Assembly (NCBI RefSeq): GCF_000735695.2
Contig: NZ_JASZ02000005.1
Location: forward strand, 1 to 64,000
From: Kaistella haifensis DSM 19056
GTDB taxonomy: Bacteria > Bacteroidota > Bacteroidia > Flavobacteriales > Weeksellaceae
Reading direction: 5' to 3'
DNA: 64,000 nt
Made by a program: the position numbers and the translations under genes. Shown here piece by piece: positions 1-64,000 of the stretch (the stretch's first letter is position 1; each line of letters starts with the position of its first letter). The notes beneath the pieces are model-generated. The model did not search any database, was not told the DNA's origin, and saw nothing but the letters and a program-made list of their open reading frames with translations.

Positions 1-322
1 AAGCTGTTGATTTTCTCATGAGAACTTTGGCATATTTCTTAAGTCCTGTGAAGATTATTCTTGCTGATGGAGGTTACAGAGGAGAAATCATAGAACAGGT
101 GAAAAATAAGTTTGCTTATCTAATCAATGTGGTGATGAGAAATGATGAAAAGAAAACAGATTTTAAGCCCTTTTCTAAAAGATGGATTATTGAACGGACA
201 TTTTCCTGGTTTGATAACGACAGGAGATTATGCAGGAATTACGAATTACTAATGGAAAATTCTGAAAATATGGTAAAATTATCCGCTATAAAAAATTTAT
301 TGAATAAAATTTAAACAGGCTC
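1..322 (+). mobile_element. 3' end of an IS5-family insertion sequence
   Basis: The window opens inside an insertion sequence. The transposase frame runs from the edge to a stop at 312-314, followed at once by TTTAAACAGGCTC (311-322 and flank), which resembles the terminal inverted repeat of IS5-family elements that start GAGCCTGTTTAAA. The element probably ends near 322. The left end lies outside the window, so it cannot be said whether the copy is complete or what its target duplication is. Confidence 0.65.
3..314 (+). CDS. IS5-family DDE transposase, C-terminal part
   Basis: This is the C-terminal part of a DDE transposase; the frame is open to the first base of the window, so the N-terminus is cut by the window edge. 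The motif LADGGYRGE carries the second catalytic Asp, and IERTFSWFDNDRRLCRNYE carries the catalytic Glu in the context Y-x-E-R-T-F-x-W-x(5)-RRL-x(3)-YE that is typical of the IS5/IS427 group. It catalyses cut-and-paste transposition in the family. There is no frameshift or stop in the visible part, so nothing shows that it is inactive. An in-frame ATG at 18 is not a likely start because it lies in the middle of the conserved domain. Confidence 0.75.
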   Translation, partial: AVDFLMRTLAYFLSPVKIILADGGYRGEIIEQVKNKFAYLINVVMRNDEKKTDFKPFSKRWIIERTFSWFDNDRRLCRNYELLMENSENMVKLSAIKNLLNKI

Positions 323-392
323 TAAAGGTTTCGCGTTTTTTTATTAATTTTAACAGTACTAATTGCGTTTGCTATTAATCAAAATCTAACAT

Positions 393-443
393 AAAAAAGG
401 GTTATTTCACCCTACCTCAAAACTTTGTATTTTCCTACATTTG
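393..443 (+). promoter_or_regulatory. Site A: GGGT-dyad regulator site and -7 box before the YflT-like gene
   Basis: An A6 tract (393-398) is followed by the 14-mer GGGTTATTTCACCC (399-412), an inverted repeat GGGT-N6-ACCC. After exactly 23 bp comes TACATTTG (436-443), a full match to the Bacteroidota -7 consensus TAnnTTTG. The same layout recurs at six other places in the window. A -33 element is not obvious, which fits an activator-dependent promoter. The site is seen; its role is inferred. Confidence 0.6.
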
Positions 444-480
444 CCAGAGGAAAAATTTTTAACAATAAAAATAAATTACA

Positions 481-921
481 ATGAAAACAACAATTGTAGG
501 TTTATTTTCGAATTGTGAACAAGCTCTGAGCGCAGCAAATATTTTGAAGAATACTGGATTTAAAATTATTAAACTAAGCTGTAAAGACTTTTCCGCAAAA
601 AGAAAAAACCATTTTCAAAGATATTTAGATTCCCTCATAAATATTATCGGTTTTGAACGAAAAATGTTAATTGAAAACTACTCTGAAAACCTTGTTGCAG
701 GGATTTCTACTAATAATATCACAAAAATAGAAAACGCAACTGCTATCTTAAAAAATGCGGGTGCAATCAAAGTTTTTTCATTCGAAAACATGTCTAAAAG
801 CGAAACAAAATCCAGGGAATTTATTAGGAAATTGATTGGTCTTCATGCCAAATCCGAAATTCCAAGAATACCTACTATCAAACATCATCATTCTAATGAA
901 GGAATTTCAATGTTAACATAG
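481..921 (+). CDS. YflT/general stress 17M-like small protein
   Basis: A 146-residue protein with no signal peptide. The start MKTTIVGLFSNCEQALSAANI resembles the N-terminus of the heat-induced stress protein YflT domain (general stress protein 17M), in which a beta strand is followed by a helix that pairs sequence positions for a ferredoxin-like fold. The half near residues 60-100 looks like a second strand-helix unit (NLVAGISTNN, ATAILKNAGAIKVFSF). The C-terminus is polar and ends in a His-rich stretch (IKHHH). It stands alone between the IS end and a bidirectional terminator at 942-976. Its promoter carries the GGGT-dyad site shared with the curli genes, so it may belong to the same stress or community-behaviour regulon. 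The family match is tentative and the biochemical function is unknown. Confidence 0.55.
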   Translation: MKTTIVGLFSNCEQALSAANILKNTGFKIIKLSCKDFSAKRKNHFQRYLDSLINIIGFERKMLIENYSENLVAGISTNNITKIENATAILKNAGAIKVFSFENMSKSETKSREFIRKLIGLHAKSEIPRIPTIKHHHSNEGISMLT

Positions 922-941
922 TTCTAATAACAAGTTTTTAC

Positions 942-976
942 AAAAAAGCCGTCTCAACATTTGAGGCGGCTTTTAT
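942..976. terminator. Bidirectional terminator between the YflT-like gene and gpmI
   Basis: AAAAAAGCCGTCTCAA-catt-TTGAGGCGGCTTTT forms a GC-rich hairpin flanked by A and T runs on both sides, serving both convergent genes. Confidence 0.8.
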
Positions 977-1003
977 TTAACAATAATTTTTACAGAATCT
1001 GAT

Positions 1004-2533
1004 TTAGCTCACCAAAACATCTCCTGTCATGATTTCCGGGATTTCTAGACCCATCACTTTCAATATTGAAGGAGCAATATCTGCTAATTTACCAGATTTT
1101 AAATTCCAATTTCTATCTTTATCCATCACGATCAATGGAACCAAATTGGTAGTATGCTGCGTATTAGGGCTTCCATCCGGATTTTTCATCACATCCGAAT
1201 TACCGTGATCCGCAAGAATGAATACCGCATAACCATGTTCATAAGCCGCAGTTGCTACTTTTTCGATACATTTATCTACGGTTTCTGCAGCTTTTACTGC
1301 CGCTTCAAAAACTCCGGTATGTCCGACCATATCGGTGTTGGCGAAATTTAAACAAATAAAATCTGCCGTTTCGTTTTCAATTTCTGGTAGTATTTTTTCG
1401 GTGATATCGTAGGCGGACATTTCTGGTTTGAAATCGTAGGTTGGTACATCTTTCGGACTTGGGCAAAGCAATCTTCTTTCTCCCAAAAACTCATCTTCAC
1501 GACCACCTGAAAAGAAAAAGGTTACGTGAGGATATTTTTCAGTTTCGGCAACTCTGATTTGAGTTTTTCCATTTCTTTCAAGAATCTCTCCCAATGTTCC
1601 TTCCAAAACGTTTTCATCGAAAACCACTTTCACATTTTTGAAATCTTTATCATAATTGGTCATCGTCACATAATAAAGATTGAGGTGATGCATGCCAAAA
1701 TCCGGGAAATCCTGCTGTGAAAGCACTTGCGTGATTTCTCTTCCACGATCTGTACGGAAATTAAAACAGAAAACTACGTCTTCCTCATCAATTGTTGCTA
1801 CCGGAAGATGCCCATCTTTAAGACATACAATAGGCTTTAAAAATTCATCGGAAATACCTTCTGCATAAAACTTTTCTATTAATGAAATAACATCAGTGGT
1901 TTCGATTCCTATGCCGTTTACCATTACATCGTAGGCCAACTTCACTCTTTCCCATCTTTTATCGCGGTCCATCGCATAGTAACGACCTATTACACTTGCT
2001 AATTTCCCAGTCGTTTGTTGCATGTGCTGGAGTAAATCTGCGATAAATTCTTTCCCGGAATGCGGATCACAATCGCGACCATCTGTAAAAGCGTGTACAT
2101 AAACATTATCATTTAAGCCATACTCGTGTGCTGCAGTAAGCAAACCTTTCAAATGGTTGATATGGGAATGCACTCCTCCATCCGAAACCAATCCTATGAA
2201 ATGAACTTTTTTATTGTTTTTCGCGGCGTACTCAAATGCTTGTGTTATAGTATTTTCTTTGCCTAAAGTTGCATTTTCCACAGCCATATTGAGTTTTACC
2301 AAATTTTGATAAACCACTCTACCTGCACCGAGATTCATGTGCCCAACTTCTGAATTCCCCATCTGCCCGAAAGGCAATCCTACTGCAGTTCCACTCGCTT
2401 CCAACGTGGTATTCGGAAATTTTTGATAACAAGAATCTATAAATGGCGTGTTTGCCTGCGCAATGGCAGAAACTTCCGGATCGAGGCCAATTCCCCATCC
2501 GTCAAGTATCGCTAAAAGGGCTTTTTTTGACAT
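1004..2533 (-). CDS. gpmI: 2,3-bisphosphoglycerate-independent phosphoglycerate mutase
   Basis: Cofactor-independent phosphoglycerate mutase; it interconverts 3- and 2-phosphoglycerate in cytosolic glycolysis and gluconeogenesis. At 509 residues it has the usual family length. Visible motifs are the N-terminal metal ligand Asp11 in LDGWG, the nucleophile Ser61 in MGNSEVGHMN, DGRDCDP and GRYYAMDRDKRW in the phosphatase-insert region, FRTDRGRE, and the second metal site DHGNSD followed by TQHTTNLVP. It is transcribed alone from a TAAATTTG box at 2556-2563, with a shared terminator behind it. Nothing unusual. Confidence 0.97.
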   Translation of the reverse strand: MSKKALLAILDGWGIGLDPEVSAIAQANTPFIDSCYQKFPNTTLEASGTAVGLPFGQMGNSEVGHMNLGAGRVVYQNLVKLNMAVENATLGKENTITQAFEYAAKNNKKVHFIGLVSDGGVHSHINHLKGLLTAAHEYGLNDNVYVHAFTDGRDCDPHSGKEFIADLLQHMQQTTGKLASVIGRYYAMDRDKRWERVKLAYDVMVNGIGIETTDVISLIEKFYAEGISDEFLKPIVCLKDGHLPVATIDEEDVVFCFNFRTDRGREITQVLSQQDFPDFGMHHLNLYYVTMTNYDKDFKNVKVVFDENVLEGTLGEILERNGKTQIRVAETEKYPHVTFFFSGGREDEFLGERRLLCPSPKDVPTYDFKPEMSAYDITEKILPEIENETADFICLNFANTDMVGHTGVFEAAVKAAETVDKCIEKVATAAYEHGYAVFILADHGNSDVMKNPDGSPNTQHTTNLVPLIVMDKDRNWNLKSGKLADIAPSILKVMGLEIPEIMTGDVLVS

Positions 2534-2555
2534 TTCTTTTTATTTTTAATGAGTA

Positions 2556-2563
2556 CAAATTTA
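2556..2563 (-). promoter_or_regulatory. -7 box of gpmI
   Basis: On the minus strand TAAATTTG matches TAnnTTTG, 23 bp upstream of the gpmI ATG. No convincing -33 element seen. Confidence 0.55.
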
Positions 2564-2612
2564 GTAAATTTTGACCAATAATGCTTTTAATTGACATTTT
2601 CTTTTGACTTAA

Positions 2613-3131
2613 TCAGCGAAGCAATTTTTCGAATGCTTTTCTTGCAGAACCCCTGAAATAAACTTCTCCGCAATAGGTGTAATTCAGTTTCTCTAGAATT
2701 TTAAGCATCGCAAGATTATCGAAATTGGTATCTAATTTTATACTGAAGACTTGTTGCTGTTTGGCAAAATTTTCAATTTCCAAGAATAATTTTGAGGCAA
2801 TTCCTTTTCCTAGAAACCCATCTGAAACGGCTACTCGATGTATCACCAAAAAATCATTTTCACTCAGCCATTTTCCGTCAATGTTTTCATAAGCAGGTTC
2901 ATTATTAAAAATTAATGCTGAATAAGCTGCAGTTTCACCATCGATTTCAAAAATATAACCAAAACCGTTTTCTATATCTTCACGAATAGTATCGGGATTG
3001 GGATATCCATCTTGCCACTGCGAACTGCCATCGTTCTTTCTTCTTAAAATTGCTTGTTGTACTATTTCCCAAATCACTGCTTGATCAGCTGGGGTTGCTT
3101 TTCTTAGAATAAAGTTTTCTTGTGATTGCAT
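2613..3131 (-). CDS. GNAT-family N-acetyltransferase
   Basis: A 172-residue acetyl-CoA-dependent acyltransferase of the GNAT superfamily. The N-terminal strand and helix (ILRKATPADQAVIWEIV) and the acetyl-CoA-binding motif A (HRVAVSDGFLGKGIASKLFLEIENFA, with the G-x-G-K-G-I-A loop) around residues 95-125 are clear, followed by LDTNFDNLAMLKILEKLNY as motif B. Substrate unknown; the best guess is a free amino group on a small molecule or protein N-terminus. It is expressed from its own -7 box at 3150-3157 and lies downstream of gpmI's divergent neighbours, so no operon context informs its role. Confidence 0.85.
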   Translation of the reverse strand: MQSQENFILRKATPADQAVIWEIVQQAILRRKNDGSSQWQDGYPNPDTIREDIENGFGYIFEIDGETAAYSALIFNNEPAYENIDGKWLSENDFLVIHRVAVSDGFLGKGIASKLFLEIENFAKQQQVFSIKLDTNFDNLAMLKILEKLNYTYCGEVYFRGSARKAFEKLLR

Positions 3132-3149
3132 TTTCGATTTTTAATATTG

Positions 3150-3157
3150 CAAATTTA
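3150..3157 (-). promoter_or_regulatory. -7 box of the GNAT gene
   Basis: Minus-strand TAAATTTG, a full TAnnTTTG match, 18 bp before the ATG. It shows that the GNAT gene does not depend on the small-RNA promoter farther upstream. Confidence 0.5.
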
Positions 3158-3202
3158 TCGATGATTATCTCGAAATCGCACAAAATACAGCATTAATAAA
3201 TA

Positions 3203-3282
3203 AAAAAAGAGACTGCCCCAAAGGACAGCCTCTCCAATTGCTTTAAAAAAAAATAAATATAAAGAAAGAATTGCTTCTTTTG
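3203..3282 (-). ncRNA. Candidate small RNA 2 (about 80 nt) of the curli-linked regulon
   Basis: On the minus strand a complete small transcription unit is visible: the GGGT-dyad site (3320-3333), 23 bp, the -7 box TAATTTTG (3289-3296), then about 80 nt ending in an intrinsic terminator. The terminator stem pairs GAGGCTGTCC with GGGCAGTCTC (two G-U pairs), followed by seven U. The body holds two copies of AAGCAATT and a long U tract, no start codon with a useful frame. It ends before the GNAT gene's own -7 box, so it is not a leader of that gene. The start point is estimated from the -7 box; expression is inferred. No known RNA family was recognised. Confidence 0.5.
3204..3236 (-). terminator. 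Terminator of candidate small RNA 2
   Basis: Minus strand: GAGGCTGTCC-TTTG-GGGCAGTCTC followed by TTTTTTT. Ten-base stem with two G-U pairs, tight loop, U tract on the minus side only. Confidence 0.7.
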
Positions 3283-3288
3283 TAGCTT

Positions 3289-3340
3289 CAAAATTAAACT
3301 AAAATTTTCGATCGGAAATCCGTGAAAACACCCTTTTTTT
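3289..3340 (-). promoter_or_regulatory. Site B: GGGT-dyad site and -7 box of small RNA 2
   Basis: Read on the minus strand: A7, then GGGTGTTTTCACGG (3333-3320), 23 bp, then TAATTTTG (3296-3289). Core, A tract, -7 box and spacing all match site C, which lies 129 bp upstream on the same strand. Confidence 0.65.
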
Positions 3341-3343
3341 GCT

Positions 3344-3376
3344 TAAAAAAACCGGTTTTAGAAACCGGTCTTCTTT
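3344..3376. terminator. Terminator of candidate small RNA 1
   Basis: Perfect hairpin ACCGGTTT-tag-AAACCGGT at 3351-3369. On the minus strand it is followed by TTTTTT (3345-3350); on the plus strand by CTTCTTTTT, so it may work in both directions. Confidence 0.75.
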
Positions 3377-3411
3377 TTAACATCTGTGTTTGTGTGTTTT
3401 TCTGTAATTCA
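3344..3411 (-). ncRNA. Candidate small RNA 1 (about 68 nt) of the curli-linked regulon
   Basis: The second minus-strand small unit starts directly behind the NarL-type regulator gene: a perfect dyad (3449-3462), 23 bp, the -7 box TAATTTTG (3418-3425), then about 68 nt ending in a terminator with a perfect 8-bp stem ACCGGTTT/AAACCGGT and a U6 tract. The body is A/C-rich and looks unstructured (ACAGAAAAACACACAAACAC), the kind of stretch that could pair with mRNAs. A single ATG near the 3' end opens a frame that runs through the terminator, so a peptide is unlikely. It ends a few bases before site B, so the two units are stacked head to tail. Expression is inferred. Confidence 0.5.
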
Positions 3412-3417
3412 GTGAGA

Positions 3418-3468
3418 CAAAATTACAACAACAAAGTTTACAAAGTAAGGGTGAAAACACCCTTTTTT
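3418..3468 (-). promoter_or_regulatory. Site C: perfect GGGTG-TTTT-CACCC dyad and -7 box of small RNA 1
   Basis: The minus strand shows AAAAAAGGGTGTTTTCACCC (3468-3449), a perfect 5+4+5 inverted repeat and the best copy of the motif, then 23 bp, then TAATTTTG (3425-3418). The A tract overlaps the last codons of the upstream response-regulator gene, whose stop is at 3467-3469. Confidence 0.7.
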
Positions 3469-4111
3469 ACATTAAGTTGTGTTTTATCGCAAACAATACG
3501 ATTCCTACTCTGGTTTTTACATTTAACTTTAGGAAAACAGAATCCCTATAACCATCTATTGTCCTGTGACTTACACACATTTGTTCACTAATTTCTTTGT
3601 AAGTAAGTTCAGAGCAGGCCATTCGAATAAATTCTAGTTCCCTGTCTTTTAATCTTTCATCCATTTCATGAAGGAATTTTTCTTCAGTTTTAATTTTTAA
3701 TAGGCTTTGGGTAAGCAAATCGGTATAGAAAATTCCTTTTTCATGTACGATATTGATGGCATTAAATAGGATTTCAGGAGACATATCTTTCAGCAAATAA
3801 CCTTTGGCTCCGGCTTTTAGCATTCTGATTATCGTAGTTTCATTGTCTTCCATCGTGAGGGCAATTACTTTTAGATTTGGAAATTCCTTGGTAAGTTGCA
3901 TCGTAGTTTCGATTCCGTTTTTTACGGGCATATTGATGTCCATTAGCACCACTTCGGGATGTCTTTTATGGTTTCTCAATTCTTCCAAAAACTCTTGCCC
4001 GTTGAAACAATTCATAATGACCTGAAAATTTGGATTGAAGGAAATCATATTTTCCAAAGCTTTGGAAACTAACTTATGATCATCCACAATGGCAATTTTT
4101 ATTTTATCCAT
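3467..4111 (-). CDS. NarL/LuxR-family response regulator
   Basis: A 214-residue two-component response regulator. Residues 1-125 form a canonical receiver: acidic pair Asp10-Asp11 in IVDDH, phospho-acceptor Asp58 in LMDINMP, the switch Thr in ALTMED and the conserved Lys in GYLLKDMS. Residues 150-214 form a GerE/LuxR helix-turn-helix (LKDRELEFIRMACSELTYKEISEQ...RTIDGYR). It is the last gene of the 6097-3467 operon, 5 bp behind the kinase that probably phosphorylates it. LuxR-type regulators bind dyads as dimers, and dyads of one type stand before this operon and immediately after this gene, so it is the first candidate for the protein that reads the GGGT-dyad sites. That link is inference. 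Confidence 0.92.
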   Translation of the reverse strand: MDKIKIAIVDDHKLVSKALENMISFNPNFQVIMNCFNGQEFLEELRNHKRHPEVVLMDINMPVKNGIETTMQLTKEFPNLKVIALTMEDNETTIIRMLKAGAKGYLLKDMSPEILFNAINIVHEKGIFYTDLLTQSLLKIKTEEKFLHEMDERLKDRELEFIRMACSELTYKEISEQMCVSHRTIDGYRDSVFLKLNVKTRVGIVLFAIKHNLM

Positions 4112-4116
4112 AAGAA

Positions 4117-4887
4117 TTATTTTTTATAAGAAACACATACTTTTGTACCGATATTTTCTAAAGAATTGATCAACAATTCAGCATTGATGAGTTTTGCCCG
4201 GCTTCCCATATTTTTAATTCCGCTTCCGTCGTTTTCTAAAGCAGAATTAAATCCTACTCCATTATCATTGATTTCAATGTTAAGATTTTCCGGAGAATCT
4301 ATTACCAACAATTGCAAATCTTTTGATTGGGAGTGCTTAATTACGTTATTGATACATTCCTGTACGATTCTAAACAAAATGAGCGCATGATTGGAGTTTA
4401 TTTTCAATTCCTGATTATTGTTTTGATAATCGACATTCAATAAATCTAGCCTTTTGATCCTAAAAATTTCCCGCTCGAGCGACTCGATAAAGCCAAATTG
4501 TTTGACCTGTTTGGTGATGAAAACTTTCGAAAGATTCCTGATATCCTGAATACATTCTCCCAAAAGCAAATTTATTTCTTCCGCGATTTCAACTCGGACC
4601 TTATCATCTGAAAATGAAATTTTATTGGTCATCAACCGTGCGACTGATAGTTTTTGCCCTAGATCATCATGCAGCTCTTGACCGATATAATTTAGCGTTT
4701 GTTCCTGGATTTCAACTTGAGATTTGGCCAATTCGTGTTCAAAAATCGCTTCTTTGCGTTGTTGGCTAAGCAGGAGTTGAGATTTTTTTTTCACGAAAAT
4801 GCCGTAAATCGCCACCATCATCAATACTACGAACAAAATGATAATGGTAGAAAAAATAATTAAAATATCAACTTCATTTGTTTTCAA
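4117..4887 (-). CDS. HisKA_3-type sensor histidine kinase with one membrane helix
   Basis: A 256-residue kinase with one N-terminal membrane helix (residues 8-31) and no extracytoplasmic domain. A helical linker leads to the HisKA_3 dimerisation box GQELHDDLGQKLSVARL with phospho-accepting His73, followed by a HATPase_c domain with the N box (QECINNVIKHS), G1 (INDNGVGFN) and G2 (GSGIKNMGSRA). This subfamily usually pairs with NarL-type regulators, here the next gene. It starts within the stop of the upstream membrane protein (4-bp overlap), so translation is probably coupled. Lacking a sensor domain, it most likely takes its signal from the neighbouring multi-pass protein, from the lipoprotein, or from both (inference). 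Confidence 0.9.
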   Translation of the reverse strand: MKTNEVDILIIFSTIIILFVVLMMVAIYGIFVKKKSQLLLSQQRKEAIFEHELAKSQVEIQEQTLNYIGQELHDDLGQKLSVARLMTNKISFSDDKVRVEIAEEINLLLGECIQDIRNLSKVFITKQVKQFGFIESLEREIFRIKRLDLLNVDYQNNNQELKINSNHALILFRIVQECINNVIKHSQSKDLQLLVIDSPENLNIEINDNGVGFNSALENDGSGIKNMGSRAKLINAELLINSLENIGTKVCVSYKK

Positions 4888-5561
4888 TGATTATCTTCAT
4901 TTAGGTTTGTTTTTTTACTAAAAAAAATCCCGACAAGCATGATCGTGTAACCAGTAAAGTTAACAGTATAAAGTAAAATTAAGAAAATATTTCGTGAAAT
5001 TGATAATTCCATGGCATTTTTGCTAATAATCATCAACGGAAGCATACCAACATATAAAACTACGAGGCTAATTGCGATCCAAAACGGATAATAATCCATG
5101 ATATTAAGGACTTTCTCGGAGTTGAAGGTCTCAAAGAAAAACAAAGCAACACTCGCTAGTAACAAAAAAATCGTTACAAAATAAGTTGGATACGGCAGAT
5201 AAATGAAAAAATCTTCGATAAAGATGAGAGAAAATATAATATTTAAAATATCTAAACCGATAATTCCCAGTTGTATTGTTTTTAACCTTTTGTTTTCCAA
5301 CGTTTTATAAAAATAAACAAATACCGAAAGAAAAAATAAAATAATGACGCCTACAACGTTGATTCTATTGACTCTGAAGCTATCACCATACAAAATAGTT
5401 CCGAGTAAAGACAAAGACTCGGAGAGAAAAACGAACAACATCGCGATAATAAAATAATGAATTTGGCTTCCTAATTTTTTCCTTTTAATCACCATAAATA
5501 AGATGATTAGAAAATAAATAAAAATCAAAATACTAGAAAGCAATATTCTATTAATTTCCAT
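4884..5561 (-). CDS. Multi-pass membrane protein, likely sensor partner of the kinase
   Basis: A 225-residue protein made almost entirely of hydrophobic segments, about seven (roughly residues 7-25, 36-54, 68-87, 97-115, 125-146, 156-178, 188-212), with short loops and a charged C-terminus (KKTNLNEDNH). No family was recognised. The layout resembles the seven-helix module that is fused to kinases in 7TM sensor proteins, but here it is a separate gene translationally coupled to a kinase that has no sensor domain. It lies 11 bp behind the lipoprotein gene. A signal-perception role is inferred from this context only. Confidence 0.6.
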   Translation of the reverse strand: MEINRILLSSILIFIYFLIILFMVIKRKKLGSQIHYFIIAMLFVFLSESLSLLGTILYGDSFRVNRINVVGVIILFFLSVFVYFYKTLENKRLKTIQLGIIGLDILNIIFSLIFIEDFFIYLPYPTYFVTIFLLLASVALFFFETFNSEKVLNIMDYYPFWIAISLVVLYVGMLPLMIISKNAMELSISRNIFLILLYTVNFTGYTIMLVGIFFSKKTNLNEDNH

Positions 5562-5572
5562 AATTTACTCAA

Positions 5573-6097
5573 TTAATACGGCGGATGTGTCAATGAGAGA
5601 TCCATTCCTGGAATCCCGTTGATTTCCTGGCCTCTAGCTACCAAATCTTGTGTCTTTTTTTCTCTCTGTTCCGGAAGATCTCCACCAACCTGAAGGCCTG
5701 TTGGAACGAGATAAACCGCTTGATAGCCAGCATATTTAGGATTTAATCTCGGATCAAATTTCCCATTTATAGGGTATTGTCCCATTTTTATTTTCATTCC
5801 TAAAACTTTATGATTTTTCAGCGCCGCTTCTTTTTTTACAAAAGCAATATAGCCTTCTAAATCCTCAATAGAATACCAATATTCCCGAGAATCTTTGCTT
5901 CCATCTCCGCGTGCAGAATTGATAATCAAGTAATTATTTGAAGCATAAGTATTATCGAGTTCGGTCATTAATTTTTTATCAATCAATTTCTCTTTGAAAT
6001 TTTCGTTCATCAGGTTGGGTTTTTCACCACAAGAAATCGTCAAAAAAATTGCACACAATAAAATTGCAGGCACGGAGGTAGGTAATTTTAATTTCAT
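5573..6097 (-). CDS. Lipoprotein of unknown function, first gene of the signalling operon
   Basis: A 174-residue protein with a type II signal peptide: a hydrophobic stretch ends in the lipobox LTISC with Cys23. The mature part is hydrophilic and has no recognised domain; it contains YWYSIEDLEGYIAFVKKEA and a conserved-looking GMKIKMGQYPINGKFDPRLNPKYAGYQ region and ends in a Pro/His-rich tail (LSLTHPPY). The gene is first in the operon with the membrane protein, kinase and regulator, and it stands 10-15 nt behind a promoter with GGGT-dyad site D. A role as an envelope-side signal input is an inference from position. Confidence 0.6.
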   Translation of the reverse strand: MKLKLPTSVPAILLCAIFLTISCGEKPNLMNENFKEKLIDKKLMTELDNTYASNNYLIINSARGDGSKDSREYWYSIEDLEGYIAFVKKEAALKNHKVLGMKIKMGQYPINGKFDPRLNPKYAGYQAVYLVPTGLQVGGDLPEQREKKTQDLVARGQEINGIPGMDLSLTHPPY

Positions 6098-6114
6098 GGT
6101 TTTTAATATTTAAT

Positions 6115-6164
6115 CAAAATTACTTTATATTTGGAAACAATTTCAGGTGAAAACACCCTTTTTT
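6115..6164 (-). promoter_or_regulatory. Site D: GGGT-dyad site and -7 box of the signalling operon
   Basis: Read on the minus strand: A6, GGGTGTTTTCACCT (6158-6145), 22 bp, TAATTTTG (6122-6115). The ATG of the first operon gene is at 6097, so the leader is very short. Presence of the site in front of the regulator's own operon suggests autoregulation. Confidence 0.65.
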
Positions 6165-6189
6165 ATACAAATTTTCATTTTTTTTTCAA

Positions 6190-6858
6190 ATGTCTTTAGA
6201 TAATATTTCAAGCAATTACCAAAAAACAATTAATGATTTACCCCAAAATGTGCAACTCGTAGCTGTATCGAAAACCCATCCGATAGAACATATACAGCAT
6301 GTGTACAATTTGGGGCAACGTATTTTTGGTGAAAATAAAGTTCAGGAACTCGCAGAAAAATATCCACAACTTCCCAAAGATATTCAATGGCATCTCATTG
6401 GCCATCTGCAAACCAATAAAGTAAAATATATTGCTGAATTTATCGACACTATTCAGAGTGTAGATTCCGAAAAACTTTTAGAAGAAATCGATAGACAAGC
6501 CGCAAAATTTCAAAGAAAAATAAAAGTTTTGTTGCAAGTGAAAATCGCCGAAGAAGAAACCAAATTCGGGCTTGAAATTCATGAAGCCAAAGAAATCTTC
6601 CAAGATGATCTCAACGGAAAATACCCCAATATCGAAATTACGGGTTTGATGGGAATGGCAACTTTCACGGATGACAATAACCAAGTCACCAAAGAATTTA
6701 CCCTACTCAAGCAGATTTTCGATAAGCTTTCGCTACTCAAAAAACTCGACACGCTTTCCATGGGAATGAGCGGTGATTACAAAGAAGCAATAGCTTGTGG
6801 AGCCAATTCCGTGAGGATTGGTTCGGCTATTTTCGGTAGCAGACAATATGGCGTATAA
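6190..6858 (+). CDS. YggS/PLPBP-family PLP homeostasis protein
   Basis: A 222-residue pyridoxal-phosphate-binding protein of the YggS family, a fold-III alanine-racemase-like barrel without the racemase C-terminal domain. The PLP lysine is Lys28 in VAVSKTHP. Other marks are FGENKVQELAEK, WHLIGHLQTNK, TGLMGMATF and the phosphate-binding end MGMSGDYKEAI...NSVRIGSAIFG. The family buffers PLP and affects amino-acid and keto-acid balance; it has no known enzymatic reaction. It is divergent from the signalling operon; the region between holds site D, whose A tract lies on this side. No own -7 box was identified with confidence. Confidence 0.93.
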   Translation: MSLDNISSNYQKTINDLPQNVQLVAVSKTHPIEHIQHVYNLGQRIFGENKVQELAEKYPQLPKDIQWHLIGHLQTNKVKYIAEFIDTIQSVDSEKLLEEIDRQAAKFQRKIKVLLQVKIAEEETKFGLEIHEAKEIFQDDLNGKYPNIEITGLMGMATFTDDNNQVTKEFTLLKQIFDKLSLLKKLDTLSMGMSGDYKEAIACGANSVRIGSAIFGSRQYGV

Positions 6859-6937
6859 GCTTATTTAGGTATGATTATTGCTGAATGATCTGCAAATTTT
6901 AAACTGAATTTTTATTAAATCCATAAATTTCTAATTA

Positions 6938-8122
6938 ATGCAAAAGATCTTAATTGTAGAAGATGAAAAAGCCATTTCGGGTGTACTCCAAAGTATTTTA
7001 TCCGATGAACTGCCTGAATACGAATTCGTGATTGCCGAGGACGGACTGGAGGGCTATAAAAATATTGAAAAAGAAGATTTCGCTCTAGTAATATCAGATA
7101 TAAAAATGCCGAAACTTTCCGGCACTGAATTGCTGAAACAAGCACTACAAATTAAACCCGACACCACTTTTGTAATGATTTCCGGCCACGCGGATATCGA
7201 TACCGCTGTTGCCTGCCTGAAAGAAGGCGCTTATGATTTTATTTCAAAACCCATCGATATCAACCGATTGATTATCAGTGTTAAAAATGCTTTAGATAAA
7301 AAAAATCTTCAGAAAACCAACCAGGTTCTCAATGTTGAAAATTCAACATTAAAAAAGAAAGTCAACAAAAAATACCAAATGATTGGTAGCTCTCCTGCTT
7401 TGAAAAAAATTCAGGATATGATCGAAAAAGTAGCTACTTCTGATGCTCGAGTGCTGATCACAGGTCCAAATGGGGCTGGAAAAGAGTTAGTAGCTCATGC
7501 CATTCACTCCCAAAGCGACCGTAGTAAAGGAGCGATGATTGAAGTAAACTGCGCCGCAATTCCTTCTGAATTAATTGAATCTGAACTTTTTGGTCACGTG
7601 AAAGGGAGTTTTACCGGAGCTATTAAAGACAAACAAGGAAAATTCGAACTTGCACATAACGGAACTATTTTCCTGGATGAAATTGGTGACATGAGTCTGA
7701 TTGCTCAGGCAAAAGTCCTTCGTGCACTTCAAGAAAGCAAAGTTTCGCCGGTGGGAAGCGAGAAAGAAATCAAGGTAGATGTAAGAGTTTTGGCAGCTAC
7801 CAATAAAAATATGCAGAAAGAAATCGCCGAAGGAAGATTCCGTGAGGACCTTTATCACCGCCTTTCTGTAATTGAAATTTATGTACCACCTTTGGATGAG
7901 AGAAAAGAAGACATCAAACTTTTGGTGGAGCATTTCGCTAAAACGATTTCCGATGAACACGGAACTGCCAAAAAAGAATTCGACGAAAAAGCCATCAAGG
8001 CACTCGAAGATTTCAGCTGGACCGGAAATATCCGAGAATTGAGAAACGTAGTAGAAAGGTTGATTATTTTGGGATCGAATCCCGTTTCCGCAGAAGATGT
8101 AGCGAGTTTTGTGAGAAAATAA
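6938..8122 (+). CDS. Sigma-54-type AAA+ response regulator lacking the DNA-binding domain
   Basis: A 394-residue NtrC-type protein. Residues 1-120 are a receiver with Asp54 in ISDIKMP. Residues about 145-375 are the sigma-54 activator AAA+ domain: Walker A-like GPNGAGKE (family usually G-E-S-G-T-G-K-E), the sigma-54 contact loop GSFTGA in place of GAFTGA, Walker B IFLDEIGD, and REDLYHRL with the arginine finger. The protein stops after a short C-terminal helical bundle; the Fis-type helix-turn-helix found in full-length relatives (about 450 residues or more) is absent. It could act from solution or through a partner. No kinase gene is adjacent. Confidence 0.88.
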   Translation: MQKILIVEDEKAISGVLQSILSDELPEYEFVIAEDGLEGYKNIEKEDFALVISDIKMPKLSGTELLKQALQIKPDTTFVMISGHADIDTAVACLKEGAYDFISKPIDINRLIISVKNALDKKNLQKTNQVLNVENSTLKKKVNKKYQMIGSSPALKKIQDMIEKVATSDARVLITGPNGAGKELVAHAIHSQSDRSKGAMIEVNCAAIPSELIESELFGHVKGSFTGAIKDKQGKFELAHNGTIFLDEIGDMSLIAQAKVLRALQESKVSPVGSEKEIKVDVRVLAATNKNMQKEIAEGRFREDLYHRLSVIEIYVPPLDERKEDIKLLVEHFAKTISDEHGTAKKEFDEKAIKALEDFSWTGNIRELRNVVERLIILGSNPVSAEDVASFVRK

Positions 8123-8159
8123 TTGTCTTAATTTTAACCGAAATCGAAGAAGTTTGCTG

Positions 8160-8167
8160 TATTTTTG
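8160..8167 (+). promoter_or_regulatory. -7 box of the MATE gene
   Basis: TATTTTTG matches TAnnTTTG and lies 16 bp before the ATG at 8184, which supports that start over the earlier in-frame ATG at 8154 that would sit upstream of the box. Confidence 0.55.
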
Positions 8168-8183
8168 CCGCAAACTTTTTTTT

Positions 8184-9560
8184 ATGAAAATACTTAATAA
8201 AGAATACACCAAAGCTTGCCTCACGCTCGCACTTCCCGTGATGATCACGCAAGTCGGCCAGGTTTCTGTTAATTTATTCGATAATATCATTGTAGGAAAA
8301 CTTTTGGGCGCACAGGCTTTGGCTTCCGTTTCCTTAGGAAATGCCGTATTTTTCTCCATTTTTGTATTCGCTTTAGGGTTTTCATTTGCTATTCCGCCTT
8401 TGGTTTCCGAGGCGCATTCTCAGGAGAAACACGACACGATCAACTCGGTTTTTCGCCACGGTTTTATCATCAACATAGGAATTGGGATTCTGCTCATGTT
8501 GTTGCTATTTTTACTCATGCCACTGCTCTATCATATGGATCAGCCAAAGGAAATCATCCCCGATACCATTGGTTTTTTGAGTATTATGACACTCAGCATT
8601 ATTCCTTTTATGGCGTTTCAAACGTTGCGCGAAGTATCCGAAGGTTTGTCTTATACCATCGGAGTTACCAAAGCCACGATTATCGCCAATGTGATCAATG
8701 TGGCCTTAAATTATGTTTTTATTAAAGGAATGTTCGGAATGTCACCAATGGGCGTGGAAGGTTCGGCTCTTGCGAGCTTAATTGCACGGATTTTCATGAT
8801 GATTTTTCTTTATTATGTATTATTAAAAGAAGAAAAAACAAGAAGATATATTAAAGATTTTTCATTGAAAGTTTCAGAGTTTTCAAAGGCGATGTTCACC
8901 AAAATGTTGAAAATCGGTTTTCCTACGGCTTTGCAAATGTTTTTTGAAGTAACCGCTTTTGCCGGAGCAGCTTTTATCTGCGGATTAATTTCTGCGAAGG
9001 ACATCGCAGCGCATCAAATCGCACTTTCTATGGCCTCTTTCACCTTTAATCTTTGTGTCGGATTCAGCGTTGCATCTACGGTTTTAATAGGAAGAAAGCT
9101 GGGTGAGCAAGATTATGTTGGATTAAAACAAGTAGGAATCAATAATTTAAAAATTGTTTTCATCTTCATGCTCGCATGTGGATTGGTTTTCATTTTTGGC
9201 AGACATATTTTGCCTACCTTTGTCACCAAAGCAGAAGATGTAGAAGTAATTCAATTGGCAGCTCAATTGATGATTATTGCGGCGCTTTTTCAGCTTTCAG
9301 ATGGTATTCAGGTAGTTGCTCTCGGTAGTTTAAGAGGAATTCAGGATGTGAAAATTCCATCTGTTATCACTTTCATTGCATATTGGGTTATCGCCATTCC
9401 GCTGGGATACATTCTTTGTGTTACCCTAAAAATGGGCGCTTTCGGAATGTGGATCGCTTTGGGATTAGGACTTACGGTTTCCGCGGTTCTTTTGGTAATG
9501 AGGTTCCTTACCCTTTCTCAAAAGAAAATTAATGCCTTCGAAAAACACAAACTTGCATAG
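8184..9560 (+). CDS. MATE-family multidrug/Na+ antiporter
   Basis: A 458-residue inner-membrane exporter of the MATE family with about twelve membrane helices in two repeats. The first helix region ACLTLALPVMITQVGQVSVNLFDNIIVGKLLGAQALASVSLGNAV is typical, and GVEGSALASLIAR plus the second-half start FPTALQMFFEVTAFAGAAFICGLIS mark the internal repeat. The family expels cationic drugs or dyes in exchange for Na+ or H+. An earlier in-frame start at 8154 would add MLYFCRKLFF, but it lies upstream of the -7 box. The gene stands alone between the sigma-54-type regulator and the tandem repeat region. Substrate unknown. Confidence 0.92.
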   Translation: MKILNKEYTKACLTLALPVMITQVGQVSVNLFDNIIVGKLLGAQALASVSLGNAVFFSIFVFALGFSFAIPPLVSEAHSQEKHDTINSVFRHGFIINIGIGILLMLLLFLLMPLLYHMDQPKEIIPDTIGFLSIMTLSIIPFMAFQTLREVSEGLSYTIGVTKATIIANVINVALNYVFIKGMFGMSPMGVEGSALASLIARIFMMIFLYYVLLKEEKTRRYIKDFSLKVSEFSKAMFTKMLKIGFPTALQMFFEVTAFAGAAFICGLISAKDIAAHQIALSMASFTFNLCVGFSVASTVLIGRKLGEQDYVGLKQVGINNLKIVFIFMLACGLVFIFGRHILPTFVTKAEDVEVIQLAAQLMIIAALFQLSDGIQVVALGSLRGIQDVKIPSVITFIAYWVIAIPLGYILCVTLKMGAFGMWIALGLGLTVSAVLLVMRFLTLSQKKINAFEKHKLA

Positions 9561-9757
9561 TTATCTTTCGGAATTCATCAAGATTTAAAAACAATCAGAG
9601 TTTGAACATTGGCTTCAGACTCTTTTTTTTTGTTTAAATATTTCTTACTGAAAATTAATGATATTAATAGGAACATACTTTAGCCCGTTTATCAATTAAC
9701 CAAAACAATCGGCTTTAGTCAAATTTTATTTTCCTATTTACGAACCATTTCACCTCA

Positions 9758-9967
9758 TCGTTGAACCTTTTTGATTCAATTTTGAGCATTTTTAACTCAT
9801 CGTTGAATATTTTCAATTCACCATCGAACCTTTTTGATTCACCATCGAACCTTTTTAATTCAGCATTGAACCTTTTTAATTCAACATTGAGCCTTTTTAA
9901 TTCAACATTGAGCCTTTTTAACTCATTGCTGAATCTTTTAAATTCACTGTTAAGTTCTTTTTAATGA
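9758..9967. repeat. Ten tandem copies of a 21-bp unit
   Basis: Ten head-to-tail 21-bp units with consensus CATTGAACCTTTTTAATTCA plus one variable first base; units 5-8 are nearly identical and units 2, 3, 9 and 10 are more diverged. Because 21 is a multiple of three, frames stay open on both strands: plus gives a LFNSTLN heptad from a TTG, minus gives an ELKRFNA heptad resembling a coiled coil but without any start codon. The rest of the 9561-10055 gap holds no other gene that could be seen, apart from the terminator at 9999-10035. Confidence 0.85.
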
Positions 9968-9998
9968 AATCATTAATTATCATCAACCAATTAAATAA

Positions 9999-10035
9999 AA
10001 AAAGCCGCTTCAAATGAATGAAACGGCTTTCTCTT
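9999..10035. terminator. Terminator behind the RND pump gene
   Basis: AAAAAGCCGcTTCA-aatgaa-TGAAaCGGCTTT hairpin with A and T runs on both sides; it serves the minus-strand efflux operon and could stop plus-strand transcription through the repeat. Confidence 0.75.
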
Positions 10036-10055
10036 AACAATAAAAAAACTATAAA

Positions 10056-13000
10056 TTATACGATATGTTTCGGGGTAAACCCGTCGTCACTTAATTCCTG
10101 GTGTTCATAGTCAGCTTTCATTTCCTCTTCATAATCGATTTTTTCATGTTTACCCATTCTTCTAAGTAATGAATCGAACAGGGAATACACTACCGGAACG
10201 ATAATCAATGTAAGGAACAATGAAGATATCAAACCACCGATTACTACCCACGCTAATCCGTTGTTCATTTCGGCTCCTGCTCCTTTTGCCAATGCAATCG
10301 GAAGCATCCCAAAGATCATCGCAATGGTGGTCATCAAAATTGGACGAAGACGTGCGTGATTCGCTTGGATAAGTGCGTCATGAGTACTTGCTCCTGCGGC
10401 TTTTCTCATGTTAGCGAAATCGACAATCATAATCGCGTTTTTAGCAACCAAACCAATCAACATAATCATTCCGAGCATGGTAAAGATATTCAGTGAATTT
10501 CCTGTAAGGGCAAGAATTACCATTACTCCGATCAATGCTAATGGAATTGAAAACAATACCACGAAAGGATAAACAAAACTGTCGTACAGCGAAACCATTA
10601 CCAGATAAACTAGGACAATAGCCGCCAATAAAGCGATCCCTAAAGTACCGAAACCTTCTGTTTGGTTTTCCATATCACCGCTCCAGATGTAGTTCACGCC
10701 TGCAGGTTTTGTTTTTTCGTTATCCATAAAAATCGCCGACCATTCATTTGCGACATCTCCTACGGGGCGACCTACCACTTTGGAAAGGACTTTCACGGAA
10801 GGTGATTTGTCTCTACGTTGCAGCAAACTAGGTCCTGAACTCATTTCTACATTTGCAAACTGGCTGAGTCGGATTTGTTCGCCATTAGCATTGGTGAACA
10901 TTAAGTTTCTAACATCATCGATCGATTTTCTACTGTTATCTGCAAATCGAATGTTGATGTCATATTCGTACTCACCTGCTCTGAATTTTCCGTCGGTATT
11001 TCCATTAAATGCCGTTTGCATCGCTTGTCCCACACCTGAAAGATTCAAACCTAACGCAGCCATTTTATCACGGTCAATATTCACTTTTACTTCGGGACTT
11101 CCGGTATCAGTAGACAATTCGGCATCTACAGATCCAGGAACTTTTTTCAGTAACTCGAGGATTCTCGCAGCTTCTTTGTTCGCTGTTTCGTTATCTGGTG
11201 CGGTTACTACCATCTCTATTGGGGCATTATCCGCTCCCATCAAACCGATTGGTGCAGTTTTAAATTCCACTCCGGTGAATTTTTCTTCCAAATCTCTTTT
11301 GATCTTCGCTGACATGATATCGGTGCTTTCCGAACGCTCGGATTTATCCGTCAAAATTACTTGAACTTCGGATTGGTAAGCCGTTGCCTGTGCTCCACCA
11401 AAACCGGTAGATTGCTGCCCGACGGTGGTAATTAAATTCACCACATTCGGGTTGTCTCTCAGATATTTTTCAACCTGAAGGGTAACCTGGTTGGTTTTTT
11501 CGATGGTAGCATCTTTAGGCAATTCCATTTGCACGAGGAACTGTCCACGGTCCATTTTCGGGAAGAATTCGCCTCCGATAAATCCGAAAGCTACCAATAG
11601 CATTGATGAAATCAAAACAACAAAGGTTACAATTACCGTCATGATTCTTCTAAAACCTGTTTTCAAACACCATTCCAGAATTTCTGTAATCCAATGGGTA
11701 AATTGATCTAATTTAGTTTCAAACCAAAGAATAAATTTCTCAAAAGGATTTTTACCTGTAAGATGTACTACTTTTCCAAATCTTGATGACAACCATGGAA
11801 TAATGGTAAATGACGATAACAAAGAAAATAATGTGGCAATAACGACGGTGACACAGAACTGAGCTAAAATATTTGATACCAAACCGGAACTCATCGCGAT
11901 TGGTAAAAATACCACTACAATAACCAAAGTAATTGCAGTTACTGTAAAGCCAATTTCGGATGCCCCATCGTACGCTGCACGAATACGGCTTTTGCCCATT
12001 TCCATGTGACGATACACGTTTTCTAAAACCACAATCGCATCATCCACAAGAATACCTACTACCAAGGAAAGCCCAAGTAAGCTCATCAAGTTCAGCGTAT
12101 ATCCCATTAAATACATTCCAATGAACGTCGCGATCAACGAGATTGGAATGGACACCATTACAATAAATGCATTTCGGATATTGTGTAGGAATAGCAACAT
12201 CACAATCGCTACCAACACAATCGCCAACACCAAATCGAAAATTACATGATTCGCTGAATCTAACGTGAAATCCGTAGTATCGTCTACAAGGTTCAATTTT
12301 ATTCCTTGAAGTTTATAATTATCGGTTACCTCGGCCATTGTTTTCTGAATACTTTCGGAAACTGCTACTGCATTTGCGTCAGATTGCTTCTTTACTTGTA
12401 ATAGAATTGTTGGATTCTGATTGTATCTCGCAATTTTTTCAACATCTTTCTGTGTATCAAATACCGTTGCAATATCAGACAAACGAATTTGTGCTCCATT
12501 TTTAGAAGAAATAACAAGGTTGTTTAATTCTTCAACAGATTTGTATTTTCCGGATAATCTAATGGTCGATCTTGAAGTTCTGGATTTTAAACTTCCCGTT
12601 GGAAAATCTAAGTTTGATGAAAGAATTGCCTGCTGTACCTCTCCGATACTGAGGCCATAACCTTCCAGTTTTTTATCATCAATACTCACTTGAATTTCTC
12701 TTTCCTGACCACCGACAAGATCAACCTGAGCCACCCCATTTACACGGGAAAAAATAGGTTCGATCTTCTTATCCAACAAATCATATAGTTCTTTGCTGTT
12801 CAGCTTATCACTGGAAATACTCATGGTCATAATCGGAAGATCATCTAATGAGAATTTATTTAGGGAAGGCGCATCCGCATCATCGGGAAGTTCAGAAAGT
12901 ATTGCATTTACTTTACGTTGAGCATCATTCAACGCATAATTTACATCGGCTCCGGCATTTAGTTGCACCATAATTACCGAAAGACTTTCGTAAGATGATG

Positions 13001-13244
13001 ATTCTACTTTTTTTACATTTTCTAATGCACCCACTGCATCTTCGATTTTTCTAGTAACCGAAGTTTCTACCTCACTAGGGGAAGCTCCAGGATATACCGT
13101 GGAAATCGTCACCATGTTGGTTTCAAATTTTGGGATGAGCTCGTATCCCATCATGGAATAGCTCAGCAAACCACCTAAAGTAAGTATCGTAAACAATACG
13201 ATAATTAGCGACGGTCTTTTAATTGATATTTCTGCTAATTTCAT
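10056..13244 (-). CDS. RND multidrug efflux permease (HAE1 type)
   Basis: A 1062-residue inner-membrane pump of the RND superfamily, of normal length for AcrB/MdtC-like permeases. It opens with the first helix after MKLAEISIKRPS and has two large periplasmic loops with the PN/PC porter pattern (VYPGASPSEVETSVTRKIEDAV, RVNGVAQVDLVGGQEREIQV, KVPGSVDAELSTDTGSPEV). Proton-relay residues are visible: the Asp pair in TM4 (GILVDDAIVVLENV) and the Lys in TM10 (GLVAKNAIMIVDFA). It exports drugs or lipophilic compounds through the adaptor and TolC encoded just upstream in the same operon (5 bp behind the adaptor gene), which TetR probably controls. Confidence 0.95.
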   Translation of the reverse strand: MKLAEISIKRPSLIIVLFTILTLGGLLSYSMMGYELIPKFETNMVTISTVYPGASPSEVETSVTRKIEDAVGALENVKKVESSSYESLSVIMVQLNAGADVNYALNDAQRKVNAILSELPDDADAPSLNKFSLDDLPIMTMSISSDKLNSKELYDLLDKKIEPIFSRVNGVAQVDLVGGQEREIQVSIDDKKLEGYGLSIGEVQQAILSSNLDFPTGSLKSRTSRSTIRLSGKYKSVEELNNLVISSKNGAQIRLSDIATVFDTQKDVEKIARYNQNPTILLQVKKQSDANAVAVSESIQKTMAEVTDNYKLQGIKLNLVDDTTDFTLDSANHVIFDLVLAIVLVAIVMLLFLHNIRNAFIVMVSIPISLIATFIGMYLMGYTLNLMSLLGLSLVVGILVDDAIVVLENVYRHMEMGKSRIRAAYDGASEIGFTVTAITLVIVVVFLPIAMSSGLVSNILAQFCVTVVIATLFSLLSSFTIIPWLSSRFGKVVHLTGKNPFEKFILWFETKLDQFTHWITEILEWCLKTGFRRIMTVIVTFVVLISSMLLVAFGFIGGEFFPKMDRGQFLVQMELPKDATIEKTNQVTLQVEKYLRDNPNVVNLITTVGQQSTGFGGAQATAYQSEVQVILTDKSERSESTDIMSAKIKRDLEEKFTGVEFKTAPIGLMGADNAPIEMVVTAPDNETANKEAARILELLKKVPGSVDAELSTDTGSPEVKVNIDRDKMAALGLNLSGVGQAMQTAFNGNTDGKFRAGEYEYDINIRFADNSRKSIDDVRNLMFTNANGEQIRLSQFANVEMSSGPSLLQRRDKSPSVKVLSKVVGRPVGDVANEWSAIFMDNEKTKPAGVNYIWSGDMENQTEGFGTLGIALLAAIVLVYLVMVSLYDSFVYPFVVLFSIPLALIGVMVILALTGNSLNIFTMLGMIMLIGLVAKNAIMIVDFANMRKAAGASTHDALIQANHARLRPILMTTIAMIFGMLPIALAKGAGAEMNNGLAWVVIGGLISSLFLTLIIVPVVYSLFDSLLRRMGKHEKIDYEEEMKADYEHQELSDDGFTPKHIV

Positions 13245-13248
13245 TGTA

Positions 13249-14310
13249 CTACTTTACGATATTAATTTTTGATCCGTTTTCTAAGTTGATTTGTCCGCTG
13301 GTAATTACTTGTTCACCACCATTCAAACCACTGATAATTTGCACTTTATCGCCATATACTTTTCCTGTCTGTACTTTCACGAGTTTAGCAGTATCATTTT
13401 GAACGATGAATATCTGACCTGAACTAACTCCATTTACGAAAGCTTCTGCGGGTACCACAAGCATATTTTGATTTTCAGCACCATAATTGGTTTTGAATAT
13501 GGCGGTGGCATACATCCCGGCTTTCAGTTTTCCATTATTAGCAACTTCTATCTCTACAGGGAAATTGAGGGAAGCATCACTCTTTGGAGCGATAAAAGAA
13601 ATTCTACCGCTGAAATTTTCATCAGGCAAAACATTAACATTAATAGCAACTTGCTGCCCGAGTTGGATTCTCCCGACTTGGCTTTCATCCACCAAAACAG
13701 CGAGTTTCAAACTGTTGATGTTCACGATTTCAAACAATGGCGTTCCCGGTGAAACTACAGCTCCCGGCTCTACCATTTTCTTATTGATCGTTCCGCTGAT
13801 ACCCGCTCTTACTTTGGTATCGTTCATTCTTACGCTTTGCGATCTCACAGCAGCTTGTGCATTTTTCAGCTGGAGTCTGGAATTATCTAATTGTTGCTTG
13901 GTAACACCACCTGTTTTGTAAGCGTTTTCGTAACGTTGGTTGTCGATAATGGCATTTTGTAAATTATTTTGAGCTTGGGTAACATCTACTTCAATTGCAT
14001 CTCTCTTTATACTTGCCAACACTTGTCCGGCTCCTACGCGCGAACCTTCTTTTACATAAACACTCACCACACGACCGGAAATATCCGCAGACTGATTGCT
14101 TTCCTGTTTCGGGATGAAAGTTCCGTTTGCATAATAATCGGTATTGATGTTTTCCCGGTTTGCGGTAACTACATTCACGTTGATTTTATCGACTTGTTTC
14201 GCTACCTCAGCAACTTCTTTTTCTTGTTTGGTTTTGTTTCCCACAATAGTGTATGCTCCCCAACCGATCAGTAGTGCTGCAACGATGATATATATTAAAG
14301 ATTTCTTCAT
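13249..14310 (-). CDS. RND periplasmic adaptor (membrane fusion) protein
   Basis: A 353-residue HlyD/AcrA-type adaptor that bridges pump and TolC. An N-terminal membrane anchor (residues 4-22) is followed by a barrel-sandwich lipoyl half (ADISGRVVSVYVKEGSRVGAGQVLASI), a helical hairpin rich in Gln and Asn (residues about 110-165), the second lipoyl half (VRAGISGTINKKMVEPGAVVSPGTPLFEI), a beta-barrel domain and a membrane-proximal domain. There is no lipobox Cys, so anchoring is by the uncleaved helix. It lies between tolC (6 bp) and the permease gene (4 bp). Confidence 0.94.
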   Translation of the reverse strand: MKKSLIYIIVAALLIGWGAYTIVGNKTKQEKEVAEVAKQVDKINVNVVTANRENINTDYYANGTFIPKQESNQSADISGRVVSVYVKEGSRVGAGQVLASIKRDAIEVDVTQAQNNLQNAIIDNQRYENAYKTGGVTKQQLDNSRLQLKNAQAAVRSQSVRMNDTKVRAGISGTINKKMVEPGAVVSPGTPLFEIVNINSLKLAVLVDESQVGRIQLGQQVAINVNVLPDENFSGRISFIAPKSDASLNFPVEIEVANNGKLKAGMYATAIFKTNYGAENQNMLVVPAEAFVNGVSSGQIFIVQNDTAKLVKVQTGKVYGDKVQIISGLNGGEQVITSGQINLENGSKINIVK

Positions 14311-14316
14311 GATAGT

Positions 14317-15666
14317 TTATTTTATATAATTTTTAAGTTCTCCTTTTGCTTTATAATATTGAATTTCCGCGATTTTGTATTCTAAAATAGCAGTGCTGTA
14401 GTTGTTTTTGGCTTCTACCAATGCGTTTTCCGCTTCCAATAATTCTGTTAGGGTTGCTAAACCGTATTGATAATTATGTTTGGTATTTGAAGTTACGGTT
14501 TCAGCAAGACTAACGTTGGCTTTTTGATTTTCTAAGGCCAAAAGACTGTTCTCGATTTGCGATTTTGCATTTTGATAGGATAAATCTAAGCCCAGTTTAG
14601 TGTCTTTGATGCTTACATCCAGTTTATCCAATTCTATTTGCGCCATTTCTACACGAGCTTTTGTAGCAAATCCATTAAAAATAGGGATATTAACTCCCAA
14701 AGTAATCGCAGAATAATCGGCCCAATAAACGCCATTTTTTTCACCATTGGTTAAAGGAAACTTATCACCCAATCCTTGCCAGCTATAATTGGCATTGAGA
14801 TTTACTGTCGGATAATACGCAGCTTCTACCGCTTTTTTATTGTACTGCAGAAGTTCTCTTTGCTTGTTTAATATTTTAATTTCAGATCTTTGATCGGTTG
14901 CCACTGTTTCATCCAGCAAATGAGGTGTGATTTCCATATCGGCTTTTACCAGCTCTATCTTGTTCTCAATCGGCATTCCCATATAGAATTTCAATGCGTT
15001 TTCTGCTTGATTGATGGCGTTTTGCTGCTGCTTGAGAATCGTATTGATGTTGGTAAGATTCACATTGGTTCTGTCCAAATCTACCTTTTTTGCAAGACCG
15101 TTATCGTAAAGACTTTTAATAATATTTCTGGCCTTTTCTGTGCTTGCATAGCTATTTTCTAAAGTTTCTTTCTTTTGCTGAATTGTAAAAACTTGAAAAT
15201 AAGCATTAGAAACTCTTTCGATAATCTGCTCTTCGGTGAGTTCTGCATTCAGTTGATAGAATTCTTTGGTTGATTTGGCGGCTTTAAGTCCAACAAATAC
15301 TTGCTGATTAAATAAAGCCTGAGAAAGTTGAACTCCTGCTCCGGCATTCCACTTTTGGCCCATTGTGATCAGCTGAATATTACTTGGACCCCCGCTGAAT
15401 GCGCCTACATCTAATGCGGTAGACTGCAAAATTGGGTTATAAGTTAGGTTAGCAACACCATTAATCTTCGGAAGAGCACCTGCTTTTGCTTCCATGATTT
15501 GATAATCAGCATTGCGGACATCTAGTTTGGCATTCAGTGCTTCTGCCTTATTTTGCAGCGCATACTCGATGGCTTGTTTTAGGGTAACGGTTTCCTGCGC
15601 CTGCAACTCGGTAATCGAGAAGGCAAAGAGCAGCGCACCGAGCGCCATGTTTCTCCAGTTGGTCAT
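14317..15666 (-). CDS. TolC-family outer-membrane efflux channel
   Basis: A 449-residue TolC/OEP protein with an N-terminal Sec signal (MTNWRNMALGALLFAFSITELQAQ). Two repeats of long helical hairpins are visible; the first starts LKQAIEYALQNKAEALNAKLDV, the second ends AENALVEAKNNYSTAILEYKIAEIQYYKAKG. It forms the exit duct of the tripartite pump. It is the first structural gene behind tetR (39 bp gap), so tetR-tolC-adaptor-pump is probably one operon. Confidence 0.94.
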   Translation of the reverse strand: MTNWRNMALGALLFAFSITELQAQETVTLKQAIEYALQNKAEALNAKLDVRNADYQIMEAKAGALPKINGVANLTYNPILQSTALDVGAFSGGPSNIQLITMGQKWNAGAGVQLSQALFNQQVFVGLKAAKSTKEFYQLNAELTEEQIIERVSNAYFQVFTIQQKKETLENSYASTEKARNIIKSLYDNGLAKKVDLDRTNVNLTNINTILKQQQNAINQAENALKFYMGMPIENKIELVKADMEITPHLLDETVATDQRSEIKILNKQRELLQYNKKAVEAAYYPTVNLNANYSWQGLGDKFPLTNGEKNGVYWADYSAITLGVNIPIFNGFATKARVEMAQIELDKLDVSIKDTKLGLDLSYQNAKSQIENSLLALENQKANVSLAETVTSNTKHNYQYGLATLTELLEAENALVEAKNNYSTAILEYKIAEIQYYKAKGELKNYIK

Positions 15667-15705
15667 TGTATATTGAGTTATTATTTGTTATAAATTTTAT
15701 GGTAA

Positions 15706-16314
15706 TCAAACCGTTTCGGATTTGCAGACTATATTTTTTAAGTAATTTTTGCCTTTTTCAGTAGTGATGGCATACATGAAAAATTTCATCGCTTCATTAT
15801 TAAAGTGGGTTCTATCGATTTCTTCAGTATTGAAAAATGGTGAACTGTCGTAGGACATAATAAGTTGAAAAAACATCGTACCAAATAATTTCTCATCGAA
15901 ATCGTCCCGATAATACCCTTGTTCTCTACCTCTTTTTATGTTATGAATGATTACCTCGGTAAATTTTTCAGAAAAATGCATCATATGTTGATTAAAGATC
16001 GTCGGATAATACTTAATTATCTGTCGAATAAATAATGATCTATTGGTTTGCACTGCCTTTTCGATCTGTTCATCACGGCAGAACATTCTTTCGATGGCAT
16101 TTTCAATTTTGATATCCAGTTCGTTGAGTTTTTCGATGACTTCTTTTAATTTGAACTGAAGAACATCGCTTAAAAGAGCTTCTTTGTTGGTGTATTTTTG
16201 ATAAAGTGTTTTTTTAGACATCCCGAATTCTTTCGCAATATCATCCATTGTCAAAGTTTTTGCACCGTTTACGACAAACAAATCAGCTACTTTTTCTAAA
16301 AATTTTACATCCAT
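15706..16314 (-). CDS. TetR-family repressor of the efflux operon
   Basis: A 202-residue TetR regulator. The N-terminal DNA-binding domain spans residues 5-50 (FVVNGAKTLTMDDIAKEFGMSKKTLYQKYTNKEALL), with the recognition helix at MSKKTLYQKY; the rest is a helical ligand domain. As first gene of the efflux operon it probably represses its own transcription and that of the pump until a substrate binds (inference). Its promoter at 16333-16362 has a good -33 element. Confidence 0.92.
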   Translation of the reverse strand: MDVKFLEKVADLFVVNGAKTLTMDDIAKEFGMSKKTLYQKYTNKEALLSDVLQFKLKEVIEKLNELDIKIENAIERMFCRDEQIEKAVQTNRSLFIRQIIKYYPTIFNQHMMHFSEKFTEVIIHNIKRGREQGYYRDDFDEKLFGTMFFQLIMSYDSSPFFNTEEIDRTHFNNEAMKFFMYAITTEKGKNYLKNIVCKSETV

Positions 16315-16332
16315 TATTACAAATTTCGGCTG

Positions 16333-16362
16333 CGAAGTTACAAAAGAAAACTTAAAAACAAA
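16333..16362 (-). promoter_or_regulatory. Promoter of the tetR-efflux operon
   Basis: On the minus strand TTTG (-33) is followed after 18 bp by TAACTTCG (16340-16333), one mismatch from TAnnTTTG, 18 bp before the ATG. Confidence 0.5.
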
Positions 16363-16463
16363 AAAAGTTTCCTAGTTTATTTTAAATATTTTCCCTTTCC
16401 ATGAATGTTTTTTCTATGAAAAAATTTTAATAGGTCATTAAAGAATAGCCAAAAATGAAAAAC

Positions 16464-16482
16464 AAAAAGGGTGATTTTACTA
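16464..16482 (+). promoter_or_regulatory. Site E: distal GGGT site of the curlin gene
   Basis: AAAAA followed by GGGTGATTTTACTA (16469-16482), ten of fourteen matches to the best copy GGGTGTTTTCACCC; the right half-site is weak. It lies exactly 71 bp upstream of the -7 box TACATTTG. The csgB-like operon has the same 71-bp spacing. Confidence 0.5.
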
Positions 16483-16553
16483 TGCCTCTCATAATTTACA
16501 TGGATTTTTATAATATAGACGTTATTCGTGATTCTTTTACTTTATAATCGTTC

Positions 16554-16561
16554 TACATTTG
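16554..16561 (+). promoter_or_regulatory. -7 box of the curlin gene
   Basis: TACATTTG, a full TAnnTTTG match, 32 bp before the ATG at 16594. No clear -33 element, in line with activator dependence. Confidence 0.6.
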
Positions 16562-16593
16562 TATCACAAACTAACCAATAAAATTTTTTAACC

Positions 16594-17478
16594 ATGAAAA
16601 AATTATTTGCAAGTGCCTGCGCACTTATGTCTTTCGGATTTGCTTACTCACAAGCGAACATTGATGTATCTACTCAGTTAGGTAATTTAAACGAGGCCTA
16701 TGTAAACCAAACCGGTTTCGTGAACATGAACTTCCTTACACAGGATGGGAATCTTAATTTTGCCACTATCGATCAGGTAGGTGCCGGTAATATGAATTTT
16801 GCATTGAGCGATGGAAACCGAAATGTAATTGATGTTGATCAATATGGTATTCTTAACATGAATCAAGTTGAACAGTACGGAAATAGAAACGAAGCTTCTA
16901 CACTCCAAGTTGGTTTAGCTAATGCTACTTCTCAAATGCAAATTGGAAATCGAAATGTTGCTTCTTCTACACAATTAGGGATGCTAAATGTTGCAAGCCA
17001 ATACCAACAGGGAAACCGAAATGAAGCTAGTACGCTACAAGTTGGTGCATTAAACGAATCTGACCAAGAACAAATTGGTAACAGAAACGAGGCTTCTTCT
17101 ATACAATTAGGTGTCAATAATGATGTAATACAGGAACAATGGGGTAATAGAAACGAGGCTTACGCATTGCAAGTAGGTTCGGATAACTTTATTTGGCAAA
17201 CACAAGATGGAAACAGAAACGAGGCTAGTCATATACAATTGGGTAACGACAACGTAGCTGATTCTTGGCAAGTTGGAAATCGTAACAGCACCACAGGTTT
17301 GCAAGTTGGAAGTGATAACGAATTACACCAATGGCAATTTGGTAATGACAATACAGCAATCGATTTACAGATCGGTAGCAGCAACTACACATCTGTACTT
17401 CAATTAGGAACAAATCATTTCCACTTAGGAACTCAAGTTGGTAATGGCAACACTTTATTTACATTCCAATCTAACTAA
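16594..17478 (+). CDS. csgA: Curlin-repeat major amyloid subunit (CsgA-like)
   Basis: A 294-residue secreted protein: a Sec signal peptide (residues 1 to about 19, ending AYSQA) followed by about twelve curlin-type repeats of 22 residues, each made of two 11-residue strands with Q-x-G-x-x-N turns. From residue about 90 the units begin with a nearly fixed GNRNEAS turn followed by LQVG or IQLG; toward the C-terminus the pattern loosens (GNDNTAI, GSSNYTS). Such repeats stack into the cross-beta spine of curli amyloid on the cell surface; export is through CsgG. E. coli CsgA has five repeats, so this subunit is more than twice as long. It has its own terminator at 17502-17534, so it is monocistronic, and a GGGT site upstream. 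Confidence 0.9.
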   Translation: MKKLFASACALMSFGFAYSQANIDVSTQLGNLNEAYVNQTGFVNMNFLTQDGNLNFATIDQVGAGNMNFALSDGNRNVIDVDQYGILNMNQVEQYGNRNEASTLQVGLANATSQMQIGNRNVASSTQLGMLNVASQYQQGNRNEASTLQVGALNESDQEQIGNRNEASSIQLGVNNDVIQEQWGNRNEAYALQVGSDNFIWQTQDGNRNEASHIQLGNDNVADSWQVGNRNSTTGLQVGSDNELHQWQFGNDNTAIDLQIGSSNYTSVLQLGTNHFHLGTQVGNGNTLFTFQSN

Positions 17479-17501
17479 TAGCGGATCAAACTGAAATGAT
17501 T

Positions 17502-17534
17502 ATAGGGGAAACTTTAGTTTCTCCTATTTTTTTT
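17502..17534 (+). terminator. Terminator of the curlin gene
   Basis: ATAGGGGAAACT-tt-AGTTTCTCCTAT hairpin (one bulged or mismatched G) followed by T8. Confidence 0.8.
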
Positions 17535-17568
17535 AATAAAAAATATTATTTCATATAAAATTTTTCTT

Positions 17569-17587
17569 AAAAAGGGTTTTTACACCC
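17569..17587 (+). promoter_or_regulatory. Site F: distal GGGT-dyad site of the csgB-like/csgEFG operon
   Basis: AAAAA followed by GGGTTTTTACACCC (17574-17587), twelve of fourteen matches to the best copy with intact outer arms GGGT/ACCC. It is 71 bp upstream of TAATTTTA, as at the curlin gene. Confidence 0.55.
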
Positions 17588-17658
17588 CATAGTCGTAATT
17601 AAAAATAACCAAATTCAAAACTAGTATTTAAGGTGATATTCAAGTCACTATTAATAAG

Positions 17659-17666
17659 TAATTTTA
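17659..17666 (+). promoter_or_regulatory. Putative -7 box of the csgB-like/csgEFG operon
   Basis: TAATTTTA has one mismatch to TAnnTTTG at the last base. It lies 11 bp before the ATG at 17678; chosen because it stands at the same 71-bp distance from the GGGT site as in the curlin promoter. Confidence 0.45.
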
Positions 17667-17677
17667 TCAAACTAATC

Positions 17678-18091
17678 ATGAAAACTATAACCAGAATATC
17701 AACTATTTTCTTGTTGGTAGTTGCGTACTTCGCTTCTTCTCAACAAATTTATTTTGAGAACGTCAATAGTAATAACGCTCTGGCTATTATTACGCAATTA
17801 CAACCAACACCTCAGGAAGGCACCAGTTCAGAAAGCATCAACTATCAGTATGGAAATCACAACTTTTCTGAAATTTACACCAATAGCAAAACGGACTTGT
17901 CAACGATACAAATTGGGGATTATAATTATTTGAACTTTAACAATATGTTCGATAAAAAATCTGCGGATCCTACAATCACTACTCAAGGTAATAACAATAT
18001 TATCGATATCACAGGAAGCAACAGCATATCCGAAAAAATTCAGCTCCATGTGAAAGGTGACAATATGACGATATTTATGAGGAACTATTAA
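17678..18091 (+). CDS. Second curlin-like subunit, candidate nucleator (CsgB-like)
   Basis: A 137-residue protein with a Sec signal peptide (MKTITRISTIFLLVVAYFASSQQ). Four or five imperfect curlin-like turns are present: YQYGNHNFSEI, IQIGDYNYLNF, TTQGNNNIIDI, and HVKGDNMTIFMRNY at the very end. A short subunit with few degenerate repeats, next to a long regular one, is the pattern of CsgB, which anchors and nucleates CsgA. The assignment rests on this and on its position as first gene before csgE, 12 bp apart. The in-frame ATG at 17633 was rejected as start because it would put 15 residues in front of a complete signal peptide and lies upstream of the -7 box. Confidence 0.65.
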   Translation: MKTITRISTIFLLVVAYFASSQQIYFENVNSNNALAIITQLQPTPQEGTSSESINYQYGNHNFSEIYTNSKTDLSTIQIGDYNYLNFNNMFDKKSADPTITTQGNNNIIDITGSNSISEKIQLHVKGDNMTIFMRNY

Positions 18092-18103
18092 ATATCCATT
18101 AAA

Positions 18104-18832
18104 ATGAAAACGCTACTTTACATTTCCTTTATCCTATTTTTCGCAGTACAATTAACGTTTGCACAGCAAGAAAAAAAAACGATTACTTCAAAAATCGAAA
18201 GCAGTTTCGTGGAAGGCCAATTAACCTTGAAAGCAACTACGACTAATCCTTCAGACACTTATTCTGAACTTAATTACCTATTCGTTTCCATAAAAAAAGG
18301 CAATTCCGGGAATCTTTCCAATAATAAGCAATCCGGGAAGTTCACACTAAAACCTGAAGAGACCAAAACACTTTCTCAAATAAGTGTGAATATACAGAAA
18401 AATGATGCTTTGACGGTTTTTCTTTTTATTAAAGATGAACAAACCGGCCAACTGATTTCCAAAGACAGTCTCGAAATCAACGCCAAAACTTTTACTCGCA
18501 AAGTAAGCAACGTTAATGAAAATGAAATTTTTGAATTGAAAGGTCTTACCATTGACCAAACAAAAACCAAAACGGGTAAAGATTTCTACGATCTTTTTTA
18601 CCTTGAATACAGCAAATTACCCGAAAAGATGAACACAGCTGTTACCATTGGAGAATTGCCCACTATGGGAAGAGGCAGCCAAATTTCTGTAGAAGTGGAT
18701 GACAGAACGCTGTACAGCTTTGCGGCTAATCCAAACGACGAATACCTCACAGAACAAGCTAACGTGTGTATTAAGATTATTCTAGATTATCACCGCAAGA
18801 CCAGCTTGCTCAAAAATGAGTTCCGATATTAA
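18104..18832 (+). CDS. csgE: CsgE-family curli secretion factor with an extra N-terminal domain
   Basis: A 242-residue periplasmic protein with a signal peptide (residues 1-21, ending FAQQ). The C-terminal half (about 140-242) is CsgE: ELKGLTIDQTKTKTGKDFYDLF, the region NTAVTIGELPTMGRGSQISV, and VCIKIILDYHRK. CsgE caps and gates the CsgG pore and routes curlin into it. E. coli CsgE is about 130 residues; the extra part, residues 25-125, looks like a single beta-sandwich (EGQLTLKATTTNP, NNKQSGKFTLKPEETKTLSQISVN, DALTVFLFIKDEQTGQLISKDSL) and recalls the CsgC/CsgH curli chaperone fold. The CsgE call is firm; the N-terminal domain call is by eye. It is in the operon, 12 bp from both neighbours. 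Confidence 0.85.
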   Translation: MKTLLYISFILFFAVQLTFAQQEKKTITSKIESSFVEGQLTLKATTTNPSDTYSELNYLFVSIKKGNSGNLSNNKQSGKFTLKPEETKTLSQISVNIQKNDALTVFLFIKDEQTGQLISKDSLEINAKTFTRKVSNVNENEIFELKGLTIDQTKTKTGKDFYDLFYLEYSKLPEKMNTAVTIGELPTMGRGSQISVEVDDRTLYSFAANPNDEYLTEQANVCIKIILDYHRKTSLLKNEFRY

Positions 18833-18844
18833 AAAAAACACACC

Positions 18845-19261
18845 ATGAAAACTTTTTTTATTCCTTTAATCTTCTGCTTTGCTACGACTTATTTGTTCGG
18901 TCAGCAATTGGTTTACAAGCCCATCAATCCTGCTTTTGGAGGCGATACTTTCAATTATCAATGGATGCTGAGTTCTGCAAATGCCCAAAATCAATTTGAT
19001 GACGGAGATAATAATTATAGTGATCTGTTAAAAGATTTCGATTCTATGGATAGTTTTACCCAAAGTCTCAACCGCCAACTATTAAGCCAACTTTCAGGTA
19101 AATTAATCGACGATAAATTTGGTACCAGTGGCGGTATGACTCCCGGAAAATACATGTTCGGATCGCTTTTTCTTGATGTTTCCGAGGCCTCACAAGGTTT
19201 AGTTATCAACATTCTCGATACTCAAACCGGCGAGCAGTCGCAAATCATCATTCCTCGATAA
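18845..19261 (+). CDS. csgF: CsgF curli nucleation/secretion factor
   Basis: A 138-residue exported protein. After the signal peptide (residues 1-19, ending FGQQ) comes the CsgF hallmark LVYKPINPAFGGDTFNYQWM followed by LSSANAQNQF, the segment that in E. coli inserts into the CsgG channel as a second constriction. The rest contains a long polar helix region (YSDLLKDFDSMDSFTQSLNRQLLSQLSGKL) and a C-terminal beta part ending GEQSQIIIPR. It helps extruded curlin find the nucleator. Length matches the family. Operon position between csgE and csgG, as in many Bacteroidota. Confidence 0.93.
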   Translation: MKTFFIPLIFCFATTYLFGQQLVYKPINPAFGGDTFNYQWMLSSANAQNQFDDGDNNYSDLLKDFDSMDSFTQSLNRQLLSQLSGKLIDDKFGTSGGMTPGKYMFGSLFLDVSEASQGLVINILDTQTGEQSQIIIPR

Positions 19262-19279
19262 TCAAAAAAAACTCCTACC

Positions 19280-20659
19280 ATGAAAATACAAATTCATTTC
19301 AGAAAGGAAATTTTATACTTTCTGCCTATTGTTTTTTCGTTGCAAAGTTGCAGTACCTTATTTAATTTGCCCGCAAACGGAGAAAAATCCACTTTAGGAG
19401 AAGTCACCAATTTAACAACAGAGCTGAAGGAAATTCCACCACCAAAAGACAAAATCGTTGTTGGAGTTTATAAATTCAGAGATCAAACCGGGCAATACAA
19501 ACCTTCTGAAACCGGGAGTAACTGGAGCACCGCCGTTCCCCAAGGAACCACTACAATCCTTATCAAAGCATTAGAGGACAGCAAATGGTTTATCCCCATC
19601 GAAAGGGAAAATATTGCCAATTTATTGAACGAAAGACAGATCATACGATCAACCAGACAAGAATATGCAAAAGACGGTGATAAAAATTCGCAAATGCTGC
19701 CTCCTCTACTCTATGCCGGGATTTTGCTGGAAGGTGGAATCATTTCTTATGATAGTAATGTGATGACTGGCGGCGTTGGAGCCCGCTATTTCGGAATCGG
19801 TGGTTCTACACAATACCGACAAGATCGAATTACCGTTTATCTTAGAGCAGTTTCAACGCTGAACGGAGAAATACTGAAAACAGTTTATGTTTCCAAAAAC
19901 ATCCTTTCTACAGGCGTTAGTGGAAATTTTTTTAAGTATATCGATACCGAAAGACTGTTAGAATCTGAAGTCGGTTTTACACAAAACGAACCGGTACAGC
20001 TCGCTGTAACCGAAGCCATTGAAAAAGCTGTAAAAACCCTTATCATCGAAGGTCTGCAAAATGATATTTGGGGAAACGGAATCGATAAAAATAAAGTTCC
20101 TTACAATAATCTCATTTCCGGATATAAAGAAGAAAAAGAAGTAAATAAACAAAGACTTCTTGGAAATAAAGTTGAAAATGCAGTAAGAAAATCAAATTTC
20201 ATCACCCTCAATGTAGAAGGTCAACAAATAAATGGTGATTACAAAAATGCTGCAAATACCATCGGAAGTAAGGTTGGAATTGGCTTTTTTCTTAATAAAA
20301 ACATCAATTTGGAAGCCAGCGTAAATACCGTTAAAATAAAAAATACCGGCATCATAGAAAGAGATTATTTCGGCCCTGAGTTTAATATTCAATATCTCTT
20401 TTTGCCTCAGTTCAAATTTACACCTTTTGTGTATGCTGGTTTCGGTGCGTTGTTTTCCGACAATGATCCATTTATCAAAGCCAATTTAGGCGGAGGGTTG
20501 GATTACCTAATTAGCGACAATTTCTCTGCAAGAACTTATTTTCAATACGATTTTGGTTTTAAAGACAAATTAGACGGTTTCGTCAGTGGAAAACAAAATG
20601 ATAATATCATGCGAATAGGTTTTGGAATCAACTATTATTTCGGTAATCAACAAAAATAG
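19280..20659 (+). CDS. csgG: CsgG curli export lipoprotein fused to a C-terminal beta-barrel-like domain
   Basis: A 459-residue outer-membrane lipoprotein with lipobox LQSC (Cys24). Residues about 55-280 match CsgG: IVVGVYKFRDQTGQYKPS, NWSTAVPQGTTTILIKALEDS, WFIPIERENIANLLNERQIIR, LYAGILLEGGIISYDSNVMTGG and a membrane-lining YFGIGGSTQYRQDRITVYLRAV. CsgG forms the nonameric secretion pore for curlin. E. coli CsgG ends at 277 residues; this one continues with about 160 residues of alternating strands (VGIGFFLNKNINLEASVNTV, PFVYAGFGALF, LGGGLDYLI, FSARTYFQYDFGFK, RIGFGINYYFG) that look like an OmpA-type eight-strand barrel. The extra domain is read from sequence; its function is unknown. Confidence 0.92.
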   Translation: MKIQIHFRKEILYFLPIVFSLQSCSTLFNLPANGEKSTLGEVTNLTTELKEIPPPKDKIVVGVYKFRDQTGQYKPSETGSNWSTAVPQGTTTILIKALEDSKWFIPIERENIANLLNERQIIRSTRQEYAKDGDKNSQMLPPLLYAGILLEGGIISYDSNVMTGGVGARYFGIGGSTQYRQDRITVYLRAVSTLNGEILKTVYVSKNILSTGVSGNFFKYIDTERLLESEVGFTQNEPVQLAVTEAIEKAVKTLIIEGLQNDIWGNGIDKNKVPYNNLISGYKEEKEVNKQRLLGNKVENAVRKSNFITLNVEGQQINGDYKNAANTIGSKVGIGFFLNKNINLEASVNTVKIKNTGIIERDYFGPEFNIQYLFLPQFKFTPFVYAGFGALFSDNDPFIKANLGGGLDYLISDNFSARTYFQYDFGFKDKLDGFVSGKQNDNIMRIGFGINYYFGNQQK

Positions 20660-20665
20660 AAACTC

Positions 20666-22168
20666 ATGAAAAATTTATATACTTACCTACTAATCGGTTT
20701 ATTTTCGCTCACGCTTTTTTCCTGTAAAGAAGAAATTGTGGATCAAGTTCAAACAGGTTCCATCAAAGGAAAAGTGGTAACAAGAGGAACGAATACTCCT
20801 CTGAAAAACGTGAAAATAACGACTTCACCGTCCACCAATACAGTTTTTACAGCAGCTGACGGAAGTTTTGAAATTACAGAAGTTCCCATGGGGGATTATT
20901 CTGTAAAAGCAGAAGTTTCCGGATATCTCAATAATTTTCAATCTGCTAATTTAAAAAACTCCGGTCAAGCAGTTACTCTCGCCTTTGAAATGGATGATGA
21001 TGAATCTTTAAATACAGCTCCTTCAATTCCGGAATTATTGAGCCCAACTGACAACGCAGAAAATCAACCGCTCACCGTACAACTTTCCTGGAGATCTACG
21101 GATCCTGATTCACTGGATGTTTTAAAATATCGATTGATCGTGAAAAACAATTTCAACACCAATGTTCTGGAAATAAAGGATTTGGAAGCAACCACCTACA
21201 CCTTGGAAGATTTGGTTTACGGAGCAAGTTATTTTTGGCAAGTTGTGGTAAACGATGGGATTCACAACGATGTTTACAGCCCTGTTTATAAATTCACCAC
21301 GAATAAAGTTCCGCAAAATCGCTATCATTTTGTAAGAAAAGAAAACGGAAATTCCTATATTGTTTCGAGTGACGAAGCGGGAACGAGTTTCAATCTCACC
21401 TCCAATTCATTCAACAGTTGGCGACCGAGAAAGAACAACAACGCCGGTTTGATCGCTTTTCTGAGAACAGAAGGTGGAAATTCTCACATTTTCACGGCAA
21501 AACCCGACGGAACCGAAGTTTTTAAAGTTACTGGAATTCCTGTTGCTGGATTTAATAATACCGAACTCGACTTTGCTTGGAGCACCAATGGCGAAAAATT
21601 CATTTATCCGAATTTTAATAAATTGTATAAAATCAATAAAGACGGTAGCGGCCAGGAATTACTATACACGAACACCGATGGAAGCTTGATTTCAGAATGC
21701 GACTGGAGTTACGATGGAAGTAAAATAGCTCTAAAAACGAATGATTTACATGGTTACAATTCTAAAATTATCGTCATTGATATGCTCGGAAATACCCTCA
21801 AAACCGTTTTATCAGACGCAAACGGAGCTTCAGGAGGCCTCAATTTCTCGGTAGATGGTAATTATTTAGTGTATTGTCATGATGTTTCTGGATATCAAGA
21901 TAATCATTACCGACAACTGGATTCGCATATTTTCTTGTACAATCTTACCACCAACACTGCCCGTGACCTTTCCGTAGAAAGTGAAAAAGAAAATGGAACC
22001 AATGATTTGGATCCAAGATTATCACCCAACAATTCACAAATTATTTTCACCAATACCTCAAATGACGGAATTTCTGTGAAAAACATTATGGTTATTTCTA
22101 TTTCTTCTGACACGGAATCTGAAAGAGCAAGTCTTTTCAGCAATGGAGAAATGCCAGATTGGGAATAG
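20666..22168 (+). CDS. Curli-operon lipoprotein: carboxypeptidase-regulatory, Fn3-like and beta-propeller domains
   Basis: A 500-residue lipoprotein (lipobox LFSC, Cys20) placed 6 bp behind csgG and ahead of the operon terminator. Residues 30-110 are a carboxypeptidase-regulatory-like beta-sandwich (GSIKGKVVTRGTNTPLKNVKI, ADGSFEITEVPMGDYSVKAE). Residues 118-215 resemble a fibronectin type III domain (PSIPELLSPTDNAENQPLTVQLSW, YFWQVVVNDG). Residues 220-500 form a TolB/PD40-type propeller with repeated W-S-x-D/N-G blades (FAWSTNGEKFIYP, CDWSYDGSKIAL, LNFSVDGNYLVYC, LSPNNSQIIFT). E. coli has no counterpart in its curli operons. It probably works at the cell surface on or near the curli exporter, but its role is unknown. 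Confidence 0.75.
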   Translation: MKNLYTYLLIGLFSLTLFSCKEEIVDQVQTGSIKGKVVTRGTNTPLKNVKITTSPSTNTVFTAADGSFEITEVPMGDYSVKAEVSGYLNNFQSANLKNSGQAVTLAFEMDDDESLNTAPSIPELLSPTDNAENQPLTVQLSWRSTDPDSLDVLKYRLIVKNNFNTNVLEIKDLEATTYTLEDLVYGASYFWQVVVNDGIHNDVYSPVYKFTTNKVPQNRYHFVRKENGNSYIVSSDEAGTSFNLTSNSFNSWRPRKNNNAGLIAFLRTEGGNSHIFTAKPDGTEVFKVTGIPVAGFNNTELDFAWSTNGEKFIYPNFNKLYKINKDGSGQELLYTNTDGSLISECDWSYDGSKIALKTNDLHGYNSKIIVIDMLGNTLKTVLSDANGASGGLNFSVDGNYLVYCHDVSGYQDNHYRQLDSHIFLYNLTTNTARDLSVESEKENGTNDLDPRLSPNNSQIIFTNTSNDGISVKNIMVISISSDTESERASLFSNGEMPDWE

Positions 22169-22183
22169 TCATAACTTTAAAAT

Positions 22184-22217
22184 AAAAAAGCAGAATTTTT
22201 CAATTCTGCTTTTTTTT
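22184..22217. terminator. Bidirectional terminator between the curli operon and the CsgD-like gene
   Basis: AAAAAAGCAGAATT-tttc-AATTCTGCTTTTTTTT: perfect 9-bp or longer stem with A and T runs, serving both convergent units. Confidence 0.85.
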
Positions 22218-22232
22218 GATATTGATATTTAT

Positions 22233-22892
22233 CTATTTCACCAAACTATGGTCTATAGCGTATTTCACCAATCGTGATGAATTATTAATATTCAGCTTCA
22301 GCATAATATTACGTCTGTGAGATTCTACGGTGTGAACACTGATAAAAAGCTTCTCAGCAATCTCTTTAGTCCGCAATCCTTCGCAAATAAGACTCAACAC
22401 ATCCATTTCTCTAGCAGTCAATTCGTCAGCTCCTGAAGGTTTTTCCCGATCCGGATCGTTTACGCTACAAATGTAATTGAAGAGATCGTTTTTAGTATCT
22501 TCATTAATATAAACCAATCCTTTTTTAGCAGATTGTATGGATTTCAGGAACTCTTCGGAGTCGGTATTTTTGCCCAAATATGCTTTTATTCCTTTATCAA
22601 AAAGTCTCTTAATTATTTTCACATCAGAATTTCCGGAAAGTACAATGATTTTCATTTCACTATTTAGCAGTAACAATTTATCGATCAATTCGAATTTTTC
22701 ATTAATGTTTTCTGCAGTTAAATTCAGTATTAAAAAATCAATTTTTGTTACATCAATTTGCTCAATCTCCTGATTAGAAGAGACTAAATAAATAGGATGT
22801 AATTTAGAAAATCCATTTGCGTCGAGGAAATCCCTCATTAATTCTAGAAGAAACTGATGGTTTCCATAAATTGTAATATTCTTTTTCATCAT
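22233..22892 (-). CDS. Orphan LuxR-family regulator with degenerate receiver (CsgD-like)
   Basis: A 219-residue regulator. The C-terminal LuxR/GerE helix-turn-helix (residues about 152-215: ELTAREMDVLSLICEGLRTK, EIAEKLFISVHTVESHRRNI) is canonical. The N-terminal receiver fold has lost its phosphorylation pocket: the acidic pair is Gly10-Asn11 (IYGNH), and the phospho-acceptor position is Asn57 in FLILNLTAEN; the switch Ser (VLSGNSD) and the Lys (AYLGKN) remain. Classical Asp phosphorylation is therefore unlikely. E. coli CsgD, the curli master regulator, is also a LuxR-type protein with an atypical receiver. With its position facing the curli operon and its GGGT-dyad promoter, this is a good candidate for a functional CsgD counterpart. 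No kinase gene adjacent. Confidence 0.85.
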   Translation of the reverse strand: MMKKNITIYGNHQFLLELMRDFLDANGFSKLHPIYLVSSNQEIEQIDVTKIDFLILNLTAENINEKFELIDKLLLLNSEMKIIVLSGNSDVKIIKRLFDKGIKAYLGKNTDSEEFLKSIQSAKKGLVYINEDTKNDLFNYICSVNDPDREKPSGADELTAREMDVLSLICEGLRTKEIAEKLFISVHTVESHRRNIMLKLNINNSSRLVKYAIDHSLVK

Positions 22893-22904
22893 TATGTGTT
22901 TTCG

Positions 22905-22955
22905 CTAAATTACTAAAAATCATCTAATTACAAAATGGTGAAATAACCCTTTTTT
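22905..22955 (-). promoter_or_regulatory. Site G: GGGT-dyad site and -7 box of the CsgD-like gene
   Basis: On the minus strand: A6, GGGTTATTTCACCA (22949-22936), 23 bp, TAATTTAG (22912-22905; one mismatch to TAnnTTTG). The 13 core bases GGGTTATTTCACC are identical to site A. The ATG at 22892 is so close that the leader is a few bases at most. Confidence 0.6.
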
Positions 22956-22999
22956 CGTTAATAAAAAAAGAATAATTGATGATGGAATAAACGCCTTAA

Positions 23000-24118
23000 T
23001 TAAGCAGATTTATGGATATATCGGGAGAGCTTGATTCCCAGGTCGGTCCACACAATTTTGGGATTTGCATTTCTTCCTAAATGATAATCGGCGGCGGAAA
23101 TTTCTTCTAAAATCGCTTCAATATTAGCTCCGTGGATATATTTCGAGAACCCTTCCCACTTGAAACCTCCGGAATTTATTTTTTTATAGACTAAATTTTC
23201 GCTTCCGTAATTTTGGAGCAGAGCCAATCGAAACATTTCTGAACAATAATCCAGGAAGTTTTTCTGTTTTTCGCGGTTCCAGTCGGCGATATTTTTTGCC
23301 CAGAATACAATATTTTTCAGGAATTCGGGTTTCTTTTTTACCTGAAATGCTTCGCGGACCCAGTTGATAAACAGCTGTTCGAACTCGCTATCTGTGTTTT
23401 CCGTGTTCAAAAGCTTTTGAGCGATGTTCCAATTTCCTTGCGCTTGAAAAACGATTTCGCGAAGTTTTTCTGCACTGATTTTATATTGATTTTGAATAAA
23501 AGATTCCATCGCCTCATCCTGAATTCTTGGGATTTCAACCAGCTGAGTTCGCGAAAGAATGGTAGGCAAAATATTATCGATATTCTCGGCAGTGAGGATG
23601 ATGTAGGTATCTTTCGGTGGTTCTTCTAGAAATTTCAGGAATTTATTGGCTGCAACATTATTCATTTTGTCGGCTTGCCAAATGATGAGAATCTTGCTGC
23701 CACCTTCGAAACTTTTAAGAGAGAATTTCTGGTTCAATTCTTCAATTTCGTCAGCGAAAATAGAGAGTTGCTTGTTCTGAGATTCCAAAATTCCGCTCCA
23801 ATCTTCATCGTTGGCATACAGATGTTCGAGGATCATTTCCCGAAAACTTTGCCGGAACGGATCGGTAAGTCCGCTGTTTTTTTCTTTGAAAACTGGAAAA
23901 CTTATATGCAAATCTAAATGGTTGAGGTGTTCTACCTTGGAGGAAGATAGTTCGTTTTCTCTTCGGAAAATCTCTTTAGAAAATGCCATTGCCAACGGCA
24001 AAGTTCCATAACCAGCTTTACCTACGAAGAGCTGCGCATGACCCACTCTCTTGTCTTCAATACTTTCTATAAGGAGGTTTTTGAGTTTCTCCTGACCGAC
24101 GATTTGTTCCCAATTCAT
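23000..24118 (-). CDS. holB: DNA polymerase III delta' subunit-like clamp-loader protein
   Basis: A 372-residue AAA+ protein of the clamp-loader family. The start MNWEQIVGQEKLKNLLIESI and HAQLFVGKAGYGTLPLAMAF match the delta' N-terminus; the Walker A is degraded (GKAGYGTL lacks the Lys-Ser/Thr pair in its usual place), as usual for the non-ATPase delta' subunit. KILIIWQADKMNNVAANKFL plus KFLEEPPKDTYIILTAENID and the sensor region LPTILSRTQLVEIPRI are classic. It helps to load the sliding clamp in replication. It is the last gene before a 270-bp gap toward the divergent outer-membrane gene; nothing but a weak -7 box was seen in that gap. Confidence 0.9.
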   Translation of the reverse strand: MNWEQIVGQEKLKNLLIESIEDKRVGHAQLFVGKAGYGTLPLAMAFSKEIFRRENELSSSKVEHLNHLDLHISFPVFKEKNSGLTDPFRQSFREMILEHLYANDEDWSGILESQNKQLSIFADEIEELNQKFSLKSFEGGSKILIIWQADKMNNVAANKFLKFLEEPPKDTYIILTAENIDNILPTILSRTQLVEIPRIQDEAMESFIQNQYKISAEKLREIVFQAQGNWNIAQKLLNTENTDSEFEQLFINWVREAFQVKKKPEFLKNIVFWAKNIADWNREKQKNFLDYCSEMFRLALLQNYGSENLVYKKINSGGFKWEGFSKYIHGANIEAILEEISAADYHLGRNANPKIVWTDLGIKLSRYIHKSA

Positions 24119-24355
24119 TTTTCAAAGATAAATAATTTTTAGAAGCAATTCATAGCGTTTTAATGAGCATAATCGTTTAGTTAATGCTTCTATTATGACA
24201 AGATTTTCAATTATTTTTCTTTATTCATTCAAATAATTATAGATTAATTTTTATATTTTTTTTGAATTTTGGTATCTTTTCAAATGAAAAATCCGTTCTA
24301 GAAGCCCTTAACAAACTTTAACCAAAGTAAATTTCCTCAATTCAGTAATATTTAG

Positions 24356-24363
24356 GATATTTG
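24356..24363 (+). promoter_or_regulatory. Weak -7 box before the outer-membrane gene
   Basis: GATATTTG, one mismatch from TAnnTTTG, 23 bp before the ATG at 24387. The remaining 24119-24386 gap is AT-rich with no other feature seen. Confidence 0.35.
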
Positions 24364-24386
24364 CGCATTATTTTTAAAAATAGAGA

Positions 24387-25661
24387 ATGAAAAGAATTTT
24401 TGTATTACCGCTGATCGCAGCAGGATTTTTCCTCAATGCGCAATCGATTGGTAATTCTCCTTACGCTGCCTTCGGAATCGGGGATGTGAAGTACGACAAC
24501 ACAACTGATGTGAATGCGATGGGCGGCATTTCTACTGCATATATCTGGGATTTCAACAACAATTTCAATTTCAGTAACCCTGCTGCGAATAAAAATTTGG
24601 AACTTACCACTGTAAAAGTAGAAGCAACCAATGAAAACAACTTTTTCAAAGCGGATTATGATAATATGAATGTGACCAAACATTCTACCTATCTTTCGAA
24701 TATTACAGTAGCATTCCCTATTTCTAGTAAAATAAAATTTGGTTTAGGTTACCAACCCTACAGCTCCAAAAAATATTCGATACTTAACAAAGAAACACTA
24801 GCCGATGAAACTATCAAAGCGAATCTTTTCCGTGGTGAAGGAACTTTGAGTACTGTGCAAGCGGCATTTTCTTATCAGGCTTCTCCGGAATTAGGATTTG
24901 GTCTTAGAACCAATTTCTACTTTGGAAATCTTTATGATATCAACGAACTTACCTATAGCAACGCCGAGTTGATCAATGGTTACGAGACCAAAAATAAAAT
25001 TAAAACCTTTAATTTTACCCTTGGTTCTGCTTATCAGAAAAAATACGGCACTGATAAAAAATTGACTTTAGGAGCAACTTATACTTTTGGTACTACCGGG
25101 AAAATGGAAACCAATTATACCAACAGTACCTATTATTATACCGATGGTGTTACCAAAAATAACGTAAGCATTATCGACGAAGATTTCAGTTCAGACAAAA
25201 ACCTAATTCCTATGGAATTCTCATTGGGAGCCGGTTATGGTCGCGATACAAAATGGTTTGTAGGAACTCAGTTCGACTTCAAAAAAGGGGAAACTATTCA
25301 ATTCTTGGGACAACCTTTTGCTAATGAAAATTCTTACAGAATTGCTGCAGGTGGTTGGTTTTTACCAAATTACAACAACTTCCGAAACTATTTTTCCAGA
25401 GTTACTTACCGTTACGGAGCTTATTACGAAAAAGGAAATCTAGCAATCAACGGAACCAATATCAATCAGTTCGCTTTAACCGGAGGCGTTACTTTGCCTT
25501 TCGAAAACAGAAGTGCAAGCAGAATGAGCGGCATCGATTTGGGTGTTGAAATCGGGAAAAGAGGAACTTTGGATAACAATTTGATCCGCCAAAATTTCAT
25601 CAACCTAAAAGTCGGAATCAACTTTGCCGATAAATGGTTTGTGAAACGTCTTTATGATTAA
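24387..25661 (+). CDS. Outer-membrane beta-barrel-like protein encoded upstream of lptC
   Basis: A 424-residue protein with a Sec signal (MKRIFVLPLIAAGFFLNAQ). After YAAFGIGDVKYDNTTDVNAM the mature chain consists of alternating strands ending in aromatic residues (GLGYQPYSS, GFGLRTNFYFGNLYD, LTLGATYTFGT, FSLGAGYGRDTKWFVGTQFDF, VTYRYGAYYEKG), and the last segment GINFADKWFVKRLYD reads like a terminal barrel strand region. This fits a transport-type barrel of the FadL/PorV kind or a related Bacteroidota family, not firmly identified. It is 3 bp from lptC, so the two are cotranscribed; a link to the envelope is likely, but a specific role in LPS export is not shown. Confidence 0.7.
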   Translation: MKRIFVLPLIAAGFFLNAQSIGNSPYAAFGIGDVKYDNTTDVNAMGGISTAYIWDFNNNFNFSNPAANKNLELTTVKVEATNENNFFKADYDNMNVTKHSTYLSNITVAFPISSKIKFGLGYQPYSSKKYSILNKETLADETIKANLFRGEGTLSTVQAAFSYQASPELGFGLRTNFYFGNLYDINELTYSNAELINGYETKNKIKTFNFTLGSAYQKKYGTDKKLTLGATYTFGTTGKMETNYTNSTYYYTDGVTKNNVSIIDEDFSSDKNLIPMEFSLGAGYGRDTKWFVGTQFDFKKGETIQFLGQPFANENSYRIAAGGWFLPNYNNFRNYFSRVTYRYGAYYEKGNLAINGTNINQFALTGGVTLPFENRSASRMSGIDLGVEIGKRGTLDNNLIRQNFINLKVGINFADKWFVKRLYD

Positions 25662-25664
25662 AAA

Positions 25665-26255
25665 ATGAAATTTTATAAGCAAATAATATCTAAAAATATA
25701 GCCGCCTTCCTAGGTTGTGCTATATTTTTTGGTTTAATTTCATGCGACGAAGACCTTACTCAGGTCAATAAAAACAAAAACACCAATTTCCCTTCGCAAA
25801 TCATTAATAATGCAAAGATTGTACAACGCGATTCCGGGATGGTAAAGCTGCGTGCTACCGCACCATTAATTGAAAAATACGAGTTTATCGACTCGCCCTA
25901 CAGCGTAGCAAAAAAAGGAATCAACATTCTTTTTTACGACAAGAAAAAACCTACAGTTCCTGGGAAAATCAATGCCAAATACGCTAAATTCGACGAGAAA
26001 AAGAAGTTCTACGAAGCAAAAGGAAATGTGAGAATCATCACTAACGAAAATCAGATTTTCGCGATGCAATCGGTGTATTGGGATCAAATAAAAAAAGAAA
26101 TTTACACCTCCGATACCGTTTTTGTAACCGATAAAGACGGTTCCACACTTGTTGGCACCAACGGAATGCGTGCAAAAGACGATTTCTCGGCATACACGTT
26201 CTACAACAATTCCGGGAACATCAACGCACAGAAAATTCCTGAAAAAGGAAAATAA
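25665..26255 (+). CDS. lptC: LptC-like LPS export component (lipoprotein form)
   Basis: A 196-residue protein with N-terminal hydrophobic segment and lipobox-like LISC (Cys27). The body is the LptC/OstA-type beta-jellyroll: GMVKLRATAPLIEKYEFID, GINILFYDKKKPTVPGKINA, AKFDEKKKFYEAKGNVRIIT, IYTSDTVFVTDKDGSTLVGTNGM. LptC receives LPS from the LptB2FG ABC transporter and passes it to LptA in the periplasm. Proteobacterial LptC is held by a membrane helix; the Cys suggests that this form may be lipid-anchored, a common Bacteroidota variant. It ends 29 bp before anmK. Confidence 0.82.
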   Translation: MKFYKQIISKNIAAFLGCAIFFGLISCDEDLTQVNKNKNTNFPSQIINNAKIVQRDSGMVKLRATAPLIEKYEFIDSPYSVAKKGINILFYDKKKPTVPGKINAKYAKFDEKKKFYEAKGNVRIITNENQIFAMQSVYWDQIKKEIYTSDTVFVTDKDGSTLVGTNGMRAKDDFSAYTFYNNSGNINAQKIPEKGK

Positions 26256-26284
26256 TTTTTCGTAAATTCGGGGAAATATTTTCT

Positions 26285-27331
26285 ATGACCTTTAACGCAA
26301 TCGGCTTAATGTCGGGAACAAGCCTTGACGGGCTTGATATTTGTTGCGCAACCTGCACCAAAGAAAATTCCCGGTGGAAATTCCACATTCAGCATGCAGA
26401 AACACTTCCCTATTCAGATTTTTGGGAGGAATCACTTCGAAATGCCATTCATTTAAATGCGGAAGAACTTTTGGCTTTCAATTCAGAATATGGATTTTAT
26501 TTGGGCGAAAAAGTAAAGGAATTCATCACCAGTAATTCTTTAAAAAACATAGATATAATCGCATCTCACGGTCATACTGTTTTTCATCAACCTGAAAAAA
26601 AATTTACTTTGCAAATCGGCGACGGAAGAGCAATAAAACTGTTAAATAAAATTCCGGTCGTTTACGATTTCAGAAGTCAGGATGTATTGATGGGCGGAAA
26701 CGGGGCTCCACTAGTTCCTATTGGTGATGAATTGCTGTTTTCCGATTTTGACGCGTGCTTAAATCTCGGTGGATTTTCGAATATTTCTTTTAAAAAAGAT
26801 GGAAAAAGAATCGCTTTTGATATTTGTCCGGTGAATATTGTTTTGAATAAATTTGCGCAACTTCTTCACCAAAAGTATGATGAATATGGAAATCTAGCTA
26901 AAAATGGAATCATCAATGAAGAGATTTTAGCAACATTAAATTCCATTGAATTTTATCAAAAAACACCACCAAAATCTTTAGGAATTGAGTGGGTGAATGA
27001 AAATATTTTCCCGAAATTATTTGATGAAACTCCAGAAAATATTTTGGCAACTTTTACCGAACATATTGCGGATCAAATTGCAACTGTTTTCAATGATTAT
27101 CAATTGAAAAACGTATTTTTTACCGGCGGCGGAACATATAATTCCTTTTTGCTGGAGAAAATAAAACTCAAAACTGAAACCGAAATCATTGTTCCCGACA
27201 AAAGAATTATTGATTTCAAAGAAGCTCTAATCTTTGCATTGATGGGAGTTTTAAAACTTAATAACGAAATAAATGTATTGAGTTCCGCGACAGGCAGTTC
27301 TGCAGATCATTCTACCGGAATATTAATTTAA
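26285..27331 (+). CDS. anmK: Anhydro-N-acetylmuramic acid kinase
   Basis: A 348-residue sugar kinase of the ASKHA fold that hydrolyses and phosphorylates 1,6-anhydro-MurNAc to MurNAc-6-P in cell-wall recycling. Hallmarks: IGLMSGTSLDGLDICC at the N-terminus (phosphate 1), SHGHTVFHQPEKKFTLQIGDG, YDFRSQDVLMGGNGAPLVPIGDELLF, LNLGGFSNISF, DICPVNIVLN, and VFFTGGGTYN near the C-terminus for adenosine binding. Length fits the family. It lies downstream of lptC and 18 bp upstream of the GNAT-nitrilase fusion gene. Confidence 0.96.
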   Translation: MTFNAIGLMSGTSLDGLDICCATCTKENSRWKFHIQHAETLPYSDFWEESLRNAIHLNAEELLAFNSEYGFYLGEKVKEFITSNSLKNIDIIASHGHTVFHQPEKKFTLQIGDGRAIKLLNKIPVVYDFRSQDVLMGGNGAPLVPIGDELLFSDFDACLNLGGFSNISFKKDGKRIAFDICPVNIVLNKFAQLLHQKYDEYGNLAKNGIINEEILATLNSIEFYQKTPPKSLGIEWVNENIFPKLFDETPENILATFTEHIADQIATVFNDYQLKNVFFTGGGTYNSFLLEKIKLKTETEIIVPDKRIIDFKEALIFALMGVLKLNNEINVLSSATGSSADHSTGILI

Positions 27332-27349
27332 CTTAAAAAATAAAAATTT

Positions 27350-28867
27350 ATGCAAATAGATATCAGAAAATTATCGATCGACGATTATGACGAACTGAAA
27401 GAAACGATGCAAAAAGCTTATCCCACGATGTCGGAAAGTATTTGGTCCAAAAAAAGCATCCAAAAACTGCTTAAAATCTTCCGTGACGGACAAATCTGTA
27501 TCACGGTTGATGGGAAAATTGCTGCAGTTGCGCTTTCTTTAATTGTTCAATACGAACTGTACGGAGACGACCATACCTATAAAGAAATTACAGGAAATTA
27601 CACGTTCAACACACATTCCGACACCGGAAATGTGCTATACGGAATTGAAGTTTTTGTGGATCCAGAATACCGAAAATTGCGTTTGGCGCGCAGACTTTAT
27701 GACGTAAGAAAAGAGCTCTGCGAAACCTTGAATTTAAAATCGATTATGGTAGGTGGAAGAATTCCAAATTATCATCTTCACAGCGCTGAACTTTCGCCGA
27801 GAGCGTACATCCAAAAGGTGAGAAATAAGGAAATTTATGATCCTGTTTTGAGTTTTCAGTTGGCCAATAATTTTTTGCCGGTAAGAATTTTAAAAAACTA
27901 TCTTCCGGAAGATGTACATTCAGAAGAGAATGCGGTTTTGCTGCAATGGAACAACATTTATTACAGCAAAAAACCAAATACCATGCAGGATTCGGTAATC
28001 CGACTTGGATTGGTACAATGGCAAATGCGACATTTCAAAACCATCGATGCATTTTATGAACAAGTGGAATTTTTCGTGAATGTAATGGCAGATTACAAAT
28101 CAGATTTTATTTTGTTTCCGGAACTTTTCAACACGCCTTTGCTTGCGCCTTTCAACCATCTTTCGGAAAGAGAAAGTATGTTTAAATTGGCTGAACTCAC
28201 CGAAGAAATTAAATTGAAACTTTCGGAATTTGCAATCGGTTACAATATCAATATTATCGCCGGAAGTATGCCTTTGGTGGACAATGGAGAACTTTACAAC
28301 ATCAGTTATTTGCTTCACCGTGACGGTAAAATAGATGAACATAGAAAAATCCACATCACACCGAACGAAAAGAAATATTACGGAATGAAAGGTGGAAACG
28401 AAATAAAAGTGATTGATACCGATTGCGGAAAAGTTGGTTTGGTGATTTGTTATGACGTCGAATTCCCGGAATTACCGAGGATTTTGGCAGATCAAGGAAT
28501 GAAAATTCTATTTGTTCCTTACCTTACCGACACGCAGAATGCTTATACCCGAGTTCGTCATTGTGCTGCAGCAAGAGCCATAGAAAACGAGTGTTATGTC
28601 GCCATCGCGGGTTGTGTAGGAAATTTGCCGGGGGTGAATAATATGGACATCCAGTTTGGTCAAGCGTCGGTTTTCACCCCATCAGATTTTGCGTTTCCTT
28701 CGAATGCAATCAAGGGAGAAGCGACGCCGAATACGGAAACTACACTCATCGTTGATGTAGATTTGAATTTGTTGAAAGAACTTCATCATTACGGTGCAGT
28801 TCGAACGATGTCGGATCGAAGAAGAGACTTGTACGACACTGTCAATCTCAATACGGAAGCAGAATAA
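27350..28867 (+). CDS. GNAT acetyltransferase-nitrilase (carbon-nitrogen hydrolase) fusion
   Basis: A 505-residue two-domain cytosolic protein. Residues 1-200 are a GNAT fold (IRKLSIDDYDELKETMQKAY, GIEVFVDPEYRKLRLARRLY with the acetyl-CoA loop, IMVGGRIPNYH). Residues about 215-500 are a nitrilase-superfamily hydrolase with the full catalytic set: Glu in ILFPELFN, Lys in RKIHITPNEKKYYG, Cys in LVICYDVEFPEL, plus a second Glu region before RTMSDRRRDLYD. Such fusions are known in several bacterial phyla, but their substrate is not established; amide or N-acyl chemistry is expected. A terminator follows at 28871-28904. Confidence 0.9.
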   Translation: MQIDIRKLSIDDYDELKETMQKAYPTMSESIWSKKSIQKLLKIFRDGQICITVDGKIAAVALSLIVQYELYGDDHTYKEITGNYTFNTHSDTGNVLYGIEVFVDPEYRKLRLARRLYDVRKELCETLNLKSIMVGGRIPNYHLHSAELSPRAYIQKVRNKEIYDPVLSFQLANNFLPVRILKNYLPEDVHSEENAVLLQWNNIYYSKKPNTMQDSVIRLGLVQWQMRHFKTIDAFYEQVEFFVNVMADYKSDFILFPELFNTPLLAPFNHLSERESMFKLAELTEEIKLKLSEFAIGYNINIIAGSMPLVDNGELYNISYLLHRDGKIDEHRKIHITPNEKKYYGMKGGNEIKVIDTDCGKVGLVICYDVEFPELPRILADQGMKILFVPYLTDTQNAYTRVRHCAAARAIENECYVAIAGCVGNLPGVNNMDIQFGQASVFTPSDFAFPSNAIKGEATPNTETTLIVDVDLNLLKELHHYGAVRTMSDRRRDLYDTVNLNTEAE

Positions 28868-28870
28868 AAG

Positions 28871-28904
28871 AAAAATCCCGAAGTTTTTAATTTCGGGATT
28901 TTTT
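28871..28904. terminator. Bidirectional terminator between the GNAT-nitrilase and TonB-receptor genes
   Basis: AAAAATCCCGAA-gttttt-aaTTTCGGGATTTTTT hairpin between convergent genes. Confidence 0.8.
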
Positions 28905-28923
28905 ATGTTTAAAGTTTAAATTA

Positions 28924-31383
28924 TTATAGTTTAAAATCGAGTTTCACATTGAAGAATCTGCCTGTCAAGCGAACCGGAACCGGATAATTGTAATTGGTAG
29001 AAACATCATTAATCCACTGGTTTGCAACGGTATTACTGATATTAAATGCATTGAAAATCTGCACTCCCAAAGTCAATTCCTTGAAATTCCCCCAGAAACC
29101 GCCGTTCACTTTATTGTCTTTTTGATCGATAAAAACTTTGGACAAACCAATATCGACTCTTTTATAAGAAGGCAAAGTTCTTTGGTATTGATAAGGCGCT
29201 TCAAAATCGGGTTTACCATTTTCATCCAAAGAAATTGGGGTTCCGGAAGGCAATCCGTTAGCGTAAGTTAAGGTAAGATTTACGCGCATTGAAGGGAATT
29301 TAGGCATATAATCCTGATAAAACATCGAGAATCGGAAACGCGGGTCCGTCGGTCTTGGAATATATCCTTTTCCATCGATATTTTCATACACTCTTGCGTA
29401 GCTCGCAGAAACCCATGAATCAACTCCGGGAACAAACTCTCCGAATAACCTCGCATCCACTCCATACGCATACCCTTCCGAATTATTTTTACCGGAATAG
29501 CGAATTCTCACATTGTCCAAATAATACGGAATTAAGTTATCCATTTTCTTGTAATACGCTTCAGTAGTTAGTTTGAAAGGTCTATCAACCATTCGGAATT
29601 CAAAATCATTGGACAGAATAACCTGCATCGAACGTTGGGATTTAATTTCCGAATTGAAATTCCCATCCAAATCTTTAATCTCTTTATAGAAAGGCGATTG
29701 ATAATAAATTCCTCCTGCAATTTTGAAAAGCATATCCATATCCCAATCTGGTTTTATGGCGAATTGCGCTCTCGGTGAAATAATGGTTTCATCATTGAAA
29801 TCCCAATGAGAAGCCCTCACACCGGCATTTACGAAAACTCTGTTGGTTCCCCAATAGAATTTTTTTGAAAATTGTGCATATCCGGAAAGTCTGGTCGGCT
29901 GAATATGATTGGAACCTGCAATATTGAATTTCAAACGCAAATCATCAGCATTTAAAGTTCCCGGCGTCGTGTAATCAATCGGGGTGCTATATCCCAAAGA
30001 ATCCACAAGTTGCCATTCATTAGTAAGGTCTTTTAGATTTTCTTTTTCGAATTTCAATCCGACTTCAAAATCGGTATTTATATCAGGAGAAAAACGAGAT
30101 TTAAGTTGTGTTCCGTAGGTTTTTACCAATAAATCGTTTCTCGCGTGATCGATTTGTCCTCCTACATCATACGAAGTTACAGGCTCGCCGGTAATTGGAT
30201 CGAAAGTTTGTAAGCGATATGCAGAAGCAATCGAATAATATTCTCTTTCACGGTTTTGGTAGGCGAAATTATCTAAGGTAAAAGACCATTTATTGTTGGG
30301 TTTAAAGTTGATTGATGCAGTTCCCATCATATTTTTGTAGGCATCATCTTCCTTTCCATTGTAGAAAACGGTAAGTTTCAAAGGCGTTTGCAAACTTCCG
30401 AAATCGACTTCTTTTACCTTGGGAACCATTTCATAATCATTCTTGCTGTAATATCCAATGAATGAAATATTCCATTTGTCATTAAATTTATAATTGATAT
30501 TCGACTGAAAATCCATGTATTGTGGATTGAAATCTGTATCTTCATTCAAAGTATTAAGGACCAAATTGGTATTTCTGTATCGTCCGGAAAACAAAGCCGA
30601 AAACTTCTTATTCTTGGAAGCAAATCCGGTTGAAAGTCTTCCACCAATTAAACTCGCCTCACCAGCAACTTCAAATTTAGTAGGTTGGCGGTAATAAATA
30701 TTCAATGCTGAAGACATTTTGTCTCCATATTTCGCTTCAAAACCGCCGGCGGAAAAATTAATCGCTTGAACCATATCGGGATTGATGATGCTCATCCCTT
30801 CTTGCAAAGAATTTCGGATCAAAAAAGGACGATAGATTTCAATATCATTGATGTAAATAAGGTTTTCATCATAGTTTCCGCCTCTTACCATGTATTGCGA
30901 AGAAAGTTCGGTATTGGAATTCACGGAAGGCAAAGTCTTCAACAATCCTTCAACACCACCGGAAAGCGAAGAAACCTGTTGTGCTTCTTTCGCGGAAATT
31001 TCAACAGAAGTTAAATCTGTAATCTTTGGTTTCCCTTTTTTCTGAAAAACCACCTCCTGAATTTGCGATTCTCTTTCAGATTTTACAAATAAAACATTGA
31101 TATGCTGTACTTTTGGACTGGTTTTAATATTTTTACTAAAACCTCTGAAAGTTTCCTTTTGTACCGAAAGCGTTTCCTCTGAACTGGCAATTGGAATCTT
31201 CACAAAACCGTTTCCATCGGTTGTGAAATTTTGGTTATTATAAGAAACATTAGCTTGCGAAACAGGAGTTCCATTCTCGTCAAGAACTTTAAGATTGATC
31301 TGCGAAAAAGCAAAAGCCGGTAAAAATACAAGGAGTAAATGGAGTTTTTTCAATGCGAGTAATTTAGATTTTAAAGATAACAA
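28924..31383 (-). CDS. TonB-dependent outer-membrane receptor with carboxypeptidase-like N-domain
   Basis: An 819-residue outer-membrane receptor. A signal peptide (ending AFAFSQ) is followed by a carboxypeptidase-regulatory-like domain (INLKVLDENGTPVSQANVSY, residues 28-110), a plug domain (SGGVEGLLKTLPSVNSNTELSSQYMVRGGNYDENLIYINDIEIYR) and a 22-strand-type barrel ending in the aromatic residues FFNVKLDFKL. It should import a substrate with TonB/ExbBD energy; no SusD-like partner is adjacent, and the substrate is unknown. It starts 4 bp behind kdsA, so both are probably one operon, but this may reflect only gene packing. Confidence 0.9.
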   Translation of the reverse strand: MLSLKSKLLALKKLHLLLVFLPAFAFSQINLKVLDENGTPVSQANVSYNNQNFTTDGNGFVKIPIASSEETLSVQKETFRGFSKNIKTSPKVQHINVLFVKSERESQIQEVVFQKKGKPKITDLTSVEISAKEAQQVSSLSGGVEGLLKTLPSVNSNTELSSQYMVRGGNYDENLIYINDIEIYRPFLIRNSLQEGMSIINPDMVQAINFSAGGFEAKYGDKMSSALNIYYRQPTKFEVAGEASLIGGRLSTGFASKNKKFSALFSGRYRNTNLVLNTLNEDTDFNPQYMDFQSNINYKFNDKWNISFIGYYSKNDYEMVPKVKEVDFGSLQTPLKLTVFYNGKEDDAYKNMMGTASINFKPNNKWSFTLDNFAYQNREREYYSIASAYRLQTFDPITGEPVTSYDVGGQIDHARNDLLVKTYGTQLKSRFSPDINTDFEVGLKFEKENLKDLTNEWQLVDSLGYSTPIDYTTPGTLNADDLRLKFNIAGSNHIQPTRLSGYAQFSKKFYWGTNRVFVNAGVRASHWDFNDETIISPRAQFAIKPDWDMDMLFKIAGGIYYQSPFYKEIKDLDGNFNSEIKSQRSMQVILSNDFEFRMVDRPFKLTTEAYYKKMDNLIPYYLDNVRIRYSGKNNSEGYAYGVDARLFGEFVPGVDSWVSASYARVYENIDGKGYIPRPTDPRFRFSMFYQDYMPKFPSMRVNLTLTYANGLPSGTPISLDENGKPDFEAPYQYQRTLPSYKRVDIGLSKVFIDQKDNKVNGGFWGNFKELTLGVQIFNAFNISNTVANQWINDVSTNYNYPVPVRLTGRFFNVKLDFKL

Positions 31384-31387
31384 AAAA

Positions 31388-32197
31388 TTACAAAATCGCT
31401 TCTCTCACTCTGGTTAATTTCTGAAGCAAATCCTCCAATTTGTCAAGTTGCAACATATTTGCACCATCCGAAAGTGCGGTAGCCGGAGTTGGATGTGTTT
31501 CCAGGAAAAGTCCGTCTGCTCCAACAGCAATTCCAGCTTTGGCGATGGTTTCAATTAATTCCGGACGACCACCTGTAACGCCGGAATTTTGATTCGGTTG
31601 TTGCAAAGAATGCGTTACATCCAAAATCACCGGCGCATAATTTTGCATTGTTGGAATTCCGCGGAAATCCACCACTAAATCGGTATAACCAAAGGTATTC
31701 CCACGTTCGATAATCGCAGTTTTGCTGTTGCCAGAATCTACTACTTTTTCCACCGCAAATTTCATGGATTCCGGAGAAAGAAACTGACCTTTCTTCAAGG
31801 TGATGCATTTTCCGGTTTTTGCAGCAGCGACCAATAAATCGGTTTGCCTAACCAAAAACGCAGGAATCTGCAATACATCTACATAATTTGCGGCCAAAGC
31901 AGCGTGTTCATTTTCATGGATATCGGTCGTAGTGGGAATATTGAAGGTTTCCCCTACTTTTTTTAGAATTTCCAAAGATTTTTCCTCACCGATGGTCGTG
32001 AATGAATCAACACGGCTTCGGTTGGCTTTCTTAAAACTGCCTTTGAAGATGTACGGAATTTCGAATTTATTGGTAAGTTCTACAACTTTTTCGGCGATTC
32101 TCAGTGCCATATCTTCACCTTCAATAATGCACGGACCAGCGATCAGAAAGAAGTTTTTGGAATTTTTGTGATGGATGTTTTCTAAGTATTGAATCAT
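31388..32197 (-). CDS. kdsA: 3-deoxy-8-phosphooctulonate synthase
   Basis: A 269-residue TIM-barrel enzyme that condenses arabinose 5-phosphate with phosphoenolpyruvate to Kdo-8-phosphate for the LPS inner core. Motifs: FFLIAGPCIIEGEDMALRIA, IFKGSFKKANRSR, TTDIHENEHAALAANYVDVLQIPAFLVRQTDLLVAAA, LKKGQFLSPESM, ERGNTFGYTDLVVDFRGIP, DVTHSLQQPN and the C-terminal AVGADGLFLETHP. Length is as usual for the family. Its promoter shows TATTTTTG at 32236-32243. Together with lptC it shows that this organism makes Kdo-containing LPS. Confidence 0.97.
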   Translation of the reverse strand: MIQYLENIHHKNSKNFFLIAGPCIIEGEDMALRIAEKVVELTNKFEIPYIFKGSFKKANRSRVDSFTTIGEEKSLEILKKVGETFNIPTTTDIHENEHAALAANYVDVLQIPAFLVRQTDLLVAAAKTGKCITLKKGQFLSPESMKFAVEKVVDSGNSKTAIIERGNTFGYTDLVVDFRGIPTMQNYAPVILDVTHSLQQPNQNSGVTGGRPELIETIAKAGIAVGADGLFLETHPTPATALSDGANMLQLDKLEDLLQKLTRVREAIL

Positions 32198-32235
32198 TGT
32201 TTTTCGGTTTTAAGTAAAATCTTAAATTAAGATTT

Positions 32236-32243
32236 CAAAAATA
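32236..32243 (-). promoter_or_regulatory. -7 box of kdsA
   Basis: Minus-strand TATTTTTG, a full TAnnTTTG match, 39 bp before the ATG. Confidence 0.5.
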
Positions 32244-32302
32244 CGGATTTTTTCAATGCATCTATTTTTAAGTTTCAGCTAAAACCAATTGATCGAACTT
32301 AA

Positions 32303-32327
32303 TAAAAAAAGCGAGCTAAAGCCCGCC
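32303..32327 (-). terminator. Terminator behind the DUF1697 gene
   Basis: Minus strand GCGGGC-TTTA-GCTCGC (one G-U pair) followed by TTTTTTT, separating the DUF2723-DUF1697 unit from kdsA. Confidence 0.75.
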
Positions 32328-32350
32328 TTACATCATTATTTTTTTCAGAA

Positions 32351-32875
32351 CTAAAATTTCTTCACGATTTTTTCAATGGTATTCAAATTCCTGGAAGTGA
32401 TTTTATTTTTCAAAGATTTTTTGCCTAAAACTTTACCAAAATCGGAATCCAAAGTATTCCCTTTCGGAACTTGCCAATAGAAAATATGCTCAATGATTTG
32501 TGCGTTTTCATTTTCTGTTTTTTGCGAATGATCAAATTCTTCCAAAAGCACACTTTCAATATCTTCAGTTCCGACAAAAGCGTAAATGTGCAAATCATCA
32601 GCTTTAGTGAAAGGACTGTTTTCAAAGATTGCTACCACTTCTTTTTCTGATTTAATGAAAAGAAAAGCTTCATAATTGAAATAATCAGACATCGCTTTTT
32701 CCAAAATAATTTTTAAATCGGCAGCCGATTTATCAGAGGAAAAAATCAGATTTCCGGTCGCTAAAACCGATGAAACTTCACTCGTTCCGGCATTAGAAAA
32801 AACTTTGCAAACTTCTGCCATTTTCATAGATGTTCCGTTGACATTCACCCCGCGGAGAAACGCACAATACTTCAC
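32351..32875 (-). CDS. DUF1697 family protein
   Basis: A 174-residue cytosolic protein of the DUF1697 family, recognised from the start MKYCAFLRGVNVNGTSMKMA, then FSNAGTSEVSSVLATGNLIFSS and the C-terminal SLKNKITSRNLNTIEKIVKKF. The family is widespread and has no established activity; the fold is a duplicated ferredoxin-like unit. It starts 2 bp behind the DUF2723 gene and is followed by a terminator, so it is the second gene of that unit. Confidence 0.88.
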   Translation of the reverse strand: MKYCAFLRGVNVNGTSMKMAEVCKVFSNAGTSEVSSVLATGNLIFSSDKSAADLKIILEKAMSDYFNYEAFLFIKSEKEVVAIFENSPFTKADDLHIYAFVGTEDIESVLLEEFDHSQKTENENAQIIEHIFYWQVPKGNTLDSDFGKVLGKKSLKNKITSRNLNTIEKIVKKF

Positions 32876-32877
32876 TT

Positions 32878-35800
32878 TTACTGAGTTGCTTTCATGATCG
32901 CATTGGTAATCTGTTCTTCTTTCTCCTTGGAATACGTGGAATCATAAGGATTCATCACATCGAAAAGATAAGTGTAGAAAGGCGTAATTTTCTGTACTTT
33001 TTCGGCCTCTTTGAAAGCTTTCTCTTTACCCATCGCCTGCAAATTTTTGGTAAAAGCATTAAAGCGCTGATCAATGGGTTCGATGGATTTCACTAAATAA
33101 TTGTACCCTTTATCTTTTTGTCCAATTCTATTGTAAGCATCGGAAACTGCAGCAATCACCAATGAATATTCCATCGGTTTGGTGCGCATTTGTTTTGCAA
33201 CAAATCGTTGTTCATCTGGTGATAGACTGCTGTAATAATCGTATTCGGTGAATATTCCTTTCTTGAGCTCTTCGGCCAATTGCAGACCTTTTTGCTCTTG
33301 CCCAGAAACAATGTAGCCGTAAACTATTGAACTCAGCGAGCGAGGATCATCATATTTAGCCACAGGAATTTCTCTGGAAGCCAAATCTAAAACTTCTATT
33401 GCTTTTGCTTTTTGTCCGGAAAGTGCAAGCGCTTCTGCTGCACGACTTGCTGAACTTCTGTAACTTACAATATTCTGGGTACAGGTTTCATCAAAATGAG
33501 TACTTAAATCCTTGAAATTGCCCCACTTGTAGTTTTTAACAATATTATATAATGAATTTCCATCTACTCTACCCAATTCTCCATCTTCGCGTTCTTCGGT
33601 ATAAATCGGAACTAAACGATAGCTGAAACCATCATACTGCAAATAATTGCTGAGATAGAAGATATTTTCAGGATCATAAATTCCGCCGGTGGAGAAATTG
33701 ATAGGTCTTTTCCAATCGAAATTTGCCAGAATATCGAGCATCATCAGATTATTTTTGAACATGCTGTTGCTCTTATAATCGATAGTGAATTGATCCACCG
33801 CTTGTGCGGCATCACTTGCTTTCATAATTCCGGACTTCACGGCGTTGGCTTTGTTTACCGGTAAAACAAATTTAGAAACAGGCAAGAAATTAAATTTTTC
33901 ATATTTCGCCTCACCAAAAAGCATTTTTAGGATTTGATCTTTATCATCAGATTTTGTCTTGATGAAATTCATGGCTTCTTTTAAAGTCATTGAATCTTGG
34001 ACAAGGAACTTTCGGAAACCGGCAAAAGTAGTTTCCGGAGCACCCTGATCTTTCAGGTTGGCAAAGACGTTTTTCCAATCTTCCGGGCTCATCAGGTAAA
34101 CCTGATCATTGGTGCCGTCGCGATAATCTTGATGCAATAAAGACGAAGGAACAGGCATAGAATTATAGGTTCTTCTTTTCACTTGGTCGATATTCCACGG
34201 TGTAGAAAGTAGCGTGAAATTTACCACTTTCACGTCATCTCGAAAGCCGGAAGTTTCCTGCAACCCCCAAATTGGGTAGGTATCATTATCACCATAAACA
34301 AAAAGAATATCGTTTTTAGGTAAAGATTTCAGCGTTGAGTATGCATAATCGTAAGCTGCGCGTCTTCCGCTTCTGTCGTGTACATTATAGTTCTGAAAAC
34401 CCATCATGAAAGGAACTCCTAACAATACAATTCCTGCAACGACATTCGCAACATTCGATTTTACTTTTTCCTGAATAAACCACAAAATCGCGGCTGCTCC
34501 TAAACCGATCCAAATCGCGAAAGCATAAAATGAACCTACCATCGCGTAATCTCTTTCACGCACCTCGAAGGGTTTTACCCCAGTATAAAAAATAATTCCG
34601 ACGCTGGTTAAGATAAATAATGCCAGAATTGCGTAGAATCTTCCGAAATCTCTGTTAAGCTGGTAAAAGAAACCAAGCAACCCAAGAATTAATGGTAAAA
34701 AGAAAAACGCAACCGTACTTTCATTTTTAAATTTCGCGGGCATTTTACTCTGGTCTCCCCACAAAGCATTATCGATGAAAGGAATCCCGGAAATCCAGTT
34801 TCCACGGTTATTTTCCATGTGTCCCTCGAGGTCGTTTTGTCTTCCAACGAAATTCCACATCAGGTATCTTACAAAGTAATATCCGTTTTGGAAAGTAATG
34901 AAATAATCTAAATTTTGGCTTAAAGAAGGTCTTTGAACATTGATTAAATTATAAGGTTTCACGGAAAGATAATCATCTACAGTAATACTTCCTTCTTCAT
35001 ATTTCTTTCTTAAATCTTGAAAAATCTTTTGCGCTTCCGGGTTTTCTGCGATCTCATCATTGGCATAATTAAATGAAAAATCGGGTGCGCCGTACATCGA
35101 AATGTAGTTTGCCATCACCGCTTTGTCTTCATTAAACATTCTCGGCATGAAACTCACATGATCTGGGCTGTACACGTAATTAAAACGCTCACCTACTTTG
35201 CGGTAAGTTCCTGTTTGCGCGTCTTTTTCATAAACATCACCTGTTTTTTTGGTTTTATAGCTTCCGTCTTCGTTTTTCTGAATTCCATTCGCATCAAGAT
35301 AAGCGGTATAATTTTGTCCATAGAAAGTTGGCCAATCTCCGTACTGCTCACGGTTGTAGTAATCGAGCATTCCGATTGCGTTGTCCGGATTGTTAAGGTT
35401 CATCGGTGGATTAGCGTTTGCACGAATCGGAATGACCATCCAACAGGAGAAACCAATAATCATAAAAATCACTGAAAGCGCAATGGTTTGATAGATTTTT
35501 TTACCGGATTTCTTAGCATATTTTAAAGCAAAATAACACATAGAAATTAGGATAATAAATGCGATAATTGTTCCTGAATGGAAAGGTAAACCGATTCCAT
35601 TTACCGCGAAAATCTCCGTCTTGCCAAAAAGCGTCATAATCAAAGGGAAAATTCCTTTGAAAACAATAGCTAATATGATTAAGGTAAATACATTTGCCCA
35701 AATAAAACTCTTCCAAGTAAATTCGTAATTTCTAGCATAATAAATCAAACAAACTGCCGGGATCGCAAGCATTCCCATCATGTGAACACCTACGGAAAGG

Positions 35801-36375
35801 CCTGTGACAAAGAATATTAAGATAATCCATCTTTCGTTATCGGCATCATGATATTCGTTTTCCCACTTGGTAATCAACCAAACGAGAAGTGCGATAAACA
35901 TTGTCGCCATCGAATAAACTTCTCCTTCAACCGCCGAAAACCAAAAAGTATCCGAAAAAGTGAAACACAAAGCTCCCACCGCTCCCGCAAAGAGAATTGA
36001 AATCTCCTGACGGGTAGTGATTTGATCAAAATCTTTATTAAGAAGTCTTCGCACCAAATGAGTAATCGTCCAAAACAAAAGTAGAACGGTCAACGCACTG
36101 AATAGCGCAGACATCGCATTGATTACCACGGAATAATTTTCACCATTTCCGAAAGCAAACATCGCCGCAACCGCACCTATCAGCTGGAAAAGAGCCGCGC
36201 CTGGAGCATGGGTAACTTCCAGTTTGCTAGCCGAAGCAATATATTCTCCGGTATCCCAAAAACTGAAATTAGGCTCAATAGTTGACAGATAAGTAATAAA
36301 AGCAATTACGAAAATCACCCATCCAGTAAGGGTATTCCATTGTTTAAAAGACCAATTTTTCATATATAAATTCAA
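32878..36375 (-). CDS. DUF2723 membrane glycosyltransferase (GT117-like)
   Basis: A 1165-residue membrane protein. The N-terminal half has about a dozen helices and the conserved loop EPNFSFWDTGEYIASASKLE with the Asp-Glu pair typical of GT-C transferases that use lipid-linked sugars, followed by THAPGAALFQLIGAV. A second membrane block lies near residues 545-680 with GVKPFEVRERDYAMVGSFYAFAIW and a soluble C-terminal part with DILFVYGDNDTYPIWGLQE and helical TPR-like repeats. Such proteins are thought to glycosylate exported proteins in Bacteroidota; the acceptor is unknown. The ATG at 36363 (MKNWSF) is an equally good start. Confidence 0.87.
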   Translation of the reverse strand: MNLYMKNWSFKQWNTLTGWVIFVIAFITYLSTIEPNFSFWDTGEYIASASKLEVTHAPGAALFQLIGAVAAMFAFGNGENYSVVINAMSALFSALTVLLLFWTITHLVRRLLNKDFDQITTRQEISILFAGAVGALCFTFSDTFWFSAVEGEVYSMATMFIALLVWLITKWENEYHDADNERWIILIFFVTGLSVGVHMMGMLAIPAVCLIYYARNYEFTWKSFIWANVFTLIILAIVFKGIFPLIMTLFGKTEIFAVNGIGLPFHSGTIIAFIILISMCYFALKYAKKSGKKIYQTIALSVIFMIIGFSCWMVIPIRANANPPMNLNNPDNAIGMLDYYNREQYGDWPTFYGQNYTAYLDANGIQKNEDGSYKTKKTGDVYEKDAQTGTYRKVGERFNYVYSPDHVSFMPRMFNEDKAVMANYISMYGAPDFSFNYANDEIAENPEAQKIFQDLRKKYEEGSITVDDYLSVKPYNLINVQRPSLSQNLDYFITFQNGYYFVRYLMWNFVGRQNDLEGHMENNRGNWISGIPFIDNALWGDQSKMPAKFKNESTVAFFFLPLILGLLGFFYQLNRDFGRFYAILALFILTSVGIIFYTGVKPFEVRERDYAMVGSFYAFAIWIGLGAAAILWFIQEKVKSNVANVVAGIVLLGVPFMMGFQNYNVHDRSGRRAAYDYAYSTLKSLPKNDILFVYGDNDTYPIWGLQETSGFRDDVKVVNFTLLSTPWNIDQVKRRTYNSMPVPSSLLHQDYRDGTNDQVYLMSPEDWKNVFANLKDQGAPETTFAGFRKFLVQDSMTLKEAMNFIKTKSDDKDQILKMLFGEAKYEKFNFLPVSKFVLPVNKANAVKSGIMKASDAAQAVDQFTIDYKSNSMFKNNLMMLDILANFDWKRPINFSTGGIYDPENIFYLSNYLQYDGFSYRLVPIYTEEREDGELGRVDGNSLYNIVKNYKWGNFKDLSTHFDETCTQNIVSYRSSASRAAEALALSGQKAKAIEVLDLASREIPVAKYDDPRSLSSIVYGYIVSGQEQKGLQLAEELKKGIFTEYDYYSSLSPDEQRFVAKQMRTKPMEYSLVIAAVSDAYNRIGQKDKGYNYLVKSIEPIDQRFNAFTKNLQAMGKEKAFKEAEKVQKITPFYTYLFDVMNPYDSTYSKEKEEQITNAIMKATQ

Positions 36376-36545
36376 TCTTGCGAAAATAAGGTTTTTAATT
36401 TATTAAGAATTGATTTTAACAAAATTTAAATGAAAAATTGTTTTTCAATTCAACAAATTTTCACTAAAAATTTTACAAAAAATGTTTAGAATCACTACCA
36501 AACAATCATATCCTATTAATTTAGTTATTTTTTATTTTATTTTTG

Positions 36546-36553
36546 TATTTTTG
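36546..36553 (+). promoter_or_regulatory. -7 box of the cysteine/cysteate synthase-like gene
   Basis: TATTTTTG, a full TAnnTTTG match, 31 bp before the ATG at 36585. The 36376-36584 gap is otherwise AT-rich without visible features. Confidence 0.5.
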
Positions 36554-36584
36554 CAGACGGATTTATAGAGAAAAATGACGAAAA

Positions 36585-37622
36585 ATGACTAATGTTCACG
36601 ATAATATTCTGGGATTAATCGGTAAAACACCTTTAGTAAAACTAAATACTGTTACCAAAGACATTCCTGCTACGGTTTATGCCAAACTAGAATCATATAA
36701 TCCCGGCCACTCTACCAAAGACCGAATCGCCATCCATATTATAGAAGCTGCCGAAAAAAAAGGCCTTCTGAAACCTGGCTCTACAATTGTAGAAACCACT
36801 TCCGGAAATACCGGTTTTTCGATTGCGATGGTATCAATCATCAAAGGTTACAAATGTATTTTAGCTGTAAGCAATAAAACTAAAAAAGAGAAGATTGCTT
36901 ATTTAAAAGCTTTAGGAGCAACAGTATATATTTGCCCAGCAAATGTTCCGGCAGACGATCCTAGATCTTACTATGAAGTTGCGAAAAGAATTGCTTCAGA
37001 AACCCCAAACTCGATTTATATCAATCAATATTTTAATGAATTGAATATTGATGCACATTACCAAACAACAGGTCCGGAAATTTGGGAGCAAACCGAAGGA
37101 AAAATCACCCACCTTATAGCTTGTACCGGAACCGGAGGAACACTATCAGGATCTGCTAAATTTTTGAAAGAAAAAAATCCTAACATCAAAGTAATCGGTG
37201 TAGACGCATCGGGATCAATCTTGAAAGGATTCCACGAAACAGGGAAAATCAATAAAGATGAAATTCATCCTTACCAAATCGAAGGTATGGGAAAAAATTT
37301 AATCCCGGCCGCTTTACTTTTTGATAAAGTAGATGAATTTGTAAGAGTAAATGATGAAATGTCGGCATACAGAACCCGAGAAATCGCTTTAAAAGAAGCA
37401 ATTATGGGCGGTTATACCACTGGTGCAGTTACTCAAGGGCTTTTGCAATATTCCAATTCTCACGAATTTTCCAAAAATGATGTGGTAGTTGCAATTTTCC
37501 CGGATCACGGTTCCAGATACATCACCAAAGTTTATAGTGATAAGTGGATGGAAGAACAAGGATTCATCAATAATTGTGTACATAATTACGATGAAGTTTT
37601 CAAAACAGAAATCATCAAATAA
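36585..37622 (+). CDS. PLP-dependent cysteine synthase/CBS-family enzyme, possible cysteate synthase
   Basis: A 345-residue fold-II PLP enzyme of the cysteine synthase/cystathionine beta-synthase family. The PLP lysine is Lys45 in YNPGHSTKDRIAI; TTSGNTGFSIA is the substrate loop, ACTGTGGTLSG binds the cofactor phosphate, and GMGKNLIP and FPDHGSRYITKVYSDKWM are family marks near the C-terminus. There is no CBS regulatory domain. The reaction is beta-replacement on a serine derivative. The next gene is a 2-oxoamine synthase-like acyltransferase; in flavobacteria such a pair is linked to sulfonolipid synthesis, where the first enzyme supplies cysteate. Plain O-acetylserine sulfhydrylase or CBS activity remains possible. 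Confidence 0.85.
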   Translation: MTNVHDNILGLIGKTPLVKLNTVTKDIPATVYAKLESYNPGHSTKDRIAIHIIEAAEKKGLLKPGSTIVETTSGNTGFSIAMVSIIKGYKCILAVSNKTKKEKIAYLKALGATVYICPANVPADDPRSYYEVAKRIASETPNSIYINQYFNELNIDAHYQTTGPEIWEQTEGKITHLIACTGTGGTLSGSAKFLKEKNPNIKVIGVDASGSILKGFHETGKINKDEIHPYQIEGMGKNLIPAALLFDKVDEFVRVNDEMSAYRTREIALKEAIMGGYTTGAVTQGLLQYSNSHEFSKNDVVVAIFPDHGSRYITKVYSDKWMEEQGFINNCVHNYDEVFKTEIIK

Positions 37623-37641
37623 TTCATTAATAAAAGCATTG

Positions 37642-37675
37642 GAAAACCTTTTTGTATCACACAAAAAGGTTTTTC
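37642..37675 (+). terminator. Terminator behind the cysteine/cysteate synthase-like gene
   Basis: GAAAACCTTTTTGT-atcac-ACAAAAAGGTTTTTC long stem; it may be partly read through into the next gene, which has its own -7 box. Confidence 0.65.
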
Positions 37676-37689
37676 ATATCAAATTTTGT

Positions 37690-37697
37690 TAACTTTG
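37690..37697 (+). promoter_or_regulatory. -7 box of the acyltransferase gene
   Basis: TAACTTTG, a full TAnnTTTG match, 35 bp before the ATG at 37733. Confidence 0.5.
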
Positions 37698-37732
37698 CCA
37701 ATACTTAATTTTTATTCTTAAATAAATACATA

Positions 37733-39007
37733 ATGACAGATATTTTTGATCGGTTACGACAAAACCCTGGACCTCTCGGCCAGTTTGCAGATTATGCAGA
37801 AGGATATTTCGTTTTTCCGAAATTAGAAGGTCCTATCGGCCCAAGAATGAAATTTCAGGGAAGAGAAGTGGTTTTCTGGAGTGCCAATGATTATTTAGGT
37901 CTTTGTAACCACCCAGAAGTTTTAGAAGCTGATGCCAAAGCTGCTGCCGAATACGGAATGTTTTATCCAATGGGAGCTCGCGCGATGTCCGGAGAAACCG
38001 AACAACATCAGCAATTGGAAAGAGAGCTCGCAGAATTTGTAGGTAAAGAATCAGCTTATCTTTTGAATTTTGGTTACCAAGGAATGGTTTCTACCATTGA
38101 TGCATTGGTTTCCCGCCATGATGTTATCGTTTATGATGCCGATTCACACGCTTGTATCGTAGATGGGGTGCGTCTTCACATGGGTAAAAGTTTTACCTTT
38201 AAACATAATGATATTGCGAGTTTAGAGAAAAACCTCGCTCGTGCGACTAAAGTAGCAGAAGAACAAGGCGGCGGAATTTTAGTTATTACTGAAGGCGTTT
38301 TTGGAATGCGCGGTATGCAAGGAAAACTCAAAGAAATTTGTGAGCTGAAATCTAAATTCAACTTCCGACTTTTAGTTGATGATGCTCACGGTTTTGGAAC
38401 TTTAGGAGCAACTGGTGCAGGTGCTGGTGAAGAGCAAGGTTGCCAAGATCAAATCGATGTTTATTTTTCAACTTTTGCGAAATCTATGGCCGGTTTCGGT
38501 GCATTTATCGCTGGTGACAAAGACATTATCAGAATCTTAAAATACAATCTTCGTTCACAAGTTTTCGCTAAATCCTTAACAATGCCAATGGTAATCGGAG
38601 GTTTGAAAAGATTGGATTTACTTCGTTCGCGACCGGAAATCAAAGCAAAACTTTGGGAAAATGTAAACAAATTACAAAATGGTCTTAAAGAAAGAGGATT
38701 CAATTTAGGAAACACCAATACTTGCGTAACTCCAGTAATGATGCAAGGTTCTACAGTTGAAGCTACTCTTCTTGTAAAAGATTTAAGAGAAAACTACGGA
38801 ATCTTCACTTCTGTGGTAATTTACCCCGTTATTCCAAAGGGCATGATTCTTTTGAGATTAATCCCAACGGCTTCTCACACCGACGCTGAAATCAACGAAA
38901 CATTGGATGCATTTGATGCAATTCACGATAAATTAACCTCTGGTTTCTACAAAGAACAAGAGCAAAAACTATTGGAAGAAAAAGGTTTATCCTTTAAAGC
39001 ATCATAG
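37733..39007 (+). CDS. 2-oxoamine synthase-family acyltransferase, probable cysteate acyltransferase (sulfonolipids)
   Basis: A 424-residue fold-I PLP enzyme of the alpha-oxoamine synthase family (SPT, KBL, BioF, HemA). The PLP lysine is Lys250 in FSTFAKSMAGFGAF; Asp216/His219 lie in LLVDDAHGFGTLG; ANDYLGLCNHPEV and GARAMSGETEQHQQLE are family motifs. The N-terminal extension FDRLRQNPGPLGQFADYAEGYFVFPKLEGP is like that of bacterial serine palmitoyltransferases. The family condenses an amino acid with an acyl thioester with loss of CO2. Because this is a flavobacterium and the preceding gene may make cysteate, a cysteate-C-fatty acyltransferase producing 3-ketocapnine is the best guess. SPT or KBL activity is the alternative. 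Confidence 0.8.
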   Translation: MTDIFDRLRQNPGPLGQFADYAEGYFVFPKLEGPIGPRMKFQGREVVFWSANDYLGLCNHPEVLEADAKAAAEYGMFYPMGARAMSGETEQHQQLERELAEFVGKESAYLLNFGYQGMVSTIDALVSRHDVIVYDADSHACIVDGVRLHMGKSFTFKHNDIASLEKNLARATKVAEEQGGGILVITEGVFGMRGMQGKLKEICELKSKFNFRLLVDDAHGFGTLGATGAGAGEEQGCQDQIDVYFSTFAKSMAGFGAFIAGDKDIIRILKYNLRSQVFAKSLTMPMVIGGLKRLDLLRSRPEIKAKLWENVNKLQNGLKERGFNLGNTNTCVTPVMMQGSTVEATLLVKDLRENYGIFTSVVIYPVIPKGMILLRLIPTASHTDAEINETLDAFDAIHDKLTSGFYKEQEQKLLEEKGLSFKAS

Positions 39008-39035
39008 AATTTTTCAGAGAAATTTATAAAATTAT

Positions 39036-39066
39036 AAACCGCTTGAAAAATTCAAGCGGTTTTTTT
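39036..39066 (+). terminator. Terminator behind the acyltransferase gene
   Basis: AAACCGCTTGAA-aaa-TTCAAGCGGTTTTTTT perfect hairpin with T tract. Confidence 0.85.
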
Positions 39067-39091
39067 ATACCCTAACAAAAAATACACTATC

Positions 39092-39502
39092 ATGAAACAA
39101 ATATTGATTACCAAACAAGATTTTACCCGAATTCATAAATCCATCAGCGACGCAAAACAGAACAACAGCATCAAGAAAGAAGAAGCTGAAAAACTTTTGA
39201 ATGAACTTCACTCTGCGAAAATTGTAGAGTCTGAAGAAATTCCAGCGGATGTGGTGACCATGAACTCTGTGGTAAAAATTCATTTTGAAAACAACAGAAC
39301 GACCACCGAATTCAAAATTGTTTACCCCGACCAAGCAGATATTAAAGCAAAAAAAATATCTATTTTTTCACCGGTTGCATCAGCACTAATTGGGTATCGC
39401 GTGAAAGATGAAATCGATTGGATCGTTCCTTCCGGAATGACAAAAATTATCATCGACGAAATCATCTACCAACCTGAAGCTGCTGGAGATTTCGACTTAT
39501 AA
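39092..39502 (+). CDS. GreA/Rnk-like protein (GreA/GreB C-terminal domain)
   Basis: A 136-residue protein. Residues 1-50 are helical (ITKQDFTRIHKSISDAK and KKEEAEKLLNELHSAKIV), residues 55-136 match the GreA/GreB C-terminal FKBP-like domain (IPADVVTMNSVVKIHF, FKIVYPDQADIKAKKISIFSPVASALIGYRVKDEIDWIVPSG). The N-terminal coiled coil is much shorter than in GreA, as in Rnk, which binds RNA polymerase and competes with Gre factors. It is set off by terminators on both sides, so it is monocistronic. Confidence 0.85.
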   Translation: MKQILITKQDFTRIHKSISDAKQNNSIKKEEAEKLLNELHSAKIVESEEIPADVVTMNSVVKIHFENNRTTTEFKIVYPDQADIKAKKISIFSPVASALIGYRVKDEIDWIVPSGMTKIIIDEIIYQPEAAGDFDL

Positions 39503-39514
39503 AACCAAAATTTA

Positions 39515-39545
39515 AAAACCGGTTGATGATTTCAATCGGTTTTTT
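39515..39545 (+). terminator. Terminator behind the GreA/Rnk-like gene
   Basis: AAAACCGgTTGA-tgatt-TCAATCGGTTTTTT hairpin (one bulge) with T6. Confidence 0.7.
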
Positions 39546-39603
39546 CGACTCTAACCAATCCTTTTATCTGAAAGATTTAAAATAAATTTGCAAAAATATT
39601 CTT

Positions 39604-41784
39604 GTGAAAGACTTGCTCCTCATCACCCCACCTTTTACGCAACTCAATACGCCTTATCCGGCAACGGCATACTTGAAGGGTTTTCTTAATACAAAACAAA
39701 TCTCCAATTTTCAAATTGATTTGGGAATTGATGTTATTTTGCAACTATTTTCTGCGGAAGGTTTACAGCATGTTTTTATTCAAGATTTTCCTGAAAATTC
39801 CTCACCCAATTCCCAAAGAATTTTTGCATTAAAAGATCAATACATCAAAACAATCGATCAAGTAATTCTATTTCTACAAGGTAATAATCCTACTTTGGCA
39901 AGACAGATTTGCAGCCATAATTTTCTGCCGGAAGCTTCTCGTTTTCAGCAACTCGATGACCTGGATTATGCATTTGGAAACATGGGTTTACAAGATAAAG
40001 CCAAACATCTCGCAACACTTTATTTAGAGGATTTGTCCGATTTCATTGTTGAAAATATTGATGAAAATTTTGGATTTAGTCGCTATGCGGAAAGATTGGG
40101 AAGAAGCGCAAATTCTTTTGATGAAATTTATGCTGAGCTTACCGCATCGCCCAGTTTTATTGATCAAATTACTTTAAAAATTCTAAAGGAAAAATTGGAC
40201 GTCATTCAACCCAAATTGGTTTGTTTTTCAGTGCCATTTCCTGGCAATTTGTATTCAGCTTTCCGAAGTGCACAATTCATTAAGAATAATTATAAAAACA
40301 CAAAAGTCGCGATGGGCGGCGGTTTTCCGAATACGGAATTAAGAGAAGTTAATGATCCTCGGGTTTTTGAGTTTTTTGATTTTATTACATTGGATGACGG
40401 AGAATTGCCTGTAGAATTAATATTTGAAAGTTTAAAAGCCGAAAATCCAGAATTTAAAAGAACGTTTTTACTCGAAAATAATCAGGTTGTTTATAAAAAT
40501 AATTCTTCCAAAAAAGATTATCGCCAATCGGAAATTGGAACTCCTGATTATACCGATCTCCCACTCCATCAATATATTTCAGTGATCGAGATCGCCAATC
40601 CAATGCACAGTTTGTGGAGCGATGGCAGATGGAACAAACTCACCATGGCGCACGGTTGCTATTGGGGTAAATGCACTTTTTGCGATATTTCTTTAGATTA
40701 CATCAGACTTTACGAACCAATTTCGGCAAAGATTCTGGTTGACAGAATCGAAGAATTAATCGCAACCACGGGCGAAACAGGATTTCATTTTGTAGACGAA
40801 GCTGCTCCTCCAGCTTTGATGCGTGAAGTTGCTTTGGAAATATTGAGAAGATATTTGGTGATAACATGGTGGACCAACATCAGATTCGAGAAAAGCTTTA
40901 CTGCAGACTTATGCTACTTACTGAAAATTTCCGGTTGTGTAGCTGTTTCCGGAGGTTTGGAAGTTGCTTCAGATCGATTGCTAAAGCTCATCAAAAAAGG
41001 AGTTTCTGTAGCCCAAGTTGCCCAAGTAACCAGGAATTTTACGGAAGCGGGAATTATGGTTCATGCCTATTTGATGTACGGCTACCCTACCCAAACCGAA
41101 CAAGAAACCGTTGATTCATTGGAAATGGTAAGACAAATGTTTGAAATGGGAATTCTGCAAAGTGGTTTTTGGCATCAATTTGCGTTAACTGCACATTCGC
41201 CAATCGGTTTGAAACCCGAGGAGTTTGGAGTGACACCTGTGCAAAAAGAGATTAGTTTTGCTAATAATGATATTGAGTTTACCGATGAGACGAATATCGA
41301 CCATACAAAATTCAGTTTTGGGCTAAAAAAATCGCTTTTCAATTATCTTCATGGAATCAATTTTGAAATTCCTTTGCAGGATTGGTTTGATTTTAAAATT
41401 CCAAAAACTACGGTAGATCCCAATTATATTCATGATTGTCTTTTGGATGATGAAAACTTCAAATTTAATGGCAATTCTAAAATAGTTTTCCCGATAAATG
41501 ATTTCATCGCAGAAAGTATCCTTAAAACGAAAAAAAATATTTCTTATCAAAATACAAAACTCACTATTCATTTGAAAACCAATGTTCTTTCCATCCTTTT
41601 GGAAGAGGAAAAAGCAACCTGGCTGATGAAAACTATTAAATCAAACCCAATTCAGCATTCCAAATTAATCACTTTACAACAACTAAAAGATGATTATGAG
41701 GAAACGATGGATGATTTTGAATTGTTTTGGTTCTCAAAACCGGTGATACAACTTCGGGAAAACGGAATCATACTGCTTTTATAA
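39604..41784 (+). CDS. B12-binding-domain radical SAM protein
   Basis: A 726-residue protein with a GTG start (39604), the only start before the conserved opening KDLLLITPPFTQLNTPYPATAYLKGFL. Residues 180-300 include a Rossmann-like cobalamin-binding fold (VCFSVPFPGNLYSAFRSAQF, VAMGGGFPNTEL), without the base-off His motif being obvious. The radical SAM cluster motif near residues 351-359 is HGCYWGKCTFCD, spacing C-x4-C-x2-C, a variant seen in B12-type radical SAM proteins (the standard is C-x3-C-x2-C). VAVSGGLEVASDRLLKLIKKG and HAYLMYGYPTQTEQETVDSL continue the radical SAM barrel. Substrate unknown; no pathway partner is adjacent. Confidence 0.82.
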   Translation: MKDLLLITPPFTQLNTPYPATAYLKGFLNTKQISNFQIDLGIDVILQLFSAEGLQHVFIQDFPENSSPNSQRIFALKDQYIKTIDQVILFLQGNNPTLARQICSHNFLPEASRFQQLDDLDYAFGNMGLQDKAKHLATLYLEDLSDFIVENIDENFGFSRYAERLGRSANSFDEIYAELTASPSFIDQITLKILKEKLDVIQPKLVCFSVPFPGNLYSAFRSAQFIKNNYKNTKVAMGGGFPNTELREVNDPRVFEFFDFITLDDGELPVELIFESLKAENPEFKRTFLLENNQVVYKNNSSKKDYRQSEIGTPDYTDLPLHQYISVIEIANPMHSLWSDGRWNKLTMAHGCYWGKCTFCDISLDYIRLYEPISAKILVDRIEELIATTGETGFHFVDEAAPPALMREVALEILRRYLVITWWTNIRFEKSFTADLCYLLKISGCVAVSGGLEVASDRLLKLIKKGVSVAQVAQVTRNFTEAGIMVHAYLMYGYPTQTEQETVDSLEMVRQMFEMGILQSGFWHQFALTAHSPIGLKPEEFGVTPVQKEISFANNDIEFTDETNIDHTKFSFGLKKSLFNYLHGINFEIPLQDWFDFKIPKTTVDPNYIHDCLLDDENFKFNGNSKIVFPINDFIAESILKTKKNISYQNTKLTIHLKTNVLSILLEEEKATWLMKTIKSNPIQHSKLITLQQLKDDYEETMDDFELFWFSKPVIQLRENGIILLL

Positions 41785-41823
41785 AAAAAAATCCCACCTT
41801 AATTAAAAGATGAGATTTTTTTA
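41785..41823 (-). terminator. Terminator of the atpDC unit
   Basis: On the minus strand ATCTCATCTT-ttaatt-AAGGTGGGAT (two G-U pairs) followed by a long T tract. On the plus strand the same pairs become A-C mismatches, so it mainly serves the minus strand. Confidence 0.7.
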
Positions 41824-41837
41824 TTATTTAAAGAAAT

Positions 41838-42119
41838 TTATTCAGCTAGAATAATTCCTTTATTGTTACTGAATTCGATAACACCACTTTTCACCGGGAA
41901 AGAAAATACGCTTTCTTTTTCGTTTTCTTTCGTGAAATTTTTCGCGTATTTGTCATCTATTTCGTTAGTAAAAACTTTTACTTTACCACCGATTAATGAC
42001 GCTACTATTGCGGCGTGATCTTTCATGATATGGAAATCGCCATTTTTTCCGGGAAGTAAAACTGATTTGACATCACCTTCAAAAACTACAAATTCCGGGG
42101 TTAGTATCTTTATATTCAT
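41838..42119 (-). CDS. atpC: F1Fo ATP synthase epsilon subunit, short form
   Basis: A 93-residue epsilon subunit that holds only the N-terminal beta-sandwich (MNIKILTPEFVVFEGDVKSVLLPGKNGDFHIMKDHAAIVASLIGGKV). The C-terminal two-helix domain, which inhibits ATPase in E. coli (about 139 residues), is missing; short forms are common in Bacteroidota. It lies 80 bp behind atpD, and the remaining ATP synthase genes are not in this window. Confidence 0.93.
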   Translation of the reverse strand: MNIKILTPEFVVFEGDVKSVLLPGKNGDFHIMKDHAAIVASLIGGKVKVFTNEIDDKYAKNFTKENEKESVFSFPVKSGVIEFSNNKGIILAE

Positions 42120-42199
42120 TTCTATTTAGATTTAAAGATTTCAGATTTCAGATTTCAGACAAAAAGTCTAATGTCTGTTTTCTGAGTTCTTGTGCCTAA

Positions 42200-43756
<1,557 letters not shown>

Positions 43757-43784
43757 CTACAATTGCTTAAAAAAAAGATTTTTA

Positions 43785-43792
43785 TCATATTT
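43785..43792 (+). promoter_or_regulatory. -7 box of ribF
   Basis: CATATTTG, one mismatch from TAnnTTTG. It overlaps the earliest possible TTG start (43791) and so favours the TTG at 43812. Confidence 0.4.
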
Positions 43793-43811
43793 GCAAAACA
43801 AATTTTTCCTC

Positions 43812-44732
43812 TTGAAAATCACTGAAAATTTATCGCAATATTCTTCTAAAACGCCTCTTGCATTATCCATTGGTATTTTTGATGGCGTACATATCGGACA
43901 TCAATCTATCATCAAAAAACTTAATGCTATTGCTCGTAGAAAAAACCTGGAGTCTGCAATTCTTACCTTTTGGCCACACCCGAGAACGATTTTCAACCCA
44001 GATGACGATTTAAAATTCTTAAATACCATCGAAGAAAAAATTTATCTTCTGGAAAAAAAAGAAGTGCAGAATTTATTTTTAAAAGAGTTTGATGAAGAGT
44101 TCCGCAATTTAACAGGTGAAGAATTTGTAAAACAAGTTTTGGTCGAAAAACTCAACGTGAAACATTTAATTATCGGTCACGATCATACTTTTGGCAAAAA
44201 CCGAAGCGGCGATTTCAGTTTGTTGCAAAAAATGTCTTCCGAATACGATTTCAAAGTGGAACAGGTAGAAGCAGTCGATTTTCAGGACAAACACATCAGC
44301 TCCACTCAAATCAGAAATGCGCTTTTGGGAGGAAATGTGAAGGAAGCCAACGAAATGTTGGGCTACGTTTATTCCGTTTCAGGAAAAGTAGTTCACGGAA
44401 AAAAAATTGGCAGAACCATCGGCTATCCTACAGCAAATATCGCGGCTGATCCAGCGAAACTTTTGCCAAAAAAAGGTGCTTATATTGTGGATGTTTTTGT
44501 GAAAAACAAACATTACAAAGGAATGCTAAGCATCGGAACCAACCCGACTGTAAACGGAAATTCGCTTTCCACGGAAGTTTATATTTTAGATTTTAATGGA
44601 GATATTTATGATGAAATAATTTCGGTGAATTTCAGAGATTTCCTCCACGATGAAATTAAATTTGAATCTCTTGAAAAACTGATCGAAAGATTGGATGTAG
44701 ACCAGAAACTGACCGAAAATTTCAATTTCTAA
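43812..44732 (+). CDS. ribF: Bifunctional riboflavin kinase/FAD synthetase
   Basis: A 306-residue enzyme that makes FMN and then FAD. N-terminal FAD synthetase (nucleotidyltransferase) domain: LALSIGIFDGVHIGHQSIIKKL with the GxFDGxHxGH motif, LIIGHDHTFGKNRSGDFSLL and the ISSTQIRNALLGG signature. C-terminal riboflavin kinase domain: SGKVVHGKKIGRTIGYPTANI, with the PTAN motif, and MLSIGTNPTVNGNSLSTEVYILDF. There is no ATG before the conserved part; the TTG at 43812 is preferred to the one at 43791, which lies in the -7 box. Confidence 0.95.
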   Translation: MKITENLSQYSSKTPLALSIGIFDGVHIGHQSIIKKLNAIARRKNLESAILTFWPHPRTIFNPDDDLKFLNTIEEKIYLLEKKEVQNLFLKEFDEEFRNLTGEEFVKQVLVEKLNVKHLIIGHDHTFGKNRSGDFSLLQKMSSEYDFKVEQVEAVDFQDKHISSTQIRNALLGGNVKEANEMLGYVYSVSGKVVHGKKIGRTIGYPTANIAADPAKLLPKKGAYIVDVFVKNKHYKGMLSIGTNPTVNGNSLSTEVYILDFNGDIYDEIISVNFRDFLHDEIKFESLEKLIERLDVDQKLTENFNF

Positions 44733-45082
44733 GCATTCAAAACCTCTTCCCTTTTCTTTTTAGTTAAAGAATTCAGGATTAAAACATAAGAATGATCAAT
44801 CATTTTTTTTATTAAATCACGTTTCAAACCTTCACACAACACCGAATTCCAGTGGGTTTTATTCATGTGATAAGCTCCGGTAATCTGCGGATGTTTTTCC
44901 CGAAGTTCTTCGCTCCATTCCGGATCGGTTTTTACCGCAATACTTAATGGCTGCTTTTCCAGAGCCATAAGCAGAAACATTTTTCCGCCAACTTTCAGCA
45001 CCAAAGTTTCTTTATCAAAGGGAAAAGTTTCTTCAACTCCTTTTTTGGCGAGGCAATAATCCAGTATTTCGTTGGCATCCAT
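44729..45082 (-). CDS. MmcQ/YjbR-family protein
   Basis: A 117-residue protein of the MmcQ/YjbR family (double-wing DNA-binding fold). Marks: EILDYCLAKKGVEETFPF, TLVLKVGGKMFLLMAL, LREKHPQITGAYHMNKTHWNSV, and the C-terminal IDHSYVLILNSLTKKKREEV. The function is not established. Its 3' end overlaps that of ribF by 4 bp in convergent orientation, with no terminator visible between. Confidence 0.9.
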   Translation of the reverse strand: MDANEILDYCLAKKGVEETFPFDKETLVLKVGGKMFLLMALEKQPLSIAVKTDPEWSEELREKHPQITGAYHMNKTHWNSVLCEGLKRDLIKKMIDHSYVLILNSLTKKKREEVLNA

Positions 45083-45183
45083 AATTTTAAATAATGATTA
45101 AATCTGATTTTTAGAACAACTATCTCAAACAAATTTAGTAATTTTAAAAAAGAAAAATATTCATTAACGATAATTCAATAAAA

Positions 45184-45840
45184 ATGAAAGCACTTGTAAT
45201 CGGCGCAACTGGCGCAACGGGAAAAGATTTGGTTTATAAATTATTGAATGACAAAGATTATGATGAAGTAAATATCTTCGTTCGGAAACCGATGAATATA
45301 CAGCATCCGAAACTGAAAACCCATGTTGTAGATTTTGATAAACCCGAAGAATGGAAAGATTTGGTAAAAGGTGACGTTGCTTTTTCTTGTCTAGGAACTA
45401 CTTTGAAAGCAGCGGGAAGCAAGGAAGCTCAGCGAAAAGTGGATTATAATTATCAATACAATTTTGCAAAAATGGCAAAAAAAAATAATGTGGAAGATTT
45501 TATTTTAGTTTCTTCTTACGGAGCCAGCCCGACATCGCAAATATTCTATTCGCGGATGAAAGGCGAGCTGGAAGAAAGTATAAAAGCACTTCATTTCAAC
45601 AAACTAACAATTTTTCAACCCGGAATGCTCGATCGAAAGGACACCGAAAGAACCGGTGAAGTTTTGGGCGGAAAAATTATCAAATTCGCTAATAAATTTG
45701 GAATTCTGACTCAGCAAAAGCCTTTGCCAACCGATATTTTAGCCCAAGCAATGATTAATTCTTCTAAAATAAAATCGTACGGCTATGCCAAAATAAAACT
45801 CGGAAGTATTTTTGCTTTTGCGGAGAAAACCAATGGATAA
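45184..45840 (+). CDS. NAD(P)-binding oxidoreductase (HTATIP2-like, atypical SDR)
   Basis: A 218-residue Rossmann protein. The N-terminal dinucleotide motif MKALVIGATGATGKDLVYKL (GATGATG) and VAFSCLGTTLKAAGSKEAQRKVDY, FILVSSYGASPTSQIFYSRMKGELE (the S-x-Y-x3-K-like part) and FQPGMLDRKDTERTGE match the NAD(P)H-binding NmrA/HTATIP2 group. Reaction and substrate are unknown; the protein may act as an NADPH sensor or reductase. Monocistronic, with terminator at 45850-45873. Confidence 0.85.
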   Translation: MKALVIGATGATGKDLVYKLLNDKDYDEVNIFVRKPMNIQHPKLKTHVVDFDKPEEWKDLVKGDVAFSCLGTTLKAAGSKEAQRKVDYNYQYNFAKMAKKNNVEDFILVSSYGASPTSQIFYSRMKGELEESIKALHFNKLTIFQPGMLDRKDTERTGEVLGGKIIKFANKFGILTQQKPLPTDILAQAMINSSKIKSYGYAKIKLGSIFAFAEKTNG

Positions 45841-45849
45841 ATAAAACAG

Positions 45850-45873
45850 AAAGCCCTGAAATCCAGGGCTTTT
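45850..45873 (+). terminator. Terminator behind the oxidoreductase gene
   Basis: AAAGCCCTG-aaatc-CAGGGCTTTTATTT hairpin; it may also help stop the convergent frr transcript. Confidence 0.75.
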
Positions 45874-45897
45874 ATTTGTATTACATCTCATTGAAAG

Positions 45898-46452
45898 TTA
45901 TACTTTCATAATTTCAGCTTCTTTCAATTTCAAATGTTCATCGCACATTTTCACGTACTGATCGGTAAGTTCCTGAATTTTTGCCTCACTTCCTTTGATC
46001 AAATCTTCGGAAACACCTTCTAGTTTTTTCAGTTCTTTCATGCCGTCTTGGCGGGCATTTCTCACTGTTACTTTCGTTGCTTCAGCTTCACTTTTTGCAG
46101 TTTTTGCGAGTTCGCGTCTTCTTTCTTCTGTTAAAGGCGGAACATTAAGAATGATATTTTCACCATTATTCATCGGTGCAAAACCAAGATTTGAATTGAT
46201 AATCGCTTTTTCGATGGCACCAATTGCAGTTCTGTCCCAAGGTTGGATTGAAATCGTCATCGCATCGGGAACCATCACGTTTGCAACCTGATTAAGAGGT
46301 GTAGGCGCTCCATAATATTCTACCATTACATCCTGAACCATCGCTGTTGAAGCGCGCCCGGCTCTGATTTTCTGAAAAGCGTGATCCAAATGCTTGATTG
46401 CTGCATCCATTTCCTGCTTCACCACGTTTACAATAAGTTCTAATTCTTCCAT
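45898..46452 (-). CDS. frr: Ribosome recycling factor
   Basis: A 184-residue ribosome recycling factor that splits post-termination ribosomes together with EF-G. Marks: MDAAIKHLDHAFQKIRAGRASTAMVQDVMVEYYGAPTPLNQVANVMV, ISIQPWDRTAIGAIEKAI, NGENIILNVPPLTEERRRELAK. Length is normal. It follows pyrH by about 110 bp in the usual pyrH-frr order. Confidence 0.97.
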   Translation of the reverse strand: MEELELIVNVVKQEMDAAIKHLDHAFQKIRAGRASTAMVQDVMVEYYGAPTPLNQVANVMVPDAMTISIQPWDRTAIGAIEKAIINSNLGFAPMNNGENIILNVPPLTEERRRELAKTAKSEAEATKVTVRNARQDGMKELKKLEGVSEDLIKGSEAKIQELTDQYVKMCDEHLKLKEAEIMKV

Positions 46453-46566
46453 AAATGTTTAGTTTCTGGGGTTGAAAATCTTATTCACCTTATTATATAT
46501 TGTTGTGAATAAACTTTTTTAATTTTTAAATTGAATGATCCCGATCGATAAAACGGGAGATTTATT

Positions 46567-47280
46567 TTATTTATTGCTGTTCACCAAAGTACCAATGTTT
46601 TCGCCTTCTACGATTTTCAGTAAATTGCCTTCTTTATTCATATCAAAAACGATAATTGGCAAATTGTTTTCATGGCTCAAGGTGAACGCTGTCATATCCA
46701 TCACTTTTAATCCTTTTTCGAAAACTTCATCAAAAGTAAGAGAATTGAATTTCACCGCATTATCATTTTTTTCTGGATCAGAATCGTAAATTCCGTCTAC
46801 CCGGGTTCCTTTTAAAATAACATCAGCACCAATTTCGATAGCTCTCAAAGTAGCTGCAGTATCTGTAGTAAAATAAGGATTCCCCGTTCCTGCTCCGAAA
46901 ATAACCACTCTACCCTTCTCCAAATGTCTTGTTGCTTTTCTTTTGATGAAAGGCTCTGCTACTTTGTCCATTTCGATTGCAGATTGTAATCTTGTAAAAA
47001 TTCCGGCATCTTCCAAAGCTCCTTGCAACGCCATCCCGTTGATTACGGTTGCCAACATTCCCATGTAATCGCCCTGAACTCTATCCATCCCTTTTGCAGC
47101 ACCGGCTAAACCGCGGAAGATATTTCCGCCACCGATTACGATGGCAACTTGGCAGCCTTTATCGACAACTTTTTTTATTTCTGCGGCATAATCTTTCAGT
47201 CGGTCATTATCAATTCCGTATTGTCGGTTTCCCATTAAAGCTTCGCCACTAAGTTTGAGAAGAATTCGTTTGTATTTCAT
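46567..47280 (-). CDS. pyrH: Uridylate (UMP) kinase
   Basis: A 237-residue amino-acid-kinase-fold enzyme that phosphorylates UMP to UDP. Marks: [99 protein letters not shown], and [21 protein letters not shown]. Upstream of frr as in most bacteria. -7 box TATATTTG at 47310-47317. Confidence 0.97.
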
Positions 47281-47309
47281 TTTTTACTAGTATTACTTTT
47301 TTTGCTCTG

Positions 47310-47317
47310 CAAATATA
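47310..47317 (-). promoter_or_regulatory. -7 box of pyrH
   Basis: Minus-strand TATATTTG, a full TAnnTTTG match, 29 bp before the ATG. Confidence 0.55.
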
Positions 47318-47366
47318 AGGAAACGCAAATAATTCCGTTAATAGATTTATATTTACTGAGAAATAT

Positions 47367-47396
47367 TTTGAAAAAAAATTAAAAAAATTATTTTTG
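47367..47396 (+). promoter_or_regulatory. Promoter of porQ
   Basis: TTTG (-33, 47367-47370), 18 bp, TATTTTTG (-7, 47389-47396); the TTG start is at 47414. Confidence 0.55.
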
Positions 47397-47413
47397 CAAA
47401 CATTAATACAGAT

Positions 47414-48412
47414 TTGAAAAAACTTACTGCCTTTTCTGCACTGCTTATTTCAACCGTTTTTTTGGCTCAGGAAGGAACCAATGTATATGCATTCCTCAAC
47501 ACGCCGGTTTCTGCAAGACAAGCAGCGTTGGGTGGTGATGCGGTTTCTATTCGGGATTATGATGTAAGTTTTGTTGCAACTAACCCCGGTTTGATGAATC
47601 TGGAACAAGACAAAATGATTTCATTGAATTACGCTTCTTATTTAGCAGATTCAAAATATGGAACGATCAGTTATGTAAAAGATTTGCAAGAAGGACATCT
47701 CATTTCATTTAATGCAAAATACATGGATTATGGAAGGATGCCGAGAACCGATGAAAGTGCCGTTATCGACGGAGAATTCGGAGCGATGGACGCATCTGTA
47801 GGTGTTGGTTACGCTTATCAGTTTGAAGAAAATTGGACTTTCGCCGGAAGCGCCAATTTCGTAAGTTCAAAAATCGACAATTATACTTCGATGGCCGTAG
47901 TTGGAAATGCCGGAATTACCTATCATAACGAGAAAACCAATGAAACGTTGGCTTTAGTTTTCCGTAATTTCGGATATCAATTTAAAACCTTCAATGGAGT
48001 TCGAGAAAATGTAGCTTTCCGGGTAGATTTGGGTTACACAAAAATTCTCGATGAATTTCCGGTCGCTCTTACGATTACCGCACACGATTTGCAGAAACTA
48101 AATATTTCTCAGGATTATAACAATAACGGCCAAGAAATCAACTGGACAAGAAAATTTGCTGATCATTTTTCTTTCGGTGCGGAATTATTTCCTCAACAAG
48201 CATTCAACATTCGGTTTGGCTATAACGTAAAACGCGGAAATGAGCTTGCAGTGCTGGATCAGAGAAGCTTCACCGGACTTTCTGCCGGTTTTGGAATCAA
48301 AATTTCATCTTTCCGTTTCGATTATTCCCATATGAGATATCATAATTCTTCGAATGTTAATATGTTTGGGCTTACCTTGGATCTGATTGAAGTGGGCGGA
48401 AACCGTCGCTAA
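47414..48412 (+). CDS. porQ: Type IX secretion system protein PorQ
   Basis: A 332-residue outer-membrane barrel of the PorV/PorQ (FadL-like) type, with a TTG start at 47414 giving a signal peptide MKKLTAFSALLISTVFLAQ. The opening EGTNVYAFLNTPVSARQAALGGDAVSIRDYDVSFVATNPGLMN is the PorQ signature; strands continue to SFRFDYSHMRYHNSSNVNMFGLTLDLI. In T9SS, PorQ works with PorZ in surface attachment of exported proteins. The location just ahead of cmk is the usual flavobacterial order. Confidence 0.9.
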   Translation: MKKLTAFSALLISTVFLAQEGTNVYAFLNTPVSARQAALGGDAVSIRDYDVSFVATNPGLMNLEQDKMISLNYASYLADSKYGTISYVKDLQEGHLISFNAKYMDYGRMPRTDESAVIDGEFGAMDASVGVGYAYQFEENWTFAGSANFVSSKIDNYTSMAVVGNAGITYHNEKTNETLALVFRNFGYQFKTFNGVRENVAFRVDLGYTKILDEFPVALTITAHDLQKLNISQDYNNNGQEINWTRKFADHFSFGAELFPQQAFNIRFGYNVKRGNELAVLDQRSFTGLSAGFGIKISSFRFDYSHMRYHNSSNVNMFGLTLDLIEVGGNRR

Positions 48413-48486
48413 AAATTCAATTCAAAAATCATCTTTTTCCTTTTTAATCATTTCTCAAATTCAAAAAAATTGATGAAATTTGCGTC

Positions 48487-49161
48487 ATGAGAAAACCCGT
48501 AATCGCCATTGATGGCTATTCTTCCACCGGAAAAAGTTCCATCTCCAAAGTCATCGCCAAAAAACTCGGACTGATTCATATGGATACCGGCGCGCTTTAC
48601 AGAGGCGTTACCTACTTCGCAATCAAAGAATGCTCTGACGAAAACGAAAAAATTGATCTCGAAAAACTCTTCAAAAATTTGAATCAGATTCATTTGGAAT
48701 TCAAGAAAATAGATGAAGAACTTATTCTTTTTCTCAATGGAAAAGATATTTCAAAAGAAATCCGAACCAACCAAGTTTCTGCCAATGTAAGTTTAATAGC
48801 TAGCCAGAAAGAGGTTCGCGATTATTTGATGGAAACCCAACGTTCGATTGCCGAAAAAGGAGGTGTAATAATGGATGGTAGAGATATCGGAACAGTAGTT
48901 TTGCCGGATGCTGATTACAAATTTTTCCTTACAGCAAGTATTGAGGAGCGCACGAAAAGACGTTTTTTGGAACTGAAAGGTTTAAAAATAGAAACCACTG
49001 AGGATGAAATAAGAGAAAATCTCATTTCACGCGATAAAATTGATAGTGAAAGAGCAATTGCTCCTTTAAAAAAAGCGGACGATGCAATCTTAGTTGATAA
49101 TTCTTCAATGACCAAAGAGCAAACAATTAATTATATGCTTTCTTTTATTTCTGATATTTAA
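48487..49161 (+). CDS. cmk: Cytidylate kinase
   Basis: A 224-residue CMP/dCMP kinase. P-loop IDGYSSTGKSSISK; MDTGALYRGVTYFAIKE; the NMP-binding insert with the N-x-Q-V-S-x-N pattern; GGVIMDGRDIGTVVLPDADYKFFLTASIEERTKRR; and the end IDSERAIAPLKKADDAILVDNSSMT. Standard length and sequence. Confidence 0.97.
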   Translation: MRKPVIAIDGYSSTGKSSISKVIAKKLGLIHMDTGALYRGVTYFAIKECSDENEKIDLEKLFKNLNQIHLEFKKIDEELILFLNGKDISKEIRTNQVSANVSLIASQKEVRDYLMETQRSIAEKGGVIMDGRDIGTVVLPDADYKFFLTASIEERTKRRFLELKGLKIETTEDEIRENLISRDKIDSERAIAPLKKADDAILVDNSSMTKEQTINYMLSFISDI

Positions 49162-49263
49162 CAAAATTTTAAGACTGAAATCAATTTAATTGGTATATAA
49201 ATTGTAACTTTATGGTCGTGGAAACGCAATTAAAAAATTTATTAACTATTAAAAAATAACAAA

Positions 49264-49647
49264 ATGTCTAAAAAAGGAAATAATGCAGCTGGAGTATTAG
49301 CAGGATTGCTTGCAGGAGCTGCTGCAGGAGTAGTATTAGGAATGCTTTACGCACCTGAGGAAGGAAAAGAAACTAGAAAAAAAATTAAAACCAAGGCCAA
49401 CGATTTAAAAGATCAAGCAGTTGACCAATACGGAAAGGTTACAGAAAAAGCAAAAGAGCAATTTCAGGAAGTATCCGGAAAAGTAAAAGATCAGTATGGT
49501 AATATTTCTTCTCAAGTGAAAGAAACTGCTGATAAAGTGGTATCTTCAGTAAAAGAAGGTTACGATAAATACAAAGACCAAGCGATCGCAAAAACAACAG
49601 AAGTTGTAAAAGATGTAGAAAACGAATTAGACGGATTGAACTCTTAA
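49264..49647 (+). CDS. YtxH-domain stress protein
   Basis: A 127-residue protein. One membrane-type helix (GVLAGLLAGAAAGVVLGMLYAPEEGKETRKKI) is the YtxH/GvpP signature, followed by a long charged amphipathic helix region with repeated KVKDQYG/KEKAKEQF-type segments (residues 45-120), similar to LEA- or apolipoprotein-like stress proteins. It probably sits in the inner membrane. A terminator separates it from the next two small membrane genes, which are often neighbours of YtxH genes in Bacteroidota. Confidence 0.85.
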   Translation: MSKKGNNAAGVLAGLLAGAAAGVVLGMLYAPEEGKETRKKIKTKANDLKDQAVDQYGKVTEKAKEQFQEVSGKVKDQYGNISSQVKETADKVVSSVKEGYDKYKDQAIAKTTEVVKDVENELDGLNS

Positions 49648-49671
49648 GATTCCGTTTTTATTCTTTAAAAT

Positions 49672-49703
49672 AAAAAGGAACTTTCTCTTAAGTTCCTTTT
49701 TTT
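49672..49703 (+). terminator. Terminator behind the YtxH gene
   Basis: AAAAAGGAACTT-tctctt-AAGTTCCTTTTTTT perfect hairpin. Confidence 0.85.
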
Positions 49704-49723
49704 GTAATTTTAAAAAAAATATT

Positions 49724-50032
49724 ATGCTCGACCTTGTAAAAGAATACGCATCGAAAAGATTAGACCTCCTGAAAATGGAAGCTACGGAGAAATCATCCAT
49801 CACCGCAGGAACTCTTGCCATTCTGATAATGGTCGCCATTGCAGGTTTTTTCTTTATTATTTTACTCAATTTTGGACTTGGATTTCTCATCGGAAGCTAT
49901 TTGGGGAATTATGCATACGGATTGCTCATTATATCGGGATTTTATCTTTTAATTCTTCTTATTGTAATTCTTGCACGGAAGTCTATCAAAAATTCCATCG
50001 CCAATAAGATCATTAAATCATTAAACGACTAA
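49724..50032 (+). CDS. Putative phage-holin-family (YqjE/holin III-like) membrane protein
   Basis: A 102-residue protein with a short charged N-terminus (LVKEYASKRLDLLKMEATEK) and two membrane helices (residues about 27-52 and 58-88: TAGTLAILIMVAIAGFFFII, YAYGLLIISGFYLLILLIVIL). This is the pattern of the holin superfamily III/YqjE group, which in non-phage settings is linked to envelope stress proteins. Nothing phage-like is nearby. It starts a two-gene unit; the next gene begins 3 bp on. Confidence 0.7.
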   Translation: MLDLVKEYASKRLDLLKMEATEKSSITAGTLAILIMVAIAGFFFIILLNFGLGFLIGSYLGNYAYGLLIISGFYLLILLIVILARKSIKNSIANKIIKSLND

Positions 50033-50035
50033 ATT

Positions 50036-50533
50036 ATGGGATCGAAATACAATAGCTTAGACGAGCTGAAAAGAAAAAAAGCGCTTCTGAAGAAAGAAAT
50101 CGCCGAGATGGAGGATTTGATCACTTTTGATAATACTAAGGAAAGCTTAAGTGCGTTCACCAACGGATTTACCGACAAATATTTGAAGGAAGAAACCCAA
50201 CCCGATGGCGAAAAAAAACTGGCAATTAACACCAACGAAATTGTAAAAGAATTTTCTAACAGCATGAAGGATAAAGTTCTCAACCGAAATTCCGTTTACG
50301 GATTCGCCAAAAGCGACGCCGGAATGAATCTCGTTGAAAATGCCTTAAAAATTGGTGCTGTTTCTTTTGTAGGAAATTATGCTAAAAAAAGTCTTTACAA
50401 CGCGAGCTGGAAAAAGAAAATCATCGGTTTGGCTCTCATCTATTTAGCGCCAATCGTTTTGAGATTTATTCGAGAAAAACTGGAAAATTACCAAAGAAAC
50501 AAAACCGCTTCAAGTCTTGAGCAATTGATATAA
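50036..50533 (+). CDS. Hypothetical protein cotranscribed with the holin-like gene
   Basis: A 165-residue protein of unknown function. The N-terminus is a charged coiled coil (SLDELKRKKALLKKEIAEME), the middle contains AINTNEIVKEFSNSMKDKVLNRNS, and residues 110-155 hold two hydrophobic or amphipathic helices (NALKIGAVSFVGNYAKKSLY, IIGLALIYLAPIVLRFIREK) before a polar tail. It starts 3 bp behind the holin-like gene. A membrane-associated partner of that protein is likely, but no family was recognised. Confidence 0.65.
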   Translation: MGSKYNSLDELKRKKALLKKEIAEMEDLITFDNTKESLSAFTNGFTDKYLKEETQPDGEKKLAINTNEIVKEFSNSMKDKVLNRNSVYGFAKSDAGMNLVENALKIGAVSFVGNYAKKSLYNASWKKKIIGLALIYLAPIVLRFIREKLENYQRNKTASSLEQLI

Positions 50534-50537
50534 ATTT

Positions 50538-50562
50538 AAACCGCAATGAAGCGGTTTTTTTT
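50538..50562. terminator. Bidirectional terminator between the holin-like unit and the methyltransferase gene
   Basis: AAACCGC-aatgaa-GCGGTTTTTTTT hairpin; on the minus strand it is followed by AAATTTA, so it is stronger in plus direction. Confidence 0.75.
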
Positions 50563-51289
50563 ATTTTTCTGAGAAAATCTGGCCTAAAATAATTCCTGCT
50601 GCCATCGAAACGTTTAAACTTTCGGTAGATTTCGATTTGCCAAAACGGGGAATCGTGATTTTATGGGTTAAAAGTTCTTCAATATTCGGACGAATTCCGT
50701 TTCCTTCGTTTCCGAGGATTAAATTAAACTTTTCTGGGAAATCAAACTGATAGAAATTTTCCCCATCCATATCGGTTCCGATAATTGCTGCAGTGGAATT
50801 TTGAAGATAATTTTCGATATTCTGATAATTAATATTAACTCGAAGAAAAGATCCCATACTCGCTTGGATCACTTTCGGATTATAAAAATCCACCGTGTCT
50901 TCACTGCAAATTATTTGTTCGATTCCAAACCAATCAGCAAGCCGGATAATTGTTCCCAAATTTCCAGGATCCTGAATTCCATCCAAAACCAATTGGATAG
51001 GAACATCAGCCAAAAATTTAGGTTCTAGCAGTTCGCAAACCGCTACCGAATCTTTCGGATGTTGCAAAAAACTTATTTTTTTGAGTTCTGAATCCGAAAT
51101 TTCTATAATTTTCACACCATCAATTCCCAACTCGCTGGGATTTACTGTGAAAATTTCTTGAATTTTATAGCGAGAAAGCGGGATTTCTTTGATGGTTTTA
51201 TTACCTTCAACCAAAAACAAATTGTATTTTTGTCTGAACTTCTTTTTGTATAAAGACTGTAAAATTTTTATTTTATGAGCCGTAAGCAT
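50561..51289 (-). CDS. SpoU/TrmH-family RNA 2'-O-methyltransferase
   Basis: A 242-residue SPOUT-class methyltransferase. Residues 1-85 are the substrate-binding domain (KILQSLYKKKFRQKYNLFLVEGNKTIKE), residues 95-242 the knotted SAM domain with motif 1 LDGIQDPGNLGTIIRLADWFG, motif 2 LILGNEGNGI, and motif 3 IPRFGKSKSTESLNVSMAAGIILG. The target is probably rRNA or tRNA ribose. Its ATG at 51289 lies inside the coding sequence of the divergent tamL (ATG at 51275), a 15-bp overlap of starts; its likely -7 box TACTTTTG (51305-51312) is within tamL. Confidence 0.93.
   Translation of the reverse strand: MLTAHKIKILQSLYKKKFRQKYNLFLVEGNKTIKEIPLSRYKIQEIFTVNPSELGIDGVKIIEISDSELKKISFLQHPKDSVAVCELLEPKFLADVPIQLVLDGIQDPGNLGTIIRLADWFGIEQIICSEDTVDFYNPKVIQASMGSFLRVNINYQNIENYLQNSTAAIIGTDMDGENFYQFDFPEKFNLILGNEGNGIRPNIEELLTHKITIPRFGKSKSTESLNVSMAAGIILGQIFSEK
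51225..51232 (+). promoter_or_regulatory. -7 box of tamL inside the methyltransferase gene
   Basis: Plus-strand TATTTTTG, a full TAnnTTTG match, 42 bp before the tamL ATG at 51275 and within the coding region of the divergent gene. Confidence 0.5.
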
Positions 51290-53851
51290 GTATCAAAATA
51301 TTTCCAAAAGTATTACTTATTTTTTGCTTCTGCAATGACCATAGCATTTCTATATGCCTGCAGCACTACAAAAAAGGTTCCCGATGGTGAATTTCTTCTT
51401 ACAAAAAACAATTACAGATTTGAAGACGGGAAAATTTTTGAAGATCAAATCCCCAATTACGTAAGCCAAAAACCCAATAAAAAAAATCTCTTCCTGTTTC
51501 CCATCGGACTTTGGATGTACAATGCAACGGATCCGAAATACGACTCGATTTTGAATGAATACATGACGTATCCTTCGGAAATGAGAAACCAGAAACTTCG
51601 GGATTCGCTTTTCATTAAATACAATCATCCGGAATATGTTGGTAAAAGTCTTTTTTATGAAAGATTCATGCACAGTATTGGGCAACCACCGGTAATTTTA
51701 GACCAAGGAAAAACCGAAACAAGCGCCAATTCCATCCGAAAATTTTTTGTTTTTAAAGGCTATTGGGATACTGATGTGAAATTCAGTCACGATTTAGATT
51801 CTGCATCGAAAAAAGCGAAAGTCGATTACTTGATTACTCATAAAGATCCTACCTACATTAGCGAATATTACTACAATATACCCGACCAAGCGATTAAAAG
51901 CATCTATGAAGAGCAATTATCTAAAAGTTTGGTAAAAGGTAAGCAAATCCTGGATCAAACTACATTGGAAAATGAGGTAAAAAGAATCAACGAAATGGTG
52001 AAAGATCGTGGATATTATAAGTTCAATAATTCCAGTGAAGAAATATATTTCACTGCGGATACGCTTCAAAGCAGAAAGCAAGTTCCTCTGATCATGGACA
52101 TTCACAGCGATTCTTTGGATACTCCTTATCGAATCACAACGATTGGAGACATCAAAGTTCATTATGTCGAAAAATTATCGGATACTTTAGAAACAGTGAA
52201 AGATTCACTTTTAGGAATAAATTTCTATAAACTTGATGATCAGTACAAATCGATCTCACTTTGGCGACCAATCATCCTGGAAACCGGTGAAGTTTACAAT
52301 CAGCGAAACTTGGATCTTACCAAAAGAAACATCGCTTCGATGAACAACTTCAACATTTTAAAGTACAACGAAACTCTTCGCAAAGGAAACGACAGTATTT
52401 TGGATGTGAGTTATTACCTTTCTCCGCTTGCGAAATACGATTTCAAAGTGGCTACTGATATCAACTACTCGCAAATTCTCAATTTTGGAGTCTCGCCGTC
52501 AGTTGATTTAACGACGAGAAATATTTTTGGTGGCGCAGAAAACCTTACGACCAGTGTTTCCGGAATTTTCGGTTCGGTAGTGAATACAAAAGATGAAACG
52601 AAACGAAGTTTAGCATACGAAATTTCCGCACAAGCTTCCTTAAATTTTCCAAGACTTCTGCTACCATTCAAATCTTGGAAGGTGATTCCCAAACGCTACT
52701 CTCCTACTTCATCAATTGTTTTGGGAGCTTCGGTTCAAGATAATATCGGTTTGGGAAGAATTGGTTTTAATGCTGGTTTAAATTATTTTGCAAATGTGAA
52801 CGACATTGTTTCCCATCGATTAACGCTTTTCAACAGCCAGCTGAGTTTAACCCGAAACAAAGATCGTTACTACGATTTCTTCCCGAACGATCGATTGGCG
52901 GTAGACAATGTTCATCAAATCTATTTTCAGTCGCATCCCGAAATACAAACCCAATTGAATAATGGAGAAATCACTTTCGACCAAGTATCGCAGACGATTA
53001 ATAATGACTTAGATTTTCAAAATAGTCTTAACCCAGATCAGCAAAACCAATATTCCACTTTTATTCAAACTTTAATCAACAAAGACCGCCAAACGCAAGA
53101 TGTCTTGATTTCTTCGGTCATTTATAATTTTATTTATAATGAAATCGGGAAAAAAGACAGGCCAAATCCTTTTTATTTGAATGCTAAATTTGAATCTGCC
53201 GGGAATATTTTCAGCATCTTCAATAGTAGAGAAGAAGTAACAGGATTGGTTTCAGGAAGCTCTAAAAAGATTTTCGACATTCCCTATTCTCAATTTGTGA
53301 AATTCGATTTTGATGTAAGAAAATATTTTAGTTTTTTCAATGATAAACATACTTTGGCTTTACGCCAGTTTATCGGAATCGGAATTCCTTATGGAAATTC
53401 TTCTACCATGCCTTTCGTACGATCTTATTTCAATGGCGGTTCCAATGATATTCGGGCGTGGCGAGTTTTCGGTGGATTAGGTCCTGCAGATTCTCAATTG
53501 GACGAAAAAGTGCGCGCTTATATCATGGACAATGTAAAACTCACGACTAATATCGAATATCGAATGCCATTTACCAAAATGTTTGAAGGCGCTGCTTTTA
53601 TCGATGCCGGAAATATCTGGAGTTTAAAGGACAATGGTTTTGGTGACGAGTTTAAATTCAATAAATTCCTTTCCCAAATGGGAGTCGGAACCGGTATTGG
53701 TTTAAGGATTAATGTGGCGTACATCACGCTTCGTTTGGACGCAGCTTACAAAGTTTATGATCCCAACAAACCCGTCGGCGACCGATGGGTGATTCAGAAA
53801 TGGCAACCTCTGAAACCTGTGCTCAATTTTGCCTTTGGTTATCCTTTTTAA
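51275..53851 (+). CDS. tamL: TamL-type BamA-superfamily outer-membrane lipoprotein
   Basis: An 858-residue Omp85 protein. A lipobox LYAC (Cys29) in MTIAFLYACSTTKKVPDGEFLL marks it as TamL, the lipoprotein form of TamA found in Bacteroidota. POTRA-like repeats occupy residues about 35-380 (VDYLITHKDPTYISEYYYNI, GEVYNQRNLDLTKRNIASMNNFNILKY), the 16-strand barrel residues 390-858, with the motifs YFNGGSNDIRAWRVFGGLGP (equivalent of the VRGF/RGF loop) and a terminal strand LNFAFGYPF. It helps insert outer-membrane proteins with TamB. The start at 51275 overlaps the divergent methyltransferase start; a later ATG at 51335 would leave a signal peptide without positive charges. Confidence 0.9.
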   Translation: MSRKHVSKYFQKYYLFFASAMTIAFLYACSTTKKVPDGEFLLTKNNYRFEDGKIFEDQIPNYVSQKPNKKNLFLFPIGLWMYNATDPKYDSILNEYMTYPSEMRNQKLRDSLFIKYNHPEYVGKSLFYERFMHSIGQPPVILDQGKTETSANSIRKFFVFKGYWDTDVKFSHDLDSASKKAKVDYLITHKDPTYISEYYYNIPDQAIKSIYEEQLSKSLVKGKQILDQTTLENEVKRINEMVKDRGYYKFNNSSEEIYFTADTLQSRKQVPLIMDIHSDSLDTPYRITTIGDIKVHYVEKLSDTLETVKDSLLGINFYKLDDQYKSISLWRPIILETGEVYNQRNLDLTKRNIASMNNFNILKYNETLRKGNDSILDVSYYLSPLAKYDFKVATDINYSQILNFGVSPSVDLTTRNIFGGAENLTTSVSGIFGSVVNTKDETKRSLAYEISAQASLNFPRLLLPFKSWKVIPKRYSPTSSIVLGASVQDNIGLGRIGFNAGLNYFANVNDIVSHRLTLFNSQLSLTRNKDRYYDFFPNDRLAVDNVHQIYFQSHPEIQTQLNNGEITFDQVSQTINNDLDFQNSLNPDQQNQYSTFIQTLINKDRQTQDVLISSVIYNFIYNEIGKKDRPNPFYLNAKFESAGNIFSIFNSREEVTGLVSGSSKKIFDIPYSQFVKFDFDVRKYFSFFNDKHTLALRQFIGIGIPYGNSSTMPFVRSYFNGGSNDIRAWRVFGGLGPADSQLDEKVRAYIMDNVKLTTNIEYRMPFTKMFEGAAFIDAGNIWSLKDNGFGDEFKFNKFLSQMGVGTGIGLRINVAYITLRLDAAYKVYDPNKPVGDRWVIQKWQPLKPVLNFAFGYPF
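51305..51312 (-). promoter_or_regulatory. -7 box of the methyltransferase gene inside tamL
   Basis: Minus-strand TACTTTTG, a full TAnnTTTG match, 15 bp before the ATG at 51289 and within the tamL coding region. Confidence 0.45.
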
Positions 53852-53866
53852 TGATACAATTAATAT

Positions 53867-53898
53867 AAAAAAACCGCTTCCATTGGAGGCGGTTTTTG
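53867..53898. terminator. Bidirectional terminator between tamL and parC
   Basis: AAAAAAACCGCTTCC-att-GGAGGCGGTTTTTG hairpin between convergent genes. Confidence 0.8.
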
Positions 53899-53914
53899 TG
53901 TCTATACAAGTTTT

Positions 53915-56521
53915 TTATTCGAGATCAAAAAGTTCCCCGATGACTCCTTCTTCGGGGAAATCTTCGTCTCTCACATCTTGGTCAATAAAACTAATATGTC
54001 CTTCGGTAGATTCCACCGAATCAAAACCTTCATTGATTTCCTCCGGCTCCGGAATAGTGATGTTAATGCTTTTCAGTTTATTCTTGGTTAACTGATTTCC
54101 AATTGCTTTAATTCCTTTCACCGCGATAAACTCGTCTGTGGTAATGGTTTCCGGATCTTTCACCTTGTCTTTGTCTTTCGCAAAAACAAGTTCTAACGTA
54201 GAATTATTAGCCACGATTACATTTTCTATAAAAGATTTCGGATGGTCCGAAGGCATGAAGTGTTGCACATTGGTGGTATTATCGAGCAAAAATCTCTTGA
54301 TGAAATAAATTCCTTTTTCGCCATCAAAATAAATACAAGTAATCGGTTGCTCCGGTTTCCATTTTTCGAGGATCAAATAATCATCATCAAAGCGGTTCAT
54401 TAAGTCAAAAGAAACCAATTTAGCTTCTCCCTGGGAATTGATGGTGAGGATTTTATCATCTCCTTTGAAACTTCCGAGCAATGTCCCTCTTGCATCAGCA
54501 TTCAAACGCCGCACAGTCTCATCAAACCAAATTTTTCGAGGCGCCAAAGTGGAGTGACCTTCCTCTTTTAAATCTACTTTTTTTACCGCATATTTCGTCA
54601 CCAAATTTCCTTTAGAATCTCTTCCTTTAATCGCAAGATCAGAGAAATCTATTTCAATTTTGTTCTTTCTTACTCTGGCGTTGGGCTTCAATAAAACAGT
54701 TACCAATTCTGCTTCACCATTTGGATTGGCCGAAAAATAAAGCATTTCCGAACCTTTCTTGTCGGATGATAGTTTATAGTCGGTATTTCGGGTAACTCCC
54801 GTTACGGAAAATCGTTTCATATAATATGGTCCTGTACTACCTTCACGGTAAATCATGTTGTAGACCGTTCGTTTATCGTTCTTTTTCCAAACCGCAACGT
54901 GAACGATATTTTTTCCTATAAAGGTTTTGGCTTCCACTTTTACCACTTTCATCGTTCCGTCTTTTTGGAACGTGATGATATCATCAATATCCGAACAATC
55001 GAACAAATACTGATCTTTTTTCAATGAAGTTCCGATAAAACCTTCTTCGAAATTTGCATAGAATTTTTCGTTAGCCACCGCCACTTTGGTCGCATCGATG
55101 TTATCGAAAACCCGTAATTCTGTTCTACGTTCTTTACCTTTACCGTATTTTTTTTGTATGTTGGTATAATAATCTATCGCATAAGCAATTAGATTATCCA
55201 AATGGTATTTCACCTGCTCTATTTTCCCTTCCAGAGCGAGGATATTTTCTTTAAATTTATCAAGATCGAAGCGCGAAATTCTTTTAATTCTAATTTCGGT
55301 TAACCTCAAAATATCTTCTTCGGTTACTGCACGAAGCAAATGTTTGGTATGCGGTTTAAGGCCTTTGTCAATAGTTGCGATTACTTCTTCCCAAGATTTC
55401 ACTTCTTCGATATCGTGATAAATTCTGTTCTCGATAAAAATTCGTTCCAGCGAAGCAAAATGCCAGTTTTCTTGCAGCTCATGAAGCTCAATTTCAAGCT
55501 CTTTTTTCAATAAAGAAACCGTGTGATCGGTATTTCTTCTGAGGATTTCCGAAACAGTTAAAAATTCGGGTTTATCACCAACAATCACGCATGCATTGGG
55601 AGAAATCGGAATCTCGCAATCGGTAAAAGCATACAGCGCATCAATGGTCTTATCGGGAGAAACATCGTTGGTAAGGTGAATATTGATTTCAACGGTATCC
55701 GAAGTATTGTCCTCGATTTTTTTAATTTTTATTTTCCCTTTTTCGTTGGCTTTAATAACGGAATCAATCAAATCGCCGGTATTTTTACCAAAAGGAAGTT
55801 CTGTGATGCAGAGCGTATTTTTATCTTTCTGAATAATTCGAGCTCTTGCACGAATTCTTCCACCACGTTCACCATCGTTATAATTGGATACATCGAGCAT
55901 TCCACCGGTGAGGAAATCTGGATAAAGCTCAAATTTTTTACCTTTCAAATGTGCAACGGAGGCATTAATCAACTCATTGAAATTATGAGGCATAATCTTC
56001 GTAGAAAGTCCAACCCCAATCCCTTCCACTCCGGATGCAAGCAAGAGCGGGAATTTCACCGGAAGATCGACCGGTTCGTTGTTTCGTCCGTCATACGACT
56101 TTGACCAATGCGTTGTTTTCGGGTTGAAAACGACTTCCAAAGCGAAAGGCGTTAATCTTGCCTCGATATATCTCGCAGCCGCGGCGGAATCTCCAGTATA
56201 GATATTTCCCCAGTTTCCTTGGGTATCGATGAGAAGTTCCTTTTGCCCAATTTGCACCATTGCATCGGTAATGGAGGCATCACCGTGAGGGTGATATTTC
56301 ATGGTATTTCCTACGATATTCGCTACTTTGTTGTAGCGGCCATCTTCCAACTCTCGCATGGAGTGCATGATTCTGCGTTGAACCGGCTTGAAACCATCAA
56401 AAATAGAAGGAATCGCACGATCCAAAATAACGTAAGAGGCGTAATCTAAAAACCAATCCTTGTAAAGCCCGGAAACCTTTTTCAGCGATTCTTCGTGGTG
56501 ATTTTCTTGTTCTTCCATCAA
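53915..56521 (-). CDS. parC: DNA topoisomerase IV subunit A
   Basis: An 868-residue type IIA topoisomerase A subunit. Residues 1-480 hold the winged-helix/tower domains with VILDRAIPSIFDGFKPVQRRIMHSM, HPHGDASITDAMV and the active-site Tyr in DSAAAARYIEARL; residues 500-830 form a C-terminal propeller of the ParC/GyrA type (NFDDDYLILEKWKPEQPITCIYFDGEKGIYFIKRF). The C-terminus is acidic. It decatenates sister chromosomes together with ParE. Called parC because it shares an operon with parE and differs from the GyrA box pattern. It overlaps the preceding small membrane gene by 4 bp (ATGA). Confidence 0.93.
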   Translation of the reverse strand: MMEEQENHHEESLKKVSGLYKDWFLDYASYVILDRAIPSIFDGFKPVQRRIMHSMRELEDGRYNKVANIVGNTMKYHPHGDASITDAMVQIGQKELLIDTQGNWGNIYTGDSAAAARYIEARLTPFALEVVFNPKTTHWSKSYDGRNNEPVDLPVKFPLLLASGVEGIGVGLSTKIMPHNFNELINASVAHLKGKKFELYPDFLTGGMLDVSNYNDGERGGRIRARARIIQKDKNTLCITELPFGKNTGDLIDSVIKANEKGKIKIKKIEDNTSDTVEINIHLTNDVSPDKTIDALYAFTDCEIPISPNACVIVGDKPEFLTVSEILRRNTDHTVSLLKKELEIELHELQENWHFASLERIFIENRIYHDIEEVKSWEEVIATIDKGLKPHTKHLLRAVTEEDILRLTEIRIKRISRFDLDKFKENILALEGKIEQVKYHLDNLIAYAIDYYTNIQKKYGKGKERRTELRVFDNIDATKVAVANEKFYANFEEGFIGTSLKKDQYLFDCSDIDDIITFQKDGTMKVVKVEAKTFIGKNIVHVAVWKKNDKRTVYNMIYREGSTGPYYMKRFSVTGVTRNTDYKLSSDKKGSEMLYFSANPNGEAELVTVLLKPNARVRKNKIEIDFSDLAIKGRDSKGNLVTKYAVKKVDLKEEGHSTLAPRKIWFDETVRRLNADARGTLLGSFKGDDKILTINSQGEAKLVSFDLMNRFDDDYLILEKWKPEQPITCIYFDGEKGIYFIKRFLLDNTTNVQHFMPSDHPKSFIENVIVANNSTLELVFAKDKDKVKDPETITTDEFIAVKGIKAIGNQLTKNKLKSINITIPEPEEINEGFDSVESTEGHISFIDQDVRDEDFPEEGVIGELFDLE

Positions 56522-56997
56522 TTATTTTCTCTCTCTTTATTGGTTTTAATCACTTTACTTAAGGATATTTTCAAATCATTCAGTTCTTTCTTGGTAAGAT
56601 AAGAAATATCATATTTTAAGATGATTGAATGATTTTTTTTACTTGAAATCGTGATGTATAATTTTTTTAAAATAATGGCATTCAGGACTTCATAGTTTTT
56701 CAGTTTATACTTCGGAAACTCGTCACTCAATGCTTTGTCTAGGAAAAGGACAACATTTCTGTTCTTGAAATTAAGCGCTTCACCATCACTATCATATTCA
56801 AAAATCTGTCGACCTCTGAGGTAAAAAATCAGAATGCCTAGAATCGGAATAATGATTAACAGAAACTCGGACCAACCTAAATAATGGTAACGATACCGCT
56901 CCAAAAAAAACAAAAAAATTCCTAAAAATAGCCCGACGGTGACAAGCGTGCTAAGAAATTGAAAATATCCTGCTTTGTTTCGGTTGCTGAGTCTCAT
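56518..56997 (-). CDS. Small membrane protein between parE and parC
   Basis: A 159-residue protein of unknown function. Two membrane helices (residues 11-30, FQFLSTLVTVGLFLGIFLFF, and 41-60, EFLLIIIPILGILIFYLRGR) are followed by a soluble domain of about 95 residues with a strand-rich, PH-like look (QIFEYDSDGEALNFKNRN, ILKKLYITISSKKNHSIILKYDI). Its stop overlaps the parC start (ATGA) and it is 24 bp behind parE, so it is fixed in the topoisomerase operon. Any link to chromosome decatenation is unproven. Confidence 0.65.
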   Translation of the reverse strand: MRLSNRNKAGYFQFLSTLVTVGLFLGIFLFFLERYRYHYLGWSEFLLIIIPILGILIFYLRGRQIFEYDSDGEALNFKNRNVVLFLDKALSDEFPKYKLKNYEVLNAIILKKLYITISSKKNHSIILKYDISYLTKKELNDLKISLSKVIKTNKERENN

Positions 56998-57021
56998 ATC
57001 ATTAGTTTTCCTGACTTTAGT

Positions 57022-58905
57022 TTAGCTTAACATGTCCGTTAATATTTCTTTTTTATCGATATCTGGATCTTCCACCACCAAATTTTCGAGGATAAATGTT
57101 TGGCGATCAGGCGTATTTTTCCCCATATAGAATTCCAGAATTTGCTCAATTGTTTGGTCTTTTCCCAAAACCACCGGTTCCAAACGAATATCCTTACCGA
57201 TAAAATGTTTGAACTCATCCGGAGAAATCTCTCCTAATCCTTTAAATCGTGTAATTTCCGGATTTTTACCCAATTCATTCAACGCTTTTATTCTTTCAGC
57301 TTCAGAATAGCAATAGCGGGTTTCCTTCTTATTTCTGACTCTGAAAAGTGGAGTTTGCAAAATATAAAGATGTCCATTCTTAATTAAATCCGGAAAAAAC
57401 TGTAGGAAAAAAGTAATCATCAGCAGACGAATATGCATACCATCCACATCAGCATCAGTAGCGATGATTACGTGGTTGTAACGAAGGTCTTCCAATGAAT
57501 CTTCAATATTTAATGCAGCCTGCAACAGGTTGAATTCTTCGTTTTCGTACACTACTCTTTTGGTTAAACCAAAGCAGTTCAAAGGTTTTCCTTTAAGTGA
57601 AAATACCGCCTGGGTTTCCACATCACGGGATTTGGTAATGGAACCGGAAGCAGAATCTCCCTCAGTGATGAAGATCATGGTTTCGGCTTTTCTCAGGGCT
57701 TTTTGGTCGTTATAATGTTGTCTGCAATCGCGCAATTTCTTGTTATGAAGCGAAACTTTTTTAGCTCTTTCTCGCGCGAGTTTCTGGATTCCCGAAAGTT
57801 CTTTTCTTTCCCTTTCCGAAATGATGATTTTGCGGTGAATAGCTTCAGCGATTTCTTGGTTTTGATGCAAGAAATTATCCAATTTATTTTTAAGAAAATT
57901 GGTGATAAAAGTTCTCACCGTTTCCTTGCCGGGTTCCATTTCGTTGGAGCCTAACTTTGTTTTGGTTTGCGATTCAAAAACCGGCTCGATTACTTTGATG
58001 GAAACCGCTGCAATAATTGATTTTCTGATGTCTGCCGCCTCGAAATTTTTATTGAAATATTCGCGAATGGTTTTCACATAAGCTTCCCGAAAAGCATTCA
58101 AATGCGTTCCACCCTGCGTGGTATTTTGTCCGTTTACAAAAGAAAAATACGTTTCCGACTGGGATTTGTCGGAATGCGTGATTGCCACTTCGATATCTTC
58201 ATCTTTCAGGTGAACAACAGGATACAGGATTTCGCCTTCAATTTCTTCTTGAAGCAAATCTTTCAAACCGTTTTCTGAGAAGAAAGTTTCGCCATTAAAG
58301 ATAATTTTCAAGCCGGGATTAAGGTAGCAGTAGTTCTTGAGCATCTTTTCGATGTACTCTTTCCTGAATTTATAATGAGTAAAAATCGAAGCATCTGGAA
58401 TAAAGGTAATTTCCGTTCCGTTTCGATCTGAAGTATCAATTTCAGAATGATCTGCGGTGATAATTCCTTTAGAAAATTCGGCTATTTTTGCTTTGCCTTC
58501 TCGAACAGATTTTACTTTAAAATATTCTGAAAGTGCATTCACCGCTTTGGTACCCACCCCGTTCAAACCTACCGATTTTTTAAACGCTTTGGAGTCATAT
58601 TTACCACCGGTATTCATTTTAGAAACTGCGTCAACTACTTTCCCTAAAGGGATTCCACGACCATAATCTCGGATCATGGCTTTGCCTTCGTCGATTTTAA
58701 TTTCAATGCGCTTTCCGGATTTCATTACAAATTCGTCAATGGAATTATCAATGATTTCCTTGAGAAGAATATAAATACCGTCGTCCGCGGAGGAACCATC
58801 GCCCAACTTCCCAATATACATTCCCGGGCGAATTCGGATATGCTCCTGCCAATCGAGGGTTCTGATGTTGTCTTCGGAATAATTTACAGTAGTATTTTCA
58901 CTCAT
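57022..58905 (-). CDS. parE: DNA topoisomerase IV subunit B
   Basis: A 627-residue type IIA topoisomerase B subunit. GHKL ATPase domain: [64 protein letters not shown]. Transducer with the lysine loop [48 protein letters not shown]-terminal [17 protein letters not shown]. It supplies ATP-driven strand passage with ParC. It leads the operon; -7 box TATTTTTG at 58940-58947. Confidence 0.95.
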
Positions 58906-58913
58906 AGAACTTG

Positions 58914-58947
58914 GAGTTACTTTAAAATTCAGTAACTCACAAAAATA
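58914..58947 (-). promoter_or_regulatory. -7 box and leader inverted repeat of parE
   Basis: Minus-strand TATTTTTG (58947-58940), then in the expected leader the inverted repeat GAGTTAC-N11-GTAACTC (58914-58938), ending just before the ATG. The repeat could be an operator or a leader hairpin; no family was matched. Confidence 0.45.
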
Positions 58948-59040
58948 GCGAAACGAAATTGATTTTTAAAATTTTGTGGAAAATTATTTTAATATCTATT
59001 GAATTTTTACGATATAAAAAAGAAATTAATACATATCTGA

Positions 59041-59075
59041 AAAAAAAAAATCGCCATGAATTATAGCGATTTTAT
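59041..59075 (-). terminator. Terminator behind ychF
   Basis: Minus strand AATCGCTAT-aattc-ATGGCGATT (one G-U pair) followed by ten T. Confidence 0.75.
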
Positions 59076-59097
59076 TTTATGATTAAATTTTATGGAA

Positions 59098-60189
59098 TTA
59101 CACATTGAAACGGAAATGCATCACATCGCCGTCTTTCACTATATACTCTTTTCCTTCCACGCGCATTTTTCCGGCTTCTTTCACTTTCGCTTCCGATCCA
59201 AAATTTACGAAATCATCATAAGCAATAACTTCCGCACGGATAAATCCTTTTTCGAAATCGGTATGGATCACTCCTGCTGCTTGCGGCGCGGTCCAACCTT
59301 GGCCGATGGTCCATGCGCGAACTTCTTTTACACCGGCGGTAAAATAGGTTTGAAGTTTCAATAAATCATAAGCTTTTCTGATCAATCGGTTTACGCCCGG
59401 CTCTTCTAGGCCGAGTTCTTCAAGAAACATTTGTCTTTCTTCGAAAGTTTCCAATTCGTTGATGTCAGCTTCAATTTGCGCCGCTAAAACAACTACTTCA
59501 GCATTTTCATTGGCTGCCATTTCTTCGATTTTGGCAATCCATTCATTACCGTTTTTAATGGAATTTTCATCCACGTTACAAACATAAAGAACTGGTTTAT
59601 TGGTCAGCAACTGAATTTCACCAATCACAGAGGCCGCGAAATCATCCATCGGAAATTCTCTCACATTTTTACCGTCTTCCACAAATTTCTGAAGATTAGA
59701 AAGCGTTTCATAAGTTAAAACATCTTCTTTTTTACCAGATTTAATGAATTTTTTAGCTTTATCAACCGCTTTTCCAAGGGTTTCTAGATCTTTCAATTGC
59801 AATTCGATATCGATGATTTCCTTATCTCTCATTGGATCTACGGAACCTTCTACGTGAACAATATTTCCGTTTTCGAAACATCTTAAAACATGAATAATGG
59901 CTTCACACTCTCGAATATTAGCGAGAAATTGGTTACCCAAACCTTCTCCTTTGCTCGCGCCTTTCACCAAACCTGCTATATCCACAATTTCTACCACTGC
60001 CGGCAAAACTCTTTCCGGATTTACCAGTTTTTCCAACTCAAATAATCTGGGATCAGGTACAGAAACCGTTCCCAAATTGGGCTCGATGGTACAGAAAGGA
60101 TAATTCGCTGATTGTGCTTTGGCGTTACTTAAACAATTAAAGAGGGTTGATTTACCTACATTGGGCAAACCTACAATTCCACATTTCAT
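59098..60189 (-). CDS. ychF: YchF/OLA1-family P-loop ATPase
   Basis: A 363-residue Obg-related ATPase. G1 GLPNVGKSTLFN, switch region DIAGLVKGASKGEGLGNQFLANIRECEAIIHVLRCF, and NVDENS in place of the GTPase NKxD motif, which explains ATP preference. A coiled-coil insert spans residues about 130-190; the TGS domain is C-terminal (TYFTAGVKEVRAWTIGQGWTAPQAAGVIHTDFEKGFIRAEV). It associates with ribosomes and stress responses. Monocistronic; -7 box at 60210-60217, terminator at 59041-59075. Confidence 0.97.
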   Translation of the reverse strand: MKCGIVGLPNVGKSTLFNCLSNAKAQSANYPFCTIEPNLGTVSVPDPRLFELEKLVNPERVLPAVVEIVDIAGLVKGASKGEGLGNQFLANIRECEAIIHVLRCFENGNIVHVEGSVDPMRDKEIIDIELQLKDLETLGKAVDKAKKFIKSGKKEDVLTYETLSNLQKFVEDGKNVREFPMDDFAASVIGEIQLLTNKPVLYVCNVDENSIKNGNEWIAKIEEMAANENAEVVVLAAQIEADINELETFEERQMFLEELGLEEPGVNRLIRKAYDLLKLQTYFTAGVKEVRAWTIGQGWTAPQAAGVIHTDFEKGFIRAEVIAYDDFVNFGSEAKVKEAGKMRVEGKEYIVKDGDVMHFRFNV

Positions 60190-60209
60190 ATATTATTTTT
60201 ATAGGTGTG

Positions 60210-60217
60210 CAAAGATA
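60210..60217 (-). promoter_or_regulatory. -7 box of ychF
   Basis: Minus-strand TATCTTTG, a full TAnnTTTG match, 20 bp before the ATG. Confidence 0.55.
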
Positions 60218-60317
60218 AGATTTTTATCCTATTTTATTTCATGAAAAAAAGAATGTATTTTTAAACTTTCAAAAATATTTTATCCTGATTTTCAATAAGT
60301 TAAATATTATTTTTCAA

Positions 60318-60386
60318 TATCACTAAAAAAATAGTTGTAATAATGGAATTAATTTCTACATTTGTATCACTAAACAAATAGTGATA
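60318..60386 (+). promoter_or_regulatory. Promoter with two operator-like repeats before the blaI-like gene
   Basis: A perfect inverted repeat TATCACT-N8-AGTGATA (60365-60386) lies between the -7 box TACATTTG (60357-60364) and the start codon, whose A it includes. A second, weaker copy TATCACT-N8-AGTTGTA (60318-60339) covers the -33 TTG (60335-60337; 19 bp before the -7 box). The copies are 47 bp apart. This is the arrangement expected for autorepression by the BlaI-type protein (inference). Confidence 0.65.
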
Positions 60387-60751
60387 TGAAAATCCCTTCC
60401 CTAACGAAAGCTGAAGAACAAGTGATGCAATACCTTTGGGAACTCGAAAAAGCCTTTCTGAAAGACCTTCTCGACCAGTTCCCGGAGCCAAAACCGCACA
60501 CCAACACGGTTTCTACCATTTTGAAGGTTTTAAAAGAAAAAAACTTCGTAGATTATCAAGTTTTCGGCAGACAACACGAATATTTCCCCTTGGTTTCCAA
60601 AGAAAATTACAGCGGAAAATCGATGAACAGTTTGGTAAAAAATTACTTTGAAGGATCGTACAAAAACGCTGTTTCGTTTCTTGTGGAGAAAAACGAACTC
60701 AGTGTGGAAGATCTGGAAATGCTTCTCGATGAACTTAAAAATAAAGACTAA
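60386..60751 (+). CDS. BlaI/MecI/CopY-family repressor
   Basis: A 121-residue winged-helix repressor of the penicillinase-repressor family. Marks: SLTKAEEQVMQYLWELEKAF, HTNTVSTILKVLKEKNFVDYQVFGRQHEYFPLVSKENY, followed by a C-terminal dimerisation helix region. The family represses beta-lactamase or stress genes and is inactivated by cleavage through a BlaR1/MecR1-type metalloprotease, the next gene, with which it overlaps by 1 bp. No beta-lactamase gene is in view, so the pair may control other targets. Two operator-like repeats precede the gene. Confidence 0.93.
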   Translation: MKIPSLTKAEEQVMQYLWELEKAFLKDLLDQFPEPKPHTNTVSTILKVLKEKNFVDYQVFGRQHEYFPLVSKENYSGKSMNSLVKNYFEGSYKNAVSFLVEKNELSVEDLEMLLDELKNKD

Positions 60752-62568
60752 TGGAAGCGCTGCTCATCTATTTCGGGAAAGTTTTTTTGGCTTCGGGTGT
60801 ACTATTTTTGTACTATCAGTTGTTCTTAAAAGACAAGACGTTTCATCATTACAACCGCTTCTATTTGCTGGGAGTTTTGATGTTGAGTATGATACTACCC
60901 TTTTTTAAAATAAGTTATTTTACAATTGAGGTAAATACAGATATTTATTTATTATATAGCAAGTTACAAAATTTTAACTCTACTAAAACTTTAAGTCATG
61001 ATTTCCCTTATTCTCAACTTATTGCTTGCCTTATTGGATTGGTTTCTGTCTTTTGTTTAGGCAAATTATTCTACGGAATTTTCAAGATTCAGCAACTGAC
61101 AAAGGAATTTCCTCAAGAACATTTCGAAGGCATTTCCTTTTACCAAACCAACCTTTCCGAAGCGCCTTTTTCTTTCTTCAAGAATCTGTTTTGGAAAGAT
61201 TCCATTCTCATTCATTCCGATTTGGGACGCCAAATTCTGAAGCATGAAATGGTACACATCGAACAGAAACATTCGCGAGACAAAATTTTCACCGAGATGG
61301 TAACCGCTGTGTTTTGGTGGAATCCCGTTTTTCATCTCATCAAAAAAGAAATCAGTTTAATACACGAATATTTGGCCGATAAAAAAGCCATTAAAAATTC
61401 GGACACGAAAGCATTTGCGCAGATGCTTTTGGCGAGTCACTTTTCCGGAACACAGTTACCCGCAACCAGTCCGTTTCTTAATTCTAACCTCAAAAAAAGA
61501 TTAACAATGCTTAAAAAATCAAAAACAAAATACAGTTATGCGCGGAGATTACTTGCATTGCCACTTCTATTTGCGCTCGCTTTCATCTATATGATTAATG
61601 CGAAAAACAAAGAAATCACCAAAACCAATTTGGAAATCGAACAAATGGTTGCCGAGATTAAAAAAGATACGATCACACCGAAAGACGCTGCACAAGGAAC
61701 TGACGGAACCGAGATTCAGAAGCAAAATTCGGAATTATTCACCTACAACGATTCTTTAAATGAAACTGCTTTGAAAAACATTCAGAATAAAATTGCTCAA
61801 AAGCAAAAACTGATGGAACCTTACAAAGAATTGATGCTTAAAAAGAACGAAGAAGGCCTGAAAATCAGCAAGGAAATGCGAGCAAAATCGGAAGAATTGC
61901 AAAAACTTTCCATGAAAAAAGATTTCGAAAGCCCTAGATTTAAAGATCTCGAAAAGGAAATGAAAGTATTGGATGGGAAAATGAGTGAAATCTTCGACAC
62001 CGAAGAATTCAAAAACAACCAAAAAGTGCTCGAACTGAAATTTATAGAACTGGATCAACTTTACGCTAAAATGGATGATTATTACAACTCTGATGCGTTT
62101 AAATTAAAAATAAAAGATGCAGAAGAACGCGCAAAAGAAGCGGAGAAAAAATTCAATTCACCTGAATTTAAAAAGAAAATGATGGACGCTGAACTTAAAA
62201 TGAAGGAAGCGGAGAAAAAATGGAATTCACCTGAATTTAAAAGAAAAATAAAGGAAGCCGAAAAACGTGCGAAAGAAGCAGAAAAGATGATCAATTCTCC
62301 GGAATTCAAAAAGAAAATTGCTGATGCGGAAGCCAAAGCAAAAATCGCTGCCGAACAAGCCAATTCGAGAATTATCGTTCTTAATAATCAGAACAAAAAC
62401 GGAAACATTTTGACGGATGACAACATCAAAATCTTCATCGATGGAAAACCGGTGAGCAAAACTGAAATGGATCAATTTCCGCCAGAAAAAATCGAGAAAA
62501 TGGAAGTCTTCAAAAAAGGATTCCACGGAAACACCAACGCAGAAATCCGCATCACCACCAAAAAATAA
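60751..62568 (+). CDS. BlaR1-type M56 metalloprotease with repeat-rich C-terminal domain
   Basis: A 605-residue membrane protein. Helices at residues 1-25, 36-55, 88-110 and after 260 surround the M56 protease with zinc motif HEMVH (165-169) and the third ligand region EYLAD (206-210). The C-terminal part has no penicillin-sensor domain as in BlaR1; residues 290-540 are a charged coiled coil with three near-identical units of about 22 residues around AEKKFNSPEFKKK, AEKKWNSPEFKRK and AEKMINSPEFKKK. The end (DDNIKIFIDGKPVSKTEMDQ and VFKKGFHGNTNAEIRITTK) looks like a TonB-receptor plug segment, as seen in other Bacteroidota M56 proteins. It probably cleaves the repressor upon a periplasmic signal. 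Confidence 0.87.
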   Translation: MEALLIYFGKVFLASGVLFLYYQLFLKDKTFHHYNRFYLLGVLMLSMILPFFKISYFTIEVNTDIYLLYSKLQNFNSTKTLSHDFPYSQLIACLIGLVSVFCLGKLFYGIFKIQQLTKEFPQEHFEGISFYQTNLSEAPFSFFKNLFWKDSILIHSDLGRQILKHEMVHIEQKHSRDKIFTEMVTAVFWWNPVFHLIKKEISLIHEYLADKKAIKNSDTKAFAQMLLASHFSGTQLPATSPFLNSNLKKRLTMLKKSKTKYSYARRLLALPLLFALAFIYMINAKNKEITKTNLEIEQMVAEIKKDTITPKDAAQGTDGTEIQKQNSELFTYNDSLNETALKNIQNKIAQKQKLMEPYKELMLKKNEEGLKISKEMRAKSEELQKLSMKKDFESPRFKDLEKEMKVLDGKMSEIFDTEEFKNNQKVLELKFIELDQLYAKMDDYYNSDAFKLKIKDAEERAKEAEKKFNSPEFKKKMMDAELKMKEAEKKWNSPEFKRKIKEAEKRAKEAEKMINSPEFKKKIADAEAKAKIAAEQANSRIIVLNNQNKNGNILTDDNIKIFIDGKPVSKTEMDQFPPEKIEKMEVFKKGFHGNTNAEIRITTKK

Positions 62569-62574
62569 TCCACC

Positions 62575-62612
62575 AAAATGCCAGATTTTTATTTTAAAAT
62601 GATGGCATTTTT
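62575..62612 (+). terminator. Terminator behind the M56 gene
   Basis: AAAATGCCA and TGGCATTTTTT arms around a loop of about 18 bases; T6 tract follows. Confidence 0.6.
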
Positions 62613-62635
62613 TCTATCTTTAATGAAAATCAACT

Positions 62636-63499
62636 ATGAAAAAATACATCGCATTCTTTGTTTTGATAAGCAATCTTTTTATTGCTCAAAACCAACGATT
62701 CAGCTATCAATACCAATTTGTAAAAGACACTTTAAACAAACAAGAAATCACCAAAGAACTGATGAATCTTGATATTGTGAAAGAAGGTTCCGTTTTTTAT
62801 AGTCGCGATGTGTATGTTTCGGATTCCATCATGAATGCTTATTTCGAAAATCAAATTAAAACGACCGGCTCCATGAATGTGGATGCTAAAATAATGTCGC
62901 AAAGAAAAGGAAGTGTGAAATACAAAATCTTAAAAACATACCCTGATTTTAAAATATTCTCCTCTCTAAACATTGGAATCGATTCTTATAAAGTTACAGA
63001 CGACCGAAAAATCGTTTGGAAAATACTACCCGACCAACAGAAAATCGGAGAATTCAATGCTCAAAAAGCAACAACAGAATTTGCGGGAAGACAATGGGTA
63101 GCTTGGTTTTCCACGGAATTGCCTTTCCAAGATGGTCCTTACAAATTTCACGGTTTGCCGGGGTTAATTGTAAAACTTGAAGACCGCACCAAAACGCATC
63201 AATTTGAACTCATCGGGGTTTCTAAATTCACGCCTAACCCCGAAAAAACTTCCGAATTTATCGTGAAAAATAAAGAAATTGAAATCAATCAGAAGCAGTA
63301 CAAAAAAATCTTTTTGGAAAACCGAAATGATCCAGCAAAAGTAATGAAACAAGCGATCGCAAATGGAGCAATCATTCAATTGACCGATCCTAACGGAAAC
63401 AAAATCAGTACCGCCGAAATGATTAAAAACAAAGAGCAAAACGCGAAAGCCAACAATGCGAAAGACAATAACCTTATCGAACTCGATTTGTTGCAGTAA
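62636..63499 (+). CDS. GLPGLI family protein
   Basis: A 287-residue exported protein with signal peptide (MKKYIAFFVLISNLFIAQ) of the Bacteroidota GLPGLI family, named for the motif seen here as KFHGLPGLIVKLED around residues 182-195. Before it are strands such as KVTDDRKIVWKILPDQQKIGEFNAQKATTEFAGRQWVAWFSTELPF, also typical. The function is unknown. These genes often accompany M56 proteases or TonB receptors; here it follows the blaI/M56 pair behind a terminator. Confidence 0.92.
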   Translation: MKKYIAFFVLISNLFIAQNQRFSYQYQFVKDTLNKQEITKELMNLDIVKEGSVFYSRDVYVSDSIMNAYFENQIKTTGSMNVDAKIMSQRKGSVKYKILKTYPDFKIFSSLNIGIDSYKVTDDRKIVWKILPDQQKIGEFNAQKATTEFAGRQWVAWFSTELPFQDGPYKFHGLPGLIVKLEDRTKTHQFELIGVSKFTPNPEKTSEFIVKNKEIEINQKQYKKIFLENRNDPAKVMKQAIANGAIIQLTDPNGNKISTAEMIKNKEQNAKANNAKDNNLIELDLLQ

Positions 63500-63588
63500 T
63501 CATTTATTTTACTGATAATTTTCATATCATCATTGAAAGATATTTTCCTTAACTTTAATCTATCAAAAATCCATAAAAATTTAAAGTC

Positions 63589-63825
63589 ATGGAAAATCAC
63601 AACCTCACCCACGAATTCCCTGAACTGGAAGAAAAAATCAATCAATTAAAGCTGGATGACGAAAATTTCAGGAAGATGTATGTGAATTATGAAGAAGTGA
63701 ACGCGCTCATTCAGCATTACGAAGAAGGCGAACAAAACCACACTACCGACGAACACCTCACCGATCTGCGCAAAAAAAGAATGCATTTGAAGGATGATTT
63801 GTATGTTTTTCTTAGAAGCAATTAA
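63589..63825 (+). CDS. YdcH/DUF465-family small helical protein
   Basis: A 78-residue, fully helical, charged protein. The start NLTHEFPELEEKINQLKLDDENFRKMYVNYEEVNALI and the end HLTDLRKKRMHLKDDLYVFLRS match the DUF465/YdcH family, short coiled-coil proteins of unknown role. The gene has its own ATG behind AAAATTTAAAGTC; no -7 box was identified with confidence. Confidence 0.88.
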   Translation: MENHNLTHEFPELEEKINQLKLDDENFRKMYVNYEEVNALIQHYEEGEQNHTTDEHLTDLRKKRMHLKDDLYVFLRSN

Positions 63826-63859
63826 TTGATAAACCTTTAGCAATAATCAAATTAACACT

Positions 63860-64000
63860 TTGATTATCAAACAATTTACCGATTCAATAAAAAGTGTTTT
63901 CACTTATTATAAAGAGATTGTCCAGCAATCCAAAAGCGGCGAAGTGAGTCGCTTTTTTGTTGCGAAAATCTTTCATTTTAAGTTGATAATTTCGATTTTC
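63860..64000 (+). CDS. Possible partial coding region running off the right edge
   Basis: From a TTG at 63860 a frame of 47 codons stays open to the last base (start LIIKQFTDSIKSVFTYYKEI, ending in a hydrophobic stretch FKLIISIF). The composition looks protein-like, with an amphipathic start and a possible membrane segment at the edge. Against it: no ATG, no clear -7 box, and the hairpin-like AAAAGCG/CGCTTTTTT at 63931-63957, which could equally be the terminator of the preceding gene. It cannot be decided without the next bases. Confidence 0.3.
   Translation, partial: MIIKQFTDSIKSVFTYYKEIVQQSKSGEVSRFFVAKIFHFKLIISIF

Follow-up and report, generated by a model that had tools for sequence, protein, structure and literature searches.

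What is encoded in the interval directly behind the NarL-type response-regulator gene (RR) on the minus strand of this Kaistella contig, and is it connected to the curli locus of the same window (the whole 64-kb stretch of DNA that was analysed)? Post-transcriptional control is little mapped in flavobacteria, and the initial annotation had proposed that the interval holds two stand-alone small RNA (sRNA) genes under a common regulator site, a reading that their anatomy and conservation support. We consider it reasonably probable that units 1 and 2 are stand-alone sRNA genes, that unit 1 and an unlinked RNA, unit 3, act as sponges of sRNAs directed against translation starts (anti-start sRNAs), and that unit 2 targets the mRNA of an NlpC/P60 lipoprotein.

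Two short units behind the response-regulator gene

Each minus-strand unit, read directly from the window, consists of a GGGTGTTTTCAC site, 25 bp, the element TAATTTTG, and an intrinsic terminator (Table 1), and this reading, together with a hairpin scan, bears out the earlier description of two complete units behind RR, each with its own site, -7 box, and terminator. The hairpin of unit 1 is a near-palindrome that the scan reported on the plus strand only. Some details have changed: the distance between site and -7 box, previously given as 23 bp, measures 25 bp when counted from where TTTTCAC ends (and 21 bp when the whole unit 1 palindrome is taken); the dyad assigned to both sites is a full palindrome at site 1 only, as site 2 reads GGGTGTTTTCACGG; and of the lengths of about 68 and about 80 nt, the first stands and the second becomes about 84 nt. 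The downstream GNAT gene has, as had been noted, its own TAAATTTG after the second terminator.

The TAnnTTTG at the -7 position of the units fits the Bacteroidetes housekeeping-sigma promoter consensus, as quoted from an excerpt of PMC7366714. When compared with dinucleotide shuffles, the minus-strand folding of unit 1 has a z-score of -2.95 and that of unit 2 a z-score of -2.80. Both units have their own promoter and their own terminator, and an ORF check on unit 1 found no conserved peptide; we infer that both are transcribed. No match to Rfam 15 was found at the gathering cut-off in the window or in nine related loci; searches by E-value gave sub-threshold matches only.

Table 1. Coordinates of the features discussed, as positions in the 64-kb window
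Feature	Position	Strand	Remarks
Unit 1 RNA, candidate sponge	3345..3412	-	Length about 68 nt, with the start predicted by the -7 box
Regulator site 1	3451..3467 (3467-3451)	-	AAAAAGGGTGTTTTCAC, palindrome GGGTG-TTTT-CACCC; kept behind RR in relatives
-7 promoter element of unit 1	3418..3425	-	TAATTTTG; 25 bp after site 1
Unit 1 anti-seed	3373..3391	-	AAACACAGATGTTAAAAAG; small internal loop in the complementarity to the sRNA seed; -15.4 kcal/mol
Unit 1 intrinsic terminator	3345..3369	-	ACCGGTTT..AAACCGGT and T run; covariation in relatives
Unit 2 RNA, candidate base-pairing sRNA	3200..3283	-	About 84 nt; predicted start
Regulator site 2	3322..3338	-	AAAAAGGGTGTTTTCAC; 25 bp before the unit 2 -7 element
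-7 element of unit 2	3289..3296	-	TAATTTTG
Unit 2 U-rich conserved pairing core	3236..3271	-	Predicted pairing with the NlpC/P60 lipoprotein leader
Unit 2 intrinsic terminator stem	3206..3235	-	T run after the stem; hairpin scan, minus strand
NarL-type response regulator RR (Response_reg + GerE)	3467..4111	-	Presumed activator of both units; 33/36 genomes
HisKA_3-type histidine kinase	4117..4887	-	Same gene cluster as RR
Regulator site ahead of the gene cluster ending in RR	6147..6163	-	Putative auto-regulation
Regulator-like site ahead of curlin-repeat gene 16594-17478 (Curlin_rpt)	16464..16480	+	
Regulator-like site ahead of gene 17633-18091	17569..17585	+	Gene precedes csgE, csgF, csgG
csgD-like GerE regulator of the curli locus	22233..22892	-	Predicted to be targeted by the sRNA for which unit 1 is a candidate sponge
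csgD-like start-codon region	22881..22902	-	AAAACACATAATGATGAAAAAG; seed duplex -26.0 kcal/mol, start codon inside
Regulator-like site ahead of the csgD-like gene	22938..22954	-	AAAAAGGGTTATTTCAC

The arrangement could in principle be debris, that is, the end of the RR transcript followed by promoters of downstream genes, and the GNAT gene does follow on the same strand in the window. Across 30 loci, however, the next gene of at least 100 aa is convergent with unit 1 in 23, on the same strand in 6, and missing in 1. Each window unit has its own terminator, and in two relatives both units keep site and -7 box with an IS element inserted between them, so that we regard debris as a most improbable explanation. 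The orientation of the next gene in those 23 loci also speaks against unit 1 as its 5' leader or attenuator.

The regulator site marks a promoter class of the genus

The 2.85-Mb genome has three copies of AAGGGTGTTTTCAC, all of them in this region, and none of its reversed control. The site followed after 18–28 bp by TAnnTTTG (hereafter, site promoter) is found three times in the window and in none of 60 shuffles, and 121 times in 33 of the 36 genomes of the genus, where the reversed pattern has a single match. At the level of the family, 40 of 246 genomes have site promoters (33 of them in Kaistella; four control matches overall); outside the genus they are limited to 7 of 210 family genomes, with one match apiece. 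Among 60 of the 121 promoters, the spacers measure 21 (20 copies), 24 (10), 25 (29), and 26 bp (1), and all 20 copies with a spacer of 21 bp stand before one lipoprotein gene and its orthologs.

Exact copies of AAAAAGGGTNNTTNNAC number nine in the genome, seven of them inside the window: at the RR cluster, units 1 and 2, gene 481, the curlin-repeat gene, the gene preceding csgE, and the csgD-like gene. With up to one mismatch, the whole genome has 22 matches versus 26 for a control that is not split by mismatch, and for the site alone with up to three mismatches, the 14 matches in the window are not clearly above the chance mean of 9.0. Because copies of AAAAAGGGTNNTTNNAC with up to one mismatch are no commoner than those of the control, the sites ahead of the csg genes are leads only. 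The site at gene 481 (394-410) stands ahead of a gene of 146 aa (481-921) that has no Pfam match.

Unit 1 is conserved behind RR throughout the genus

RR orthologs (E ≤ 1e-40) are present in 33 of the 36 Kaistella genomes, and when all 33 loci were read, 32 had unit 1, core included, immediately after the RR stop codon. K. palustris DSM 21579 is among the strains with unit 1. Presence was called by position behind RR because the covariance model R1 has a high background (matches in 36/36 genomes at E ≤ 1). The initial annotation had made conservation in close relatives a decisive test, and the outcome differs between the units: it is near-complete among RR genomes for unit 1, and unit 2 was recovered in at least 6 of the 36 genomes. 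The covariance model of unit 1 matches 29 of its 30 sources (28 RR loci and two further loci, RR loci with an IS element having been left out), missing only G028, in which the anti-seed is present and no hairpin with a U run directly follows. A plain DNA search with the interval reached 21 of 36 genomes at E ≤ 0.001, mostly with short pieces and with clear similarity in few. Unit 1 has a changed -7 box or site in G023 and G024. The one exception behind RR is G032 (L397), in which RR, site, and promoter are kept and the RNA that follows is another one, rich in U and ending in a hairpin of its own.

In a 29-row alignment of unit 1, CACAAAT is exact in 24 copies; 12 copies read AAATAATG, which has an A–C mismatch to the sRNA seed described below, and 4 read AAATGATG. 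Across relatives, five of the eight pairs of the terminator stem are changed on both sides. The covariance analysis suggested in the initial annotation speaks for the stem: its covariation score, obtained from counted pairs after the alignment had been fitted to the model structure, is 0.374 versus 0.259 in shuffles (reached by 0 of 500), and slid versions score 0.04–0.15. RNAalifold predicted no pairs on alignment A7.

The core ATG raises the question of whether unit 1 encodes a very short peptide. An ATG lies within the core in 25 of the 29 aligned copies, and the frame opened by it has eight codons in 9 of 30 loci (for example, MKKKRTGF). Over all 30 loci, however, the frames, read from the first ATG behind the core, range from 0 to 53 codons, their sequences differ, and some cross the terminator. 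As no peptide is conserved, we rejected this reading and hold it to be very unlikely.

In two relatives, an IS element is located inside the unit 1 terminator loop (L054:6752-8501 and L055), with 8-bp duplications offset by one base (GTTTTTAA in L054 and GGTTTTTA in L055); these are perhaps two separate insertions. A unit-1-like core with a hairpin occurs at L143 (G025, C4:137627), in a genome with neither an RR match nor a site promoter. Behind RR relatives outside the genus, no unit 1 was seen at L067 (Halpernia) or L068–L071, and L066 (a Cloacibacterium record) has another arrangement.

The core of unit 1 is complementary to a candidate family of anti-start sRNAs

When the unit 1 model was used to search the genus, its opposite-strand matches fell on a small-RNA-like gene in which TAATTTTG is followed by AATAAATTTTTTTTCATCATTTGTGTTTTTAG and a terminator. 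The sequence TTTTTCATNATTTGTGTTTT is found with at most one mismatch in 34 of the 36 genus genomes, with two control matches overall and with the complements of units 1 and 3 included among the matches. An exact match to the 18-mer TTTTCATCATTTGTGTTT was found in 197 of 246 family genomes, from 22 of 33 genera, and its reversed control in none. A few seed matches are coding (C15 in the window's own genome), and in several genus genomes, seed copies lie about 170 bp apart. Among 67 distinct seed copies, a non-random sample that includes orthologs, a terminator immediately follows the seed in 59 and lies on its other side in 3. Because of these terminators, the carriers of the seed UUUUCAUCAUUUGUGUUU look like an sRNA family, to whose seed the core of unit 1 is complementary. 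In the loci scanned, this family has no Rfam match.

Two side observations concern the arrangement of seed copies. In G008 and G016 (L162 and L171), three sRNA genes with a common seed and differing terminators stand in tandem at a spacing of about 170 bp. A repeated hairpin of the CTTTAGGGGAAAG...CTTTCCCGCTAAAG type has the seed or anti-seed in its loop at L194, L195, L196, L199, L201, and L202, with two copies each in L195 and L196.

The predicted duplex of unit 1 with the seed has a median energy of -19.1 kcal/mol over 32 genomes, versus -9.1 kcal/mol for the reversed seed, and is the better of the two in all 32. In a shuffle test of 28 rows, at most 4 of 200 shuffles were as good in 25 rows; the rest are G031 (6 shuffles) and two unit 2 rows. 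The window's own unit 1 is the weakest of the 32, with 8 of 300 shuffles as good as its -15.4 kcal/mol. The RNA that takes the place of unit 1 in G032 has no anti-seed (-5.4 versus -8.8 kcal/mol for the reversed seed), and the seed does not pair with unit 2 of the window (-6.9 kcal/mol; 118/300 shuffles as good).

An unlinked candidate sponge shares the core and the regulator site

At another position of the window's own genome (C33:14742), a regulator site is followed by the unit 3 RNA, which contains AAAAAAACACAAATGATGGGAAAATC, has its own hairpin and T run, and is convergent with an ion-channel gene. Its anti-seed is near-perfect (-25.5 kcal/mol; 0/300 shuffles as good). By eye, RNAs resembling unit 3 were classified at 13 of 60 site promoters, one each in 13 genomes, and in some of them (L277, L283, and L287), the core is present twice. 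Over 14 loci, the median energy of unit 3 with the seed is -22.9 kcal/mol, versus -12.6 kcal/mol for the reversed seed. Unit 3 and unit 1 have the core and the regulator site in common, and the rest differs. RNAs behind a regulator site were also seen in L233 near 5390-5500 (G004), where the RNA sits between two large genes, and in L035 near 1506 (G010); their cores read ACACAAATGATG or CACACAGATG.

Complementarity of this kind would also be expected if unit 1 were a conventional sRNA acting in trans on mRNA targets of its own, and if the anti-start sRNAs regulated unit 1 or shared a binding protein with it. The duplexes are symmetric, so the sequence gives no direction, and the window's unit 1 has a classical terminator and a mostly unpaired core. 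Yet the conserved core resembles a translation start, and the seed that pairs with it also pairs with real starts; the independent unit 3 has core and regulator site, and not the rest, in common with unit 1; and the unit 1 alignments show no other conserved stretch between the -7 box and the core. We thus judge a trans-acting role of this sort to be unlikely and proceed with units 1 and 3 as candidate sponges.

The csgD-like mRNA is the foremost predicted target of the seed

Against the leaders of 31 control genes of the window, the seed reaches a median of -8.8 kcal/mol and at best -15.3 kcal/mol, both surpassed by the start-codon region of the window's csgD-like gene (Table 1). Over the csgD-like leaders of 26 genomes, the median is -15.6 kcal/mol versus the -8.8 kcal/mol of the controls (rank test; P-value = 2e-9, with orthologs that are not independent); this set comprises 26 of 27 orthologous loci, with G024 dropped. 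AACACA stands shortly ahead of the ATG in 14 of these 26 leaders and in 0 of 31 controls. By eye, the csgD-like gene adjoins the homolog of window gene 20666-22168 in G003 and G006, matching the order in the window, and not in G018.

The link to curli that the initial annotation had sought is hence retained in an indirect form, through an sRNA predicted to target the csgD-like mRNA; the best partner of unit 1 itself is not a csg mRNA. Seed pairing was poor for the leaders of the csgA-like gene (-8.0 kcal/mol), the gene preceding csgE (-6.1 kcal/mol), and the RR cluster (-8.6 kcal/mol). At E ≤ 1e-25, a csgD-like match is absent from 9 of the 36 genomes, 7 of which keep RR, and because of these seven, curli cannot be the sole purpose of the system. 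Other mRNAs with a regulator site also pair with the seed better than the controls do: the median is -12.9 kcal/mol for non-lipoprotein mRNAs (n = 20; P-value = 0.002) and -13.2 kcal/mol for lipoprotein mRNAs (n = 20; P-value = 9e-7), orthologs being included in both sets and 40 of the 47 regulator-site leaders without unit 3 having given a usable start.

Elsewhere in the window's own genome (L208, C3:134721), the start of a gene of 269 aa with no Pfam match carries CCACAAATGATGAAAATT, and genes resembling it in G005, G018, G022, G026, and G034 have a regulator site.

Unit 2 is predicted to pair with a lipoprotein mRNA

Copies of unit 2 were found in G000, G017, G031, G018, G021, and G002, a lower-bound count in which three of the six genomes are close relatives. 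The U-rich core is kept across the copies while the terminator sequence varies. A one-mismatch match to the core in G006 was rejected, since neither site nor promoter flanks it and the sequence appears to be coding.

In each of the six genomes, unit 2 is predicted to pair with the leader of the genome's own NlpC/P60 lipoprotein gene, at -18.3 to -25.7 kcal/mol and with 0–2 of 300 shuffles as good. For every copy, this leader beats all 38 window leaders and all 40 other regulator-site leaders of the genus, a comparison set of 78 that includes unit 3 RNAs and was not taken from the five other unit 2 genomes. The lipoprotein gene (NLPC_P60; C2:98064 in the window's own genome) itself has a regulator site. 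The duplex is in two parts, at the mRNA 5' end and at the start-codon region, separated by a loop of about 29 nt that RNAduplex may overrate. Pairing of unit 2 with unit 1 is no better than shuffles in five of the six genomes, G018 being the exception (1/300).

RR is the likeliest binder of the site

The likeliest binder of the regulator site is the adjacent RR, since the site precedes both the RR cluster and the two units, and since G025 and G027 fit: both are without RR, site promoters, a csgD-like match, and the sRNA seed. Two genomes do not match this pattern. In G024, which has RR, the site at unit 1 is altered and there is no exact site promoter; G011 has one site promoter and no RR match.

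The site could instead be bound by the csgD-like protein, which, like RR, is of the GerE type, and regulator-like sites stand ahead of the csg genes and of the csgD-like gene itself. However, G001, G004, G007, G009, G010, G021, and G032 keep RR and site promoters with no csgD-like match, so we find this assignment doubtful and infer that RR is the activator.

Proposed circuit and known systems

In the circuit that we propose, the GGGTG-N4-CAC site would switch on both units, most likely through the adjacent two-component regulator. Units 1 and 3 would be decoys that copy a translation-start sequence (of the ACACAAATGATGAAAA type) and base-pair with the anti-start sRNA family through its seed UUUUUCAUCAUUUGUGUUU. 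Free anti-start sRNAs would cover the start codons that have this sequence, that of the csgD-like mRNA foremost. If the presumed direction of each effect is right, RR would activate its targets twice, by transcription and by removal of the sRNA brake, in a coherent feed-forward loop. It would also activate its own cluster and probably curli-locus and cell-wall genes, and unit 2, with its other seed, would be aimed at the co-activated NlpC/P60 lipoprotein mRNA, whose synthesis it probably caps.

Sponges as such are known, and RbsZ, a sponge of RybB, is derived from an mRNA 3' end. In E. coli, sRNA sponges are established for ChiX, with ChiZ and the chbBC spacer (PMC7815308, in excerpt). Units 1 and 3 would resemble these in that an RNA copying the sRNA-pairing site of an mRNA binds the sRNA and frees the mRNA; the ChiX sponges described in that excerpt are pieces of mRNAs, whereas each of units 1 and 3 would be a gene in its own right, with its own regulated promoter and terminator. 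RybB likewise has several independent sponges (RbsZ, FtsO, and 3'ETS-leuZ), of which FtsO is ORF-internal and 3'ETS-leuZ is a tRNA fragment (PMC7815308, same excerpt). Unlike the RybB sponges as presented there, the two site-driven RNAs have one core and one presumed regulator in common.

The csgD mRNA of E. coli is a hub for the sRNAs OmrA/OmrB, McaS, and RprA, with involvement of EnvZ/OmpR (PMC3634460, in excerpt). The proposed circuit would be similar in making the mRNA of a curli master regulator a hub and in including a two-component system, and would differ from what that excerpt describes in that pairing takes place at the start codon and the two-component system drives a sponge, not a repressor. 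Homologs of OmrA/B, McaS, and RprA were sought by Rfam, with no match in the window at the cut-off and none by E-value in 3100-3500.

Bacteroides sRNAs such as GibS act in bacteria with no obvious Hfq or ProQ, and resemble the RNAs proposed here in their TAnnTTTG promoters, AU-richness, and extended seeds (PMC7366714, in excerpt). As a member of the GibS family, the unit 2 stretch was rejected (27.5 bits versus a cut-off of 115). In Flavobacterium psychrophilum, Rfp18 is a conserved flavobacterial sRNA with genetic evidence, and the targets reported in the excerpted text are metalloproteases (PMC9723704); we set it beside the CAUCAUUUGUG family by description. No paper on the present RNAs was among the matches listed in a search of titles and abstract starts of the open-licence literature, and a system of stand-alone sponges driven from a regulator site seems to be new for Bacteroidetes.

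Implications for the genus and the family

The analysis offers an sRNA family whose seed can be tested, names the csgD-like mRNA as its predicted hub target, and adds candidate regulated sponges, the loss of which should give a simple read-out. If the proposal is true, the curli circuit would be parallel to that of E. coli and unrelated to it in sequence, and the sponges would be stand-alone genes controlled by an activator. More broadly, and with our confidence evenly balanced for and against, the anti-start sRNAs may be a set with a near-invariant seed in most of the family (197 of 246 genomes), mostly in more than one copy per genome, and the two-component regulator of one genus may have recruited dedicated sponges at no fewer than two loci and a second sRNA with a different target. 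That regulator would thereby control a biofilm and cell-wall regulon, with the csgD-like mRNA as its hub, at the level of transcription as well as translation, and sRNA control of curli would have arisen independently of that in enterobacteria.
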